Part shown: piece after piece, positions 1 through 64,000 of the stretch | Position numbering within the stretch: position 1 is the first letter of the stretch | How the letters are laid out: each line of letters opens with the position of its first letter | Assembly (NCBI RefSeq): GCF_002286975.1 | Contig: NZ_NSKB01000003.1 | Location: 248,001 to 312,000, forward strand | DNA length: 64,000 bases | Reading direction: 5' to 3' | From: Halomonas salipaludis | Lineage (GTDB): Bacteria > Pseudomonadota > Gammaproteobacteria > Pseudomonadales > Halomonadaceae | Notes under the pieces: model-generated | What the model saw: only the letters and a program-made list of their open reading frames with translations | Database searches by the model: none | What the model was told of the DNA's origin: nothing | Position numbers and translations under genes: made by a program

Positions 1-2
1 CC

Positions 3-407
3 TTCGGCGCCGTGCTCGGCCATGTGCCGCCCGAAGCCTGGCTGCTGTTCGCTGCCAACCTGGCCTGGACGGTGGCCTACGATACCCAGTACGCCATGGT
101 CGACCGCGACGACGACCGCGAGATTGGCATCAAGTCCACCGCGGTGCTGTTCGGCCGCGCCGACAAGGCGATCATCGGCCTGCTGCAGCTGGTCACCCTG
201 GGCCTGCTCGGCTGGATCGGCCAGCGCCTCGGGCTCGGCGCCTTTTACTGGCTCGGGCTGGCGGCCATGGCGGCGATCTTCGTCTACCAGCAGTGGCTGA
301 TCCACGACCGCTCCCGGGAGCGCTGCTTCCAGGCCTTCCTCAACAACCACTGGGCGGGGCTGGTGCTGTTCGCCGGTCTGGCGCTGACGCTATGGCCAGA
401 GGGGTAG
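3..407 (+). CDS. ubiA: 4-hydroxybenzoate octaprenyltransferase UbiA, C-terminal part
   Basis: Inner-membrane prenyltransferase of ubiquinone synthesis that joins the polyprenyl chain to 4-hydroxybenzoate. Only the C-terminal 134 or so residues are present; the reading frame is open to the left edge, so the start lies outside the window. The second Asp-rich motif is clear ([13 protein letters not shown] followed by [11 protein letters not shown]), and three hydrophobic segments follow, as expected for the end of this polytopic enzyme. The gene ends about 70 bases before phoB, an order also known from pseudomonads (ubiA beside phoBR). Identification is firm; the missing first half cannot be assessed. 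Confidence 0.95.
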
Positions 408-409
408 GG

Positions 410-427
410 TTGTAACGAGAATGTCAT
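410..427 (+). promoter_or_regulatory. Pho box upstream of phoB
   Basis: Two 7-base half sites, TTGTAAC and ATGTCAT, are separated by four bases (GAGA), giving the 11-base period of a PhoB binding site (consensus CTGTCAT-N4-CTGTCAT). A -10-like TGTAAT lies at 438-443. The site is 50 bases before the phoB start and suggests autoregulation of phoBR during phosphate limitation. The second half site matches 6 of 7 bases; the first is weaker. Confidence 0.6.
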
Positions 428-477
428 CTAAGCGCGTTGTAATCGCCATACTGTCATGACCCCGATGAGGCCACCGG

Positions 478-1167
478 ATGACCGCCAAGACCGTTCTGAT
501 CGTCGATGACGAAGCCCCCATCCGCGAAATGATCGCCGTGGCCCTCGAGATGGCCGACTACCGGGTGCTCGAGGCCGACAACGCCCAGGATGCCCATGCC
601 ATGATCGTCGACAACCAGCCCGACCTGCTACTGCTCGACTGGATGATGCCGGGCACCAGTGGCATCGAGCTGGCACGCCGCCTCAAGCGCGAGGAAACCA
701 CCAGCGAACTGCCTATCATCCTGCTCACCGCCAAGAGCGAGGAGGACAACAAGATTCAGGGCCTCGAGGCCGGCGCCGACGACTACATCACCAAGCCGTT
801 CTCGCCCCGCGAGCTGGTGGCACGCCTCAAGGCCGTGCTACGCCGCACCACGCCCAAGGGCGTCGAGGAGGCGGTGGAGGTCGAGGGGCTGATACTCGAC
901 CCCGCCAGCCACCGGGTCAGCGCCCACGGCAGCGCGGTGGAGATCGGCCCCACCGAATATCGTCTACTGCAGTTCTTCATGACGCACCAGGAACGCGCCT
1001 ATACTCGTAGTCAGCTGCTCGACCAGGTGTGGGGCGGCAATGTCTATGTCGAGGAGCGAACCGTGGATGTGCATATTCGCCGCCTGCGCAAGGCGCTGGG
1101 CGAACCCCATCAGCATCTGATCCAGACCGTGCGCGGTACCGGCTATCGGTTCTCCGCCAAGATCTGA
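478..1167 (+). CDS. phoB: phosphate regulon response regulator PhoB
   Basis: DNA-binding response regulator that activates the phosphate-starvation regulon when phosphorylated by PhoR. The 229 residues show a receiver domain (acidic pair D10-D11, phospho-acceptor D54 in LLLDWMMPG, T84, K106) and an OmpR-type winged-helix domain from about residue 130, with the typical RTVDVHIRRLRKAL and GTGYRF ends. Length is normal for PhoB. The start ATG follows a GATGAGG ribosome-binding site. phoR begins one base after its stop, so the two are co-transcribed, and a Pho box lies just upstream. The nearby pst-phoU genes support PhoB over other OmpR-family members. Confidence 0.96.
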   Translation: MTAKTVLIVDDEAPIREMIAVALEMADYRVLEADNAQDAHAMIVDNQPDLLLLDWMMPGTSGIELARRLKREETTSELPIILLTAKSEEDNKIQGLEAGADDYITKPFSPRELVARLKAVLRRTTPKGVEEAVEVEGLILDPASHRVSAHGSAVEIGPTEYRLLQFFMTHQERAYTRSQLLDQVWGGNVYVEERTVDVHIRRLRKALGEPHQHLIQTVRGTGYRFSAKI

Positions 1168-1168
1168 C

Positions 1169-2485
1169 ATGCGTCTGTGGAGCCGCGAGCTGTGCCGCCT
1201 GGCGCTGATCACCGCCGCCGCCAGCCTGGTCGGCTGGCTGCTGGGCACCACCAGTCTCGGTCTGGCCGCAGGCCTAGCCATCGTGCTGCTGCTGCAGCTG
1301 CGCCAGCTGCACGCTCTGCACCGCTGGCTGACCCGTCATCCCCACGCCGAACCGCCCGCCGCCCGCGGCCTGTGGGGCGAACTGTTCGACCGCCTCTACA
1401 AGTATCAGAAGGCCCAGCGCATCACCCAGCAGCGCCTGCGCGACACCCTCAAGCGCATCCAGGACTCCTCGGAGGCGATGAGCGACAGCGTGGTGATGCT
1501 CGACCGTCGCGGCGACCTGGAGTGGTGGAACAGCGCCGCCGGACGCATGCTGGGGCTGCAAACCGTCCACGACCGCGGCCAGCACATCACCAACCTGCTG
1601 CGTGATCCACGCTTCATCGACTACTTCAACGCCCGCGACTACCGCGAGCCGCTGACGCTGACCTCGCCCATCGATGAGCGCCAGGTGTTGCAGTTCCAGA
1701 TCACCCTCTACGGCGACGACGAGCGACTGCTGATGGCCCGCGACATCACTCGCCTGCACCGCCTCGAGCAGATGCGCCGCGACTTCGTGGCCAACGTCTC
1801 CCACGAGCTGCGCACGCCGCTGACGGTGCTGGCCGGCTACCTCGAAACCTACACCGACATCGCCGATCAGTTGCCGCCGCGCCTGGCCCGTGGTCTGGGC
1901 CAGATGCAGGCCCAGACCTCGCGCATGCAGAACCTGGTCAACGACCTGCTGCTGCTGTCGCGGCTGGAGATAGACCGGCGCGGCGACGACGAGGCGCCGG
2001 TGGCCGTCGAGGCGCTGCTCGAGGCGATTCGCCGCGACGCCGAGTCGCTCTCCGCCGGGCGCCACCGGCTGCTGGTGGAGTGCCACGATCCGCGCCGGCT
2101 GGTGGGCAGCGAACAGGAGCTGCGCAGCGCCATCTCCAACCTGGTCTTCAACGCCGTGCGCTACGCCGGCGACGACCGCCACATCACGCTGCGCTGGCGC
2201 ACCCAGGGCGACGACGCCTGCCTCGAGGTCGAGGACGACGGCGAGGGCATCGACCCGGTACACATCCCGCGCCTCACCGAGCGCTTCTACCGCGTCGACA
2301 AGGGCCGCAGCACCGCCACCGGTGGCACCGGCCTGGGCCTGGCGATCGTCAAGCACGTGTTGCTGCGCCACGACGCACACCTCGAGATCGTCTCCCACCC
2401 CGGCCGCGGCGCGCTGTTTCGCTGCGTTTTCCCGGCCACCCGTCTGTCCCGGCCGAGTGCCGTCGCAGCATCGTCTCAGGCCTGA
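1169..2485 (+). CDS. phoR: phosphate regulon sensor histidine kinase PhoR
   Basis: Membrane-anchored histidine kinase that phosphorylates PhoB when phosphate is scarce. It has two closely spaced N-terminal membrane helices (about residues 10-47), a cytoplasmic PAS-like region (about 95-195), the H box with H212 in NVSHELRTPL, and a C-terminal ATPase domain with an N box (NLVFNAVRYA) and G boxes (DDGEGI, GGTGLGLAI). There is no large periplasmic sensor domain, as is usual for PhoR, which senses phosphate through PstSCAB-PhoU. Length (438 aa) is typical. It starts one base after the phoB stop. Confidence 0.95.
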   Translation: MRLWSRELCRLALITAAASLVGWLLGTTSLGLAAGLAIVLLLQLRQLHALHRWLTRHPHAEPPAARGLWGELFDRLYKYQKAQRITQQRLRDTLKRIQDSSEAMSDSVVMLDRRGDLEWWNSAAGRMLGLQTVHDRGQHITNLLRDPRFIDYFNARDYREPLTLTSPIDERQVLQFQITLYGDDERLLMARDITRLHRLEQMRRDFVANVSHELRTPLTVLAGYLETYTDIADQLPPRLARGLGQMQAQTSRMQNLVNDLLLLSRLEIDRRGDDEAPVAVEALLEAIRRDAESLSAGRHRLLVECHDPRRLVGSEQELRSAISNLVFNAVRYAGDDRHITLRWRTQGDDACLEVEDDGEGIDPVHIPRLTERFYRVDKGRSTATGGTGLGLAIVKHVLLRHDAHLEIVSHPGRGALFRCVFPATRLSRPSAVAASSQA

Positions 2486-2639
2486 GGCGCGGCTGTCGCA
2501 GGACAGTTTCATATGCAACAGTCAAAACAGCGCTGAAAGATGGCGCCAAGCTCCCCTGGCATTCTCAGCTACCTTGTGAGAGAAATCTCACACGGGCAGT
2601 CGCCCATCAAACGCTTGAGTGAACCGAGGACAAAACAAC

Positions 2640-4223
2640 ATGACGTTCAACAAGACCCTGCTGGCCACCGCCGTGATCGGCGCCATGCTGGCCTCCACGG
2701 CCCACGCCGAGACGCTGCGCTGGACCCGCTCCGCCGACAGCCTGACCATGGATCCGCACTCCCAGAACGAGGGGCCGACCCACTCGGTCAACCACCAGAT
2801 CTTCGACACCCTGCTCTACCAGGACATGGACGTGGAGTACCAGCCCGGCCTGGCCACTGACTGGTACGTTCACGAGGATGATCCCAGCGTCTGGGTATTC
2901 GAGATTCGCGAGGGGGTGACCTTCCACGAGGGCCAGGCGCTGACCGCCGACGACGTGGTCTTCTCGCTCAACCGCGCGCGCCACGAGCATGCCGACATGC
3001 GCGGCCTGCTGACGTCGATCGTCGAGGTGCGTGCCGCCGACGATTTCACCGTGGAAGTGGTCACCGACGGCCCCAACCCGCTGCTGCCCAACAACCTCAC
3101 CAACCTGTTCATCATGAGCCGCGAGTGGGCCGAGGAGCACGGCGTCGAGGAGCCGCAGAACTACGCCGCCGGCGAAGAGACCTATGCCGTGCGCAACGCC
3201 AACGGCACCGGGCCGTTCCGCGTCGAGAGCCGCGAGCCGGATGTGCGTACGGTGTTCGTGCGCAACGACGACTACTGGGGCATCGATCACTACCCGATGG
3301 AGATCTCCGAGCTGATCTTCACCCCCATCGAGTCCGCCTCGACCCGCGTCGCCGCGCTGCTCTCCGGTGAGGTCGACCTGCTCCAGGAGACCCCGGTACA
3401 GGATATCGAGCGCCTGGCCCAGGCTGACGGCATCAAGAACGAGCAGGGCGCCGAAAACCGCACCATCTTCCTCGGCATGCGCATGGACCTCGAGGTGCTC
3501 GACAGCGCCGACGTCGACAGCAACCCCTTCGCCGACCGCCGCGTGCGCGAGGCGATCAACCTCGCCGTGGATACCACCACCATCCAGCGCTCGGTGATGC
3601 GCGGCAACTCCGAGCCTGCCGGGATGATCGCACCGCCGTTCGTCAACGGCTACAGCGAGGAGATGGACGAGGTGCTGCCGGCCGATGTCGAGCGCGCCCA
3701 GGCACTGATGAACGAGGCCGGCTACGGCGACGGCTTCCGCGTTACCCTCAACTGCTCCAACGACCGCTACGTCAACGACGAGCAGATCTGCCAGGCGGTG
3801 GTCAGCATGCTGGCGCGGATCGGCATCACCGTCGACCTGATCGCCCAGACCCGCTCGCTGCACTTCGCCGAGATGGCCCGCGAGGAGTACGACTTCTACC
3901 TGCTCGGCTGGGGCGTGCCGACCATGGATTCGGAGTACATCTTCAACTACCTCTACCACACCAAGGAGGAGGATCGCGGCAGCTGGAACTTCACCGGCTA
4001 CTCCGACGAGCGGGTCGACGAGCTGACCGTGGCCATGGGCCAGGAGACCGACGAGGCGGCGCGCAACGAGATGATCGGCGAGGCCTGGCAAATCGTCCAC
4101 GACGAGATCCTCTATATCCCGATCCACCACCAGATGCTGACCTGGTCGATGCGTGACGATATCGACTTCCAGGTGCAGAGCGAAAATACCCCGCACTTCA
4201 AATACCTGCGTTTTAATAACTAA
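2640..4223 (+). CDS. peptide-type ABC transporter substrate-binding protein (SBP_bac_5)
   Basis: Periplasmic ligand-binding component of an Opp/Dpp/Nik-family importer. The start at 2640 follows a GAGGA site and gives a clean signal peptide (cleavage after STAHA, about residue 23); an in-frame GTG 21 bases upstream is less likely. The 527-aa length and family features (SADSLTMDPHSQN, FHEGQALTADDVVFSLNRA, FADRRVREAINLAVD) fit SBP_bac_5. It heads a cluster with two permeases and two ATPases in the canonical order, so it supplies substrate to that importer. The exact ligand (di- or oligopeptide, or another small molecule) cannot be read from the sequence. Confidence 0.9.
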   Translation: MTFNKTLLATAVIGAMLASTAHAETLRWTRSADSLTMDPHSQNEGPTHSVNHQIFDTLLYQDMDVEYQPGLATDWYVHEDDPSVWVFEIREGVTFHEGQALTADDVVFSLNRARHEHADMRGLLTSIVEVRAADDFTVEVVTDGPNPLLPNNLTNLFIMSREWAEEHGVEEPQNYAAGEETYAVRNANGTGPFRVESREPDVRTVFVRNDDYWGIDHYPMEISELIFTPIESASTRVAALLSGEVDLLQETPVQDIERLAQADGIKNEQGAENRTIFLGMRMDLEVLDSADVDSNPFADRRVREAINLAVDTTTIQRSVMRGNSEPAGMIAPPFVNGYSEEMDEVLPADVERAQALMNEAGYGDGFRVTLNCSNDRYVNDEQICQAVVSMLARIGITVDLIAQTRSLHFAEMAREEYDFYLLGWGVPTMDSEYIFNYLYHTKEEDRGSWNFTGYSDERVDELTVAMGQETDEAARNEMIGEAWQIVHDEILYIPIHHQMLTWSMRDDIDFQVQSENTPHFKYLRFNN

Positions 4224-4288
4224 GCCGTAACCCGTGCTAGGCCCTCCCCGCGTTATCCTCGCGCGGAGGGCTGCACCGTGGAGATCCC

Positions 4289-5269
4289 ATGCTGGCATTC
4301 CTGATCCAGCGCGTCTTCCAGGCCATCTTCGTGATGCTGGTGGTCGCGCTCATTGCATTTTCGCTGTTTCACTACGTCGGTGACCCGGTCCTCAACATGG
4401 TCGGCCAGGAGGCCACCGAGGCCGATCGCGCCGAGCTGCGCACGCGCCTCGGCCTCGACCAACCGATAGCGATCCAGTTCTTCCAGTTCATCGCCAACGC
4501 CGCCCAGTTCGAGTTCGGCATCTCCTACCGCTCGGCGCGGCCGGTGACCGACCTGATCGTCGAGCGTCTGCCGGCGACCCTGGAACTGGCCATCATCTCG
4601 GCCATCTTCGCGGTGGTGATGGGCATCGTGCTGGGCATCTACACCGCGCTCAACCGCGGCAACTGGCTGTCCAACTTCATCATGACCGCGTCGCTGATCG
4701 GCGTGTCGCTGCCGACCTTCCTGATCGGCGTGCTGCTGATCTATGTGTTCGCCGTGGAGCTCGGCTGGCTGCCGGCCTTCGGTCGCGGCGAGACGGTGCG
4801 TCTCGGCGACTGGTGGACCACCGGGCTGCTGACCACCAGCGGGCTGCGCTCGCTGATCCTGCCGGCAATCACCCTGGGGCTGTTCCAACTGACCCTGATC
4901 ATGCGCCTGGTGCGCGCCGAGATGCTCGAGGTGCTGCGCGCCGATTACATCAAGTTCGCCCGCGCCCGGGGCCTGTCGAAGCGTGTGGTCAACCTGCGCC
5001 ACGCGCTGAAGAACACCCTGATCCCGGTGATCACCATCATCGGCCTCCAGCTGGGCACCATCATCGCCTTCGCCATCATCACCGAGACGGTGTTCCAGTG
5101 GCCGGGGGTCGGGGCACTCTTCATCACCGCGGTGCGCTTCGTGGACATCCCGGTGATGGCCGCCTACCTGATGATGATCGCGCTGGTGTTCGTGGTCATC
5201 AACCTGATCGTCGACCTGCTCTACTACGCGGTGGACCCGCGCCTGCGCGTCCAGGGAGGTGCCAAATGA
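4289..5269 (+). CDS. peptide-type ABC transporter permease, DppB-like
   Basis: First inner-membrane permease of the importer. The 326 residues start with the N-terminal helix typical of DppB/OppB (LAFLIQRVFQAIFVMLVV), carry a periplasmic loop with the RTRLGLDQPI motif, and end with five further membrane segments. The EAA coupling loop is seen around DYIKFARARGLS. Its stop codon overlaps the start of the next permease (ATGA), which implies translational coupling. The gap of 65 bases after the substrate-binding gene may hold an mRNA processing or attenuation site, but no clear hairpin was identified. Confidence 0.92.
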   Translation: MLAFLIQRVFQAIFVMLVVALIAFSLFHYVGDPVLNMVGQEATEADRAELRTRLGLDQPIAIQFFQFIANAAQFEFGISYRSARPVTDLIVERLPATLELAIISAIFAVVMGIVLGIYTALNRGNWLSNFIMTASLIGVSLPTFLIGVLLIYVFAVELGWLPAFGRGETVRLGDWWTTGLLTTSGLRSLILPAITLGLFQLTLIMRLVRAEMLEVLRADYIKFARARGLSKRVVNLRHALKNTLIPVITIIGLQLGTIIAFAIITETVFQWPGVGALFITAVRFVDIPVMAAYLMMIALVFVVINLIVDLLYYAVDPRLRVQGGAK

Positions 5270-6219
5270 ACGACACACGGCATACCACCACGCCGCCACC
5301 CCGTCCCGGCAAGCTGCAACGCTTCCTCGCCAGCGACATCGTCTATTCGTGGAAGCACCAGCCGGTGGTGATACTCGCCACCCTGGTGACCCTGGTCATG
5401 TTCCTGGGCGCGCTGTTCGCGCCGTGGATCGCGCCGCAGAACCCCTTCGACCCGCGCCAGCTCGACCTGATCGACGCCTTCGCACCACCGTTGACCACCT
5501 CGGACTTCACCGGCAACTTCTACCTGCTGGGCAGCGACAGCCAGGGCCGCGACGTGTTCTCGGCGATCCTCTACGGCTCGCGGATATCACTGCTGGTGGG
5601 CTTCGCCGCGGTGCTCTTCGCGCTGGTGTTGGGCACCGCCCTGGGGCTGATGGCGGGCTTCCGCGGCGGCTGGCGGGATGCCCTGATCATGCGCATCGCC
5701 GACGTCCAGCTGACCTTTCCCTCGATTCTCATGGCGCTGCTGATCTTCGGCGTGGTGCGCGGCTTCCTGCCGCGCTCGATGCACGCCGAGGTGGCGATCA
5801 TCGTGCTGATCGTGGCCATCGGCCTCTCCGACTGGGTGCAGTACGCCCGCGCAGTGCGCGGCGCCACTCTGGTCGAGAAAGGCAAGGAGTACGTCCAGGC
5901 AGCGCGGGTGATCGGCCTGCCGGCGCGCAATATCCTGTTCCAGCATATCCTACCCAACGTGATGCGACCGGTGCTGGTGATCGGCACCATCGGCCTGGCC
6001 CTGGCAATCATCGCCGAGGCTACGCTGTCGTTCCTGGGGGTCGGCATGCCAGCCACCCAGCCGAGCCTGGGCACCCTGATCCGGGTCGGCCAGGACTACA
6101 TGTTTTCCGGGGAGTGGTGGATCCTGCTGTTCCCCGGCCTGGCGCTGCTGATGCTGGCGCTTTCCGTCAACCTGCTCGGAGACTGGCTGCGTGATGTCCT
6201 CAACCCCAAGCTCAGATAG
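5266..6219 (+). CDS. peptide-type ABC transporter permease, DppC-like
   Basis: Second inner-membrane permease, pairing with the DppB-like subunit. The start ATG at 5266 overlaps the preceding stop as ATGA and follows a GGGAGGT site, which decides it over longer in-frame starts. The 317-aa protein shows the DppC/OppC N-terminal cytoplasmic tail, a first membrane helix near residues 40-60, the LGSDSQGRDVFSAILYGSRISL family motif and the EAA loop around EYVQAARVIGLP. The downstream ATPase gene begins inside its last 30 bases. Confidence 0.92.
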   Translation: MNDTRHTTTPPPRPGKLQRFLASDIVYSWKHQPVVILATLVTLVMFLGALFAPWIAPQNPFDPRQLDLIDAFAPPLTTSDFTGNFYLLGSDSQGRDVFSAILYGSRISLLVGFAAVLFALVLGTALGLMAGFRGGWRDALIMRIADVQLTFPSILMALLIFGVVRGFLPRSMHAEVAIIVLIVAIGLSDWVQYARAVRGATLVEKGKEYVQAARVIGLPARNILFQHILPNVMRPVLVIGTIGLALAIIAEATLSFLGVGMPATQPSLGTLIRVGQDYMFSGEWWILLFPGLALLMLALSVNLLGDWLRDVLNPKLR

Positions 6220-7243
6220 CCGCGACACGCCCAGCGTGCCGGCGCTCAGCGTGCGCGAGCTGCGGGTCGAGTTCCCCACTCGCCACGGCACCCTGGTGGC
6301 GCTCGACGACGTCAGCTTCGATATCGCCCCCGGCGAGATCCTCGGCGTGGTCGGCGAATCCGGAGCCGGCAAGTCGATGACCGGCAACGCCGTGATCCAG
6401 CTGCTCGAGCCGCCCGGGCGCATCGCCGGCGGCGAGGTCCACCTCGGCTCGCAGCGCATCGACGACCTCGACGAGGACGCCTTCGTGCCGCTGCGCGGGC
6501 GCCATATCGGGATGATCTTCCAGGACCCACTGACCAGCCTCAACCCGCTGTTCTCAGTGGGTGAGCAGCTGATCGAGACGATTCGTGCCCACCTGCCGAT
6601 GAACCACAAGCAGGCCCGCGGACGAGCCCTCGAACTGCTGCGCGAGGTGGGCATCCCGGCCCCGGAGAATCGCCTCGACGCCTACCCGCACCAGTTCTCT
6701 GGCGGCATGCGTCAGCGCGTGGTGATCGCCCTGGCGCTGGCCGCCGAACCCGAACTGGTGATCGCCGACGAGCCCACCACGGCGCTGGATGTCTCGGTGC
6801 AAGCGCAGATCCTGGCACTGCTCAAGCGGCTGTGCGCCGAGCGCGGCACCGCGGTGATGCTGGTCACCCACGACATGGGGGTGATCGCCGAGACCGCCGA
6901 TCGGGTAGCGGTGATGTACGCCGGCCGGCTGATCGAGATCGGCCCGGTGGAGGCGGTGATTCGCGAACCGCAGCACCCCTACACCCGCGGCCTGATGGCA
7001 TCGATTCCAGGCATCGAGACCTCCCGCGAGCGGCTCTACCAGATCGAGGGCGCCATGCCGCGGCTGGCGGCGATCCCCAGCGGCTGCGCCTTCAACCCGC
7101 GCTGCCCGCATGCCACCGAGCGTTGCCGCCGCGAGCGACCCGACCTGCTGCCGGCCGGCACCAGCCGCGCCGCCTGCTGGCTGCATGACCCCATTGATCC
7201 CGTCATTCCCGTTAGCGAGGAGGTCGCCGCCGATGGCCACTGA
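6194..7243 (+). CDS. peptide-type ABC transporter ATP-binding protein, DppD-like
   Basis: Cytoplasmic ATPase that powers the importer. The 349 residues hold Walker A (GESGAGKS), signature (FSGGMRQR), Walker B (LVIADEPT) and an H-loop (LVTHD), followed by the C-terminal oligopeptide-transporter extension with the conserved cysteines ([14 protein letters not shown]). The ATG at 6194 is preceded by an in-frame GTG at 6191; either could be used. The gene overlaps the DppC-like gene by 26 bases and the next ATPase gene by 11 bases, consistent with one operon. Confidence 0.92.
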
Positions 7244-8267
7244 ACTCCTTGAGTCCGCCGCGGGCGGCGAGGTGCTGCTCGAGGCCCGCGACCTGGCGCG
7301 CCACTTCGACGTTTCCAAGCCGTGGCTGAATCGCGTGCTGGAGCGCAGCGACAGGCTCACCCTCAAGGCGGTGGACGGCGTCAGCTTCGCCATCCGCCGC
7401 GGCGAGACCCTGGCGCTGGTCGGCGAGTCCGGCTGCGGCAAGTCCACCGTGGCGCGGCTGATCGTCGGCCTCTACGGCCTGACCCGCGGCCGCCTGCTGT
7501 TCGACGGCGAGGACATCAGCGACCTGGTCAACCGCAGCGGCAAGCAGGCCGCGGCGGTGCGCAAGCGCTTCCAGATGATCTTCCAGGACCCCTACGCCAG
7601 CCTCAATCCGCTGTGGCGGGTGGGCACCATCATCGGCGAGCCGCTGCGGGTGTTTCGCCCCGAGCTGAGCGCTACCCAGCGCCGCACCCGGGTCGGCGAG
7701 CTGCTCGAGCAGGTCGGGATGTCGGCGCCGGACGCCAACCGCTACCCCCACGAGTTCTCCGGCGGCCAGCGCCAGCGCATCTCCATCGCCCGGGCGCTGG
7801 CCAACGAGCCGGAGTTCATGGTCTGCGACGAACCGACCTCGGCGCTGGACGTCTCGGTGCAGGCGCAGATCCTCAACCTGATGCGCGACCTGCAGCGCGA
7901 GTACGGGCTGACCTACCTGTTCATCAGCCACGACATGGCGGTGGTCAAGCACATGGCCGACCGCATCGCAGTGATGTACCTCGGCCATATCGCCGAGATC
8001 GCCCCCGCCGAGCAGCTGTTCGCCACGCCGCGCCACCCCTACTCGCGGATGTTGCTCGAGGCGGTGCCGACGCTGACCGGCATGGGCAAGCAGCGCAGCG
8101 TCATCGAGGGCGAGGTACCCAACCCGGTGCATCCGCCCTCGGGCTGCGCCTTCCACCCACGCTGCCCCCACGCCAACGCGCGCTGCTCGCGGGAGGCGCC
8201 GGCGCTGATCGCGCACAGCGACGGCAGCGAAGTGGCCTGCCACGCGGTGGAGGAGGGGCGGATCTGA
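7233..8267 (+). CDS. peptide-type ABC transporter ATP-binding protein, DppF-like
   Basis: Second ATPase of the importer, forming a heterodimer with the DppD-like subunit. Start ATG 7233 is set by a strong GAGGAGGT site at 7217-7224. The 344 residues contain Walker A (GESGCGKS), signature (FSGGQRQR), Walker B (FMVCDEPT) and the family C-terminal Cys segment (CAFHPRCPHANARC). The reading frame extends far upstream without a start site of comparable quality. It is the last gene of the operon. Only one base separates its stop from the stop of the convergent cysZ gene, so there is no room for a separate terminator between them. Confidence 0.92.
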   Translation: MATELLESAAGGEVLLEARDLARHFDVSKPWLNRVLERSDRLTLKAVDGVSFAIRRGETLALVGESGCGKSTVARLIVGLYGLTRGRLLFDGEDISDLVNRSGKQAAAVRKRFQMIFQDPYASLNPLWRVGTIIGEPLRVFRPELSATQRRTRVGELLEQVGMSAPDANRYPHEFSGGQRQRISIARALANEPEFMVCDEPTSALDVSVQAQILNLMRDLQREYGLTYLFISHDMAVVKHMADRIAVMYLGHIAEIAPAEQLFATPRHPYSRMLLEAVPTLTGMGKQRSVIEGEVPNPVHPPSGCAFHPRCPHANARCSREAPALIAHSDGSEVACHAVEEGRI

Positions 8268-8268
8268 C

Positions 8269-8994
8269 TCAGTCGGACTGGCCACGATAGTGGCGGTCCC
8301 ACATCAGTACCGCGCCGGCCACGGCGCCGGGCAGCAGCAGCAGGTTGGCCAGTGGCAGCCAGGTGATCAGCGTCACCAGGCCACCGTAGCTGAGCGTCGG
8401 CCAGGGACGCGCCCTGAGCCGGCGGCGCATGTCAGCGAAGGTGACCTTGTTGTTATCCATCGGGTAGTCGAGGTAGGTGATCGCCATCACCCAGGCCGAG
8501 AAGGCCGCCCACAGCAGCGGCGCCAGCACATTGAGCGCCGGAATCCAGCTGATCACCAGCAGCAGCGTCAGCCGCGGCAGGATATACGCCAGCTTGACCA
8601 GTTCGCGGCCCAGTGCATCGACGCCGGTGCGCAGCAGGCCACGATCGTCGAGGGGCTGACGCTGGCAGGCGACCACCTCCACCCTGGCGGCGAGAAAGCC
8701 GTAGAAGGGGGCGGCGATCAGGTGGGTGATCAGGGTAAAGGTGAAGAACACCATCAGCACCAGAGTCACCACGAACAGCGGCCAGATCAGCCACTCCAGC
8801 CAGGCCAGCCAGCCAGGCACCATGGCCATCCAGCCCGCCAGCCAACCGCCGAAGTGGCTGAGCACATAGTACAGCATGGCGGCATAGACCAGCAGGTTGA
8901 CCGCCAGCGGCACGAACACATAGCGCCGCAGCCCCGGCGAGTAGACTAGCCGGGTGCCGCGGCTCAAGGCATCGAGAGCCGAGAGCGCTGCCAT
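8269..8994 (-). CDS. cysZ: CysZ-like sulfate transport/EI24 family membrane protein
   Basis: Inner-membrane protein of the CysZ/EI24 family, which moves sulfate for cysteine synthesis. The 241-aa protein has an N-terminal helix (VFVPLAVNLLVYAAMLYYVL), further hydrophobic segments at about 65-95, 140-175 and 200-225, and the family motif YLDYPMDNNKVTFADMR. Its ATG overlaps the phoU stop (TGATG), so it is translated with the phosphate operon, an unusual partner for a sulfate transporter. A longer upstream frame is ignored because it runs through phoU. Family assignment is good; the sulfate role is inferred. Confidence 0.88.
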   Translation of the reverse strand: MAALSALDALSRGTRLVYSPGLRRYVFVPLAVNLLVYAAMLYYVLSHFGGWLAGWMAMVPGWLAWLEWLIWPLFVVTLVLMVFFTFTLITHLIAAPFYGFLAARVEVVACQRQPLDDRGLLRTGVDALGRELVKLAYILPRLTLLLVISWIPALNVLAPLLWAAFSAWVMAITYLDYPMDNNKVTFADMRRRLRARPWPTLSYGGLVTLITWLPLANLLLLPGAVAGAVLMWDRHYRGQSD

Positions 8995-9722
8995 CAACCG
9001 CGCCGCTTGATCGCTTCTTCGTCGAGCTCGTCGGGATCGATATGACGAATATCCAGTCCCTTGACCAGATATACCACGTACTCGGCGAGGTTGTTGGCGT
9101 GATCGCCGATGCGTTCCAGGGCGCGCAGAATCCACATCACGCTGAGCACCGAGGAGATCGAGCGCGGATCCTCCATCATGAAGGTCATTAGCGAGCGCAT
9201 GGCGGTGGTGTACTCGCTGTCCACCGCCTCGTCCTCGTGCACCACCTCCAGGGCCAAGTCGATATCGAAGCGCGCGAACGCGGTCAGCGCATCGCGCACC
9301 ATCTTGCGCACGTGCTCGCTGATATGGCGCACCTCGATGAAGCCCTTGCTGCCGTTGCCGGCCTCGGCCAGGCTCATGGCGTTGCGGGCGATCTTGCTGG
9401 CCTCGTCGCCGATGCGCTCGAGATCCGAGGTGGCACGGATCACCGCCAGCACCAGGCGCAGGTCGGAGGCCGCCGGCTGGCGCCGCGCCAGCACCCGGGT
9501 GCATTCGTCGTCGATCTTGAGCTGCATGTCGTTGACCGCGTCATCGTTGTCGCGGACCCGCTCGGCCAGCCGGCTGTCGCCGTCGAGCAGCGCGGTGACG
9601 GCGTCCTGGACCTGCTTCTCGACCAGCCCGCCCATCGCCATCAGATGGGTCTTGAGCTCTTCGAGTTCCTGGTTGAACTGCTTGGAAATATGCTGACTGT
9701 GCGTATCGCTAGTGATATCCAT
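8994..9722 (-). CDS. phoU: phosphate signalling protein PhoU
   Basis: Cytoplasmic regulator linking PstSCAB to PhoR, needed to shut off the Pho regulon and restrain phosphate uptake. The 242 residues form two tandem three-helix PhoU repeats; matching metal-binding-type motifs are visible in each half (the ERIGDEASKIA and ERIGDHANNLAEYVVYL segments). Length matches the family. A GGAGAG site precedes the start at 9722. It lies 37 bases downstream of pstB and overlaps cysZ by one base, so it belongs to the pst operon. Confidence 0.95.
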   Translation of the reverse strand: MDITSDTHSQHISKQFNQELEELKTHLMAMGGLVEKQVQDAVTALLDGDSRLAERVRDNDDAVNDMQLKIDDECTRVLARRQPAASDLRLVLAVIRATSDLERIGDEASKIARNAMSLAEAGNGSKGFIEVRHISEHVRKMVRDALTAFARFDIDLALEVVHEDEAVDSEYTTAMRSLMTFMMEDPRSISSVLSVMWILRALERIGDHANNLAEYVVYLVKGLDIRHIDPDELDEEAIKRRG

Positions 9723-9759
9723 GCTGACTCTCCTGTTCGGCAGCGGCGGGAGCCTCGGC

Positions 9760-10581
9760 TCAGGCCATGCGGCCGGTGATGTAGTTTTCGGTGCGCACCA
9801 GGCGCGGGTTGGTGAACAGTGCGTCGGTGGGCGCGTACTCGACCAGCTCGCCGCCGTGCAGGAAGGCGGTGTAGTCCGAGACCCGCGCCGCCTGCTGCAT
9901 GTTGTGGGTGACCAGCACCAGCGTCAGCTGCGATTTGAGGCTGCGGATCAGCTCCTCGATCTTCAGCGTCGAGATCGGGTCCAACGCCGATGCCGGTTCG
10001 TCGAGCAGCAGCACCTCGGGCTTGACCGCCAGGGTGCGGGCGATTACCAAGCGCTGCTGCTGACCGCCGGACAGCGACCAGGCCGAGGCACCGAGGCGCT
10101 CCTTGACCTCATCCCACAGCGCCGCCGAACGTAGCGCCCACTCCACCACCTCATCGCGCTGGCGCTTACGCAGGCCGCCCTGCAGGCGCAGGCCAAAGGC
10201 GACGTTCTCGTAGATCGACATCGGGAAGGGGTTGGGGGTCTGGAAGACCATCCCCACCCGCCGCCGCAACTCGGCCACCGCCACCTCGGGGGCGTGAATC
10301 TCCTGGCCCTCGAGGCGGATCGCGCCGCGCCGGCTGACCGTCTCGTTGAGATCGTGCAGCCGGTTCAGCGCGCGCAGCAGCGTCGACTTGCCACAGCCCG
10401 ACGGCCCGATAAAGGCCGTAACCCGATGCCGCGGCACGCGCAGCGTGAGATCGCTGAGCGCCGGAGTACCGGCATAGGCCAGGCTCAACCCCTGGATTTC
10501 CAGACAGCTGGCGCCAGGATCGATGTCGATCACCGCGTCACGGCTGGCGTTAGCGGCCGGGGTATCGGGTTGCGCAAGCAC
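9760..10581 (-). CDS. pstB: phosphate ABC transporter ATP-binding protein PstB
   Basis: ATPase of the high-affinity phosphate importer. The 273 residues include Walker A (GPSGCGKS), the PstB-typical [19 protein letters not shown] segment, the signature LSGGQQQR and Walker B LLLDEPAS; most PstB proteins have DEPTS here, so the Ala is a small deviation. The start is a GTG at 10581 with an AGGAGG site upstream that overlaps the pstA stop. Encoded between pstA and phoU in the conserved order. Confidence 0.95.
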
Positions 10582-10595
10582 GGCTCTCGGACCTC

Positions 10596-12134
10596 CTAGC
10601 GTGGCAGCGCGCCATGACGCGCCTTGAGATGATGCCGCAAGAAGATTGCAGTCAGGTTAAGCACCAGAATGACCATCACCAGCAGTAGCGCCGTGGCGTA
10701 TACCAGCGGCAGCGCGGCCTCGACATCGCCACTGTGAAAGCCAACGTCGAAGATATGATAGCCAAGATGCATGAACTTGCGTTCAAGATGCAGGAACGGA
10801 AACTCGCCGTCTAGCGCTACCTGAGGCGCCAGCTTGGCCACCCCCACCAGCATCAGCGGCGCCACCTCACCAGCAGCCCGCGCTACCGCCAGGATCATCC
10901 CGGTGAGCATCGCCGGCAGCGCCATCGGCACCACCACCCGGCGCAGCGTCTCGAGCCGCGTGGCGCCCAGCGCCAGGGCGCCTTCGCGCTGATGGTCGGG
11001 TATCCGCGCCAGGCCCTCCTCGGTGGCCACGATCACCACCGGCAGGGTCAGCAGCGCCAGGGTCAGCGAGGCCCACAGCAGCCCGCCGGTGCCGAAGGTC
11101 GGCGACGGCAGCTGCTCGCTGAAGAACCACTCGTCGAGGCTGCCGCCGATGCCGTAGACGAAGACCCCGAGGCCGAACACGCCATAGACGATCGATGGCA
11201 CCCCGGCGAGGTTGCGCACGCTGATCCGCACCAGTCGTGTCAGCCGCCCCTGGTGGGCGATCTCGTTGAGGTAGATGGCCGCCAGCACGCCGAACGGCGC
11301 CACCAGCAGCGACATCAGCAGCACCAGCAGCACGGTGCCGAAGATTGCCGGCCACACGCCGCCGGCGGTGTTGGCGGCGCGCGGCCCCTCGCTGAGAAAG
11401 CGCCATGCCCGCTCGCCCCAGGCGCCGAGCTTGGCCGGCAGCGACATGGCGTTGGGACGCTGCAGCGCCAGCACCTCCTCCAGCGGCAGCGCCAGGCGCT
11501 CACCCGTGACGCTCTCCAGCACGACGCGATCGCGGGCCATGCGCGCCTGCAGCGCCAGCACCTCGGCGTTGGCCGCGGCCAGCTCGTCCTCGAGCCGAGC
11601 CCGGCTGGCGACATCCTGCTCCGCGGCCAGCGCTCGCACCCGCGGCATCACCGCCTGCTGGCGCAGCGCATCACGTGCCTCACGCAACTGCGCCAGGCGC
11701 CCCAGACGTTCATCGAGTGTCGTCCAGCGCGCCGCCTCATCATCGATGTCGAGGGCCACGCCATCCTCCTCGAGACCCGCCACGCGGCCGATGAAGTCGC
11801 CCCAGCGGCGGCGCTCGACGATCACCAGCTCCGCCGGACGCCGCTGTTCGACGATCCGCGCCACCTCGATCCAGCGCCAGGGCGTGCCCAGCCACTCGCG
11901 GTTGCCGGTGTGATAGAGCCGCTCGACTCCCTCGGCGCTACGCTCCTCGCGACCGGGGCGGGCGGCGAAGCGGCTGCCGTCGTCGAGCTCGATCTGGACC
12001 AGCTCACCAGGCCAGAAGTGCGCCAGCCCGCGGCCCGCCAGCAGCGCCAGCAGTGCCACCAGCAGCAGCAGCGACAGCGCCACGCTACCGGCCGCCAGCC
12101 ACGCCCAGGGGCCTTCGCCTCGCAGCCGCCTCAT
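10596..12134 (-). CDS. pstA: phosphate ABC transporter permease PstA, long form
   Basis: Inner-membrane permease of the phosphate importer. The 512 residues are much longer than enterobacterial PstA (about 300 aa). An N-terminal membrane helix (about 12-34) is followed by a soluble, probably periplasmic, insert (about 40-250) with an Ala/Arg/Glu-rich coiled-coil-like stretch, and then by the usual permease core ([43 protein letters not shown] coupling loop). Long PstA forms are known in pseudomonads and relatives. The ATG overlaps the pstC stop (ATGA), which fixes the start against longer open frames. Confidence 0.93.
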
Positions 12135-13870
12135 GTCGACCCGCCGAGTCGCTGATAGCGGCGCCTGAGCCGGCCACGCACCACCTCGGCCAGGGTATTG
12201 ACGCAGAAGGTGAACACGAACAGCAGCAGCGCACTGAGGAACAGCAGCCGGTAGTGGGTGCCGCCCAGCGCCGCCTCGGGCAGCTCGATGGCGATATTGG
12301 CCGACAGCGAGCGCAGGCCGTCGAAGGGGCTGGCGGTCATCACCGCGGTGTTGCCGGTGGCCATGAGTACGATCATGGTCTCGCCCACCGCGCGGCCGGC
12401 GCCGATCATCAGCGCGGCGAAGATGCCTGGACTGGCCGCCGGCAGCACCACCTTCCATAGCGCCTGCCAGCGCGTCGCGCCCATCGCCGCGGCCCCCTCG
12501 GCGAGGCTCTTGGGTACCCCGGAGAGCGCATCCTCGGCCAGCGCGTAGATGGTCGGCATCACCGCCAGGCCCATGGCCAGGCCGACGATCATGGCGTTGC
12601 GGCTGGCATAGTCCAGGCCCAGCTGGAGTTCCAGCCAGCTGCGCATGTCGCCGTCGAACCACCAGCGCTCCAGGCTCGGCGACAGCCACAGCGCCAGTGC
12701 CGCCAGCAGCGCCAGCCACGGCATCAGCCACAGCCCCGCCCAGCTCAGCGGCAAGCGCTGGCGCCAACGTGCCGAGCAGCACGCCCAGAGTGCGCCGCCG
12801 CTCAGCATGCCCAGCGGCAACACCAGCAGCAGCGCCAGCACGCCCGGGAGATGACGCTCGACCCAGGGTGCCAACACCAGCCCGGCGATAAAGCCCAGCA
12901 CGACGCCGGGCAGCGCCTCCATCAGCTCCAGGGTCGGCTTGATGCGCGTGCGTAGCCCCGCCGACATGAAGCAGGCGGTGTGTACTGCGGCTCCCAGCGC
13001 CAGCGGAATTGCCACCAGCAGCGCATAGGCGGCGGCCTTGAGCGTGCCCCAGGCCAGTGGCGCCAGGCCGTAGCGCGGCTCATCGCGGCTGTCACTGACG
13101 CTGGTCTGCCAGCGCTGCTGGGGTGCGGCGTGGCCCTCGTAGTGCTGCGGCAGCCACAGGCTGCGCCAACTGACCTCGGCGTGCTCGGCGTCGACCTCGA
13201 GGCGGCTGGCCGCCTCCGCGGTGCCCCACCACAAGTCGCCCTGGTCGTCCCAGCCCAGCGCCTCACCGCTTGGCGCCTGGCCCTGCCAGCGCAGGCCGCC
13301 GATGGCCTGGTAGAGCCCCAGTTGGTTGGCCTCGTTCAGCGCCAGCGCCTGGCGATCGGGCAGCGCGATCAGCTGGCGGATCGGCGCCGATCCCAGCGCC
13401 TGATAGCGGCTCGCCGGCACCGGCAAATCCTGATCGGCCAGCGTCACCCAGCGCTGCACACCGCCGCCATCGTCGCCAATCAGCAGCGCCCGCCCGCCTT
13501 GCAGCGCCGCCAGCGCCGTAATGCGACGCGACGGCGGCACCGCCTCGACACGGCCCGCCAGCTCGAGCCCGCTGGCCATGCGCTGAAAGACCACCAGTTC
13601 ACGGCCGTCGGCCTGCCACTGCTGCTGCTCGCCCGCGGCGCTGAGGCTATCCGTCGGCAGGCTGGCAAGCGCTGGCAGGGAGGCGCCGTCGGTAGCCTGC
13701 TCGCGCACCTCGGGTGCCACAAACAGCGGCGCCACCTCGACGGCCAGAAACACCCCGATTGCCAGCACTGCAGCAATCACGCCGATGCCACAGGCACTGA
13801 TCAGCGCCGTGGCCAAGCGGTCGCGTATAAAGCGCAGGCGCTGTCGAAGAGAAGCCGCGTGATCGGTCAT
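12131..13870 (-). CDS. pstC: phosphate ABC transporter permease PstC, long form
   Basis: Partner permease of PstA. The 579 residues begin with a cytoplasmic tail and a membrane helix (about 18-45), then a periplasmic insert (about 50-245) rich in short beta-like repeats (RITALAALQGGRALLIGDDGG), then the permease core with the coupling loop ALSGVPKSLAEGAAAMGATR and KVVLPAASPGI. Such inserted PstC proteins occur with long PstA in gammaproteobacteria. No strong ribosome-binding site is seen before 13870. A Pho box lies directly upstream, so this gene probably heads the PhoB-controlled pstCAB-phoU-cysZ unit. Confidence 0.92.
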   Translation of the reverse strand: MTDHAASLRQRLRFIRDRLATALISACGIGVIAAVLAIGVFLAVEVAPLFVAPEVREQATDGASLPALASLPTDSLSAAGEQQQWQADGRELVVFQRMASGLELAGRVEAVPPSRRITALAALQGGRALLIGDDGGGVQRWVTLADQDLPVPASRYQALGSAPIRQLIALPDRQALALNEANQLGLYQAIGGLRWQGQAPSGEALGWDDQGDLWWGTAEAASRLEVDAEHAEVSWRSLWLPQHYEGHAAPQQRWQTSVSDSRDEPRYGLAPLAWGTLKAAAYALLVAIPLALGAAVHTACFMSAGLRTRIKPTLELMEALPGVVLGFIAGLVLAPWVERHLPGVLALLLVLPLGMLSGGALWACCSARWRQRLPLSWAGLWLMPWLALLAALALWLSPSLERWWFDGDMRSWLELQLGLDYASRNAMIVGLAMGLAVMPTIYALAEDALSGVPKSLAEGAAAMGATRWQALWKVVLPAASPGIFAALMIGAGRAVGETMIVLMATGNTAVMTASPFDGLRSLSANIAIELPEAALGGTHYRLLFLSALLLFVFTFCVNTLAEVVRGRLRRRYQRLGGST

Positions 13871-13917
13871 TAAGGGTGCTCGTCAGCCGCGGGTAACCAT
13901 GACAATAAGGCAGTTCG

Positions 13918-13935
13918 ATGACAAATAGATGACAT
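13918..13935 (-). promoter_or_regulatory. Pho box upstream of pstC
   Basis: Read on the minus strand the site is ATGTCAT-CTAT-TTGTCAT: two 7-base half sites four bases apart, each matching the PhoB consensus CTGTCAT at 6 of 7 positions. A -10-like TATTGT lies at 13908-13903 on the same strand, at a suitable distance. The box touches the stop codon of the upstream pstS-like gene, so pstC has its own PhoB-dependent promoter. A further TTGTCAT at 13905-13899 is out of the 11-base register. Confidence 0.75.
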
Positions 13936-14861
13936 CAGCCTTCCCCAAGCCCGAGCTGCGCCCGGGCCGCCCGGCGCAACGCCTCGGGCAGCGCGATGAA
14001 GCCACTCTCCTCGGCTAGCGCTTGGCCCTCGGCGGAGAGTACCAGCGCGATAAATGCCGCCTCGGCGGGCGGCAAACGCTCGCCCGGAGGCAGGTTGACG
14101 TAGAGGTAGAGCGGCCGCGACAGCGGATAGTCGCCGCTGAGCACCGCCTCTGCACTGGGCGCCACCGCCTCGCCGGCGGCGTTCTCCAGCGCCACGGCGC
14201 GCACGCCAGCAGTGAGATAGCCGGCGCCAGCGTAGCCGATCGCCCCAGGAGCGCCGGCCACCGCCGCTACCGCCGCCGCCGAGCCGGTATGCTCGTTGAC
14301 GTCGAGACGAAAATCGCCGCCGCACAGCGCCTGGCGCTTGAAAACGCCGTGGGTGCCGGAGACCGAATTGCGGCCGTGTCGCGTGATGCTGCCTTGTTGC
14401 TTGCTCCCCGCGACATCCTGCCAACGTCCCAGTGGCCGGGCCGCACCGCAGCGCCGGGTATCCGAGAAGATCGCATCGAGCTGGGCGAGGCTCAGCGCCT
14501 CGAGCTGGTGGTGGCGATGCACGAACACCGCCAGGGCATCCAGCGCCACCGGTATCTCCAGCGGCGGATGGCCCTGGCGCGCCACGATGGCCTCGCGCTC
14601 GGCCGCCGACATGCGTCGCGACATCGGGCCCAGCCGGCTGGTGCCCGCCGCCAGTGCCGTCGGCGCGGTGGCCGAGCCGCTGGCCTGCAGCTGCAGGCGC
14701 ACCCCGGGGTAGTCGCGTTCGAGCTGCTCACCCCAGCGCAACATCAGTCCGGCCAGGGTCTCCGAGCCCACCGAGTCGAGGCTGCCGACCACCGCACGCT
14801 CGGCAGCGGCTAGCGGCCAGGCCATCAGCAGCCAGCACAGCAGCAGGCAGACGCTGGCCAC
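13935..14861 (-). CDS. pstS: PstS-family phosphate-binding protein
   Basis: Periplasmic phosphate-binding protein feeding PstCA. The mature part shows VGSLDSVGSETLAGLMLRW, the phosphate-loop-like GRNSVSGTHGVFK segment and the C-terminal RPLYLYVNLPPG typical of PstS-like (PBP_like_2) proteins. No good ATG is available: I choose a GTG at 14861 because it gives a classic signal peptide (ASVCLLLCWLLMAWPLAAA). The open frame continues upstream through the region divergent to the thioesterase gene, with no better start. The protein is about 308 aa from this start. Family is sure; the start is not. Confidence 0.82.
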   Translation of the reverse strand: MASVCLLLCWLLMAWPLAAAERAVVGSLDSVGSETLAGLMLRWGEQLERDYPGVRLQLQASGSATAPTALAAGTSRLGPMSRRMSAAEREAIVARQGHPPLEIPVALDALAVFVHRHHQLEALSLAQLDAIFSDTRRCGAARPLGRWQDVAGSKQQGSITRHGRNSVSGTHGVFKRQALCGGDFRLDVNEHTGSAAAVAAVAGAPGAIGYAGAGYLTAGVRAVALENAAGEAVAPSAEAVLSGDYPLSRPLYLYVNLPPGERLPPAEAAFIALVLSAEGQALAEESGFIALPEALRRAARAQLGLGEG

Positions 14862-15003
14862 TCGCCCCAGCCGGCTGCGAGGCGGGGTGTCGCAGCCACT
14901 GGAGCTTGCCCGCGGCTGGCGTATATGATGATGCGACGATGCCGCGATGCGGCACGCCCAACACATCACTCTCTTTTCACAACAACAAGATGCTGCACAC
15001 TCC

Positions 15004-15408
15004 ATGACCGACCTCGACGATGTACCCGCGCCCCAGGGCCAACTGACACTGAAACTGCTGGCCTCCCGGCAGGATACCAATTTCTACGGCGATATCCCCG
15101 CCGGCTGGCTGATCGGCCATATGGACCAGGCCGCCGAACTGGCCGCCGGGCGCCAGGCCCACGGCCGCACCGCTACGGTAGCGCTGGAGCCGATGGATTT
15201 CCTGTGCCCGGTGCGGGTCGGCTCGGTGGTCAATATCTATACCGCGATCCATGAGGTGGGCCGCAGCTCGGTAAAGGTCGACGTCGAGGTGTGGATCCGC
15301 CCCCACCAGGAGCACAACCCCGACGAGCTGTACAAGGTCACCGAGGCGCGCTTCGTGATGGTCGCCCTGGACGACAATGGGCGGATACGCGCCGTCCCCG
15401 ACGCCTGA
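15004..15408 (+). CDS. acyl-CoA thioesterase, YciA-like hotdog protein
   Basis: Small cytoplasmic hotdog-fold thioesterase that hydrolyses acyl-CoA. The start at 15004 gives 134 aa, the usual family length; an upstream in-frame ATG at 14947 would add 19 residues with no similarity. Family features are NFYGDIPAGWLIGHMDQAAE (here the helix of the hotdog), followed by DFLCPVRVGSVVNIYTAIHEVGRSSVKVDVEVW. It is transcribed divergently from the pstS-like gene and ends at a strong bidirectional terminator. The substrate range is unknown. Confidence 0.88.
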   Translation: MTDLDDVPAPQGQLTLKLLASRQDTNFYGDIPAGWLIGHMDQAAELAAGRQAHGRTATVALEPMDFLCPVRVGSVVNIYTAIHEVGRSSVKVDVEVWIRPHQEHNPDELYKVTEARFVMVALDDNGRIRAVPDA

Positions 15409-15413
15409 ACGAC

Positions 15414-15437
15414 GAAGGGTGCCCAAGGGCACCCTTC
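15414..15437. terminator. bidirectional hairpin between thioesterase and TRAP genes
   Basis: GAAGGGTGCCC-AA-GGGCACCCTTC forms a perfect 11-base stem between two convergent genes, with stops at 15408 (plus) and 15455 (minus). Short T/A-rich flanks allow use from both sides. Confidence 0.8.
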
Positions 15438-15454
15438 ATTCACGGCGTCGTCGG

Positions 15455-16543
15455 TCAGGCACCCACGGTGTCGCGCCCCTTGAGATAGGCATACTCGCCC
15501 ACGTCAGTGAAGGGCCGTACCAGGCGCTGGAAGGCGAGGTAGGAGTCGTAGATCTTCTTCGAGTCGGGATCGTCATCGACCTGGCGCTGCAGCACCTCCA
15601 TGGAGGACTCGTAGAGCGCCTGCATGACGTCATCGGGGAAGGTGCGCAGCTCGACGCCATGCTCTTCGACCAGGGTCTCGAGGGCCTGGGCGTTACGGTA
15701 GGTGAACTCGTCGATCATCGACAGATTGGCACTGCGCGCGGCTTCGGTGACCACGTCCTTGAGGTCGTCGGGCAGGGCGTTCCAGGCATCCAGGTTGATG
15801 GTGCCCTCGAGCACCGCGCTGGGCTCGTTCCACACCGAGGTGTAGTAGTAGTCGGCGACCTGGTAGAGGCCGAAGGCCATGTCGTTGTAGGGCCCAACCC
15901 AGTCGGCGGCGTCAAGCACGCCGGTCTGCAGCGAGGTGAAGATCTCCGAACCGGGCATGTTCACGGCGGTAGCGCCGATGCCGTTCATGGCCTCGCCGGC
16001 CAGCCCCGGCAGACGGATGCGCACGCCGCGCATGTCGTCCAGTGAATGAATCTCCTTCTTGAACCAGCCGGCCATCTGGGTGCCGGTGTTGCCCACCGCG
16101 AACGGCTTGAGGTTGTGCTGGGCGTAAAGCTCGTCCCACAGCTCTTGACCGCCGCCGTTGTAGAGCCAGGCGTTGGTCTCGGTGGTGTTCATGCCAAACG
16201 GCACGGCGGTGAAGAACTGCGCCGCGGCGACCTTGCCGCGCCAGTAGTAGGCGGCGGAGTGGCCCATCTCGGCGGTGCCCGCGGCGACCGCATCGAAGAC
16301 TTCCAGGGCCGGGACCAGTTCGCCGGCGCCGAGCACCTCGACGCGCATGCGACCGCCGGAGAGCCGCTCGATGCGCTCAGCGAAGTCCTTGGCCCCGGTG
16401 CCCAGCGCCGGGAAGTTCTGCGGCCAGGAGGTGACCATGCGCCAGGTGATGACCTCGTCGGCCTTGGCGGTGGAGATGAAGGGTGCTGCGGCGACGCCGG
16501 CGGCACCGGCCCCCAGGGTCTTGAGAAAGTTACGGCGTTGCAT
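15455..16543 (-). CDS. TRAP transporter substrate-binding protein, DctP/TakP-like
   Basis: Periplasmic solute receptor of a TRAP transporter. The N-terminus carries a twin-arginine signal (QRRNFLKTLGAGAAGVAAAP), common in this subfamily. The body resembles the alpha-keto-acid receptors of the TakP type (TTETNAWLYNGGGQELWDELYA, PGLAGEAMNGIGATAVNMPGSE). Length, 362 aa, is typical. No DctQ or DctM membrane partner is present on either side: neighbours are a thioesterase and uvrD. It must therefore work with membrane subunits encoded elsewhere or be a relic. The ligand is not determinable here; a 2-oxoacid or carboxylate is likely. Confidence 0.9.
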   Translation of the reverse strand: MQRRNFLKTLGAGAAGVAAAPFISTAKADEVITWRMVTSWPQNFPALGTGAKDFAERIERLSGGRMRVEVLGAGELVPALEVFDAVAAGTAEMGHSAAYYWRGKVAAAQFFTAVPFGMNTTETNAWLYNGGGQELWDELYAQHNLKPFAVGNTGTQMAGWFKKEIHSLDDMRGVRIRLPGLAGEAMNGIGATAVNMPGSEIFTSLQTGVLDAADWVGPYNDMAFGLYQVADYYYTSVWNEPSAVLEGTINLDAWNALPDDLKDVVTEAARSANLSMIDEFTYRNAQALETLVEEHGVELRTFPDDVMQALYESSMEVLQRQVDDDPDSKKIYDSYLAFQRLVRPFTDVGEYAYLKGRDTVGA

Positions 16544-16741
16544 GAAGGCGAACTCCAGAAGCGTTGTTGTGATTTCCTGGCAGGCTTAGGGAAGCGCTGA
16601 ATAAATCGGCGAGCGACGCGCAGACAGTTATGCAGTGTTTCCTGGATCCTGCGGGAAAGCGTCCGCCAGCGAGTATGCTAAGCCGACTTTCGTTCGGCAA
16701 GTCCCGTCGCTCAACGTACACATTTAGCGTCATGGCTGTGC
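16544..16741. other. intergenic leader of the TRAP gene
   Basis: Non-coding stretch upstream of the minus-strand TRAP receptor gene. It probably holds that gene's promoter, but I see no confident -35/-10 pair. The right border is an inverted-repeat element. No ORF with a credible start and ribosome-binding site was found. Confidence 0.4.
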
Positions 16742-17000
16742 GCGAGGAACGCTGGCGGTAGGTCGAAGTGGGGGCTCTTGCACCATCGCAAAAGCTGCAC
16801 CGCTCGGAACTGATCTGGCGGTAGGCTTACAGGGAGGCGCTGTAAACCTGTCCCTGGGCGCTACCTTGCGCCCTGCTGCGCTCTCGCATCCTGCTCCGCT
16901 TACAGGACCGGTGCTGGCCATCCATGGCCAGCCCGTTCGAAGCGATGCTTCTCACCCACGGCGCAAACCTCCCCTACACCCTGCCGCCAGCGTTCCTCAC
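16742..17000. repeat. intergenic element with 21-base terminal inverted repeats
   Basis: The ends at 16744-16758 (GAGGAACGCTGGCGG) and 16984-16998 (its exact reverse complement) form a perfect 15-base inverted repeat, extending to about 21 bases with two mismatches (consensus GYGAGGAACGCTGGCGGYAGG). The roughly 260-base interior has no gene. It contains a smaller hairpin (CAGGGA ... TCCCTG around 16830-16856). Size and structure resemble a miniature inverted-repeat (MITE-like) element or another dispersed intergenic repeat. No clear target-site duplication is visible. Whether copies exist elsewhere cannot be tested within one window. Confidence 0.55.
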
Positions 17001-17009
17001 TTACTCTCT

Positions 17010-19214
17010 CTACAGCGGCGTCAGCTTGGCAAAGCCCAGCACCAGCCACTTGTCACCCTCACCCTCGAAGCTGACCTGGACCCGGGCGCGTTCGCCCTCG
17101 CCCTCGGCGTTGAGGATCACCCCCTCGCCGAACAGCGGATGGCTGACCCGCTGGCCCAGCGACAGGCTGGGCAAGTCGCCGCCGCCATCCACCGAGGTCT
17201 GGCGCGACAGGCCCACCGCCGGCCTGGCGGTCACCGGGCGCGAGATCTGGCCGCGCAGGCGCACCTCCTCGAGCAGCTCCTCGGGCAGCTCGCGCAGGAA
17301 GCGCGACGGCCGCTGGAAGGTCTCCTTGCCGTGCAGCCGGCGCAGCTCGGCGTAGGTCAGGTAGAGCTTGCGCATGGCGCGGGTCAGACCCACATAGCAG
17401 AGCCGGCGCTCCTCCTCGAGGCGGCCCGGCTCCTCCAGCGACATCTTGTGCGGGAACAGCCCCTCCTCGACCCCGGAGACGAACACGACGGGAAACTCCA
17501 ACCCCTTGGCGGAGTGCAGGGTCATCAGCTGCACGCAGTCCTCGAACTCGTCGGCCTCGTGGTCGCCGGCGTTGAGCGCCGCCTCGGAGAGGAACGGCTC
17601 CAGCGCTGCGGCGCCCTCGCCGACCTCCTGGTTCTCCAGCGCATCGCCCTGGGTAAAGGCGCGGGCAGCGTTGATCAGCTCCTCGAGGTTCTCGATCCGC
17701 GCCTGGCCCTTCTCGCCCTTCTCATTGGCGTGGTGCTCGACCAGCCCGCTGGCGTGGTTTACGTGGGCGATGATCTCGTGCAGCGCCATGCCGGCGGTAT
17801 CGTTGTCGAGTTGTTCGATCAGCTCGGCAAAGGCGCGCACCGCATTGGCGGCGCGGCCCTTGAGCAGCGCATCGCTGAGCGCGTCGTGCAGCGCCTGCCA
17901 CAGCGAGACGTTGTTGAGCCGCGCATGCTCGCGGAGGATCTCCACGGTGCGGGTGCCGATGCCGCGAGCCGGCACGTTGATGACGCGCTCCAGCGAGGCG
18001 TCGTCCTCACGATTGAGCAGCAGCCGCAGGTAGGCCAGGGCGTTCTTGATCTCGAGGCGCTCATAGAAGCGCTGGCCACCGTAGATGCGGTAGGGCACGC
18101 CCTGGCGGATCAGGGTCTCCTCGAGCACCCGCGACTGGGCGTTGGAGCGGTAGAGGATCGCGATCTCGCGGCGCGCCGCGCCGTCGCGCACCTGCTCGCC
18201 AATGGTATCGACGATAAAGCGCGCTTCATCGAGGTCGTTGAAGCCGGCATAGACCGAGATCGGCTCGCCCTTGGCGCCCTCGGTCCACAGCTCCTTGCCC
18301 ATGCGCCCGGTGTTGTGGCTGATCAAGGCGTTGGCGGCGTCGAGGATGGCGCTGGTGGAGCGGTAGTTCTGCTCGAGGCGCACGGTGCGGGTGTCGTGGA
18401 ACTCCTGCTCGAAGCGGCGAATGTTCTCGACCCGCGCGCCGCGCCAACCGTAGATCGACTGGTCGTCGTCGCCAACCACGGTCATGCCGGCGCTCTCGCC
18501 GGTGAGCAGCTTGAGCCAGGCGTACTGCAGGGTGTTGGTGTCCTGGAACTCGTCGACCAGCACATGGCCAAAACGCGCCTGGTAGTGGGCCAGCAGCGCC
18601 GGGGTATCGCGCAGCAGCTCGAGGCTCCTGAGCAGCAGTTCACCGAAGTCGACCAGCCCGCTGCGCTCGCAGGTCAGCTGATAGCGTTCGTAGAGCTCGA
18701 CCATCTGCGCCATGTAGCCATCACCGTGGGCATCGACCTGATGCGGCCGCAGCCCCTCCTCCTTGCAGCCGGAGATGAAGTACTGCACCTGGCGCGGCGG
18801 AAAGCGCTCGTCGTCGATGCGGTGATCCTTGAGCAGGCGCTTGACCAGGCGCAGCTGGTCGTCGCTGTCGATGATCTGGAAGTGCTGCGGCAGCCGCGCA
18901 TCCTGCCAGTGGGTGCGCAGCAGACGGTGGGCAATGGAGTGGAAGGTACCCACCCACATGTTGCGCAGCGACAGGCCGAGCAGCGCCTCGAGGCGGGTAC
19001 GCATCTCGCGGGCCGCCTTGTTGGTGAAGGTCACGGCGAGGATGGCGTAGGGCGACATGCCCTCGGTCTGCAGCAGCCAGGCGATACGATGCACCAGCAC
19101 CCGGGTCTTGCCGGAACCAGCCCCGGCGAGCACCAGCATATTGCCCTGGGGCCCACTGACCGCCTCGCGCTGGGCGGGATTGAGGTGATCGAGAATCGCC
19201 GTGACGTCATCCAT
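17010..19214 (-). CDS. uvrD: DNA helicase II UvrD
   Basis: Superfamily 1A 3'-5' DNA helicase acting in nucleotide-excision and mismatch repair. The 734 residues show motif I (LAGAGSGKTRVL), Ia (TFTNKAAREM), II (LVDEFQDTN), III (GDDDQSIYGWRGA), IV (LEQNYRST) and VI (GLTRAM). The C-terminal segment ends with a Tudor-like module (GQRVSHPLFGEGVILNAEGEG) that UvrD uses to bind RNA polymerase and that Rep lacks. I take ATG 19214 (MDDVTAILDHLNPAQREAV, aligning with known UvrD starts); a GTG four codons upstream is possible. Neither has a strong ribosome-binding site. Confidence 0.94.
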   Translation of the reverse strand: MDDVTAILDHLNPAQREAVSGPQGNMLVLAGAGSGKTRVLVHRIAWLLQTEGMSPYAILAVTFTNKAAREMRTRLEALLGLSLRNMWVGTFHSIAHRLLRTHWQDARLPQHFQIIDSDDQLRLVKRLLKDHRIDDERFPPRQVQYFISGCKEEGLRPHQVDAHGDGYMAQMVELYERYQLTCERSGLVDFGELLLRSLELLRDTPALLAHYQARFGHVLVDEFQDTNTLQYAWLKLLTGESAGMTVVGDDDQSIYGWRGARVENIRRFEQEFHDTRTVRLEQNYRSTSAILDAANALISHNTGRMGKELWTEGAKGEPISVYAGFNDLDEARFIVDTIGEQVRDGAARREIAILYRSNAQSRVLEETLIRQGVPYRIYGGQRFYERLEIKNALAYLRLLLNREDDASLERVINVPARGIGTRTVEILREHARLNNVSLWQALHDALSDALLKGRAANAVRAFAELIEQLDNDTAGMALHEIIAHVNHASGLVEHHANEKGEKGQARIENLEELINAARAFTQGDALENQEVGEGAAALEPFLSEAALNAGDHEADEFEDCVQLMTLHSAKGLEFPVVFVSGVEEGLFPHKMSLEEPGRLEEERRLCYVGLTRAMRKLYLTYAELRRLHGKETFQRPSRFLRELPEELLEEVRLRGQISRPVTARPAVGLSRQTSVDGGGDLPSLSLGQRVSHPLFGEGVILNAEGEGERARVQVSFEGEGDKWLVLGFAKLTPL

Positions 19215-19267
19215 AGGGGCTGGCACTTGCAGGTCGAAAATGGACGCCTAGCGTAGCATATTGCCGC

Positions 19268-20125
19268 TCACTCCTCCGGCTCCGGGAAGCGCAGCGAATT
19301 GAGACTGCGCTTGACCGACTTGAGCTGCTCGGTGAGCTTGGGGCCGCGGGTCTTGGCCACCCCCACCGCCAGCACGTCGACCAGCACCAGGTGCGCGATC
19401 CGCGAGCTCATCGGCGTGTAGATCTCGGTGTCCTCGTGGACATCGATGAACAGCGGGATCGATACCTCGTCGGCCAGCGGCGAGCCGCTCGGGCACAGCC
19501 CGACCACCGTGGCACCGGCCTCGCGGGCCAGCCTGACACTAGCCACCAGTGCCTTGGTGCGGCCGGTCTGGGAGATCGCCACCACCACGTCACCGGGCTT
19601 CAGGGTCACCGCCGACATGTTCTGCATGTGCGGGTCGGCGTAGGCCGAGGTGGAGATCTGCAAACGGAAGAACTTGTGCTGGGCATCGAAGGCCACCGCT
19701 CCGGAGGCACCGAAGCCGTAGAACTCGACGCGGTTGGCCATCGCCAGGGCGTTGATCGCCTGGCTGAGCAGATCGTTGTCGAGACGATCACGCACCGACA
19801 ACAGCGTGCCCACGGTGGAGTCGAAGATGCTGTGGGAGAACTCCGCCACCGAGTCGTCGTCGTTCATCGAGAACTGGGCGAACTGGCTGCCGGTGGCCAG
19901 CATCTGCGCCAGCTTCAGCTTGAAGTCCTGAAAACCGTTGCAGCCCAGCGCACGGCAGAAACGCACCACCGTGGGTTCGCTGACCTTGGCCTCGGTGGCC
20001 AGGTCGACGATGCGCATGTGGATAACTTCCTCGGGGTTGCGCAGCACGAAGCGCGCGACCTTCTGTTCGGAGCGTCGAAAGTGCTCCATGCGGCTTCTTA
20101 GCTCGTCGAATAGGGCGCGGCTCAC
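19268..20125 (-). CDS. hexR: HexR-family transcriptional regulator (RpiR type)
   Basis: Sugar-phosphate-responsive repressor of central carbon genes (KDPG is the known HexR effector). The 285 residues have an N-terminal RpiR helix-turn-helix (KVSEPTVVRFCRALGCNGFQDFKLKLAQ) and a SIS domain (FYGFGASGAVAFDAQHKFFRL, VVVAISQTGRTKALV). Similarity to enterobacterial HexR runs over the whole length, including EDTEIYTPMSSRIAHLVLVDVLA. Here it is not next to zwf or edd; its neighbours are uvrD and a small hypothetical gene, so it acts in trans. Identification as HexR rather than another RpiR member is good but not absolute. Confidence 0.88.
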   Translation of the reverse strand: MSRALFDELRSRMEHFRRSEQKVARFVLRNPEEVIHMRIVDLATEAKVSEPTVVRFCRALGCNGFQDFKLKLAQMLATGSQFAQFSMNDDDSVAEFSHSIFDSTVGTLLSVRDRLDNDLLSQAINALAMANRVEFYGFGASGAVAFDAQHKFFRLQISTSAYADPHMQNMSAVTLKPGDVVVAISQTGRTKALVASVRLAREAGATVVGLCPSGSPLADEVSIPLFIDVHEDTEIYTPMSSRIAHLVLVDVLAVGVAKTRGPKLTEQLKSVKRSLNSLRFPEPEE

Positions 20126-20359
20126 GTCAGGCTCCTTGCTGGCATAACTTGTGCATAACTTATGAATATCCGGTGTGTCGGCCGCGGCAAGCCGCTAGCT
20201 GGCCACCAGTATGCCTCAGCGGCGGCGTGATGGAGAGTCCCATCCGACAAGCAGTGCCTTCAGGGATTCATCATTTTGTCAACTGAGGTATAGTAAAACT
20301 ACCGGCCGGTAACCCTGCGGTCGTTCGGCCGGGTGTCACTTGAGTCAGGAGAATCGAAC

Positions 20360-20563
20360 ATGCGCAATGTCGAACAGGTATCCTCCCTCAAAACAGAGCT
20401 ACTCGATATTTTCATGAGCATGGAGGTCGATGAGCACAAGCAGCGCCAGAAGACTGCCGCCGTGCGCTACCTGCGCGCGCGCCGCGGCATCGAGCTGCAC
20501 CGGGAGTTCAAGCGCCTCGAGCGCGATATCGCCGATCTCGACGATGACGAGCTGATGCAGTAA
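20360..20563 (+). CDS. 67-aa conserved-looking hypothetical protein
   Basis: A short gene with good translation signals: an AGGAG site at about 20348-20352 precedes the ATG at 20360. The 67-residue product is charged and probably helical, with a basic centre (KQRQKTAAVRYLRARRGIE) and an acidic end (DIADLDDDELMQ). No signal peptide or membrane segment is present. It faintly resembles the small PA3496-type proteins, but I cannot confirm that. It stands alone between divergent hexR and the convergent DUF72 gene. Function unknown. Confidence 0.65.
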   Translation: MRNVEQVSSLKTELLDIFMSMEVDEHKQRQKTAAVRYLRARRGIELHREFKRLERDIADLDDDELMQ

Positions 20564-20674
20564 CCCATAGGGTTCCGCCATCACCGGCGCCACGGCGCCC
20601 GCAGCACTTCTCTATCAGGCCTCCCCTGCGCGAGGTCTACTAGCCTTCACTCCCTCGATATCCGCTTCTCACGC

Positions 20675-21541
20675 TCAAAACAGCGTGGCCTGCGCTTCGC
20701 CGCTGAATACCCCGATGCTCGCTTGACCCAGCCGCCTGGCCACCTCGTCATGCAACCGCCGAGCGAGCTGCGGGGCGCGGCGGTTATCCGCGGTATGCAC
20801 AAATAGAAAAGGACTTTTCCCCTGTTTTATCCACAGGCAGAGGCGCTCCACCCAGGCCGCAAAATAGATCGTATTGACATCCTCATCGACATGGCCAATG
20901 AACCGCACCAGCGGCCTATCGCCAGTGGAGAGCACGTGTAACGGACGTTTGGGTTTTTCCCCCTGGGCCTTGAGTAGCCTCGGGTCGCTGCCCGCCGGGG
21001 TCGAGAACAGCGGCCTTACATCAAGCATCACGCGGTCTACGCCATGACTTATCAACAACCGGTTGAGTGCCACCTCGGCGCTGCCCTTGTGGAAAAATTC
21101 ACTGTGGCGGACCTCAACGGCACAGGAGATTCCCTTCGGCCAGCGCGATAGTAGCTGATCGAGTTGCGGAAGCTCCTGAGCACCAAAATCGCGCGGTAGT
21201 TGCACCATCAGGGGGCCGAGACGATCATGTAGCGGCGAGAGGCGTTCGAGAAAAGCGTCCAGCTCGGCCTCGATACCCACCAGCCGCGCCTCATGAGTCA
21301 GGCTGGCCGGCAGCTTGAAGCAGAAGCGAAACTCGGCGGGTGCCTGGCGTGCCCAGCCGGCCACCGTCTCGGCCTTGGGCGCCCCGCTGTAGAAGGTGGT
21401 ATTGCCCTCGACGGCAGAGAATACCCGCGCGTACTCGCCAAGCCACTCCTGCTGCCCGCCGTGGGGCGGATAGAGGCTGCCCCGCCAGTCAGCGTTGGCC
21501 CACATGGCCAAGCCAAGGTAGAGTTGTCCGGCCACTGTCAC
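20675..21541 (-). CDS. DUF72 family protein (YecE-like)
   Basis: Cytoplasmic protein of the DUF72 (TIM-barrel-like) family, whose biochemical role is not established. The 288 residues contain the family landmarks: LGLAMWANADWRGSLYPP near the N-terminus, FSAVEGNTTFYSGAP, RFCFKLPASLTHEARL, LGPLMVQLPRDFGA, AVEVRHSEFF and the C-terminal FLFVHTADNRRAPQLAR. Length is normal. The start is a GTG at 21541, with a second GTG two codons later also possible. It lies downstream of the DUF945 gene beyond a strong hairpin. Confidence 0.88.
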   Translation of the reverse strand: MTVAGQLYLGLAMWANADWRGSLYPPHGGQQEWLGEYARVFSAVEGNTTFYSGAPKAETVAGWARQAPAEFRFCFKLPASLTHEARLVGIEAELDAFLERLSPLHDRLGPLMVQLPRDFGAQELPQLDQLLSRWPKGISCAVEVRHSEFFHKGSAEVALNRLLISHGVDRVMLDVRPLFSTPAGSDPRLLKAQGEKPKRPLHVLSTGDRPLVRFIGHVDEDVNTIYFAAWVERLCLWIKQGKSPFLFVHTADNRRAPQLARRLHDEVARRLGQASIGVFSGEAQATLF

Positions 21542-21579
21542 CTCGCTATCACACGAATGCCATGGAGACGCAGATCCAG

Positions 21580-21618
21580 CAGGGCCGGGTGCAGCGCTAG
21601 ACGCTCTACCCGGCCCTG
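21580..21618 (-). terminator. hairpin downstream of the DUF945 gene
   Basis: CAGGGCCGGGT and ACCCGGCCCTG form a perfect 11-base stem, and the loop itself contains short complementary pieces, so a long hairpin can form. It lies 17 bases after the stop of the minus-strand DUF945 gene. No clear U-tract follows, so it may end transcription inefficiently or only protect the mRNA 3' end. Confidence 0.55.
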
Positions 21619-21634
21619 ATTGCTAGCAGGCGGC

Positions 21635-23344
21635 TTAGAACTGCTCCAGTAGCCATTCTCCCGGCTCACCGTTCAACAGCAGCTGGCCATCGCGTAGCTG
21701 AGCCTCGAGGGAGTAGCGTTCATCCTCCTCGCGACGCACTACGCCTAGCTCCAGCATTGCCTCCAGGCTGTCTGCCACGGCTTCCTTTGCCATCGCATCG
21801 AGCTCGCTATCGGACCTCAGCCCGCCGAGCTGCTGTCGCAGTGACTCGCGAAACATCTTGTGCAGCAGTCGTTCGGAAGCATTCACGCTTAGATCCAGGC
21901 GGCTCTCGGGAGCAAGCAACCCGTCATTTTCGAAGGCTGCCAGATCCACCAGCGACATATCGGCCTCCAGTTGCAGGTCAATATCCGCCTCACCCATGCT
22001 GAACGTGAACGGCTTGACGCTGATCGTGGAGCGGCCCGCTAACAGTTCTTCGCCAACGCGCTCCATGCGCTCGAATACCGGCAACAGCCGATCGGGGTCC
22101 TCCCACGAGAATTGGCCGACGGCCTCATGGATCAGGCCCCATAGCGTGTCGTATTGCGCACGCGGCAACTGTCCATAGCTTGACTCGACGTGCAGCGCAA
22201 TCGGATCGTTTACGCCCTGAATGCGAAGCCCGCTTGCGGCTAGCAATTGCGCTACCCGGAAATGCGCCGCGGATTCCGGCTCCAAGCCCAGGCGGTAATG
22301 CATGTCTTGCACTTCAAAACTCGGCGAATCCAGCTCGCGCAGTGTCAGCCCCTCGAGGCTTACATCCAGTTGGCCGTACCAGCTGGTCTCGTCCTGGCGA
22401 CTCGCCGTAATTTCCGCCCCCATGTCCTGCATGGTAAGGAACAGCTCCGGCTCCTCGGCTTCGAAACCCTGCAGCGCATAACGGGTCGTGAAGCCCTCGA
22501 AGCGACCCTGCTCATCGAACTGCAGCTGAATGTCGACGCTCTGTGCATCGATGCGCGAGTCGCCGACCCACTCGACGTCACGGCTTTCGGTGACGATCGG
22601 CCCGTCCTGCGAGCTGAACATGACATCACGCAGCACCCCCTCGGGGAAGGAGGCCACGAACTCCGCGGTAGAACCTTCGAAGGTATGGGTAGCGCTGGGC
22701 TCCTCCAATCGTGCCGGCCCCATGCGATTGGAGCTTCGATACTCGCCAAGGGATGGATCGTAGCGGAAATCACCGCCTTGGTAATCGAGGTCATAGCGTA
22801 GATCCAGGCCTGCGTCGCTCAACAGCGGGCCAGCCGTCAGAACCATCTGCATGGGGGCCCACTCACCTACCACGACCTGGTCGAAACCGACCCTGGCATC
22901 GTAGCGTGAGATACTCCCGTCGACCTCCATTTGAACCAACTGATCGAATAGCCAACCCGAGGCGTCCGCCCGTCCCTCGATACTGGCGAAAGCACCAATG
23001 AAGGGGCCATGGGTAATCTGATCATCGACGTGGATCCGCAATGGTTCTCCTTCGAACTCCTGGCCCACGGCAGTGCTGAGAAGACCTGTATAAAACTGCG
23101 CAAACTCCGGCTCGAGTACGAGCTCATATGCGGCATTTGCCTCCAGCCAGCCACGCTCGTAAACCAGGTTTTCGACCTCTATATAACCGAAGCGCTGTAA
23201 CTGCTGCAGATAATCAGCGTACTTCTGTTCAATCCGTTGACCTAACCAGTAGGGAGCTGCCAAACCTACGATAAGCACCAACCCCAGGATAATGACTACT
23301 GATCGTTTGAATACACTTCCCCGACGCTGCTGTTCCTTCCCCAT
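21635..23344 (-). CDS. DUF945 family protein (YdgA-like)
   Basis: Envelope-associated protein of the YdgA/DUF945 family, without an agreed function. The 569 residues start with a short basic tail and one membrane helix (SVVIILGLVLIVGLAAPYWLG, about 14-34), then GQRIEQKYADYLQQLQ and a long soluble, predicted periplasmic, domain with alternating beta-type segments. A single N-terminal anchor and this length are usual for the family. It lies downstream of glmS but is separated by an AT-rich 118-base gap with a hairpin, so it is probably a separate unit. Confidence 0.85.
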   Translation of the reverse strand: MGKEQQRRGSVFKRSVVIILGLVLIVGLAAPYWLGQRIEQKYADYLQQLQRFGYIEVENLVYERGWLEANAAYELVLEPEFAQFYTGLLSTAVGQEFEGEPLRIHVDDQITHGPFIGAFASIEGRADASGWLFDQLVQMEVDGSISRYDARVGFDQVVVGEWAPMQMVLTAGPLLSDAGLDLRYDLDYQGGDFRYDPSLGEYRSSNRMGPARLEEPSATHTFEGSTAEFVASFPEGVLRDVMFSSQDGPIVTESRDVEWVGDSRIDAQSVDIQLQFDEQGRFEGFTTRYALQGFEAEEPELFLTMQDMGAEITASRQDETSWYGQLDVSLEGLTLRELDSPSFEVQDMHYRLGLEPESAAHFRVAQLLAASGLRIQGVNDPIALHVESSYGQLPRAQYDTLWGLIHEAVGQFSWEDPDRLLPVFERMERVGEELLAGRSTISVKPFTFSMGEADIDLQLEADMSLVDLAAFENDGLLAPESRLDLSVNASERLLHKMFRESLRQQLGGLRSDSELDAMAKEAVADSLEAMLELGVVRREEDERYSLEAQLRDGQLLLNGEPGEWLLEQF

Positions 23345-23381
23345 GCCGATATCCTTTTCTCGTTTTTCATTTACGTCGAAC

Positions 23382-23412
23382 AGGGCAGCAATAAGTTGAT
23401 TATTACTGCCCT
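23382..23412 (-). terminator. hairpin after glmS
   Basis: AGGGCAG (23382-23388) pairs with CTGCCCT (23406-23412), extended by AATA/TATT across one mismatch, leaving a seven-base loop. It lies 50 bases beyond the glmS stop in the AT-rich gap before the DUF945 gene. There is no strong U-tract. Confidence 0.45.
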
Positions 23413-23462
23413 AGGTCGAAGTAAAGTTTAACGACAATAAACAAGAAAAGTAAGCTGGGGGT

Positions 23463-25298
<1,836 letters not shown>

Positions 25299-25302
25299 CG
25301 CG

Positions 25303-26085
25303 CTACCTCCTGGATTCTGCGTCATCCACCATAACGGTGACGACCTCTACATCATGGGCCTCGATCGCTCGGCGGTCGGCAGGATCGAGACGATGATCGG
25401 TGATCAATGTATCGATGCAGCCCCACGGCAACTCGAGATTGGGGATACGTCGGCCGATCTTGTCGGCTTCCACCATTACCACGACCTCGCGGGCCACCTC
25501 GGCCATTACCCGCGATAGTCCCAGCAACTCATTGAAGGTCGTAGTACCTCGCGCCAGGTCGATACCATCGGCACCGATGAACAGCTGGTCGAAGTCGTAG
25601 TGCCTCAGCACCTGTTCGGCGACCTGGCCCTGAAACGATTCGGAATGCGGATCCCAGGTGCCGCCGGTCATCAATAGCATCGGCTCGCGTTCCAGCGCGT
25701 GCAGCGCATTGGCCACCGCCAAGGAGTTGGTCATGACCACCAGGCCGGTCTTGCCATCCAGCTCGGGAATCATCGCCGAGGTCGTGGTGCCGCTATCGAC
25801 GATGATGCGGTTATGCTCTCGGAGCCGCTCAACTGCTGCTCGGGCAATGGCCCGCTTTGCAGGCGAGATATTGACGGCACCGTCCAGCAGCTCGACGGGC
25901 AGTGGCACTGCGCCACCGTGGCGACGCAGCAGCAGTCCGCTCTTCTCCAAGGTGGCCAGATCCTTGCGTATCGTCACCTCGGAGAAGTCGAAGCGTTGTG
26001 CCAAGGTCTCGACGCTGGTCTCCCCCGCGGCGTTGACGAATGCCAAAATGGCATGCCGCCGCTGGGCCGTGTTTCGTTTGGTCAT
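25303..26085 (-). CDS. glmR: DeoR-family regulator GlmR, upstream of glmS
   Basis: DeoR-type regulator. The 260 residues have an N-terminal helix-turn-helix ([34 protein letters not shown]) and a sugar-phosphate-binding C-terminal domain ([38 protein letters not shown]). It ends four bases before glmS and follows glmU, the arrangement in which pseudomonads carry glmR. A role in amino-sugar gene control is therefore inferred from position. A terminator separates it from glmU, so glmR-glmS is its own unit. Confidence 0.85.
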
Positions 26086-26177
26086 TTAATATCAATCTTA
26101 ACGTTTCGAATCGAAAGAAATTAATTTCCAAATGAAAGACCAATAGCCGTACAACGTCAAGTCCCGACCACGAAAAA

Positions 26178-26202
26178 GCCGCTTCAGCCAAGCCGAAGCG
26201 GC
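26178..26202 (-). terminator. rho-independent terminator after glmU
   Basis: On the minus strand GCCGCTTC and GAAGCGGC flank a nine-base loop and are followed directly by TTTTT. It lies 24 bases past the glmU stop. This is a textbook intrinsic terminator. Confidence 0.85.
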
Positions 26203-26225
26203 GTTATGGTGGGTTGCCGGATGGC

Positions 26226-27587
26226 TTAGGAATCCTTAGTCGGCCGCGGCCAGTCGGGCTTGCTGATCTGCCGCGCCCGGGATACCGCCAGGGCGCCGTC
26301 GGCAACGTCCTTGCCGATGGTCGAGCCGGCTCCCACGGTGGCGCCCTTGCCGACGCTTATCGGCGCCACCAGGGCGGTGTTGGAGCCGATGAAGGCGTCG
26401 TCGCCGATCTCGGTGCGGTGCTTGTTGGCACCGTCATAGTTGCAAGTGATGGTACCTGCGCCGACGTTGACGCCGCGCCCCAGGCTGGCGTCGCCGACAT
26501 AGCTCAAATGATTGATCTTGCTGCCCTCGCCGACCTCGACGTTCTTGGTCTCGACGAAGTTACCGACCTTGGCGCCCACCGCCAGGCGCGAGCCGGGGCG
26601 CAGCCGCGCGAAGGGCCCGATGCGATTATGCCCGGCAGCCACCGCGCCCTCGATCACGCTATGTGCCTCGATCACGCTCTCGGCGCCGATATGGCTGTCG
26701 CGAATCACGCAGTAGGGGCCGATGCGTACCCCTTCACCCAGTTCCACCTCGCCTTCGAACACGCAGCCGACGTCGATCTCCACGTCGTGGCCACAGCGCA
26801 GGCTGCCGCGCACGTCGAGGCGCGCCGGGTCGGCCAGCGCCACGCCTTCGGTCATCAGCCGCTCGGCAATGGCCTGCTGATAGGCACGCTCGAGACGCGC
26901 CATCTGGGCGCGGTTGTTGACCCCCTCGACTTCCATGGGGCTGGCCGGCTGGGCGGTGGCGATACTCACTCCTTCGGCGGCGGCCAGCGCGAGCACGTCG
27001 GTCAGGTAGTACTCGCCCTGGGCGTTATCCGCCGACAGCTGAGGCAGCCAGCGCCGTAGCTGGGCGCTGGTCATCGCCATGATCCCGGTATTGCACTCCT
27101 GGACCGCCCGCTCGCTCTCGCTGGCATCCTTGTGCTCGACGATCGCCACCGCCTGACCGGCGGCGTTGCGCAGGATACGCCCATAGCCGCTGGGGTCGTC
27201 GAGGGTCACGGTGAGCAGTGCCATCTGCTGTTCGCTGACGCTGTCGAGCAGTGCCGCCAGGGTCTCGCGCCGAATCAAGGGCACATCGCCATACAGCACC
27301 AGCACCTTGTCGGGCCCCAACGCATCCAGCGCCTGGGCCACCGCATGGCCGGTGCCCTTCTGTTCGGCCTGTACGGCGAAGCTCACCGGACAATCGCCCA
27401 GCGCCTGGCGCAACTGGTCGCCGCCGTGACCGATCACCACGTGCAGTTTCTCGGCACCAAGCGTCGCGGCAGTGTCGATGACGTGACGCACCATCGGCTT
27501 GCCAGCCAGAGTATGCAACACCTTGGGCCGGGTCGAGCGCATCCGTGTGCCCTGACCGGCGGCTAGAATCACTACGTCGAGGGTCAT
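26226..27587 (-). CDS. glmU: bifunctional N-acetylglucosamine-1-P uridyltransferase / glucosamine-1-P acetyltransferase GlmU
   Basis: Catalyses the last two steps to UDP-GlcNAc. The start at 27587 follows AAGGAGAG and puts the nucleotide-binding loop (LAAGQGTRMRSTRPKVLH) at the N-terminus; upstream in-frame codons overlap the apbE 3' region. The N-terminal pyrophosphorylase domain (to about residue 230) is followed by a left-handed beta-helix of hexapeptide repeats with the acetyltransferase signature (RPGSRLAVGAKVGNFVETKN, GAGTITCNYDGANKHRTEIGDDAFIGSN). Length 453 aa is standard. It is transcribed toward glmR-glmS and ends at a strong terminator. Confidence 0.97.
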   Translation of the reverse strand: MTLDVVILAAGQGTRMRSTRPKVLHTLAGKPMVRHVIDTAATLGAEKLHVVIGHGGDQLRQALGDCPVSFAVQAEQKGTGHAVAQALDALGPDKVLVLYGDVPLIRRETLAALLDSVSEQQMALLTVTLDDPSGYGRILRNAAGQAVAIVEHKDASESERAVQECNTGIMAMTSAQLRRWLPQLSADNAQGEYYLTDVLALAAAEGVSIATAQPASPMEVEGVNNRAQMARLERAYQQAIAERLMTEGVALADPARLDVRGSLRCGHDVEIDVGCVFEGEVELGEGVRIGPYCVIRDSHIGAESVIEAHSVIEGAVAAGHNRIGPFARLRPGSRLAVGAKVGNFVETKNVEVGEGSKINHLSYVGDASLGRGVNVGAGTITCNYDGANKHRTEIGDDAFIGSNTALVAPISVGKGATVGAGSTIGKDVADGALAVSRARQISKPDWPRPTKDS

Positions 27588-27600
27588 GGTCTCTCCTTGT

Positions 27601-28665
27601 TCAGTCATCCACGTCGATACCAATGTCGGCGAGGGTTTCGATGCCAAAATAGTCGATCAATGCCGAGCTTACCCGCGTCGCCCAGCCGTCTCCCTCGCGC
27701 ACCAGCAACAGCACCATCAGGTCGTGCTGCTCGGCCAGTCGCAGGCCATCATCTGGCCCCAGCGTCATCAGCGCCGTGGCCCAGGCATCGGCCCAGGCAT
27801 TGGAGGGGTGCAGTACCGTCGCCGAGGCCAGCGCGTGTTCGATCGGCATACCGCTGCGTGGGTCGATGGTGTGCGAATAGCGCTGCCCTTGTGCCTCGAA
27901 ATAGTTGCGGTAGTCACCGGAGGTGGCCACAGAGATATCGTGCAGCGGTAGCGTATGGTGGGCCACCTGGCGGCTACCGTCAGGCACCTCGACGCCGATC
28001 CGCCATGGGTTCTGCTCCTCATCGCGATAGCCCTTGACGATCAGATCGCCACCCAGGTTAACCAGGTAGTGCTCGATGCCCTGGGCATCGAGATAAGCGG
28101 CGACCCGGTCGGTGCCATACCCCTTGGCCACGCCCCCCAGGTCGATGAACACATCGCCGGTGCGCCTGGCCCGAGTCTCGCTGGCATCCAGCTCGAGCTT
28201 GTCGTGGCCAACCTCGGCGAGTCGCTCGGCAAGGACATCCGGGGATGGCACCTCCTGGGGACGAGCTTCAGAGCCAAAGCTCCACAGATTGACCAGCCCA
28301 CCCACAGTGACATCGAAGCTGCCATCACTCTTCCCGGCCACCGACTGACTCACTGCCAGCACCTCGAACAGCGCATTGGAGAGAGCCAGCCATTCATCCA
28401 CAGGCGTGCGGTTGAGATCCATCAGCTCGCTGTCATCCCGATAGATCGACATTGCCGCATCGACATCATCGAGCTCGGCAACGAAGCCCTCCTCGAGCGC
28501 TTCGGCCTGACTGCGCGTCAGCGGGTCGGCGATGGTGACCTGGTAGAAGGAGCCAAAGATATTGCCTTCGAGGCGCACCGGTGAGTCGAGCTCGGGGTCT
28601 CGCTCGCCGCAACCGGCCACCAGCACGGCCAGCAGCAGTGGAACAATAAAACGGGTGACGTACAT
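27601..28665 (-). CDS. apbE: FAD:protein FMN transferase ApbE (lipoprotein)
   Basis: Covalently attaches FMN to target flavoproteins in the periplasm, such as the NqrB/NqrC or RnfG/D subunits. The start at 28665 follows a GGAGGA site and yields a lipoprotein signal (LLLAVLVAGC, Cys at about residue 19). The 354 residues include the ApbE landmarks FGSFYQVTI, DLGGVAKGYGTDRVAAYLDAQG, NLGGDLIVKG and SHTIDPRSGMPIEHALASATV. The gene ends 13 bases before glmU; uppP is upstream. Its flavoprotein partners are not in the window. Confidence 0.93.
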   Translation of the reverse strand: MYVTRFIVPLLLAVLVAGCGERDPELDSPVRLEGNIFGSFYQVTIADPLTRSQAEALEEGFVAELDDVDAAMSIYRDDSELMDLNRTPVDEWLALSNALFEVLAVSQSVAGKSDGSFDVTVGGLVNLWSFGSEARPQEVPSPDVLAERLAEVGHDKLELDASETRARRTGDVFIDLGGVAKGYGTDRVAAYLDAQGIEHYLVNLGGDLIVKGYRDEEQNPWRIGVEVPDGSRQVAHHTLPLHDISVATSGDYRNYFEAQGQRYSHTIDPRSGMPIEHALASATVLHPSNAWADAWATALMTLGPDDGLRLAEQHDLMVLLLVREGDGWATRVSSALIDYFGIETLADIGIDVDD

Positions 28666-28684
28666 GGTTGATGTCCTCCAGGGG

Positions 28685-29482
28685 CTACCAGAAGAACCAC
28701 AGCAGCCAGAGTCCAAAGATAATCCGATAGATCACGAACGGCTGCATGCCGATGCGCTTGATGAAGACCAGGAAATAGTGGATGCACAGATAGGCGCTGA
28801 TGCCAGACAGCAAGGTGCCCACGATCATCGCCGTCCAGGCGACGTCCTCCGGCTCTTGGATCAGGCCAACCACCTCGAGGCCGCCGGCCAGCACGATTAC
28901 CGGAATCGACATAAGAAACGAGAAGCGCGCGGCCGCTTCACGATTCATGCCCAGCAGCAGCGCCGCGGTGATGGTGATACCGGAGCGAGAGGTGCCGGGA
29001 ATCAGCGCCAGCGCCTGGGCGCCGCCAATCAGCAGTGCATCCTTCAGACTCAGCTGATATTCGCTGCGAGTACCGTGCTTACGCCAATCGGCGTAGCCAA
29101 GCAGGAGCCCGAAGCCGATCAGGCTAATGGCTAGAATCAGCGGTGAACGAAGCTCCAGCTCGATGGTTTCCTTGAACACCAGACCGATCAGCCCGACCGG
29201 AATCGTAGCTACGATGACCCACCACGCCAGGCGGCCGTCCGCATCGCTGCCTTGTCCACGACAGGAGGCCACCCAGCTCAGCGTCATACGTTTCAGTTCA
29301 TGCCAGAAATAGACGATGACAGCCGCCAGGCTGCCGATATGCAGCGCCACGTCGAAGGCCAGTCCTTGATCTTCCCATGAGGTCAGCACTGGCACCAGGA
29401 TCAGGTGAGCAGAGCTGGAGATGGGTAGGAACTCGGTAAGTCCCTGCACCAGCGAGAGAACGACGACCTGTAGCCAGTCCAT
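28685..29482 (-). CDS. uppP: undecaprenyl-diphosphatase UppP (BacA)
   Basis: Integral membrane phosphatase that regenerates undecaprenyl phosphate, the lipid carrier for peptidoglycan and O-antigen; confers bacitracin tolerance when abundant. The 265 residues are strongly hydrophobic with the two catalytic regions GLTEFLPISSSAH (near residue 15-27) and ALIPGTSRSGITIT (about 160). Length fits BacA. It precedes apbE and glmU on the same strand, so cell-wall precursor genes cluster here. Confidence 0.96.
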   Translation of the reverse strand: MDWLQVVVLSLVQGLTEFLPISSSAHLILVPVLTSWEDQGLAFDVALHIGSLAAVIVYFWHELKRMTLSWVASCRGQGSDADGRLAWWVIVATIPVGLIGLVFKETIELELRSPLILAISLIGFGLLLGYADWRKHGTRSEYQLSLKDALLIGGAQALALIPGTSRSGITITAALLLGMNREAAARFSFLMSIPVIVLAGGLEVVGLIQEPEDVAWTAMIVGTLLSGISAYLCIHYFLVFIKRIGMQPFVIYRIIFGLWLLWFFW

Positions 29483-29677
29483 GGTAATCCTTTAGGGCCA
29501 ATAGATGATGCTCGAAGAACGGCGCGGCGTGTACCTGCCCACCTCCTGGACAAGATGACCGCGGACAAGGATACACACTCGGTAACAGTTTGTCCGCCGT
29601 CCAGGCATGACATCTCTCACTCGAATAAGAGGCCTGTTCTGGCCACCACCATAATCCTCGACGCTGATTCCCGCTGA

Positions 29678-31048
29678 TCACACACTGGTCAGGATTGCCG
29701 TGGCAATGCTGAAGTAGATCACCACCCCGGAGGCATCGATCAAGGTGGTGACCAGCGGTGCCGAGGCAGTGGCCGGATCCCAGCCCAGGCGGTTGAGAAG
29801 AAACGGCAGACACATGCCCAGCAGGCTGCCGAACAGCACGATAGTGACCATGCTCATGGCCACCACCATCGCCACCGCCTCTCCACCGCGCATCACCCCG
29901 ATGGGGGCCACCGCCAGCGCCATGGTCAGACCCAGTGAACCTGCCACCAGCAGCTCGCGACCCAGTAGCGTACCCCAGTCCTTGACCCCGACATCGCCGG
30001 TGGCCATGCCGCGCACCATCAGGGTGGCGGCCTGGGCACCGGCGTTGCCGCCGCTGCCGATCAGCAGTGGCAGGAAGAACACCAGCGCCACCTGAGCGGC
30101 GATGGTCTCCTCGAAATAGGCGATACCCGCGCCGGAGAACAGGTTGGCGAATACCAGTAGCACCAGCCAGATGACGCGTTTGCGATACAGGCTCCACAGC
30201 GGCACGCGGCTGACGCCATCCTCCAGTTGGCCTATCGACATCCCCTTGTGGAAGTCCTCGGTGGCCTCCTCTTCGGCGACGTCCATGGCGTCATCGTGGG
30301 TGACGATACCCACCATCCGTTCATCACTGTCGATCACCGGCACCGCCAGCAGGTCGTAACGCGCCACCAGCCGTGCCACGTCCTCCTGGGGGTCATCGAC
30401 GCGCGCACTGATCACATCCTTGATCATCAGATCGTCGACCAACGCCCCGGGGCGCGCCACCATCAACTGACGCAATGATAACGTGCCGGCCAGGCGGCCT
30501 TCCTCGGCGAGTACGTAGATCTGATAGACAGTCTCGGCGTCCGGCGCGGTCTGACGCACCCGCATCAGCGCCTGGGACACCGTCATGCCACTGGGGATCG
30601 CCACGTAGTCGGAGGTCATGATCGCCCCGGCGGTGCCCTCTTCGTAGCTGGCCAGCCGCTTGAGGTCCTCGCGCTCCTGCTTGGCCATACGCCGCAGCAG
30701 GCCCTCGCGACGATCCTCGTCGAGCAGGTTGAAAAGGTCGGCACGTTCATCCGAGCTCATCTCCTCGAACAGCGCAAGCAGCGTCTCGTCGGACATCGCC
30801 TCGGCCAACTCGCCCTGCATGTCGCTCGGCAGGTAGCCAAACACATTGGCACGTCGTTCCACCGAAAGATGGTCGAGCAGGGCAAAGACGGTGGGCGTGT
30901 CGTCGTCTTCCTCGGCAATATCCTCGAGGATCTCGGCGATATCCGCGGCACGCAGCTCGGGCAGCACGTCGTCGAGATCGGCAGCATCCGACTGCAGCGC
31001 CTCGAGCAGCGTGCTCTTCTGTTCGGTCAGGGCTTCATTCAATGACAT
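29678..31048 (-). CDS. mgtE: magnesium transporter MgtE
   Basis: Mg2+ channel of the inner membrane gated by intracellular Mg2+. The start ATG at 31048 is six bases after an AGGAGG site; an ATG two codons earlier is too close to it. The 456 residues show the N-terminal superhelical domain (to about 125), two CBS domains (about 130-250, with VPVIDSDERMVGIVTHDDAMDV) and five C-terminal membrane helices, including LPLLIGSGGNAGAQAATLMVRGMATG. A 195-base gap separates it from uppP. Confidence 0.94.
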   Translation of the reverse strand: MSLNEALTEQKSTLLEALQSDAADLDDVLPELRAADIAEILEDIAEEDDDTPTVFALLDHLSVERRANVFGYLPSDMQGELAEAMSDETLLALFEEMSSDERADLFNLLDEDRREGLLRRMAKQEREDLKRLASYEEGTAGAIMTSDYVAIPSGMTVSQALMRVRQTAPDAETVYQIYVLAEEGRLAGTLSLRQLMVARPGALVDDLMIKDVISARVDDPQEDVARLVARYDLLAVPVIDSDERMVGIVTHDDAMDVAEEEATEDFHKGMSIGQLEDGVSRVPLWSLYRKRVIWLVLLVFANLFSGAGIAYFEETIAAQVALVFFLPLLIGSGGNAGAQAATLMVRGMATGDVGVKDWGTLLGRELLVAGSLGLTMALAVAPIGVMRGGEAVAMVVAMSMVTIVLFGSLLGMCLPFLLNRLGWDPATASAPLVTTLIDASGVVIYFSIATAILTSV

Positions 31049-31120
31049 AGGCATCCTCCTGACGCCGTAATCGGGCAGATTGGGTGGCGGGCATGGCGAC
31101 CATCATAGCAGACACGAAAA

Positions 31121-31148
31121 CGCCCCCCGGTCAACGACGCGGGGGGCG
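31121..31148 (-). terminator. rho-independent terminator of the region between atpC and mgtE
   Basis: CGCCCCCC (31121-31128) and GGGGGGCG (31141-31148) form an eight-base GC stem; on the minus strand it is followed by TTTT. It lies 20 bases after the atpC stop and ends the atp operon. Confidence 0.85.
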
Positions 31149-31168
31149 CTTTTCACGACAGGAACCGA

Positions 31169-31597
31169 TCAGCTCTTGCCGGCCTTCTTGCGCAGCTGCT
31201 GGATCGTTCTGAGCTGGGCCACCGCCTCGGCAAGTTCCGCCGCCGCGCGCGAGTAATCCAACTCCGAGGACTTCTCGTTGAACGACTTGAGCGCCTGCTG
31301 GCGGGCCTCTTCGGCCGCCGCTTCATCGATGTCACCGGCACGGGTAGCCGCATCGGCGAGAATCGACACCACCTTGGGCTGGACCTCGAGGAAGCCGCCC
31401 GAGATGTAGAAGTTCTCCTCGCCGCCGCCCGCCAGCGTTACCCTGACCGGCCCCGGCTGGAGCTCGGTCAGCAGCGGCGTGTGGCCGGGCAGAATGCCCA
31501 GGTCACCCATGATCCCGGCGGCGACCACCTGCTCGACCTCGCCGGAGAACACCGCTTCCTCTGCGCTGACTATCTCGCACTTGAAGCTGTTCGCCAT
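31169..31597 (-). CDS. atpC: ATP synthase epsilon subunit
   Basis: Epsilon subunit of F1, part of the central stalk and an inhibitor of ATP hydrolysis. The 142 residues have the N-terminal beta-sandwich ([41 protein letters not shown]) and a C-terminal helical hairpin. It is the last gene of atpIBEFHAGDC, 27 bases after atpD, and is followed by a strong terminator. Confidence 0.97.
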
Positions 31598-31624
31598 AGT
31601 GTTGTCCCCTCTGGGTGGACGGCC

Positions 31625-33049
<1,425 letters not shown>

Positions 33050-33934
33050 CTATACGGCGGCTGCGCCACCGACGATCTCCGAGATTTCCTGGGTAATCGC
33101 GGCCTGACGGGCCTTGTTGTACACCAGTTGCAGATCATCGATCAGGCCACCGGCGTTGTCGGTGGCGCTCTTCATCGCAATCATCCGCGCGGCCTGTTCA
33201 CAGGCGGCATTCTCGACCACCGACTGATAGACCTGCGACTCGATGAAGCGCTCGAGCAGCCGGTCCAGCAGCATCTTGGCATCCGGCTCATACAGGTAGT
33301 CCCAGCTTCCGGGACGCGACTGTTCTTCATCGTCATGCGCTTCGTTGCCCATATCGGGCGACAGGGGTAATAGCTGTCTGACCACCGGCTGTTGGGTCAT
33401 GGTGTTGACGAATTCGTTGTACACCACGAACAGCCGATCCAGACGCCCCTCGTCATACGCTTCCAGCATGACCTTGACGCTACCGATCAGGTCCTGGACC
33501 CGCGGCGATTCGCCGAGCCCGCTCTTGGCCGCCACCAGGTTGCCCCCGTAGTTGCGGAAGAACGTGCTGGCCTTGGCCCCCAGCGCACAGAACTCCAGCT
33601 CTGCGCCCTGATCGCGCCAAGCTCGGGCGTCCCTGAGCACGGATTTGAACAGGTTGACGTTCAAACCACCGCACAGACCGCGGTCGGTGGAGACCACGAT
33701 ATAGCCAACCCGCTTCACCTCACGATCTACCATGTAATCGTGCTGATATTCGGGATTCGCATCAGCGATGTGACTCACGACATTGCGGATCTGACGCGCA
33801 TAGGGGTGGCTGGCCTTCATCAGGTCCTGGGCTTTACGCATCTTCGACGCAGCCACCATTTCCATGGCGCTGGTGATTTTCTGCGTATTCTTGATGCTCC
33901 CGATCTGGGTGCGTATCTCTTTTGCAGCTGCCAT
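33050..33934 (-). CDS. atpG: ATP synthase gamma subunit
   Basis: Rotating central shaft of F1. The 294 residues start with the conserved [20 protein letters not shown]-like helix and continue [14 protein letters not shown]; the C-terminal helix is also recognisable ([33 protein letters not shown]). Typical length. Located between atpA and atpD, spaced by 68 and 48 bases. Confidence 0.97.
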
Positions 33935-34002
33935 AGCGATCTACCCTCGTTCGTGGCTCTCAGAAAGCATGCTGGCCCACTCGCCAGAGTGGGCCCTCGG
34001 CA

Positions 34003-35547
<1,545 letters not shown>

Positions 35548-35563
35548 GCCATGTCCCTCAAAC

Positions 35564-36100
35564 TCAGGCGTAGAGCGACTCGCGCAGACGGTTCAATCGA
35601 CCGCGTACCGAACCGTCGATGACGGTATCGCCGGCACGCAGGATCACACCGCCCAGCAGCGCCGGGTCTACCTGAGTGGTAATGGAGATTTCGCGATTCA
35701 GGCGCTTCTTGAGCGCACTGGCGAGCTTTTTCTGCTGCTTGTCCTCGAGCGTATAAGCCGAGACTACCGTCACGTCGACGCGCTGTTCATGGTCGGCCCG
35801 CAGGGCCTCGAACTGAGCGGCGATGGACGGCAGTGCGAGCAAGCGATCCTGGCTGGCCAGGGTCTCGAGGAATCGCCGCGCGGCGTCGTCGAGTTCGGCG
35901 TCGGCCACCTCGATAAGCAGCTCGACCTTGCGTGCGTCGGTCAGCTTGGGGCTCGACAGCACCTTCTCGAGCTCGCTATGGGCAACGACCTGGCCAAGGA
36001 CTTTGAGCCACTCGGACCAGGTCGTCAGCGCCTGATGATCGCGTGCGTACTCGAACGCTGCCTTGGCATAGGGCCGGGCAACGGTAGACGTTTCCGCCAT
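35564..36100 (-). CDS. atpH: ATP synthase delta subunit
   Basis: Delta subunit joining F1 to the peripheral b2 stalk. The 178 residues show the N-terminal helical bundle ([18 protein letters not shown]) and the C-terminal signature [21 protein letters not shown]. Typical length, located between atpF and atpA, 11 bases after atpF. Confidence 0.96.
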
Positions 36101-36111
36101 GGATCACCTCC

Positions 36112-36582
36112 TCACAGTTCGGCAGCGAGCTTGTCGAGCATCTCGCGGTGCGCTTTCTCGTCGATGGAGGACTCCAGAACACGCTCGGCGCCGATCAGGG
36201 CCAGCGTGGCGACTTGAGCACGCAGCTCATCCTTCACGCGATTGACCTCTTGATCGATTTCGGCGCGGGCGCTGGCAACCAGGCGTTCACCTTCGCTGCG
36301 GGCCTGCTCGCGCGCTTCTTCCACCATCTGCGTGGAGCGCTTGTGCGCCTGCTCGAGAATCTCGGAGGCCTGCTCCTTGCTCTCGCGGAGGGTCTGCTCG
36401 GCACGCTCCTGGGCAAGCTCCAGGTCACGCGAAGCGCGGCTGGCCGCATCGAGGCCGTCGGCGATCTTCTTCTGGCGCTCGTGGAGCGCCTGGCTGATCG
36501 GCGGCCACACATACTTTATGCAAAACCAGACAAAGATCGCGAAGGCGATCGTCTGCCCGATAAGCGTCATGTTGATATTCAC
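36112..36582 (-). CDS. atpF: ATP synthase b subunit
   Basis: Peripheral stalk subunit. The 156 residues have one N-terminal membrane helix (about 5-27, [21 protein letters not shown]) and then a long charged, coiled-coil-forming helix ([19 protein letters not shown] onwards). The size equals that of E. coli AtpF. It lies between atpE and atpH. Confidence 0.97.
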
Positions 36583-36660
36583 AGGATGATACCTCTGACG
36601 GTTTCGTGGCGACCGGAAACAAGCACGCCGAGCGCATCACGCGCTCGGCACGACGACTCG

Positions 36661-36888
36661 TTACCCGGCAACGACGAAGATCAGGTACATCGCGATACCC
36701 ACACCGATCATCGGCACGGCGTCGAGCAGGCCGGCCATGATGAAGGTACGGGTCTGCAGCTGGTCGCCCAGCTCTGGCTGGCGTGCGGTCGATTCGAGCA
36801 GCTTGCCGCCCAGCATGGCGAAGCCAATGCCAGTGGCCAGGGCGCTGACGCTGATAATGATGGCCGCAGCAAGGTAAACGATTTCCAT
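36661..36888 (-). CDS. atpE: ATP synthase c subunit
   Basis: Proteolipid that forms the rotor ring of Fo. The 75 residues make two membrane helices joined by the polar loop ARQPEL. The ion-binding carboxylate is D56 in [11 protein letters not shown], and the helix 1 residues needed for sodium coordination (Gln and adjacent Glu-Ser pattern known from Na+ synthases) are absent. The enzyme is therefore predicted to be proton-driven, even if the organism is a halophile. Confidence 0.97.
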
Positions 36889-36963
36889 GGTAGTGCTCCT
36901 AAGTTCAAGTTGAGGTCAGGTTTAAAGTTACCGCGTTTGCAATCGTTGCTAGGTTCATGATGC

Positions 36964-37803
<840 letters not shown>

Positions 37804-37808
37804 TCAGG

Positions 37809-38201
37809 TCAGGGGGTCGGCCGGTCACGCAATAGCCAGGGAGTCAGCCAGTGCACGCTCTGGGCCGCCACATAGGCGATAAAGAAGAAAGTCGGGTTTG
37901 AAGGGGGCACTGACACGAACACCACCACGAACAGTGCTACCGTCAAACCGAACTTGCCGACCGCTGCTTGATAGAAATTGGCCACGCTGATGCGAGGCCG
38001 GCGTCCGCCGCGCACCTGCAACCCACGCCACAGAAAGTACAGCGTCGGCAGCAGCGCAACCCCTGTACCCAGCAGCACGCTGTACATTGCGCCAGGCCCG
38101 GCACTCAGCAGCGCCAGCAGGCCTAGCACTAGCGCCGACATCAGCTGCGCCAGCGGCAGACGCTGCCATGACAATCCTCTACGACGGGCGCTTACGTGCA
38201 T
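37809..38201 (-). CDS. atpI: ATP synthase protein I
   Basis: Small membrane protein that helps assemble the c ring. Start ATG at 38201 follows a GAGG site and gives 130 aa; longer in-frame starts add a non-conserved leader. Four hydrophobic segments are present, including ALVLGLLALLSAG and VHWLTPWLL at the end. It opens the atp operon. AtpI sequences are divergent, so the call rests mainly on position, size and topology. Confidence 0.88.
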   Translation of the reverse strand: MHVSARRRGLSWQRLPLAQLMSALVLGLLALLSAGPGAMYSVLLGTGVALLPTLYFLWRGLQVRGGRRPRISVANFYQAAVGKFGLTVALFVVVFVSVPPSNPTFFFIAYVAAQSVHWLTPWLLRDRPTP

Positions 38202-38426
38202 TCGATACCTCGTTGCGACGCTCGGCGCAGTGACAATGACCAACCAGCGCGGCAGCGTGTTACGCCCATCCTTAAAGCAAACAACCGCGGATTATAGGGA
38301 AGCCCCCTACCACCTTCAACCGAGAGCGCGGCGATTTTGCGCGATATGACGCCGGCTTAGGACCAATGGGGGAGACTCAGCAGGTAAAACCCATTAGCGT
38401 GCTAATTTGATAAGCGTGCCTTGCGC

Positions 38427-39341
38427 TCAGCGGATATGCTCGAGAATGCCGTCCAGCTCGTCGAGGCTGGCGTAGCGAATGGTCAGTCGTCCCTTGCCGC
38501 CGCGGCCGTGCTGAATCTTGACCGGCGCCCCCAGCAGATCACCAAGCCGCGTTTCGAGACGCGCCACGTCGGGACTCGGAGCGGGTTTATCGGCCTTCTT
38601 GGGCTCGCCGGCAGCGATACGCTTGACCAGGGCCTCGGTATCGCGAACCGTAAGATCGCGGTTGACCACCTCGTGGGCGGCACGGCGCTGCTTGGCGCCG
38701 CTCAACGACAGCAGTGCCCGGGCGTGGCCCATGTCCAGGTCGCCACGCTCGAGCAGGGTCTGCACTTCCGGGTCGAGGGCCATCAGGCGCAGCAGGTTGG
38801 CTACCTGGGCACGCGACTTGCCCACCGCGTCGGCGGTCTGCTGCTGGGTCAGCTCGAACTCTTCCATCAGCCGCTTGAGCGCCATCGCCTCTTCCATCGG
38901 ATTGAGGTTTTCGCGCTGAATGTTCTCGATCAGCGCCAGCGCCAGCGCAGCCTGATCGCTGACCTCGCGGATCACTGCCGGAATGCTGTCCAGCTCGGCC
39001 AGCTGGGCGGCGCGCCAGCGCCGTTCGCCGGCGATGATCTCATAGCGTGCCTCGCCGACCGGCCGTACCACGATGGGCTGCATCACGCCCTGAGCACGGA
39101 TCGAGTCGGCGAGTTCCTCCAGCGCTTCAGGCTGGATATCGCGGCGCGGCTGATACTTGCCGCGACTCAGCTGTCCCAGCGGCAGGCGCTCGAGGCGCTC
39201 CTCCGCGGCCGCCGGTACGGCCTCGGCAGGATCGCTGCCGGCCACGAGGTCGACCTCGACCAGCGGCTCGCCGTCGCGGCGTCTGGCGCCACCGCCGATC
39301 AGGGCATCCAGGCCACGTCCCAGGGCACGTTTACGGGTCAT
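38427..39341 (-). CDS. parB: chromosome-partitioning protein ParB
   Basis: CTP-dependent DNA clamp that loads at parS and works with ParA in origin segregation. The 304 residues start with the ParB-typical KRALGRGLDALIG, contain the ParB/Srx CTPase region (QPIVVRPVGEARYEIIAGERRWRAAQLA), the helix-turn-helix (TQQQTADAVGKSRAQVANLLRLM) and a C-terminal dimerisation tail. No parS sequence was found in the window. It is 33 bases downstream of parA. Confidence 0.96.
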   Translation of the reverse strand: MTRKRALGRGLDALIGGGARRRDGEPLVEVDLVAGSDPAEAVPAAAEERLERLPLGQLSRGKYQPRRDIQPEALEELADSIRAQGVMQPIVVRPVGEARYEIIAGERRWRAAQLAELDSIPAVIREVSDQAALALALIENIQRENLNPMEEAMALKRLMEEFELTQQQTADAVGKSRAQVANLLRLMALDPEVQTLLERGDLDMGHARALLSLSGAKQRRAAHEVVNRDLTVRDTEALVKRIAAGEPKKADKPAPSPDVARLETRLGDLLGAPVKIQHGRGGKGRLTIRYASLDELDGILEHIR

Positions 39342-39374
39342 CGGCTCTTCCTCACTGGCAGATGGCGATATCGC

Positions 39375-40145
39375 TTACAGCGACAGTCGACGAATCAGTT
39401 CCTTGGCCAGCACCCGGTGGGCCTGGCTGCCACGCGAAAAACGCGCATACTTGGTGACCGGCAGGCCGTGGCTGGGCGCCTCAGCGACCCGCACATTGCG
39501 CGGAATGGTGGTCTTGAGCAGGGTGTCACCGAAGTAGTCACGCAGCTGCTTGCTGATATCGCGGGTCAAGCTGTTACGCGAATCGAACATGGTGCGCACG
39601 ATGCCCAGGATCTCGAGATCGGGGTTCACGCTGTCCTTGATCTGCTCGACGGTATCGAGCAGCGCCGAAAGCCCTTCAAGGGCGTAAAACTCGCACTGCA
39701 GCGGAATCAACAGCCCATCCGCCGCGGTCAACGCATTGACGGTGAGCATATTGAGCGATGGCGGGCAGTCGATCAGCACCACGTCGTACTCGGCGGCCAG
39801 CTCGCGTATGGCGTCGAGCAGGCAGCGCTCACGCCCCTGGTCGCGGTCGAGCAGGTCGACCTCGGCAGCGGTCAAGTCGCCGTTGCCGGGCAGCAGCGCA
39901 TAGCCGGCCTGCGGGCAGTCGAGAATCACCTCGGTGGCGCGCTTGTCCCCCATCAGCACGTCGAGCACGCTGCCGTCGAGCTCATGCTTGTCGATACCGC
40001 TGCCCATGGTGGCATGCCCCTGGGGATCGAGATCGATCAGCAGCACGCGTCGATCCAGCGCCGCCAGGCTGGCGGCAAGATTGACGGCGGTGGTGGTCTT
40101 GCCCACGCCACCCTTCTGATTGGTCAAGGCGATGATCTTGGTCAC
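39375..40145 (-). CDS. parA: chromosome-partitioning ATPase ParA
   Basis: Walker-type ATPase that moves ParB-bound origins. Start GTG at 40145 (reads TKIIALTNQKGGVGKTTTAV) follows an AAGGAAG site; the open frame continues upstream but without similarity. The 256 residues show the deviant Walker A KGGVGKTT, Walker A' VLLIDLDPQGHATMGSG and Walker B VVLIDCPPSLNML. Part of the mnmG-rsmG-parA-parB series near the origin. Confidence 0.96.
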   Translation of the reverse strand: MTKIIALTNQKGGVGKTTTAVNLAASLAALDRRVLLIDLDPQGHATMGSGIDKHELDGSVLDVLMGDKRATEVILDCPQAGYALLPGNGDLTAAEVDLLDRDQGRERCLLDAIRELAAEYDVVLIDCPPSLNMLTVNALTAADGLLIPLQCEFYALEGLSALLDTVEQIKDSVNPDLEILGIVRTMFDSRNSLTRDISKQLRDYFGDTLLKTTIPRNVRVAEAPSHGLPVTKYARFSRGSQAHRVLAKELIRRLSL

Positions 40146-40185
40146 GAGCGACTTCCTTCCTTGTGCCGGCCTGCCGGGGGCAGAC

Positions 40186-40824
40186 CTAGGTGAGCGCGTG
40201 GCGTTCGAGTACCAGCAGCTGTCGCTGAGCGCTCTCGAAGGGGACCTGCAGCGCATGGCGACGACGCAGTATGACGCCCGACGGCAGTCCTGCCAGTTCG
40301 TCGTCGGCACCGGGCCCTTTCATCGCCAGCCACTGCCCCGCAGGGGCAAGCAGATGATCGCTCAGCGCCACGAAATCCTCGAGGCTGGCGAAGGCGCGTG
40401 AAATCACCTGGTCGAAGGGCTGTGCCTCGAGCGCTTCTACCCGCGCCTGAATCGGCGTCACGTTGTCGAGTCCCAATTCCAGCACAGCCTGGCGTTGAAA
40501 GCGTACTTTCTTGCCATTGCTGTCGAGCAGGCTGACCTGAAGCCGAGGCGCCAGGATCGCCAATACCAGCCCGGGAAACCCCGGGCCAGCGCCCACGTCG
40601 AGCAGCCTCGGGCCGCCGACGAAGGGTAGTACCGCGGCGCTGTCGAGCAGGTGACGAGGCACCATTTCCTCCAGCGAGCGTACCGCGGTGAGGTTATAGG
40701 CGCGGTTCCACTTGTGCAACAAGCTGAGCAGGCCGAGGAGCTGCTCACGCTGGGTGTCGTCGGGGATGATCTGGAGTCGTTGGAGCCCTTCGTCCAGCCG
40801 AGCAGCAATGCCAGCATCGATCAT
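40186..40824 (-). CDS. rsmG: 16S rRNA (guanine527-N7)-methyltransferase RsmG
   Basis: S-adenosylmethionine-dependent methyltransferase for G527 of 16S rRNA. The 212 residues contain the N-terminal [20 protein letters not shown] segment and the SAM motif [17 protein letters not shown]. Its start overlaps the mnmG stop (ATGA), giving translational coupling. Position between mnmG and parA is the conserved one. Confidence 0.97.
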
Positions 40825-42725
40825 CCGTTGGCCACCCGCGTGTCGTCGAGCAGGCGGCGTTTCTTGAGATGAACCAGCAGGATCGATACCGCCGCCGGGG
40901 TGACGCCGGCGATTCGCCCGGCCTGGGCCAGGGTCTCCGGCCGCGCTGCGCTGAGTTTCTGGCGGATTTCGTGGGATAGCCCTTCGACCTGCTCGAAGTC
41001 GAGTTCGGCGGGCAGTGGCGTGGCCTCGTGGCGCTTGAGCTTGTCGATCTCGTGCTGCTGGCGAGCGATGTAGCCCTGATACTTGGCCTGAATCTGGACC
41101 TGCTCGGCGACGGCGTCGTCATCGACCGGCTGCCCCTCGATGCCGGGCAGGGAAGCCAGGTCGCGATACTCGAGCTCGGGTCGTTTGAGCAGGTCGAGCA
41201 GTGAATACTCATGGGCCAGCGGCTGGCCGGTTTTGTCGGCGATAGCATCGCCGGCGGCGGTGCCCGGTTGTACCCAGCTGGCCTTGAGCCGTGCCTGCTC
41301 GCGTTCGACGGCTTCACGCTTGGCGCAGAAAGCCGTCCAGCGGTCATCGTCGACCAGGCCCAAGTCACGGCCGATTTCGGTCAAGCGCAGGTCGGCGTTG
41401 TCTTCGCGCAGCAGCAGGCGATACTCGGCGCGTGAGGTAAACATCCGATAGGGTTCCTGGGTGCCCATGGTGATCAGGTCGTCCACCAGCACTCCCAGGT
41501 AGGCCTCGTCACGCCGCGGCGACCAGCTGTCTAGCCCCTTGGCACGCCGCGCGGCGTTGAGACCCGCCAGCAGCCCCTGGGCGCCAGCCTCCTCATAGCC
41601 GGTAGTGCCATTGATCTGCCCGGCAAAGAACAGGTTGTGGATAAATTTGGTCTCCAGCGAGTGCTTCAGATCACGCGGATCGAAGAAATCGTACTCGATG
41701 GCGTAGCCGGGCCGGGTGACATGGGCGTTCTCCAGTCCCTTGATCGAGCGCACTACCTGCAGCTGCACATCGAAGGGCAGCGAGGTGGAGATCCCGTTGG
41801 GATAGAGCTCGTGGGTATCCAGGCCCTCGGGTTCGACGAACACCTGATGGCTGGCCTTGTCGGCGAAGCGATGGACCTTGTCCTCGATCGACGGGCAGTA
41901 GCGCGGCCCCACGCCTTCGATGACGCCGGAGTACATTGGCGAGCGATCGAGATTGGCGAGGATGATCTCGTGCGTTCGCGCGTTGGTGTGGGCGATATGA
42001 CAGCTGACCTGGCGCGGGTGCATCCCGCGTTCACCAAGGTAGGACATCACCGGGGTGGGACTGTCGCCGGGCTGCTCCTCGAGCTGGCTGAAATCGACGC
42101 TCTTGGCGTCCAACCGCGGCGGTGTGCCGGTTTTCAGCCGTGCCACGTTGAACGGCAGCGCTCGCAGTCGCTCGGCGAGGGCGTTGGACGGCGGGTCACC
42201 GGCACGGCCTCCGCGGCTGCGATCGAGGCCGATATGGATCACCCCGCCGAGGAAGGTTCCGGTACACAGCACCACGCTCTCGGCGTGAAAACGGATGCCG
42301 GTTTCAGTGACCACGCCGCGTACGCTGTCGCCATCGACGATCAGGTCGCCGGCGGCTTGCTGAAACAGCGTCAGGTTGGGCTGCTGCTCGAGCATTCCGC
42401 GAATCGCAGCCTTGTAGCGCACCCGGTCAGCCTGAGCGCGAGTGGCCCGTACCGCCGGCCCCTTGCGTGCATTGAGCACCCGGAACTGGATCCCTCCCCG
42501 GTCGGTGGCCAACGCCATGGCACCGCCCAATGCATCGATCTCCTTGACCAAATGGCTCTTGCCGATCCCGCCGATGGCGGGATTGCAGGACATTTGGCCC
42601 AGGGTCTCGATGTTATGGGTCAGCAGCAGGGTCTGACAGCCCATGCGAGCGGAGGCCAGAGCGGCTTCGGTTCCCGCATGGCCACCGCCGATGACGATCA
42701 CGTCAAAGCGGTCGGGGTAATCCAC
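40821..42725 (-). CDS. mnmG: tRNA U34 modification enzyme MnmG (GidA)
   Basis: FAD enzyme that, with MnmE, installs the (carboxymethyl)aminomethyl group at wobble uridine 34. The 634 residues begin with the dinucleotide-binding motif [21 protein letters not shown] and include [23 protein letters not shown]-type and [12 protein letters not shown] motifs. Typical length and complete. It lies directly beside the predicted origin, as in enterobacteria and vibrios. Confidence 0.97.
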
Positions 42726-43269
42726 GTTGCACCTCGAATGGCACCACTGGTGCCGAAAAAATGATCAATGCTGGAAATTGGCTGCCCAGTATAAACCTCC
42801 TGTGGGTAAGCGTCAGGGGTTTTCCACACCGTCTTGGTCAGTCCTGCCTCACCTGACTAAGACAAGAATAAAAATAAGTAGAGTAAGAAAGAAGTTCTGT
42901 TGTTGTGGTAACTACTGGTGTGGACACTTTCTGTGGGTAAGTAGATTTTCCTTTTTTACATCAATGGATTGTAGTGTTGAGGGATTGACGGACAAGAGGC
43001 GTATCGGCTGCGGACAGATGGCCGTGAGCCTGTGGACGAAAAGGCGTTTTGTGCACAGCCACAATCGCCCACCGTTTATCCACCGGGCTTGGTGGTGCTT
43101 GTCACCGTGACTGCCCACAGTCGGTCAAAAAATCACCAGCACCATGGTGGTGGGGGCTGTAGAGCGATTCGATGGCGGTGGGATTTTTTTTGTCCACAGG
43201 CAAAAAAATGCCAAAAAAAAGCCAGTCGATACACGACTGGCCTCTCTCAGTATCCTGGTTGACGCGATA
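42726..43269. other. probable chromosomal replication origin (oriC)
   Basis: This 544-base region upstream of mnmG has no credible gene. It is full of DnaA-box-like 9-mers (consensus TTATCCACA or its complement TGTGGATAA). One-mismatch copies are TGTGGGTAA (42801 and 42932), TTTTCCACA (42820), TTATCCACC (43076) and TTGTCCACA (43190); two-mismatch copies are at 42920, 43031, 43049 and 43111. An AT-rich stretch at 42851-42900 could be the unwinding element. Location between mnmG and a transporter operon, with parAB close by, matches origins of the mnmG type. Genes diverge broadly from here. dnaA is not adjacent, and some sites may be chance. Confidence 0.7.
43221..43241 (-). terminator. rho-independent terminator of the amino acid ABC operon
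   Basis: GCCAGTCG and CGACTGGC pair around the loop ATACA; on the minus strand the stem is followed by TTTTTTTT. It lies 29 bases past the ATPase gene stop and marks one edge of the origin region. Confidence 0.88.
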
Positions 43270-44037
43270 TCAGTGTTTGAGAACCCGCGACAGGAAGTTT
43301 TGGGTGCGATCATGCTGGGGGCTATCGAATAGCGTTGCGGGAGGCCCCTGTTCGACGATTTCACCGCTGTGGATGTAGACCACGCGATCGGCGACTTCGC
43401 GGGCGAAGCCCATCTCGTGGGTGACGATCATCATCGTCATGCCTTCCCTGGCCAGCTCGCGCATGGCATCGAGGACCTCACCGATCATCTCCGGATCCAG
43501 CGCCGATGTCGGCTCGTCGAACAGCATCAGCCGAGGCTCCATGGCCAATGCTCGGGCCAAGGCGACGCGCTGCTGCTGGCCGCCGGAGAGCTGGCTGGGG
43601 TACTTGTCGGCCTGGTCGCTGATACCGACTCGCTCGAGCAGACGCTCGGCGGTGCTTGCTGCCTGCTGCCTGCTGACGCCGCGAACCTTGAGTGGTGCCA
43701 GGGTGATGTTGTCGCGCACGCTGAGGTGCGGAAACAGGTTGAATTGCTGGAAAACCATGCCGACTTCGGTACGAATGGTCTGTAGTGCTTTGCTGCTCTT
43801 GCCGTGCGGGGTCAAGGCGTTGCCGTCTACCTCGATATGACCGGCCTGAAACTCTTCGAGGCCGTTGATGCAGCGGATCAGCGTCGACTTGCCGGAGCCG
43901 CTGGCACCGATGATTACCACCACTTCACCGGGGGCGACGCTGAGCTCGATGTCCTTGAGGACGTGCAGGCTGCCGAAGTGCTTGTTGACCTGCTGCATAT
44001 GGACGATGGGCTGGGCGGCGGGGGATTGGGTTGTCAT
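43270..44037 (-). CDS. polar amino acid ABC transporter ATP-binding protein
   Basis: ATPase of a GlnQ/ArtP-type amino acid importer. The 255 residues contain Walker A (GASGSGKS), the family segment [16 protein letters not shown], signature (LSGGQQQR) and Walker B (LMLFDEPT). The three transporter genes lie in the order binding protein, permease, ATPase, ending in a strong terminator. The amino acid transported is not evident. Confidence 0.93.
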
Positions 44038-44047
44038 GGATAGCTCC

Positions 44048-44719
44048 TTATTGTCCGACCAGGCCGCGGCGCTCCAACTGGCGCAGGATCAGCGATAGCG
44101 TCCAGGTAATCGCCAGGTACATCAGCGCGACCATGAAGTAGACCTCCAGAGCGGTGAAGGTGGTGGCGATGTAGATCTGTCCCTGGCGCACCAGCTCACC
44201 GACGCCGATCACCGAGAATAGCGAGGTGTCCTTGATGCTGATGATGCCCTGGTTGCCCAGCGGGGGAATCATGCGCCGAAACGCCTGGGGCCAGATGATG
44301 TAGCGAAATGACTGGGTGCGCGACAGGCCCAGCGACAGCGAGGCCTCGCGCTGGCCGCGTTCGATGGACTGTACGCCGCCGCGCACGATCTCCGATATAT
44401 AGGCGCCGGAGTTGATGGCGATGGCGGCAATGCCGGCGACCAACGCGTTGATCGGCCCGCCGAGCAGCTGCGGCAGGCCGTAGAAGATGAATAGCACCTG
44501 CACCAGGATCGGGGTGCCGCGAAACACCTCGATATAGAAGATCGCTGGCCAGCGCAGCCAGCGCAGCGGGCTGATGCGCAGCAGGCCGAAGAAGATGCCG
44601 ATGAAGAAGCCGATGGCCAGTCCGCCGAAGGAGATCAGCAGCGTATAGGGGATCCCCGGCAGCAGATAGGGAATCGAGGCGAACGCCGCCGACCAGTTGA
44701 ATTGAAAGGTCAGGTCCAC
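44048..44719 (-). CDS. polar amino acid ABC transporter permease
   Basis: Inner-membrane permease (HisMQ/GlnP family). The 223 residues contain five membrane helices and the coupling EAA loop [20 protein letters not shown]. Only one permease gene is present, so the channel is probably a homodimer. Ten bases separate it from the ATPase gene. A stable hairpin lies between it and the binding-protein gene. Confidence 0.92.
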
Positions 44720-44759
44720 GTCAGGGTCTCCCGTTGAGGACAGGCAGTAGAACGTCGAC

Positions 44760-44781
44760 GGGGCCGGGCGGTCCCGGCCCC
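44760..44781 (-). other. intercistronic GC hairpin after the binding-protein gene
   Basis: GGGGCCGGG and CCCGGCCCC form a perfect nine-base stem around CGGT, 19 bases past the binding-protein stop. No U-tract follows. Hairpins at this place often stabilise the upstream mRNA or reduce read-through, so that the binding protein is made in excess over the membrane parts. Confidence 0.6.
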
Positions 44782-44799
44782 GTCAGGCTGGTGGGAGAA

Positions 44800-45585
44800 T
44801 CAGTCGGCGTCGGGGGATTCGCCGAACCACTCTTGATAGATGGCGTCGTAGGTGCCGTCTTCGCGCATCTCGGCCAGCGCCTGATTGGCGGGTTCGACCC
44901 ACTCGCTGCCCTGGTGGAAGACGATGCCGTACTGCTGGCCTTCGTAGAGCGGTCCTACCACCTTGGTACGGCCTTCGCCGCGGGTCTGGGAGAAGTAGGC
45001 GACGTTGGGCGCATCGTAGAAGGCGGCATCGACGTTGCCGCCGAGCAGTGCCATGTACATGTCGCTATTGCCTGGGTAGGGCGTGATATCGGCACTGTCG
45101 CCGAGGGTTTCCTGCAGATAGTCGTAGCTGGTGGAGCCGATCCGGGTGGCGATGCTCTTGCCTTCGAGATCCTCGATGGTCTCGACGTCATCGTTGTCGG
45201 CGCGGACGATGATCTGCAGGCCGCTATCGTAGTAGGGGTCGGAGAAATCGACGATCTCGGCGCGTTCTTCGGTGATCGTCACCCCGGCAATGGCGATCTC
45301 CTGGTTACCGGTCTGCACGGCGGGGATGATGCCGGCAAACTCCATGGTGGTGAGGTTGATCTCGAACCCGGCGCGCTCGGCAACCTCGTTGATGATGTCC
45401 ATGTCGAAGCCGATCATCTCGCCGGTATCCGGATCCATCATTTCGAAGGGCACGAAGCTTGGGTCGGTGACCACGTCGACGCTTGGCAGGTCGGCGAAGG
45501 CGGCGCCGGAAACACCGAGTCCCAAGGCGACAGCTGCGCTTAGCGCGGTACGGGAGAGGTAGCGATCTAGCGAATTACGGTGCAT
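44800..45585 (-). CDS. amino acid ABC transporter substrate-binding protein (family 3)
   Basis: Periplasmic receptor of the importer. Start ATG 45585 follows GGGGAA and gives a signal peptide ending near SGAAFA. The 261 residues show family 3 features ([46 protein letters not shown]). The mature protein is very acidic, as expected for a secreted protein of a salt-adapted cell. Substrate specificity is unknown. Confidence 0.92.
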
Positions 45586-45688
45586 AGGGTTCCCCATTGT
45601 AGAACGATTATTTATGGAACTCACCGTCAAACCATGGCGAGATAATGGGGAAGCGTCAAGCTACGGTAGATCGTGCTGAGCGGCTGGC

Positions 45689-46042
45689 TCAGACCATGAA
45701 GGAGGCGCCGCAGCCGCAGGTCGTGGTGGCATTGGGATTCTGGATCACGAAGCGGGCACCGGCCAGGCCGCGTTCGAAGTCGATGGTGGAGCCGACCAGG
45801 TACTGATAGGAGAGTGGGTCGACGATCATTGCCACGTCGTCGTAGTCGATCAGGGTGTCGTCGTCGGCAACGCTATCGGCGAAATCGAAGCCGTACTGGA
45901 AACCCGAGCAGCCGCCGCCCGTCACGTAGACGCGCAGCTTGAGCGTCGGGTTGCCCTCTTCGCGAATCAGCTCACGCAGGCGTGCCTGGGCGCTGTCGCT
46001 GAGAAACATCGGGCGCGGAACGAAGGATTCGGCACTGCTCAT
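45689..46042 (-). CDS. erpA: iron-sulfur cluster insertion protein ErpA
   Basis: A-type carrier that delivers Fe-S clusters to apoproteins such as the isoprenoid enzymes IspG and IspH. The 117 residues from the ATG at 46042 (AGGAG site upstream) contain the three ligand cysteines: [11 protein letters not shown] and TTCGCGASF at the C-terminus. The extended frame upstream lacks similarity. Stands alone, divergent from the CLC channel gene. Confidence 0.94.
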
Positions 46043-46312
46043 GGATGAGCTCCTGAGCCATGGGTGGATAAAATTACCAGACAGCCACCCATTATCGGCA
46101 ATCCCTAGCAAAAGGGTCAACTTCTCACGCGTGGCGGGCAGGCTATCGCAGCTCTTTGGCTTGCTCCCGGCGTCCTTCGCATAGGGGTAACTGCGATCGC
46201 CTTGGCGTGGTGGAGGCTTGGCGTTGCGCTCGGCTATTGTATGCTGAAGACATCCACCAGATGTCAGTGGCCGCAGCGATGGGCTACTCGACCCGCCGAC
46301 AGGAGTCAGCCT

Positions 46313-48064
46313 TTGCCGCGCCTGCGTTTGCCCGATCTGAGCCTCGAGCGTTTCCGACGTCAATTGGCCAATGTCGACGCGCTGCCCCAGTTGTGCGTGC
46401 TGGGGCTGGTTGCGGGGGTGGTCACCGGTGCGCTGATGGTCGGCTTTCGCTTGCTGCTCGACCTGGGTGGGCTGGTCTTGATGCCCGGCGGCGACCATGA
46501 AGCCTTCGAGGCGCTGCCGCCCTGGGCGCGGGGGCTACTGCCGCTGCTGGCGGTGACGTTGATCGGCCTGTGGCTGGGCCGTCAGCCACTGACGGCGCGC
46601 AAGCTCGGCGTCGGCCATGTGATCGAGCGCCTCACCTACCACCAGGGACGCTTTCCGCTGCGCAATTGGCTGAACCAGTGGTGGGTGGGAATCGTCGCGG
46701 TGCTCGGCGGGCTCTCCGCCGGCCGTGAAGGCCCGGCCATTCATCTCGGCGCGGCGGCCTCCAGTGGTATCGGCCAGCAGCTGCGTCTGCCGCATAACAG
46801 CCTGCGGGTGCTGGTCGCCTGCGGCACCGCGGCGGGCATCTCGGCGTCGTTCAATACGCCGATTGCCGGGGTCATCTTCGCCATGGAGGTGGTGATGATG
46901 GAGTACACCATTGCCGGCTTCATGCCGGTGATCCTGGCCTCGACCATGGGCGCGCTGATTGCGCAGTTGGTGTATGGCTCGGAGCCAGCCTTCCAGGTGC
47001 CAAGCGTAACCCTGGATTCGCTGTTCAATCTGCCCTGGATCGTAGTCACGGCGGTGGGCATCGGACTGCTGGCCGGGTTGTTCATCCACGTCGCGCGCAG
47101 CGGAGAGTTTCTCGCACGGTGGCCCTGGTGGCAGCGACTGACGGCGGTGGGGGTGATGACCGGCGGTGTAGCGATGTGGTACCCGGAGGTGCAGGGTATC
47201 GGCTATGACAGCCTCGAGGCCGCACTCAACGGCAACCTGGCGGTGGACGTGCTGCTGGCGCTGGTACTGGCCAAGCTGATATTGACGGCTTTCACCGTGG
47301 CCTGCGGCGTGCCGATTGGCATCATCGGACCAGTGCTGGTGGTGGGCGCTGCCGCCGGCGCCTTGAGCGGTATGCTCGGCCACTGGCTGTGGCCAGGGAC
47401 CTCCGCCGACCCGGCGCTATATGCCATGCTGGGCATGGCGGCAATGATGGGTGCCGTGCTGCAGGCGCCGCTGGCGGCGCTGATGGCCCTACTCGAGCTG
47501 ACCCACAACCCCAATATCATCCTGCCGGGGATGCTGGCGGTGGTGGTCTCGGGGCTGACCGCCCGCCAGCTGTGTCGCTGCGACGGCTTCTTCATCGCCG
47601 TGACTCGCCACGGCTTGCATCCGCTGCAGCAGCCGCTGATGCAGGCGCTGTCGCGGGTCTCGGTGCCGGCGGTGATGGAGCGCAACGTGGCCACCACGCT
47701 GCGCTGGGTCGGGCGCGACGAGGCACGCATGCTACTCGCCGGCAAGCCGCTATGGCTGGTGATCCGGCGCTCCAGCGACGACAAGCCGACCCTGGCACTC
47801 AAGGCTGCCGACCTGGCCCGGGCGATGAACGACGATACGCTGTGGAACGCCGAGCAGCGGCTCGATCTGCTGGAAGTACCGGGCCAGCGCCTGGAAATGG
47901 CAGCGATTCATCTCCAGGCCACGCTCAGCGAGGCCTTCGACCTGCTCAACGACCACTCGGTGGATGCCCTCTACGTCGAGAGCAACCGACGGCCGAAGGG
48001 GCCGCGAATTTCCGGTATCATCACTCGCGACGCCATCGAAACCTACTATCGCTATCGTCGCTGA
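46313..48064 (+). CDS. CLC-family chloride channel/antiporter with C-terminal CBS-like domain
   Basis: Membrane protein of the CLC superfamily. I choose the TTG at 46313, seven bases after AGGAG, giving 583 aa; ATG codons further upstream have no ribosome-binding site. The gating motif [11 protein letters not shown] keeps the key glutamate. The first filter motif, GSGIP in E. coli ClcA, reads GVGHV here, and the GIFAP segment reads GIIGP, so ion selectivity may differ. The C-terminal 150 residues look like a degenerate CBS pair ([27 protein letters not shown]). It may lead into hemJ, 36 bases downstream. Confidence 0.88.
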
Positions 48065-48100
48065 GCGCTGCGGCGAGGCGTTCCTGTCCAAGGAGCCGGC

Positions 48101-48532
48101 ATGTATCTGTGGATCAAGGCACTGCACCTGATCGCCATCGTCACTTGGTTTGCGGCGATGTTCTATCTGCCGCGACTGTTCGTCTATCACGCCGTGGCAC
48201 GGGACAAGGGCGACCAGCAGGCCATCGACTATTTCCTGATCATGGAGCGCAAGCTCTACCGTGGCATCATGCTGCCGTCGATGATCGCCGTGCTGGGCTT
48301 CGGCATCTGGTTGCTGGCCCTGGTACCGGCGTGGATGGGCCAGGGGTGGATGCACGTCAAGCTGCTGCTGGTGGTACTGCTGGTCGGCTATCACCATGTG
48401 TGCCTTATATATATGAAGCAGCTTGCCGCGGCGCGCTGCGAAAAGTCCCATGTGTTCTTTCGCTGGTTCAATGAGGCGCCGGTGATCGCGCTGCTGATCA
48501 TCGTGGTGTTGGCCGTGGTCAAGCCGTTTTAA
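48101..48532 (+). CDS. hemJ: protoporphyrinogen IX oxidase HemJ
   Basis: Membrane enzyme oxidising protoporphyrinogen IX to protoporphyrin IX in haem synthesis. The 143 residues make four membrane helices with the conserved His in IKALHLIAIVTWFAAMFYLPRLFVYH and Lys in GWMHVKLLLVVLLVGYH. Length is typical. Its last base overlaps the thiD start (TAATG), so translation may be coupled. hemL and hemW also lie in this window. Confidence 0.92.
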   Translation: MYLWIKALHLIAIVTWFAAMFYLPRLFVYHAVARDKGDQQAIDYFLIMERKLYRGIMLPSMIAVLGFGIWLLALVPAWMGQGWMHVKLLLVVLLVGYHHVCLIYMKQLAAARCEKSHVFFRWFNEAPVIALLIIVVLAVVKPF

Positions 48533-49392
48533 TGGATACGACTCATGCGCCGCGAGTAGCCAACCGCCAACTGCCGGCAGTGCTGGTAATGGCCGGTCAC
48601 GATCCTACCGGTGGTGCCGGGCTGGTTGCCGATGCCGAAGCGATCAGCGCCTGTGGCGCCTGGCCGCTGACGATTGCCACCGCGTTGACGGTGCAGAGCA
48701 GCGCCGACGTTACGACGGTGATGCCCTGCGACCCGGATGCCATGCGCAACATGGCCGCAGCACTCGATGAATTCTCGGTGGCGGCGATCAAGGTTGGCCT
48801 GGTGGCGAGCCTCGAGAGCCTCGATGCAGTGGTGGATATCGTGCGCCGCTACCCTGGCGTGCCGCTGGTCATGGACCCGGTACTCAAGGCCGGCGGTGGT
48901 CGCGAGCTTTCCAGCCTGGAACTGCGCGATGCGTTCCGCGAGCGGCTACTGCCGCTGGTGGATATCATTACCCCCAATCGCTCCGAACTCGCGCGCCTGG
49001 CCAGTGACGACTTGCTCAGCGATACCGACCGTGCCATCGAGCTGCTGTCGCTGGGCTGCCAGGCGGTGCTGGTCACCGCCACCGACGATCCGCTGCCTGG
49101 CAGCGACCGGCGCCAGGTTATCCACACCCTGCATACCCCGGACGAGGGGCGCCAGTGGCACTGGCCGCGATTGCCGGGACGCTTCCACGGTTCCGGCTGT
49201 ACCCTGGCTGCGGCGCTGGCGGCGCGACTGGCCTGCGGCGAGCGGCTGATGCCGGCCTGCGAGCAGGCCCAGCGCTATACTTGGGAGAGCCTCGAACACG
49301 CTTGGTTGCCTGCCCCACAACGCCCTGAGGGCCAGGCGCTGCCGCGTCGGCTATGGCGCCATCCGGCCTGGAGTGATCGATATGACGACTGA
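48532..49392 (+). CDS. thiD: hydroxymethylpyrimidine (phosphate) kinase ThiD
   Basis: Ribokinase-family enzyme that phosphorylates HMP and HMP-P for thiamine synthesis. The 286 residues show [19 protein letters not shown] near the N-terminus, [13 protein letters not shown] and the anion-hole motif [15 protein letters not shown]. The gene overlaps thiE by 11 bases, so both thiamine-joining enzymes are made together. The short C-terminal tail beyond the kinase core is not conserved as far as I can see. Confidence 0.92.
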
Positions 49393-50044
49393 TTCGATGG
49401 CCTGGCAGCGCGGCCTCTACGCGATCACCGATGCTGCCCTGCTGCCCGATGATCGCACCCTGCTGAACGCCTGCGATGCCGCCTTGCGCGGTGGGCTGGC
49501 GCTGTTGCAGTATCGAGACAAGTCCAGCGATGATGCGCGTCGCTGGCGCCAGGCTGCGGCGCTGGCCAGCCTGTGCCAGGCACATGCGGTGCCGTTGATC
49601 ATCAACGATGACACTGGCTTGGCCCTGAGGCTGCGCGATGCTGGCTTCGCGGGCGTGGGTTTGCACCTGGGACAGAGCGACGGTGAACTGGCTGAGGCCA
49701 GGCAGCGGCTGGGAGGCGAAGCGCTGATCGGCGCCACCTGCCACGCGAGCCTTGAGCTTGCCGAGCGGGCCAGGGGCGAGGGGGCCAGCTATGTCGCCTT
49801 CGGGCGCTTTTTTACCTCGCGCACCAAGCCCGATGCGCCGCCAGCACCGCTGGCACTGCTGGCCCAGGCTGCCGATCTGGGGCTGCCGCGGGTGGCGATC
49901 GGTGGCATCGACGAACACTCCGCTGCCAGCGCGCGGCGCGCCGGCGCCGATCTGCTCGCCAGCGTCGAGGCGGTGTTCGGTGGCAGCGACGTCGAGGCCA
50001 GGGTGCGTCGGCTGAACCGGCAGCTCGCCGCGTTATCGCCGTAA
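49382..50044 (+). CDS. thiE: thiamine-phosphate synthase ThiE
   Basis: Joins HMP-diphosphate to the thiazole phosphate. ATG 49382 follows a GGAG site; a GTG nine bases upstream is an alternative. The 220 residues form a TIM barrel with [35 protein letters not shown]-type motifs, [13 protein letters not shown] and [14 protein letters not shown]. Followed by a short gap with three DnaA-box-like sequences and then hemL. Confidence 0.94.
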
Positions 50045-50046
50045 GA

Positions 50047-50101
50047 TTATCCACAGGTAGTGCAGAGAGAGTTATCCGCACTGTCCAGAGAGTTATCCAC
50101 A
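50047..50101 (+). promoter_or_regulatory. three DnaA-box-like sites before hemL
   Basis: TTATCCACA at 50047-50055 and 50093-50101 are perfect consensus DnaA boxes; TTATCCGCA at 50072-50080 differs by one base. All three lie in the same direction, 25 and 21 bases apart, in the 84-base gap between thiE and hemL. They may bind DnaA to regulate hemL or to titrate DnaA about 7 kb from the predicted origin. Confidence 0.6.
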
Positions 50102-50128
50102 GACACTTTTGACTGCCGAGAGATTGCC

Positions 50129-51421
50129 ATGACCACTTCTGCCGAGCTCTTCGAACGGGCCTGTCGCCACATCCCCGGTGGCGTCAATTCACCGGTGCGC
50201 GCCTTCAAGGGACTGCATCGGCCGCCGGTGTTCATCGAGCGCGCTCAGGGCGCCTACCTGTTCGACGTCGAAGGCCAGCGCTACGTCGACTATGTCGGCT
50301 CCTGGGGGCCGATGATCACCGGCCATGCCGACCCAGAAGTGCTGGGCGCGGTGCGTGACAAGCTCGACCACGGCCTCTCCTTCGGCACGCCTACCGCCAT
50401 CGAAACCAGCATGGCAGAGCTGATCTGCGAGATCATTCCCAGCATCGAGCTGGTACGCATGGTCAACTCGGGGACCGAGGCCACCATGTCGGCGATTCGC
50501 CTGGCGCGCGGCTTCACCGGCCGCGACAAGATCGTCAAGTTCGAGGGTAACTATCACGGTCACTCCGATTCGCTGCTGGTCAAGGCCGGCTCCGGCGCGT
50601 TGACCCACGGCGAGCCGAGCTCCCCCGGGGTACCGGCGGCGCTGGCCGAACACACCGTGACCCTGCCCCACAACGACCTCGATGCGCTGGAGGCCTGCTT
50701 CGAGGAGATCGGCGACCAGGTGGCCTGCATCATCGTCGAGCCGGTGGCCGGCAACATGAACTGCATACCGCCGCAGCCGGGGTTCCTCGAGGGGCTGCGT
50801 CGGGTCTGCGACCAGCACGCTAGCGTACTGATCTTCGATGAAGTGATGACCGGGTTTCGCGTGGCGCTGGGCGGTGCCCAGGCCCACTACGGGGTGACCC
50901 CCGACCTGACCTGCCTGGGCAAGATCGTCGGCGGTGGCATGCCGGTGGGTGCCTTCGGCGGCAAGCGCGAGATCATGTCGCACATTTCACCGCTGGGACC
51001 GGTCTATCAGGCCGGTACCCTGGCTGGCAATCCGCTGGCCATGGCCGCCGGCATCGCGCTACTCACCAAGCTGCGCGAACCGGGGTTTCACGACGCCCTG
51101 GCGCAGCGTGTCGAGACCCTGTGCAGCGGGCTCGAGGCTCGCGCCGAGGCCGCTGGTGTAGCGATGATCACCCAGCGTGCCGGAGGCATGTTCGGGGTCT
51201 TCTTCACCGGCCAGTCGCGGGTCGATAACTTCGCCCAGGCGACGGCCTGCGATGCCGATGCCTTCCGCCGCTTCTTCTCGGCGATGCTCGATGAGGGCGT
51301 CTATCTGGCGCCATCCGCTTACGAAGCCGGTTTCATGTCGAGTGCGCATACCGCGGAGGACATCCAGGCGACGCTGGATGCCGCCGAGCGTGCATTTGCG
51401 CTCATGGCACGGACCTCCTGA
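50129..51421 (+). CDS. hemL: glutamate-1-semialdehyde 2,1-aminomutase HemL
   Basis: PLP enzyme converting glutamate-1-semialdehyde to 5-aminolevulinate, the C5 entry to haem. The start at 50129 ([25 protein letters not shown]) is supported by family alignment; upstream codons overlap the DnaA-box-like sites. The 430 residues contain [40 protein letters not shown], the PLP-lysine region [17 protein letters not shown] and [16 protein letters not shown]. Complete and typical in length. Confidence 0.96.
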
Positions 51422-51452
51422 CCCTTGAGGTCTTGTATCGAGAGGATCCAGG

Positions 51453-53024
51453 GTGAGTGAAACGCTGATCGAGGCGCTCAGGTCGCCGAGTGGTTATGAC
51501 CACCCCGTGGCTGCGGTGGAGGTCCACGAGACGCATATCTCGTGGATTCTGCTGACCGGCGAGTTTGCCTACAAGATCAAGAAGCCGCTCGATTTCGGCA
51601 GCTTCCTGGACTTCTCCACGCTGGCCAAGCGGCGCGCGCTGTGTGAACAGGAGGTGCGTCTCAATCGTCGTCTGGCGCCCAACCTCTACGTTGCCGCGGT
51701 GCCGATTTCCGGGTCTCCCGAGGCCCCACGCATCAATGACCCCAGCGCGCCCTTCGAGTACGCCGTGAAGATGCGCCAGTTCAGCAATCGTCTGCTGTTC
51801 AGCCATCTGCAGGCCAGCGGTGAGCTCTCCCAGGAGCTGATCGACGACCTGATCGATCAACTGGTCGTCTTTCACGAACGGGCCGCCCCGGTGGCGGCGG
51901 ATAGCCTGCTTGGCAGCGCCGCGTCGACCGCGTCGATCATGACGCGGGAGTTCGAGCTGATTCGCGAGCGCCTCGACGATGGTGACGACCTGGCGTCTCT
52001 GGCGTCTCTCGAGACGTTGGCCAATGAGGCTTTCGGCCGGCTGCAGGAGGTATTCACGGCACGCCACCGCGACGGCTTCGTGCGCGAGACCCATGGCGAT
52101 ATCCACCTCGGCAATGCGGTCCATCACGAGGGCCGCGCGCTGCTGTTTGACGGCATCGAGTTCAACGACGAGCTGCGCTGGAACGACGTGGCCTGCGACC
52201 TGGCATTCCTGCTGATGGATCTCGAGGCGCGCGGTGAAGAGCCCCTCGCCCGGCATGCGCTGAACCGCTACCTGGAACTCTCCGGCGACTATGGGCTGGC
52301 ACGGGTGCTCGCCTACTACAAGCTCTACCGTGCGCTGGTCATGGCTAAGGTGTCGGCGATTCGCTATCGCCAGTCAGGCGACCCGGATGAGCAGCAGCAG
52401 GCACTGATGGAGTGTCGCCGCTATCTGCGTCTGGCTGACGGCTATGCCCGCTTTCGCTTTCCTTATCTGCTGATTGGCGTCGGGGTATCGGGGAGCGGCA
52501 AGAGCCGCTTCACCGGCGAGGTCATTCGCTGGCTGGGTGGTGTACGGCTGCGATCCGACGTCGAGCGCAAGCGACTGTTCGGATTTCATCCACAGGCGGA
52601 TAGTCGGCAACAGGGTGTGGATATCTATACTCCAGCAGCCACACAGCGCACCTACCGGCGACTTGCCAAGCTCGTCGGCCTATTGCTGGAGTCGGGGCTT
52701 CCGGTGTGCATCGATGCCACCTGCCTGAGACGTTGGCAGCGCGACATGCTCGGCTGGGAAGCGGAAGGCCGCGGCCTGCCGCTATTGACGGTGAGCTTCG
52801 AGGCCGACGAAGCGACACTGCGGCGACGTATTGAAAAGCGTGCTCGACGCGGTGGCGATCCGTCGGAAGCGAGCCTTGCCGTGCTCGAGCGCCAGCTGGC
52901 CAGTCTGGAGCCGTTTGGTGATGACGAGCGTCGCCACCTGATTCATCTCGATACCACCGCCGACGATGCTACCGAGACCCTGGTGAGCTTGATCCAGGCC
53001 AAGGTTGGCGTGCTGGAAGGCTGA
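51453..53024 (+). CDS. two-domain phosphotransferase/P-loop kinase-like protein
   Basis: Predicted cytoplasmic protein of 523 aa, widespread in proteobacteria, function unestablished. The N-terminal two thirds resemble aminoglycoside/choline-type phosphotransferases, with the catalytic loop THGDIHLGN and the metal motif LLFDGIEFND. From about residue 343 follows an AAA_33-type P-loop kinase domain (LIGVGVSGSGKSRFTGEV; CIDATCLRRWQRDM). The start is a GTG at 51453 after GAGGATCCAGG. It lies 31 bases after hemL. The name bifunctional aminoglycoside phosphotransferase/ATP-binding protein is used for relatives, but drug resistance is not implied. Confidence 0.85.
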   Translation: MSETLIEALRSPSGYDHPVAAVEVHETHISWILLTGEFAYKIKKPLDFGSFLDFSTLAKRRALCEQEVRLNRRLAPNLYVAAVPISGSPEAPRINDPSAPFEYAVKMRQFSNRLLFSHLQASGELSQELIDDLIDQLVVFHERAAPVAADSLLGSAASTASIMTREFELIRERLDDGDDLASLASLETLANEAFGRLQEVFTARHRDGFVRETHGDIHLGNAVHHEGRALLFDGIEFNDELRWNDVACDLAFLLMDLEARGEEPLARHALNRYLELSGDYGLARVLAYYKLYRALVMAKVSAIRYRQSGDPDEQQQALMECRRYLRLADGYARFRFPYLLIGVGVSGSGKSRFTGEVIRWLGGVRLRSDVERKRLFGFHPQADSRQQGVDIYTPAATQRTYRRLAKLVGLLLESGLPVCIDATCLRRWQRDMLGWEAEGRGLPLLTVSFEADEATLRRRIEKRARRGGDPSEASLAVLERQLASLEPFGDDERRHLIHLDTTADDATETLVSLIQAKVGVLEG

Positions 53025-53412
53025 CGATGTTGCATCGTTAATCGCCTGATTTGTGGCAATTATGTCGAAGTGTATCGACTCTGATACGTTGTCAACTGTG
53101 CTAACTCTCTGTGGAAAAAGAGCTTTTACTCTTATCCTCTATGTTCGGCGGTGAAGTGTAAACCTATTGAGTGTTTTGCCGCCGATTATAGCCCCCAAAG
53201 TTCCTATATCACCCTCATGACTCGCCTTGGCTGTCTCCCCATGGCCTTGATATCAAAGTATATTTCAAATTGTAAAGTTATGTGGCACATATCGTGCAGT
53301 TTGTTTATCGATCGCCAGGTTCGGCGTGCGATGGCATGTCCTGTGAGGCTCCTATCCACCCGGCCGCGTGATCACAGGAAACAATAAATCATGCATGGTA
53401 TGGAGAAGGATC
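53025..53412 (+). promoter_or_regulatory. 388-base regulatory region of the fibre operon
   Basis: AT-richer non-coding stretch between the kinase gene and the Gly-rich protein gene. It contains a good sigma-54 promoter at 53283-53298 and two palindromes that could bind activators: GTATC-GACTCT-GATAC at 53072-53087 (about 210 bases before the promoter, a usual enhancer distance) and TTGATATCAA at 53247-53256. A small open frame at 53151-53387 has no ribosome-binding site and spans the promoter, so I do not call it. Confidence 0.6.
53283..53298 (+). promoter_or_regulatory. sigma-54 (RpoN) -24/-12 promoter
   Basis: The sequence TGGCACATATCGTGCA has GG and GC exactly ten bases apart, and matches the RpoN consensus TGGCAC-N5-TTGCA except for G in place of the first T of TTGCA. 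Transcription would begin near 53310, giving a leader of about 100 bases before the Gly-rich protein gene. Two sigma-54 activator genes lie in the same cluster, which supports the assignment. Confidence 0.75.
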
Positions 53413-54579
53413 ATGAAATATTACGTGATTGCGGGAACATCAATGCTGGCATTGGCGATGGCAATTTCCACTGCACATGCCAACCCTAGCGCCGGTGTGG
53501 CTGACAAAGTGGATCAAGAGGTCAAGTCCACGGCGATGGCTGTGGGGGGAAATAGCGGTAATGCTAACGGTGGAGACGGTGGTGCCGGTGGTAGTGGCAG
53601 TAGCACCGCCAACTCCGGTGCGTTCAATGCTTTCGAGAAGATTGATGACGACGACAACGGCTTTAGCGCCAATAGCTCGGCTACCAGCGGTGCGGGTACC
53701 GGCGGTGCGGGCGGCATGGGTGGCGCGGGTGGTACCTCTGGCGCCGGTGGCGATGCCTGGGCGATGAGCGAATCCTACAACACCTCGACCAGCGTGATCG
53801 CTTTGCAGGAACTGCAGTCGACCGTTACCGGCTCACGTATTTATATCAATGCGGGTGATGGTGCAGTGGGTGCGGTAGGTGGTGACGGCGGCGATGCCCT
53901 TGCGGTAACCGCTGCACTGGGTCAAGGCGGCAATGGCGGCAGTGGCTACGGCGGTGACGGTGGCGAAGCCGATGCCAATGCCGGTAACGGCGATGATGGC
54001 GGTGATGGTCTCGGCCTCGGTCTCGGCCTCGGTCTCGGCGCCGGGCAGGGTGGAAACGGCAACGCCAAGAATGACGACACCTCGGCAGCCGGTGGCACCG
54101 CGCTGGGACTCGCGGCCAATATTGCCGACGACTTCGAGGACGACAATACCAACACTGCAACCAATGGAGACACCAGTAATGGTGACGCCATGGCCAGTGC
54201 TGCGGTTAATGGCGGCACCGGTGGCGCAGGATCAGGTAGTGGCACCGGCAGCGGCACCGGCAGCGGTACCGGTGGTGCAGGGGGCAGCGGTGGCGATGCC
54301 TTGGCCCAGGGCGGTGCGGGTGGTAATGGCAACGGTGGCGGCGGTGGTGGTGCAACCTCCACCAGCGGCGATGCCATGGCCCAGGCCGGCAGCGGTGGCA
54401 ACGGCGGCAACGGCGGCAATGGCGGTGCAGCCAGCCTGGTTACCGGTACTGCGAGCATGGCAGCAGGCGCCGGCACCTTTGGCGGGATCGCCAACATGAA
54501 CCTGTCGACCGGGATCTACAACTCCCAGCTGGCAGCCACCAACGTTGCAGCCCACAGCAACGTGAATATCGGCAACTGA
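53413..54579 (+). CDS. exported Gly/Asn/Ala-rich repeat protein, candidate fibre (amyloid-like) subunit
   Basis: 388-aa secreted protein of unknown family. ATG 53413 has a strong GGAGAAGG site; an in-frame start 45 bases upstream does not. A signal peptide (KYYVIAGTSMLALAMAISTAHA) is followed by a low-complexity body: Gly-rich runs alternate with short acidic patches (FEKIDDDDNGF, ADDFEDDNTN) and with recurring GDAxA blocks (GGDAWAMSES, GGDALAVTAA, SNGDAMASAA, GGDALAQGG, SGDAMAQAG). There is no cysteine in the mature part. The last 31 residues contain GIANMNLSTGIYN, matched in the next gene product. It is the first gene after the sigma-54 promoter. Fibre function is inferred from composition and neighbours; a cell-surface adhesin or matrix protein is the alternative. 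Confidence 0.75.
   Translation: MKYYVIAGTSMLALAMAISTAHANPSAGVADKVDQEVKSTAMAVGGNSGNANGGDGGAGGSGSSTANSGAFNAFEKIDDDDNGFSANSSATSGAGTGGAGGMGGAGGTSGAGGDAWAMSESYNTSTSVIALQELQSTVTGSRIYINAGDGAVGAVGGDGGDALAVTAALGQGGNGGSGYGGDGGEADANAGNGDDGGDGLGLGLGLGLGAGQGGNGNAKNDDTSAAGGTALGLAANIADDFEDDNTNTATNGDTSNGDAMASAAVNGGTGGAGSGSGTGSGTGSGTGGAGGSGGDALAQGGAGGNGNGGGGGGATSTSGDAMAQAGSGGNGGNGGNGGAASLVTGTASMAAGAGTFGGIANMNLSTGIYNSQLAATNVAAHSNVNIGN
54007..54039 (+). repeat. 12-base tandem repeat inside the Gly-rich gene
   Basis: GGTCTCGGCCTC occurs twice and then partly a third time, encoding a Gly-Leu dipeptide run. Repeats of this kind can gain or lose units in frame. Confidence 0.85.
54241..54275 (+). repeat. second 12-base tandem repeat inside the Gly-rich gene
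   Basis: GGCACCGGCAGC is present twice in tandem (54241-54264), followed by a degenerate third copy and preceded by a partial one. It encodes GTGSGTGS. Confidence 0.8.
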
Positions 54580-54590
54580 GTGCGTCCGAT

Positions 54591-54617
54591 GGGCTGGCGG
54601 CTATCCGTCGCCAGCCC
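54591..54617 (+). terminator. intercistronic hairpin after the Gly-rich gene (possible attenuator)
   Basis: GGGCTGGCG and CGCCAGCCC form a perfect nine-base stem around a nine-base loop, followed by CTTCTCGTT. It starts 12 bases after the stop of the Gly-rich gene and ends 30 bases before the next start. A partial terminator or mRNA-stabilising hairpin here would make the first gene product in excess of the downstream ones. Confidence 0.6.
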
Positions 54618-54647
54618 CTTCTCGTTGCCATGCATTGGAGGGGTGTC

Positions 54648-55034
54648 ATGAAATACTACCGCTCACTGTTAGCACCTTGCCTGGGGGCTGCCCTGCTTGT
54701 GACAGGGGTCTGGGCACTGGCGGATGGTACGCCAGCCATCGCACCGTCAAGCGACGGCTTTGCGGCCTTCGAAACCCTCGAGGAGCAGGAGCTGGACCAC
54801 CTCTATGGGCGTGAAGGCGGCTTCAATCTGGTTAATGTACAGAGCATTCAGCATCTTGATGCGGCGGTGACCGGGGCTTCGTTTACCGCCGGCACCATCG
54901 TTAGCGGCAATGTCGTGATCGAAAACCGGGCGCTGGACAATTTTTCCGGTATCGGGCTATTCAATATCATGACCGGCCACAGCAACGCCGTGAGCACGGG
55001 CGTCAATATCAGCGTCTACGCCCCGACACAGTAA
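54648..55034 (+). CDS. small exported protein with double-Gly motif, possible minor subunit or nucleator
   Basis: 128-aa protein of no recognised family. ATG 54648 follows GGAGGGG and gives an N-terminus beginning MKYY like the preceding protein. A signal peptide (to about WALA, residue 25) is followed by a leader-like helix FETLEEQELDHLYGREGGF (Gly57-Gly58-Phe59), which resembles double-glycine processing sites. The rest is hydrophobic/polar alternating and Asn-rich, with GIGLFNIMTGHSN at 101-113, similar to the end of the Gly-rich protein. The next gene encodes a C39 peptidase that could cleave after the Gly pair. Function inferred: minor fibre component or nucleator. Confidence 0.65.
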   Translation: MKYYRSLLAPCLGAALLVTGVWALADGTPAIAPSSDGFAAFETLEEQELDHLYGREGGFNLVNVQSIQHLDAAVTGASFTAGTIVSGNVVIENRALDNFSGIGLFNIMTGHSNAVSTGVNISVYAPTQ

Positions 55035-55056
55035 CTCGCAGAGCGGGGAGTACGTC

Positions 55057-55758
55057 ATGCAGCGAACCATGCTACGTCAGTTTGCCCTGCTGCTGCTGTG
55101 CGTGTGGCCTGGGATGATGGCCGTGGCCGGCAGCGTACATATTCAGGGTCCTTTCGGCAGCGTCAATGTGCCCGCCCGCAGCCTGGAGGCAATGCGCTGG
55201 GATCGTGTGATTCCCCAGCAGTACGACTACAGCTGCGGCGCCGCCGCCGTGGCCACCCTGCTGACCTTTCATTATGAGCGCCCGACGACGGAGGCCGAGG
55301 TGTTCGAGCAGATGATCGCCACGGGTGACGTCGAGCAGATCCAGGCTCAGGGTTTCTCCATGCTCGACATGAAGCGCTACCTCGATGGCCAGGGCCTTAA
55401 CGCGGATGGATTCAGGGTATCGCTCGAAGATCTGGCGCGAATCGGCGTGCCGGCGATCACCTTGATCAACACCGGTGGCTATCGCCACTTCGTGGTGGTC
55501 AAGGGCATTGACGAAAACAACATCGTCGTGGCGGATCCCGCAGTAGGCACGGTAATCGTGCCTACCGCGCACTTCGCCAAGCTGTGGAGCGGTACTGTGC
55601 TCGGGGCACGCGCCGACATGCTGCTGGCCCAGCAGAACTTCAACCATGACCGTGACTGGCGGCTCCGAGCCAGGGCACCCAAGGAGCAGGCTATCAGGCG
55701 CATGCCGATGTCCAGCCTGATCCTCAATCTTCCAGCCCACAATGAGATGGGGCGATGA
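55057..55758 (+). CDS. stand-alone periplasmic C39 family cysteine peptidase (FapD-like)
   Basis: 233-aa exported peptidase. After a signal peptide (LRQFALLLLCVWPGMMAVAG) come the C39 elements: Q54 and C60 in QQYDYSCGAAAVATLL, H144 in GYRHFVVVKG and D160 in VVADPAVG. This is the catalytic triad and oxyanion Gln of bacteriocin-exporter peptidase domains, but no ABC or membrane-transporter domain follows, as in FapD of the Pseudomonas Fap system. Family C39 enzymes cut after Gly-Gly; candidate substrates flank it. It overlaps the next gene by four bases (ATGA). Confidence 0.88.
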   Translation: MQRTMLRQFALLLLCVWPGMMAVAGSVHIQGPFGSVNVPARSLEAMRWDRVIPQQYDYSCGAAAVATLLTFHYERPTTEAEVFEQMIATGDVEQIQAQGFSMLDMKRYLDGQGLNADGFRVSLEDLARIGVPAITLINTGGYRHFVVVKGIDENNIVVADPAVGTVIVPTAHFAKLWSGTVLGARADMLLAQQNFNHDRDWRLRARAPKEQAIRRMPMSSLILNLPAHNEMGR

Positions 55759-56441
55759 CCATGATTGATGCCACTCTGCCCATGTATCGCACCACACATT
55801 GCCGCTGGTTGAAGATGCTACTGATGGGGTGCTGGCTGTTTCCGGCAGGCGCTGTGCAGTCGGCGGGTTTCTATGCTGCCATCGATGTTGGCACTAATGT
55901 GTCGATGTCGCGAGAAGCAGCGATGACTGGAGATTCCCGGTTCTTCGCCGAGACCGCAGTGATCGATGACGAAAGCCTGGATATGTTGCGCGGTGGTTTT
56001 ACCGTGTCGGGGATGGATCTCAACTTCGGTGCCACACTCAAGACACGGATCGACAGCATGCAGCTCGAATCAACGGTCAGGATCGATCGACTCGGTGCGC
56101 AGCTGACCTCTCAGCGACTGAATGGCATGGAGGTGGCTGCCTTGCCGGCTGAGTTTCAGGCAATGGTGGTCAATGGCGGTGGTGCGATCAACGACATGGC
56201 GCCTAGCTCGCTCAACCTGACCGGTCTGAAGGAGTACTCGGGACTGGCGTTGCATGACACCCAGGGGTTTACCGCCGCCCTTCACAATATTACTAAGCAG
56301 GCTATCGTCAGCGCCGTGGTCAGCGATGCCTCGCAGCGTAACGTCCAACAGACCATCGATATCAATATCAACGTTAAGAATATGCCGGCGCTTCAAGCGG
56401 CATCGCAGCGCCAGGCGATACTCAACTCGCTGGCACGTTGA
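55755..56441 (+). CDS. exported protein with LRGGF motif, FapE-position protein
   Basis: 228-aa protein without recognised family. A hydrophobic segment (LKMLLMGCWLFPAGAVQSA, about 19-37) acts as a signal peptide. Residues 70-82 read IDDESLDMLRGGF, a second leader-like motif ending in Gly-Gly-Phe (80-82). The remainder alternates polar and hydrophobic residues (beta-strand-like) with a C-terminal stretch QTIDININVKNMPALQ. Translation is coupled to the peptidase (ATGA). It occupies the position of fapE in a Fap operon, but it lacks cysteines outside the signal region and I cannot claim homology. It ends at a strong terminator. Confidence 0.65.
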   Translation: MTMIDATLPMYRTTHCRWLKMLLMGCWLFPAGAVQSAGFYAAIDVGTNVSMSREAAMTGDSRFFAETAVIDDESLDMLRGGFTVSGMDLNFGATLKTRIDSMQLESTVRIDRLGAQLTSQRLNGMEVAALPAEFQAMVVNGGGAINDMAPSSLNLTGLKEYSGLALHDTQGFTAALHNITKQAIVSAVVSDASQRNVQQTIDININVKNMPALQAASQRQAILNSLAR

Positions 56442-56446
56442 TGCTG

Positions 56447-56481
56447 ACGAGAGGTTAGCGTAGTCATCGCTAACCTCTCGT
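56447..56481. terminator. bidirectional terminator between fibre operon and outer-membrane gene
   Basis: ACGAGAGGTTAGCG and its exact reverse complement at 56468-56481 form a 14-base stem around a seven-base loop. It lies between convergent genes with stops at 56441 (plus) and 56496 (minus), and can serve both. Confidence 0.85.
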
Positions 56482-56495
56482 TATCCCAGCTTTAA

Positions 56496-57569
56496 TCAAT
56501 ACATTCCCATCCTGAATGGCACGCGCAGCGTTATCACGGTATCCGGTGCATCGTCTGTCACACCGAGCTCGAGCCCCAGGTTGACGGATACGTCTGGCTT
56601 GAGTTGGTACGACCAGCCCAGGAGCAGCGATCCAATATTGAGGCTACGTGAACTCTGGGTGCTGGAGTTGCCATTGGCGCCGAGGAATTCCGTTTTGGTC
56701 TTGTCAATAAAGTCATGCTTATAGCCAAGACTGAATGATGCGCGCTCATTGATGGCGTACCCCATGCCGAAGCTGACTCTAATCGCATCACCAGGGTCCA
56801 CGTCGCCGATAGTGATATCGTCATTGATTCGCTTGTTGATGCTCTCTTTTTTTGTGTACATATAGCCGAGGTTGGCAAAGAATACGGCTGGGTCGGAAGG
56901 ATAGAGAGCTGTAATGCTTGGCTCCAGCGAGTGGAATCCTGAGCCAGTCGCCAATTCTCTTTCTATCCCATCACTATCACGGCGAATATCGAAGGGGCCT
57001 TCGCCGGTGGTCGTCTTGTAGCGTAGATTGGCAATCAGGTATGGCCAGTTGTTTTGTCCGCGGTTGAGCTGATAGCGTGCCGCCAGCTCGATATCGCCTA
57101 GTCCGTTGCCCGATAAGTCCCGGTCGATGTCGAACTGGCCGGCTTCACTCCCCTCCACCGTTGGTACGGTGGCGAACAGGGTATCGCTTCGATAGACGTA
57201 GGGCACCTTGGCTTCCAGCTCCAGGCGATCCGTCACTCCCAATCGACCGGTCACGGCTGCAGTCCAGGTATCGCGATTTGCCTCCTCGGCCGTGAACACG
57301 CCGATCAGCAGCGTGCTGAGAATTTCGATGCCCTGAAAGGTCAGGCGATTGACCCCGGCATGCGAGTATTGCAGCGATGGCTCTATGACCAACTGCCCAC
57401 GCGGGGTGAGTACACCCGCGTACTCGGTGATGGCCTGTACATCAGGCTGGTTGATGGCATCGGGAGGCGCTTGTCCCACCGGCTCCTGCTGGGCGTGAAC
57501 CAGCTGTGCGGTTAGCATCGACACCGTCAAAGGTAGCGGAGCGATGAACTTCAATACGCTTTTGTTCAT
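56496..57569 (-). CDS. outer-membrane beta-barrel protein, FapF / phenol-MetA-like family
   Basis: Predicted outer-membrane porin. ATG 57569 after GGGGAA gives 357 aa with a signal peptide ending at VHA (about residue 26). The mature part starts with a short Pro/Gln linker, then GVLTPRGQLVIEPSLQYSHAG, RDTWTAAVTGRLGVTDRLEL and EAKVPYVYRSD, patterns of PF13557-type transporter barrels, a group to which I believe FapF belongs. Many amphipathic strands follow, ending in the aromatic VPFRMGMY, a typical barrel C-terminus (Tyr). Unlike FapF it lacks an evident long coiled-coil N-terminus. It is convergent to the fibre genes and may be co-transcribed with the upstream sigma-54 activator. Confidence 0.8.
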   Translation of the reverse strand: MNKSVLKFIAPLPLTVSMLTAQLVHAQQEPVGQAPPDAINQPDVQAITEYAGVLTPRGQLVIEPSLQYSHAGVNRLTFQGIEILSTLLIGVFTAEEANRDTWTAAVTGRLGVTDRLELEAKVPYVYRSDTLFATVPTVEGSEAGQFDIDRDLSGNGLGDIELAARYQLNRGQNNWPYLIANLRYKTTTGEGPFDIRRDSDGIERELATGSGFHSLEPSITALYPSDPAVFFANLGYMYTKKESINKRINDDITIGDVDPGDAIRVSFGMGYAINERASFSLGYKHDFIDKTKTEFLGANGNSSTQSSRSLNIGSLLLGWSYQLKPDVSVNLGLELGVTDDAPDTVITLRVPFRMGMY

Positions 57570-57632
57570 TATCGAGTTCCCCATATTGAGATGGCCAGGC
57601 ATAGCATGTGGTTGAGGCTTATTATTCTGTTT

Positions 57633-58979
57633 TTACTCTCCTTTAATTATGTTGTGTTTTTTCGCCAGGCGATAGAATGTCACTCTTGAAACTCCCATCT
57701 CCTTGGCAGAACGCGCTATATTATTATCATTCTTGATGAGTGTGTTGATGATCAGTTGTCGTTCAGCAGCACCTCTAGCTTCATTAAGGGATGGTGGTGT
57801 GCTGTTTTCTAATGTATTGCATATACCCAAAGCATCAGGCATTATAAGATCACTGTCTGAAAGAACGATGGCGCTCTTTATCCTATTCAACATCTCTCTA
57901 ACATTACCCGGCCAATGATAGGATTTCATCAGTGCAATAGTATCGCGATGGAAACCTCTAGCCCGGCATGGATAGCGTGATGACAAATTTTCGAATACTT
58001 GATTGGCTAGCAACTCAATGTCGGCCTTGCGATGTCTCAGGGGCGGAAGGTGAATGACAACGGTGTTGAGGCGGTGCAACAGATCGAGACGGAAAGATCC
58101 GCGCTCGATTGCTGCGTCAAGATCAATGTGGGTGGCAGAAACTATTCGGACATCGACGGCTATTTCCTGACTGCTACTTAGTCGCTGAATACTATTCGAT
58201 TCTAGAAAGCGCAGAAGATTGACTTGGAGATTAACGTTCAAGTCGCCTATTTCATCAAGGAATAGCGTTCCACCAGATGCAGCCTCGATATGGCCGACTT
58301 GCTGGCTCGTCGCCCCAGTAAATGCCCCTTTTTCGTGCCCAAAAAGTTCTGATTGAATCAGGTCGTTGGAAAATCCACCACAGTTCACGGCGATGAATGG
58401 CCCCATGCAGCGACTCGATTGATCATGTATCGCTCGAGCAATCAGCTCCTTGCCAGTGCCTGACTCACCCAATATCATGACGGGGGCCTTGCTATTGGAC
58501 ACTCTATGAACAAGACGAAAAATGCGCTTGAATTCCGGCATGCAGCTCTTGAGTGTGATGCCGTCTACATGAATTGAATCAATGTTGTGGATAGTCTTTT
58601 TTATTGAAGCCTTTCGGTAAGCGTTGGCAAGCAATTCCCCTAGCAATGAGCTGTCTATAGGTAGTGAAAATACACCATCGAGCAGCCTGGCGATATGTGC
58701 GGTGCTTGGCCATTCTGCCTGTACATCAAGTACTACGCCTAGCCATATTATGCTCTTACTACAGATAAAATTTTCAAGATCCTTGAGTGGGATACTCTGC
58801 AGCTCTTGGATACAAAGAATACCGATACTGTCGAGACTCGAGAATAGCATGACATTATCGGCGGCATAGATGGAGTCATAGCACTCGGCCGACCAGCCTT
58901 GCGATCGTATGCTATCGACTAATATGGCCCGCTGTGCCATATCATCGGTTATCACTACCACACGCCTGGGGAGTGGCAT
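57633..58979 (-). CDS. sigma-54-dependent transcriptional activator 1 with degenerate receiver domain
   Basis: 448-aa bacterial enhancer-binding protein. The N-terminal 125 residues resemble a response-regulator fold but lack the usual acidic pocket and Lys. The AAA+ domain has Walker A GESGTGKE (171-178), the sigma-54 contact loop GAFTGA (218-223) and Walker [10 protein letters not shown]. The Fis-type helix-turn-helix is [21 protein letters not shown] near the C-terminus. It should activate RpoN promoters, most simply the one at 53283. The gene has low GC and rarely used codons compared with the core genes. It lies 63 bases upstream of the outer-membrane gene. Confidence 0.9.
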
Positions 58980-59251
58980 CCAGAACTCCTTTGATCGTTA
59001 CTATGCGTATGGATGAAAGGACGCTAACGCTGAGAGGCTCAACCCCTGTTAGACTGGATGCCGGCCCTGTTTTTGTAAAGTTATGTGATGCTATGTGGGT
59101 AATGGTTTTTACCACGATAATGGGCTAGGGAGTATAATCAGCATTATTTCATATGATATCTCGCTGCATAGGGATTAGATTCCTCGTATAGTATGCATTA
59201 CTTGGCGATAAAAAAATTCTAATGAAGCCTGTCTTTGGCTAGGAAAAATGC
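58980..59251. other. AT-rich gap between the two activator genes
   Basis: 272 bases, visibly AT-rich, separating the second activator's stop from the first activator's start. It probably carries a promoter for activator 1 (minus strand). I see no sigma-54 element with ten-base GG/GC spacing on that strand, and no good hairpin. Confidence 0.4.
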
Positions 59252-60625
59252 TTATTTAAAATAATGTATGTATGGGAGTCGGGAGTATTTCAAACCATGC
59301 TTTTCCATTAGGCGATATAGTGTACCTTTGGATATCATAAGTTCACTGGCAACGCTGACTAAGTCATAAGAGTGATTATCCAGGGACTCTCGCAGAGCCA
59401 GGAATTCCGCTTGATTTCTGACCAGCTCCAATGAGGTGATATACCGCCCGTGATGACGTCTATCGAGTCCCATGTCGGCAGGCATCAGCAACGGGGAGTC
59501 GCTGTATAGCATGGCTTGTCGTATACGGTTGCTAAGTTCACGTATATTGCCGGGCCAAGTGTGAGAGCGCATGATATCGAAAGTTTCTTGACTAATTCCT
59601 TTAAGTTTACAAGAACCTTCCTCGCGGTATTTGTTAAAAAAGAATTCCGCCAATGGTCCGATATCCGATATTCGTTCGCGAAGCGGAGGTAGGGAAATTT
59701 CAAGCACGTTGAGGCGATGGTAGAGGTCATTGCGAAACGTCTTGGCAGCAACGGCTTGACGCAAGTCGACATGGGTAGCTGCGATGATTCTCACGTCTAC
59801 GAAAAAATCTTTACGGCCCCCCACTCGCATCATTCGCTGATTTTCGAGGAAGCGCAACAGATTGGCTTGTATGGCAAGTGGAAGGTCCCCGATTTCATCG
59901 AGGAACAGTGTGCCGTCTGACGCTGCTTCGATATATCCCTTGCGCTGCTGGTGGGCACCCGTGAAGGCGCCCTTTTCACAGCCATATAGCTCTGACTGTG
60001 CAAGTCCCTCGGGCATGGCACCGCAGTTTACCGCCACGAAGGGAGCATGAGATCGCGCCGAGGATTCGTGTATCGCTCTTGCCGCCAGTTCCTTACCAGT
60101 CCCTGTTTCACCATGAATTAGCACTGGTGCGTCGACATTGGCAAAGCGTGCTATCCTTTCGAAGAGGTTTCCGGTCGTCCGCGGGCTGCCGATCATTTTA
60201 ACCCTGTCCTCATCTACCCTGAGCGGCTTGTTGCCTTGCCATTCATACAGCTTGTCGAGATTGAAAAGCAGGTTGTGAACTTCTGCGATGGAGCACGGCA
60301 AGGTGGTATAGCCGTGGCAAAATTGATCCAGCATACAGTTGATGGTGGTATTGGTCTTTAGCTCTACATTATCTAATACCGCCATCCAGTATAGAGATGA
60401 TCCAGATAGTATATGCCTTAATTCTAAGGCTTTTTGTTGCTTTAAAGAAGCCTGCTGATCGATCAGGACTAGACCGACTCGTAGAGGTTCGTTTTCGACA
60501 CTTTTCGTTTTTTCAAAAGCACTGTATGGATATGGCACCCAGCCGTAATTGAAGGATAATTTTTCTATGATCTCAGTAAAGCCTACGCCCTGCCCAAGAG
60601 TGGCAAGTGATTTATTGTTCACCAT
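59252..60625 (-). CDS. sigma-54-dependent transcriptional activator 2, VpsR-like
   Basis: 457-aa enhancer-binding protein; ATG 60625 follows a GGAGAAG site, while an in-frame ATG at 60658 would overlap the previous gene by four bases. The N-terminal 140 residues look like the degenerate receiver of VpsR-type biofilm regulators (VGLVLIDQQASLKQQ; CHGYTTLPCSIAEV). The AAA+ core has Walker A GETGTGKE (172-179) and GAFTGA (219-224), so sigma-54 contact is expected. The C-terminal helix-turn-helix is LVSVASELMISKGTLYRLMEK. Encoded just after the CsgD-like gene, probably in one transcript. Confidence 0.88.
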   Translation of the reverse strand: MVNNKSLATLGQGVGFTEIIEKLSFNYGWVPYPYSAFEKTKSVENEPLRVGLVLIDQQASLKQQKALELRHILSGSSLYWMAVLDNVELKTNTTINCMLDQFCHGYTTLPCSIAEVHNLLFNLDKLYEWQGNKPLRVDEDRVKMIGSPRTTGNLFERIARFANVDAPVLIHGETGTGKELAARAIHESSARSHAPFVAVNCGAMPEGLAQSELYGCEKGAFTGAHQQRKGYIEAASDGTLFLDEIGDLPLAIQANLLRFLENQRMMRVGGRKDFFVDVRIIAATHVDLRQAVAAKTFRNDLYHRLNVLEISLPPLRERISDIGPLAEFFFNKYREEGSCKLKGISQETFDIMRSHTWPGNIRELSNRIRQAMLYSDSPLLMPADMGLDRRHHGRYITSLELVRNQAEFLALRESLDNHSYDLVSVASELMISKGTLYRLMEKHGLKYSRLPYIHYFK

Positions 60626-60654
60626 TGTCGTCTTCTCCATATGGTATCGACGGT

Positions 60655-61350
60655 TCAATGATGGTTTCGCCGGCTATCTCCCCCCTTATTGCTCGATATC
60701 GGCAGTCTAGGTGTTGTGATCAGGTTCTTTTTCGCCCAGTTCATGGCTTGTATTCTGTTATGAACCTTGATCTTTCTGAATATATTGTAAATATGCGATT
60801 TTACGGTGTGTTCGCTGACGAACAGCTTCTCGGCAATCTCAAGGTTGGAGTCCCCCGATGCCAGTAAGCTGATAATTTCCATTTCACGTTGGGTCAGGCC
60901 ACATGCTGGACGGAAAATGCTGAGCTGTTGATGTCGATAAAAGTCGATAAGACGTGTCATCAATGAGCGTGACATCCAGAAGTCACCGGCAATCAAGGCG
61001 CCTATACCTTTGCAGATCAGGGTGATTGGATCGCTGCGGTAGAAAACGCCATGAATATGCAACATGCGCATGATATCCATGGCATGTTCTTCGTCCTTGA
61101 GGTTGAAGACCGACATGATTTTGGTTGGACTTTCCATGCAAGCTAGGTGCCATTCATGCATATCACTCTCATGGACGTGATCTGCATCAATCAATAATAC
61201 AGCTCTATCATCAGGCAGTTCTTGATGATGTGCATCGGGCGGTAGTGTGCTGACACTACACTCCACTTCATTATTGATATAGTCGACGAACAGTTGCGAC
61301 TGTGGGTTGGCGTCGGTGATAAGTATTACCATGGTGTGTTCGGAATCCAT
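60655..61350 (-). CDS. CsgD-like LuxR-family transcriptional regulator
   Basis: 231-aa regulator with an N-terminal pseudo-receiver (about 5-140) and a C-terminal LuxR/FixJ helix-turn-helix (148-212: CGLTQREMEIISLLASGDSN then LEIAEKLFVSEHTVKSHIYN). Similarity to CsgD, the curli and cellulose regulator, runs over both halves, including IHGVFYRSDPITLICKGIGAL beside CsgD's NGVFY region and the QAMNWAKKNL end. The ATG at 61350 has a GGGGAAGG site. It heads the minus-strand regulator genes. A direct role in controlling the fibre genes is inferred from position and family. Confidence 0.85.
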   Translation of the reverse strand: MDSEHTMVILITDANPQSQLFVDYINNEVECSVSTLPPDAHHQELPDDRAVLLIDADHVHESDMHEWHLACMESPTKIMSVFNLKDEEHAMDIMRMLHIHGVFYRSDPITLICKGIGALIAGDFWMSRSLMTRLIDFYRHQQLSIFRPACGLTQREMEIISLLASGDSNLEIAEKLFVSEHTVKSHIYNIFRKIKVHNRIQAMNWAKKNLITTPRLPISSNKGGDSRRNHH

Positions 61351-61720
61351 GATACCTTCCCCTGAAAAAAATACGTCGTTACGCGGGTGCTCGTACAGGC
61401 TGCAGTAGAGCTTGTAGTATGCTTCATTCCACCAGTTTTGTAAACTATGGTAACTTTAGCAATGTTTTAGGTTTTTTAGTTCTAGTTGCGCTTTTTTAGA
61501 GAAAATGAATTATGTTGTATATCAACAAGATACATGCCTTTCTCATTTTTCCCTCTTGCTGAGACTGATAAAAATGATCTTTTTACGTGTTTCTTTTTGT
61601 TTTCCTTGATCCCGGGCAGCTGAGGTCCCTCATCCTCTGCTCATTTCTCATCAATGTACGGTTCGCCTGCCTGGCGCGACGGCGTAGAATGATCTCCGCC
61701 GTACTATCGAGGAGATCCGC
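61351..61720. other. AT-rich divergent promoter region between csgD-like gene and rdgB
   Basis: 370 bases with long T- and A-runs, unlike the GC-rich core. It should hold the promoter of the CsgD-like gene (minus) and of rdgB (plus). For rdgB a -10-like TAGAAT at 61685-61690 lies 17 bases from a weak TTCGCC -35, and a GAGGAG site precedes the ATG. No gene or strong hairpin was found in it. Confidence 0.45.
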
Positions 61721-62323
61721 ATGTCGCGAGCATTCGACATTGTCCTGGCCAGCGGAAATGCTGGAAAAATAAGGGAATTCAATCAGTTACTGTCGCCGCT
61801 CGGCCATGAGGTGAAGGCCCAGGCGGATTATGGTGTCGCCGAGGTCGAAGAGACGGGGCTGACCTTTGTCGAGAATGCACTGCTCAAGGCTCGCGAAGCC
61901 AGTCGCGTCAGTGGCTTGCCGGCACTGGCGGATGATTCGGGCCTTGAGGTGGATGCGTTGCAGGGGGCGCCGGGGATCTATTCGGCGCGCTATGCCGGGG
62001 AGCCCAAGAGTGACGAGGCAAATAACCGTAAGTTGCTAGAACAACTGCTCGAGGTTCCTGAAGGCGAACGTTCGGCGCGATACTGGTGCGTGCTGGTCTA
62101 TCTACGCCATGCAGATGACCCGGTGCCGCTGATCGTACAGCAACACTGGCAAGGTGAAATTCTGGCGCATCCACGCGGAGAGGGAGGGTTTGGCTATGAT
62201 CCTCTGTTCTGGATCCCCGAGGTAGGGATGAGCGTTGCCGAGCTGTCCGCCGAGGAAAAGAACCGCCTCAGTCATCGCGGCCGCGCGATGCAGGCACTGT
62301 TAGCCCAGCTGTCGAGTCGCTGA
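61721..62323 (+). CDS. rdgB: non-canonical purine NTP pyrophosphatase RdgB
   Basis: Removes ITP, dITP and XTP from the nucleotide pool. The 200 residues carry the family motifs [46 protein letters not shown] and the closing [13 protein letters not shown] and SHRGRAM. Length is typical. Its stop overlaps the hemW start (TGATG), a gene pair conserved in many gammaproteobacteria. Confidence 0.96.
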
Positions 62324-63486
62324 TGCCGCTTCCACCGCTATCACTCTATGTGCATGTGCCCTGGTGCGTGCGCAAGTGCCCCTACTGTGATTTCAATTCC
62401 CATGGCGTCGGGCATGATGCCGAGTTACCGGAAGAGGCTTACCTGGCTGCCCTGCTCGAGGATCTCGATGCCGAGCTACCGCTGGTGGCGGGTCGGCAAC
62501 TGGTCAGCGTATTCATCGGCGGGGGCACGCCGAGCCTGATGTCGTCGCGTTTCTATCACCATTTGTTTACCGCGCTACGCGCTAGACTGACGCTGGCTGA
62601 GAGCTGTGAGATAACGCTGGAGGCCAATCCCGGCACCTTCGAGCAGGCGCGATTCGCCGGCTATCGTGAGGCCGGCATCAACCGCCTGTCGCTTGGAGTA
62701 CAGAGTTTTCAACCGGCGCAGCTGGCGGCGCTGGGGCGTATCCATAGCGGTGAAGATGCCAGCCACGCCGTGCGCAGCGCTCGCGCGGCGGGCTTCGATA
62801 ACTTGAATATAGACTTGATGCATGGCTTGCCCGGCCAGGATACCGCCGGGGCCCTGGCCGATCTGGACACGGCATTGTCGCTAGCACCCAGCCATCTCTC
62901 CTGGTACCAGCTCACGCTGGAACCCAATACCGAGTTTTACTCCCATCCGCCGCCGCTGCCTGAGGAAGAGCAGCTTTGGGATATTCAGGATGCCGGCCAT
63001 GCGCGGCTCGTCGACGCCGGGTTCCAGCAGTACGAGATATCGGCCTACGCGCGCCCCAGCCTGCGTTCCCAGCATAATCTCAACTACTGGCGGTTTGGCG
63101 ACTATCTTGGGATCGGGGCTGGCGCCCATGGCAAGCTGAGCCGAATCGACGATAGCGGTGGCTGGGCAATTCAGCGGCGCTGGAAATCGCGTCAGCCTGA
63201 GGCCTATCTGCGCAGGCGCCATGACCCGCGCGGCTTCGTTGCCGGGCAGCGCTTGCTGACGATTGACGAGCTGCCGCTCGAGTTCAGCATGAATGCTCTG
63301 CGACTGGTCGATGGCGTGCCGCTGCCGCTATGGCGGGAGCGTACCGGCCAACCGCTGTCGATGTTGTCGTCGCGGCTAGCCGCGGCGCGCAAAAAAGGAC
63401 TTGTTGTGGAAGATGGCCAGCGCCTGCAAGCTTCCACCCAGGGTCTATTATTCTTGAATGAACTGCTGGCCTCGATTGAGATCTGA
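62323..63486 (+). CDS. hemW: radical SAM haem chaperone HemW
   Basis: Radical SAM protein that handles haem insertion and was formerly annotated as coproporphyrinogen oxidase HemN-like. The 387 residues include the cluster motif CVRKCPYC (CX3CX2C), FIGGGTPSLMS, LGVQSFQPAQLAALGRIH and DLMHGLPGQD. It lacks the extra N-terminal part of true HemN and matches HemW length. Translationally coupled to rdgB. Confidence 0.94.
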   Translation: MPLPPLSLYVHVPWCVRKCPYCDFNSHGVGHDAELPEEAYLAALLEDLDAELPLVAGRQLVSVFIGGGTPSLMSSRFYHHLFTALRARLTLAESCEITLEANPGTFEQARFAGYREAGINRLSLGVQSFQPAQLAALGRIHSGEDASHAVRSARAAGFDNLNIDLMHGLPGQDTAGALADLDTALSLAPSHLSWYQLTLEPNTEFYSHPPPLPEEEQLWDIQDAGHARLVDAGFQQYEISAYARPSLRSQHNLNYWRFGDYLGIGAGAHGKLSRIDDSGGWAIQRRWKSRQPEAYLRRRHDPRGFVAGQRLLTIDELPLEFSMNALRLVDGVPLPLWRERTGQPLSMLSSRLAAARKKGLVVEDGQRLQASTQGLLFLNELLASIEI

Positions 63487-63526
63487 TCAGCGGTTCTTAC
63501 CTCGACGTACAAGGAGTCACTACGCC

Positions 63527-64000
63527 ATGCGCAAGACACTTCGTCTCGCTCCCTCTTTGGCTGCTGCCCTGCTGGTGGTTGGCTGTGCGACCAACGATCC
63601 CTACGGTGGACAGACCCAGCGCAGTAGTACCGTCACCGGTGCCGGTATTGGTGCCGCCGTGGGTGCCGCCGCCGGGGCGCTCAGCGGCAGTGGCAGCACC
63701 AGCCGCCGTGACCGTGCGCTGATCGGTGCTGCGGTTGGGGCCGCCGCCGGCGGTGGTATCGGCGCCTATATGGATCGCCAGGAAGCGCAGCTGCGCGAAA
63801 GCATGCAGGGCACTGGAATCGAGGTCGATCGCCAAGGCGACGATATCGTGCTCAATATGCCGAGCAGCGTGACCTTCGGGTTTGATTCGAGCGAGCTGAC
63901 CAGCTCGGCGCGCAATGCCCTCAATGATGTCTCCAACGTGCTGCGCGAGTACCCGGAGACGCGCATCAATATCGCCGGCCATACCGACAGCACCGGCTCT
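63527..64000 (+). CDS. OmpA-domain lipoprotein, YiaD-like (3' end beyond window)
   Basis: Outer-membrane lipoprotein anchored to peptidoglycan through an OmpA C-terminal domain. ATG 63527 follows AAGGAG. A lipoprotein signal ends in LLVVGC, then a glycine-zipper region ([18 protein letters not shown] and LIGAAVGAAAGGGIGAYMD) and the start of the OmpA domain (VTFGFDSSELTSSARNAL; INIAGHTDSTGS). 158 codons are visible and the frame runs off the right edge, with about 60 residues missing for the family. Follows hemW by 40 bases. Confidence 0.9.
   Translation, partial: MRKTLRLAPSLAAALLVVGCATNDPYGGQTQRSSTVTGAGIGAAVGAAAGALSGSGSTSRRDRALIGAAVGAAAGGGIGAYMDRQEAQLRESMQGTGIEVDRQGDDIVLNMPSSVTFGFDSSELTSSARNALNDVSNVLREYPETRINIAGHTDSTGS

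Follow-up and report, generated by a model that had tools for sequence, protein, structure and literature searches.

The window, i.e. the whole 64,000-nucleotide stretch of Halomonas salipaludis DNA that was analysed, carries a gene cluster that is best explained, at a probability of about 0.7, as a sister of Fap that exports an extracellular fibre or matrix protein. Sequence comparisons support its assignment as a sister of the Pseudomonas Fap export system, with a Gly-rich protein apparently taking the place of the usual fibre subunit. Four genes (SUB, SML, C39 and EXP4) form a single operon, with all four products predicted to be exported, and are convergent to the genes of a barrel (BAR), two sigma-54 activators (S54a and S54b) and a VpsT/CsgD-like regulator. 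Where the two convergent units meet, an inverted repeat of 13 bp (56448..56480), read by eye, resembles a two-way terminator. All eight genes listed in an earlier sequence-only reading were recovered at the same coordinates; additions to it (see below) are the leader motif, a weak repeat of FapB type in SML, the resemblance of EXP4 to FapE and the sigma-54 promoter. The layout it proposed, one operon of exported proteins opposite a barrel, and the recurrence across Halomonadaceae that it had suggested checking were both borne out by the 38 relatives fetched (out of 57 found besides the genome itself): the set of SUB, SML, C39, EXP4 and convergent barrel is complete in 38/38, one of them visibly damaged. 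A set of named loci overlaps with these 38 genomes and was not counted as additional evidence. In the nearest named relative the SUB frame is broken and a transposase-bearing insertion lies upstream of EXP4, so that the system is dispensable there. Of 250 genomes from the family, 58 have both the SUB tail and this type of C39 peptidase and the other 192 have neither, a pattern beyond chance; the peptidase thus accompanies the SUB tail in 58/58, contrary to the consistent separation that the sequence-only reading had named as grounds for dropping its proposal.

C39 (55057..55758, forward strand; Pfam PF03412, E = 1e-23) is a FapD-like peptidase with a signal peptide and the catalytic residues C60, H144 and D160; the catalytic Cys, His and Asp are intact in all 101 aligned C39 peptidases. 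Profile searches against the Fap families, a check likewise proposed earlier, identify C39 as a homologue of FapD (profile–profile E = 8e-52) and BAR as a homologue of FapF (4e-52). BAR is an outer-membrane barrel of 368 aa (56496..57602, reverse strand) that matches the NCBIfam FapF model (E = 2e-43), its residues 49–363 aligning to model positions 101–418. Its N-terminus is short and appears to be devoid of the FapF coiled-coil region, and the FapF proteins of three other loci (L037, L039 and L072) likewise have no long N-terminus, as judged by eye. The Pfam assignment (PF13557, E = 6e-8) bears the name Phenol_MetA_deg, in keeping with a porin for hydrophobic compounds of the phenol MetA family that neighbours the operon by chance. 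Such a coincidence is scarcely credible, as the best matches in both the NCBIfam models and the PDB sequences are to FapF (four PDB entries at E ≤ 0.01, all FapF, best 1e-29) and the barrel is found not only in 38/38 family relatives but also in 9/9 loci of the present type (class II) outside Halomonadaceae. As the barrel gene is convergent in 3/9 of these outside loci and codirectional in 6/9, convergence is mainly a Halomonadaceae trait.

Divergence of the subunits alone, within an otherwise ordinary Fap operon, is an unlikely description of the locus. It would account for FapD and FapF being the best models for peptidase and barrel, for the retained order of subunit, C39 and FapE-like protein, and for the similarity of SML to the last FapB repeat (E = 5e-5, see below); fapF is, moreover, separated from the operon in some genera, according to part of PMC3792158. 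Conversely, the peptidase tree places the present enzymes in a clade of their own (support 100/99), sister to the FapD clade (99/93) and occurring outside Halomonadaceae too, and two loci (L037 and L039) hold the class-II and Fap systems side by side. Separate clades and co-occurrence largely refute the ordinary-Fap reading. FapA is often absent even in Fap; a single FapA query found it in 0/38 class-II loci and in 2/2 Fap-only loci of the same database. On the curated models C39 reaches 133 bits (FapD cut-off 330) and BAR 149 bits (FapF cut-off 700), the FapD score alone not being decisive because the Fap loci of another Halomonadaceae genome (G020) also fall short, at 284 bits. Two further C39-domain frames occur in the host genome, neither of which reaches the FapD model at 1e-15. 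With no FapA found, curated FapD and FapF scores not reached and a main subunit without FapB/C repeats by profile, the locus is, at the level of sequence, not a canonical Fap system. The earlier phrase "Fap-related but distinct" agrees with the homologous peptidase and barrel, the separate peptidase clade and the repeat-free SUB.

SUB (53413..54579, forward strand; start codon ATG at 53413) is an exported Gly/Ala-rich protein of 388 aa with the conserved tail GTFGGIANMNLSTGIYNSQLAATNVAAHSNVNIGN, and the candidate main subunit. It had been described as Gly/Asn-rich; the Gly part stands (28% of 387 residues counted), and in place of Asn (9%) it is Ala that is abundant (17%), with Ser at 10%. SUB reached no protein family model at cut-off, and profile searches with FapB, FapC and repeat profiles gave no match, confirming that no FapC repeats are recognisable. 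Descent of the SUB tail from a Fap repeat, plausible by eye, was rejected when profile–profile comparison (E 0.16–0.2) and the repeat profile gave no support, and a lanthipeptide-model match (E 0.033, below cut-off) was dismissed as chance. AlphaFold models of SUB (8 rows, mean pLDDT 30, no fold predicted) and EXP4 (9 rows, mean pLDDT 42) were uninformative, and their confidence was too low for a fold search.

The same machinery may instead export a non-amyloid Gly-rich surface protein, such as a polyglycine-type sheath, a glue or a hydrated coat. This possibility, to which we give somewhat less than even odds, overlaps with the preferred reading and differs from it only in what SUB builds. 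It is consistent with the Gly content, with the 32 GGX triplets and the excess of acidic residues (32) over basic ones (5) after the signal peptide, and with a subunit showing neither FapB/C repeats nor a predicted fold. Against it, both the export apparatus and the minor proteins, being FapB/FapE-like, are those of an amyloid system, and one relative in the same peptidase clade (L118) has a Fap-repeat-like subunit (FapB profile, 2e-10), the only such case in seven outside subunits tested. Elsewhere in the clade a different subunit is found, with peptidase and barrel retained.

The minor proteins carry a likely cutting site for the peptidase of the system. EXP4 (55755..56441, forward strand, 228 aa) is exported and contains the double-glycine leader IDDESLDMLRGG at residues 70–81 (55962..55997, forward strand), with a predicted C39 cut before F82; R79, G81 and F82 are invariant in 18/18 rows, and the distance from signal peptide to leader varies widely. 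Leaders processed by C39 peptidases have the double-glycine consensus L-S-x-x-E-L-x-x-I-x-G-G and precede the mature part. EXP4 and FapE share, behind the signal peptide, the bacteriocin-type leader x-E-L-x-x-L-R-G-(G/R/K)-(F/Y), in which the second G of EXP4 is R or K in FapE, unusual for a C39 cut. According to excerpts of PMC5557850, the catalytic Cys of Pseudomonas FapD is required for FapC secretion, and FapE, the only protein without N-terminal peptides, is a suspected FapD target with GG/GA motifs; the target is termed unclear there and yet to be determined in an excerpt of PMC6173800. The shared motif occurs in 39/39 EXP4 and 31/31 FapE proteins, where shuffling predicts about one each (0.9 for EXP4), and in FapE of three further loci with curated FapD; the core tested, [LMI]xx[LMIVAQ][RY][GA][GRK], is present in EXP4 in 39/39. 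Other proteins rarely have the motif (SUB 0/39, C39 0/39, BAR 1/39, FapB 0/33, FapC 1/34, FapD 5/36, FapF 1/29), and outside Halomonadaceae its strict form was found in 5/6 EXP4 candidates. The likeness of EXP4 to FapE is confined to the leader, over a block of 32 columns (E = 6e-5, with a probability of 64% in the pairwise comparison and 0.53 for the control with shuffled columns); profile–profile comparison without this block found nothing (E 0.06). A FapE profile finds 5/39 EXP4 proteins at E ≤ 0.1, and an EXP4 profile, run on 398 genomes from across the phylum, has matches in only 6, including three from Halomonadaceae. The transposase match of EXP4 (E 0.18) stayed below cut-off and was dismissed as chance.

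SML (54648..55034, forward strand) is an exported minor protein of 128 aa in which a leader-like stretch, LEEQELDHLYGR (residues 44–55; 54777..54812, forward strand; predicted C39 cut after R55), is followed by a single weak FapB-like repeat. The pattern [LM]x4[GA][RK]E[GN] is present in SML in 39/39; the strict leader motif appears in only 25/39, and in 2/7 SML candidates outside Halomonadaceae. Resemblance to the last FapB repeat was obtained by profile–profile comparison with SML rows from Halomonadaceae and other families, and a FapB profile finds 22/39 SML proteins at E ≤ 0.1 in a set of 215 proteins (best 3.5e-5). The bacteriocin form of the leader would also suit a bacteriocin or signal-peptide export unit with EXP4 and SML as active peptides. 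We regard this as very improbable: substrates and peptidase start with Sec-type signals (by eye), no ABC transporter is present among the eight genes, EXP4 is large and conserved along its length, and the regulators are of biofilm type.

A leader matrix trained on 60 FapE and EXP4 leaders gave 28 and 31 bits for FapE from two loci whose FapD is at curated level and 25–27 bits for EXP4-like genes outside the training set, with 0/26 and 0/19 distant genes above 6 bits. In 20 more distant FapD-like loci, 1/52 near genes versus 2/27 distant genes reached 8 bits. Among later-fetched loci the matrix found a leader in 5/19, and several others showed no exported same-strand gene within 3.5 kb; for one locus (L182) the automatic search gave no frame for the peptidase, and a FapE leader is visible by eye. 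A looser pattern, built after inspecting the sequences on which it was then tried, occurs near the peptidase in 27/27 Fap loci (67/115 genes, 11.2 expected by shuffling), 5/9 class-II loci outside Halomonadaceae (9/25 genes, 2.7 expected) and 14/20 other FapD-like loci (20/52 genes, 4.9 expected). Upstream flank genes gave 11/69 (7.4 expected), distant genes 8/101 (8.1 expected) and other genes of the window 0/20 (2.2 expected). The pattern misses some of its own targets (EXP4 21/37, SML 20/39 and FapE 28/29 matched) and also matches FapB repeats (20/31). As the trained matrix gave no confirmation in the 20 other loci, generality of the leader beyond Fap and class II is a lead only.

The regulatory genes agree with the proposed CsgD/VpsR-type control, with two sigma-54 activators and a CsgD-like regulator. 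GAFTGA is present in both S54a (57633..58979, reverse strand, just upstream of BAR) and S54b (59252..60658, reverse strand, start at TTG 60658 or ATG 60640), the latter with a weak VpsR-like N-terminal domain (21.8 bits, cut-off 23.7). The LuxR-type regulator (60655..61350, reverse strand) has CsgD as its best model (144 bits, cut-off 250) and a VpsT-like receiver (PF21155, 33.6 bits, cut-off 27). The c-di-GMP motif of VpsT-type proteins is W[FLM][TS]R; WMSR stands at residues 125–128 here and is shared by 22/23 relatives, the 23rd being truncated at the locus end. On receiver and motif, the protein classifies as a VpsT-type regulator, and R134 of VpsT is required for c-di-GMP binding according to part of PMC3359988. 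A sigma-54 promoter-like site, TGGCACATATCGTGCA (53283..53298, forward strand), lies 130 bases upstream of the SUB start. A GG-N10-GC site is found within 400 bases 5' of SUB in 39/39 (window plus 38 relatives), scoring at least 9 of 11 in 34/39 and located at −95 to −196 in 38/39. Another such site occurs at 61152 on the minus strand, inside the regulator gene.

In the preferred reading, transcription of the operon would start at this sigma-54 promoter alone, under the activators encoded next to it and, judging from the VpsT/VpsR-like regulators, probably at high c-di-GMP. The four products would cross the inner membrane via Sec, whereupon periplasmic C39 would cut SML and EXP4 at the bacteriocin-type leader that follows the signal peptide (in EXP4 at LRG-G|F). 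Once trimmed, these putative counterparts of FapB and FapE would leave by way of the FapF-type barrel and would either initiate or anchor the assembly of Gly-rich SUB, the presumed FapC counterpart, possibly as amyloid; trimming of the two minor subunits would license export of SUB through the barrel. We consider the odds about even that this reflects a wider maturation code of two steps, "Sec first, C39 second", in which a leader of bacteriocin type, masked by the Sec signal peptide that precedes it in FapE, EXP4 and SML, is cut by periplasmic C39 peptidases of FapD, its sister clade and perhaps FilB, the cut licenses barrel opening, and subunits are swapped around the core. If so, the fibre subunit has been exchanged several times (Fap repeats, Asn/Ser/Asp-rich, Gly-rich) around a constant core, and surveys based on FapB/C repeats miss related fibre systems. 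One such survey, in the part of PMC12822426 describing its search, demanded FapB/C repeats near other fap genes and would probably pass over this locus. The leader that FapE has in common with EXP4 points to one exact bond as the putative FapD-type cut, making a two-residue mutation test possible, and a Gly-rich secreted polymer of a halophile may interest materials work. Relatives of FapD and FapF that adjoin in further phyla are already known from a portion of PMC6173800. As far as searches show, a sister clade that combines this machinery with another main subunit is undescribed: within a scope that left most subscription papers and all preprints aside, no title or abstract start describes the system, and "FapF" with "Halomonas" returned 0 papers.

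Compared with known systems, the locus shares with curli a CsgD-like regulator; none of SUB, SML and EXP4 matches a Csg family, and CsgG was not found in the host genome (control search positive in 4/14 genomes including E. coli), so that there is no curli there for this regulator to serve. With Vibrio VpsR/VpsT it has in common a sigma-54-activator-type protein with a weak VpsR domain and the VpsT-like receiver with WMSR, here paired with a candidate protein-fibre cassette and with GAFTGA and a sigma-54 site present. The stand-alone C39 peptidase (FilB) and barrel (FilC) of the Fil system are related to C39 and BAR (1e-32 and 2e-24), albeit with scores (FilB 113 bits, cut-off 475; FilC 87 bits, cut-off 630) well short of the cut-offs and lower than those for FapD and FapF. 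No FilA match was found among the locus proteins with the NCBIfam "putative pilus system" models, and the FilA/DUF6160-like neighbours of such peptidases have a looser leader shape that the FapE/EXP4 matrix does not recognise. The locus differs from Fap in its Gly-rich main subunit devoid of the FapB/C imperfect repeats, which in Fap fibre subunits almost always number three (part of PMC12822426), as well as in FapA not being found, the convergent barrel gene, the separate peptidase clade and the VpsR/VpsT-like regulators alongside. It resembles Fap in the periplasmic C39 peptidase (FapD), the outer-membrane barrel (FapF), a protein with a FapE-type leader encoded right after the peptidase gene, and the weak FapB-like repeat of SML.

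The four exported proteins of the putative fibre system are encoded at 53413 to 56441 on the plus strand: the Gly/Ala-rich candidate main subunit SUB (388 aa; Gly 28%, Ala 17%), the minor protein SML (128 aa), the FapD-like C39 peptidase (233 aa) and the minor protein EXP4 (228 aa), with the reading frames of the last two overlapping. Convergent to this unit, and separated from it by a 13-bp inverted repeat, lies the gene for the 368-aa FapF-type outer-membrane barrel BAR, together with those for two sigma-54 activators and a regulator of LuxR type. In Pfam and NCBIfam, SUB, SML and EXP4 all stayed below the family cut-offs, with two weak matches only. The 5.48 Mb genome of H. salipaludis holds two more C39-domain frames elsewhere; the cassette peptidase is its sole match to the FapD model at 1e-15, and CsgG was not found in this genome.

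The cassette is a real, conserved gene system. In searches of 250 Halomonadaceae genomes the peptidase matches fell into two classes, one at 58–100% identity (58 genomes, including H. salipaludis) and a more distant one at 29–37%. A separate search with the last 62 residues of SUB retrieved precisely the 58 genomes carrying a first-class peptidase. Loci were fetched from 38 of the 57 other genomes, and SUB (called at E ≤ 1e-3), SML, C39, EXP4 and a convergent barrel were present in all 38, as was a sigma-54 activator within the fetched stretch; counted inside the same stretch, a CsgD-like gene occurred in 23 of 38. Among ten named loci, overlapping with the 38, nine contain the cassette including SUB, while L173 (45% identical) shows C39, barrel and activators only. 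The closest named relative by peptidase, Halomonas socia CKY01 (100% identical; one of the 38), has a broken SUB frame and an insertion ahead of EXP4. The insertion, at about 8700–10140 of the fetched locus, comprises ~1.4 kb with a transposase gene, which we take to be ISL3-like, between C39 and a shortened EXP4. Because of this insertion and the broken SUB frame, the H. socia cassette looks inactive.

The sigma-54 site at 53283–53298 is likewise conserved, scoring at least 9 of 11 in 34/39 sequences, lying between −95 and −196 in 38/39 and exceeding single-base shuffles at P ≤ 0.05 in 31/39. When the best-matching activator of each locus was taken, two Fap loci included, 37 of 40 had GAFTGA. 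The third regulator combines a VpsT-like receiver with WMSR, which suggests c-di-GMP binding; for Vibrio VpsT, PMC3359988 describes R134 as required for this binding. A further sequence, TGGCACCTAGCTTGCA, agrees with the sigma-54 consensus throughout its 11 scored positions and is located at 61152 on the minus strand, within the VpsT/CsgD-like gene.

Behind the signal peptide, EXP4 carries a conserved bacteriocin-type leader, x-x-x-x-[LM]-x-x-[LM]-R-[GA]-G-F, the predicted C39 cutting site, with its R, G and F unchanged across 18/18 sequences. FapE of Fap loci shows the same form, but with R or K in place of the second G. The motif was present in 39/39 EXP4 (0.9 expected), 31/31 FapE (1.1 expected) and 25/39 SML sequences, compared with SUB 0/39, C39 0/39 and BAR 1/39 from the same loci and FapB 0/33, FapC 1/34, FapD 5/36 and FapF 1/29 from Fap loci; as these rows are related by descent, the counts are not independent trials. 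A fairer test used a matrix built from 60 leaders of FapE and EXP4 and run on loci outside the training set. For loci of the present class outside the family, 8/25 near genes passed 8 bits vs. 0/26 distant genes. In 19 later-fetched loci, 6/34 near and 0/19 distant genes passed. FapE of L180 and L181 scored highest; both loci have FapD above the curated threshold, at 441 and 405 bits, and the FapE from L180 itself reaches the curated level (346 bits vs. a cut-off of 250). L182, a third locus with curated-level FapD, has a FapE-type leader by eye, and all three loci are probably from Pseudomonas. Conversely, 20 other FapD-like loci gave background level only (1/52 near vs. 2/27 distant genes); a looser leader shape nonetheless recurs in them.

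Two related observations were made. A small exported protein with V-I-L-W-D-E, encoded upstream of FapB in many Fap loci (L072, L144–L157 and others), carries its own leader-like site, L-x-x-[IV]-R-G-[RK]; it is distinct from FapA and may be an unnamed Fap component. In L194 and L196, from the same family as the curated-level FapD loci, C39 stands beside DUF6160/FilA-like proteins with D-x-x-L-x-x-V-T-G-Q after the signal peptide.

The leader of FapE and EXP4 bears on a published open point. According to Rouse et al. (2017; PMC5557850), the FapD peptidase is periplasmic, its catalytic Cys is required for FapC secretion, and its target is called unclear; canonical C39 sequences are described as absent from Fap proteins, with GG and GA motifs nevertheless noted in FapE, which alone yielded no peptides from its first ~70 residues. 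The leader ends at residues 46 to 72 in 23 of 26 pattern-matching FapE rows (starts not refined), a position compatible with those missing peptides.

The sequence-only reading had proposed a fibre system related to Fap and distinct from it. Canonical-order FapB-C-D-E-F was found in L072, L073 and 17/20 other fetched family loci of the distant peptidase class, and some genomes hold Fap and the present system side by side (e.g. L037, L039). One Halomonadaceae genome has two Fap gene sets in tandem (L146). Profile comparison linked C39 to FapD (8e-52) and BAR to FapF (4e-52). In a midpoint-rooted tree of 76 peptidases, using 14 of 39 close rows, the present class and nine loci of other families form one clade (100/99) adjoining the Fap clade (99/93); the 21 remaining FapD-like peptidases fall outside both. 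By eye, seven of these nine loci have an SML-like gene, and in five an EXP4-like gene carries LRGGF or MRGGF. Their main subunit is nameable in six, mostly Asn/Ser/Asp-rich and in one (L118) Fap-repeat-like. Later-fetched L187, also outside the family, retains a Gly-rich subunit with the SUB-type tail, and L177, from a different class of the phylum, is one more locus of this type. In L185 an entire cassette of Asn/Ser/Asp-rich subunit, SML, C39 and EXP4 occurs in two tandem copies. The EXP4 profile matches 6/398 genomes of the phylum, and the FapD model 36/274 of the class at 1e-15. By three criteria, namely the repeats in the subunit, FapA, and the clade of the peptidase, the present system is not Fap; sequence comparison places it as a sister to Fap with the main subunit exchanged, a candidate fibre system that would work like Fap, may be amyloid in nature and has a predicted leader cleavage.
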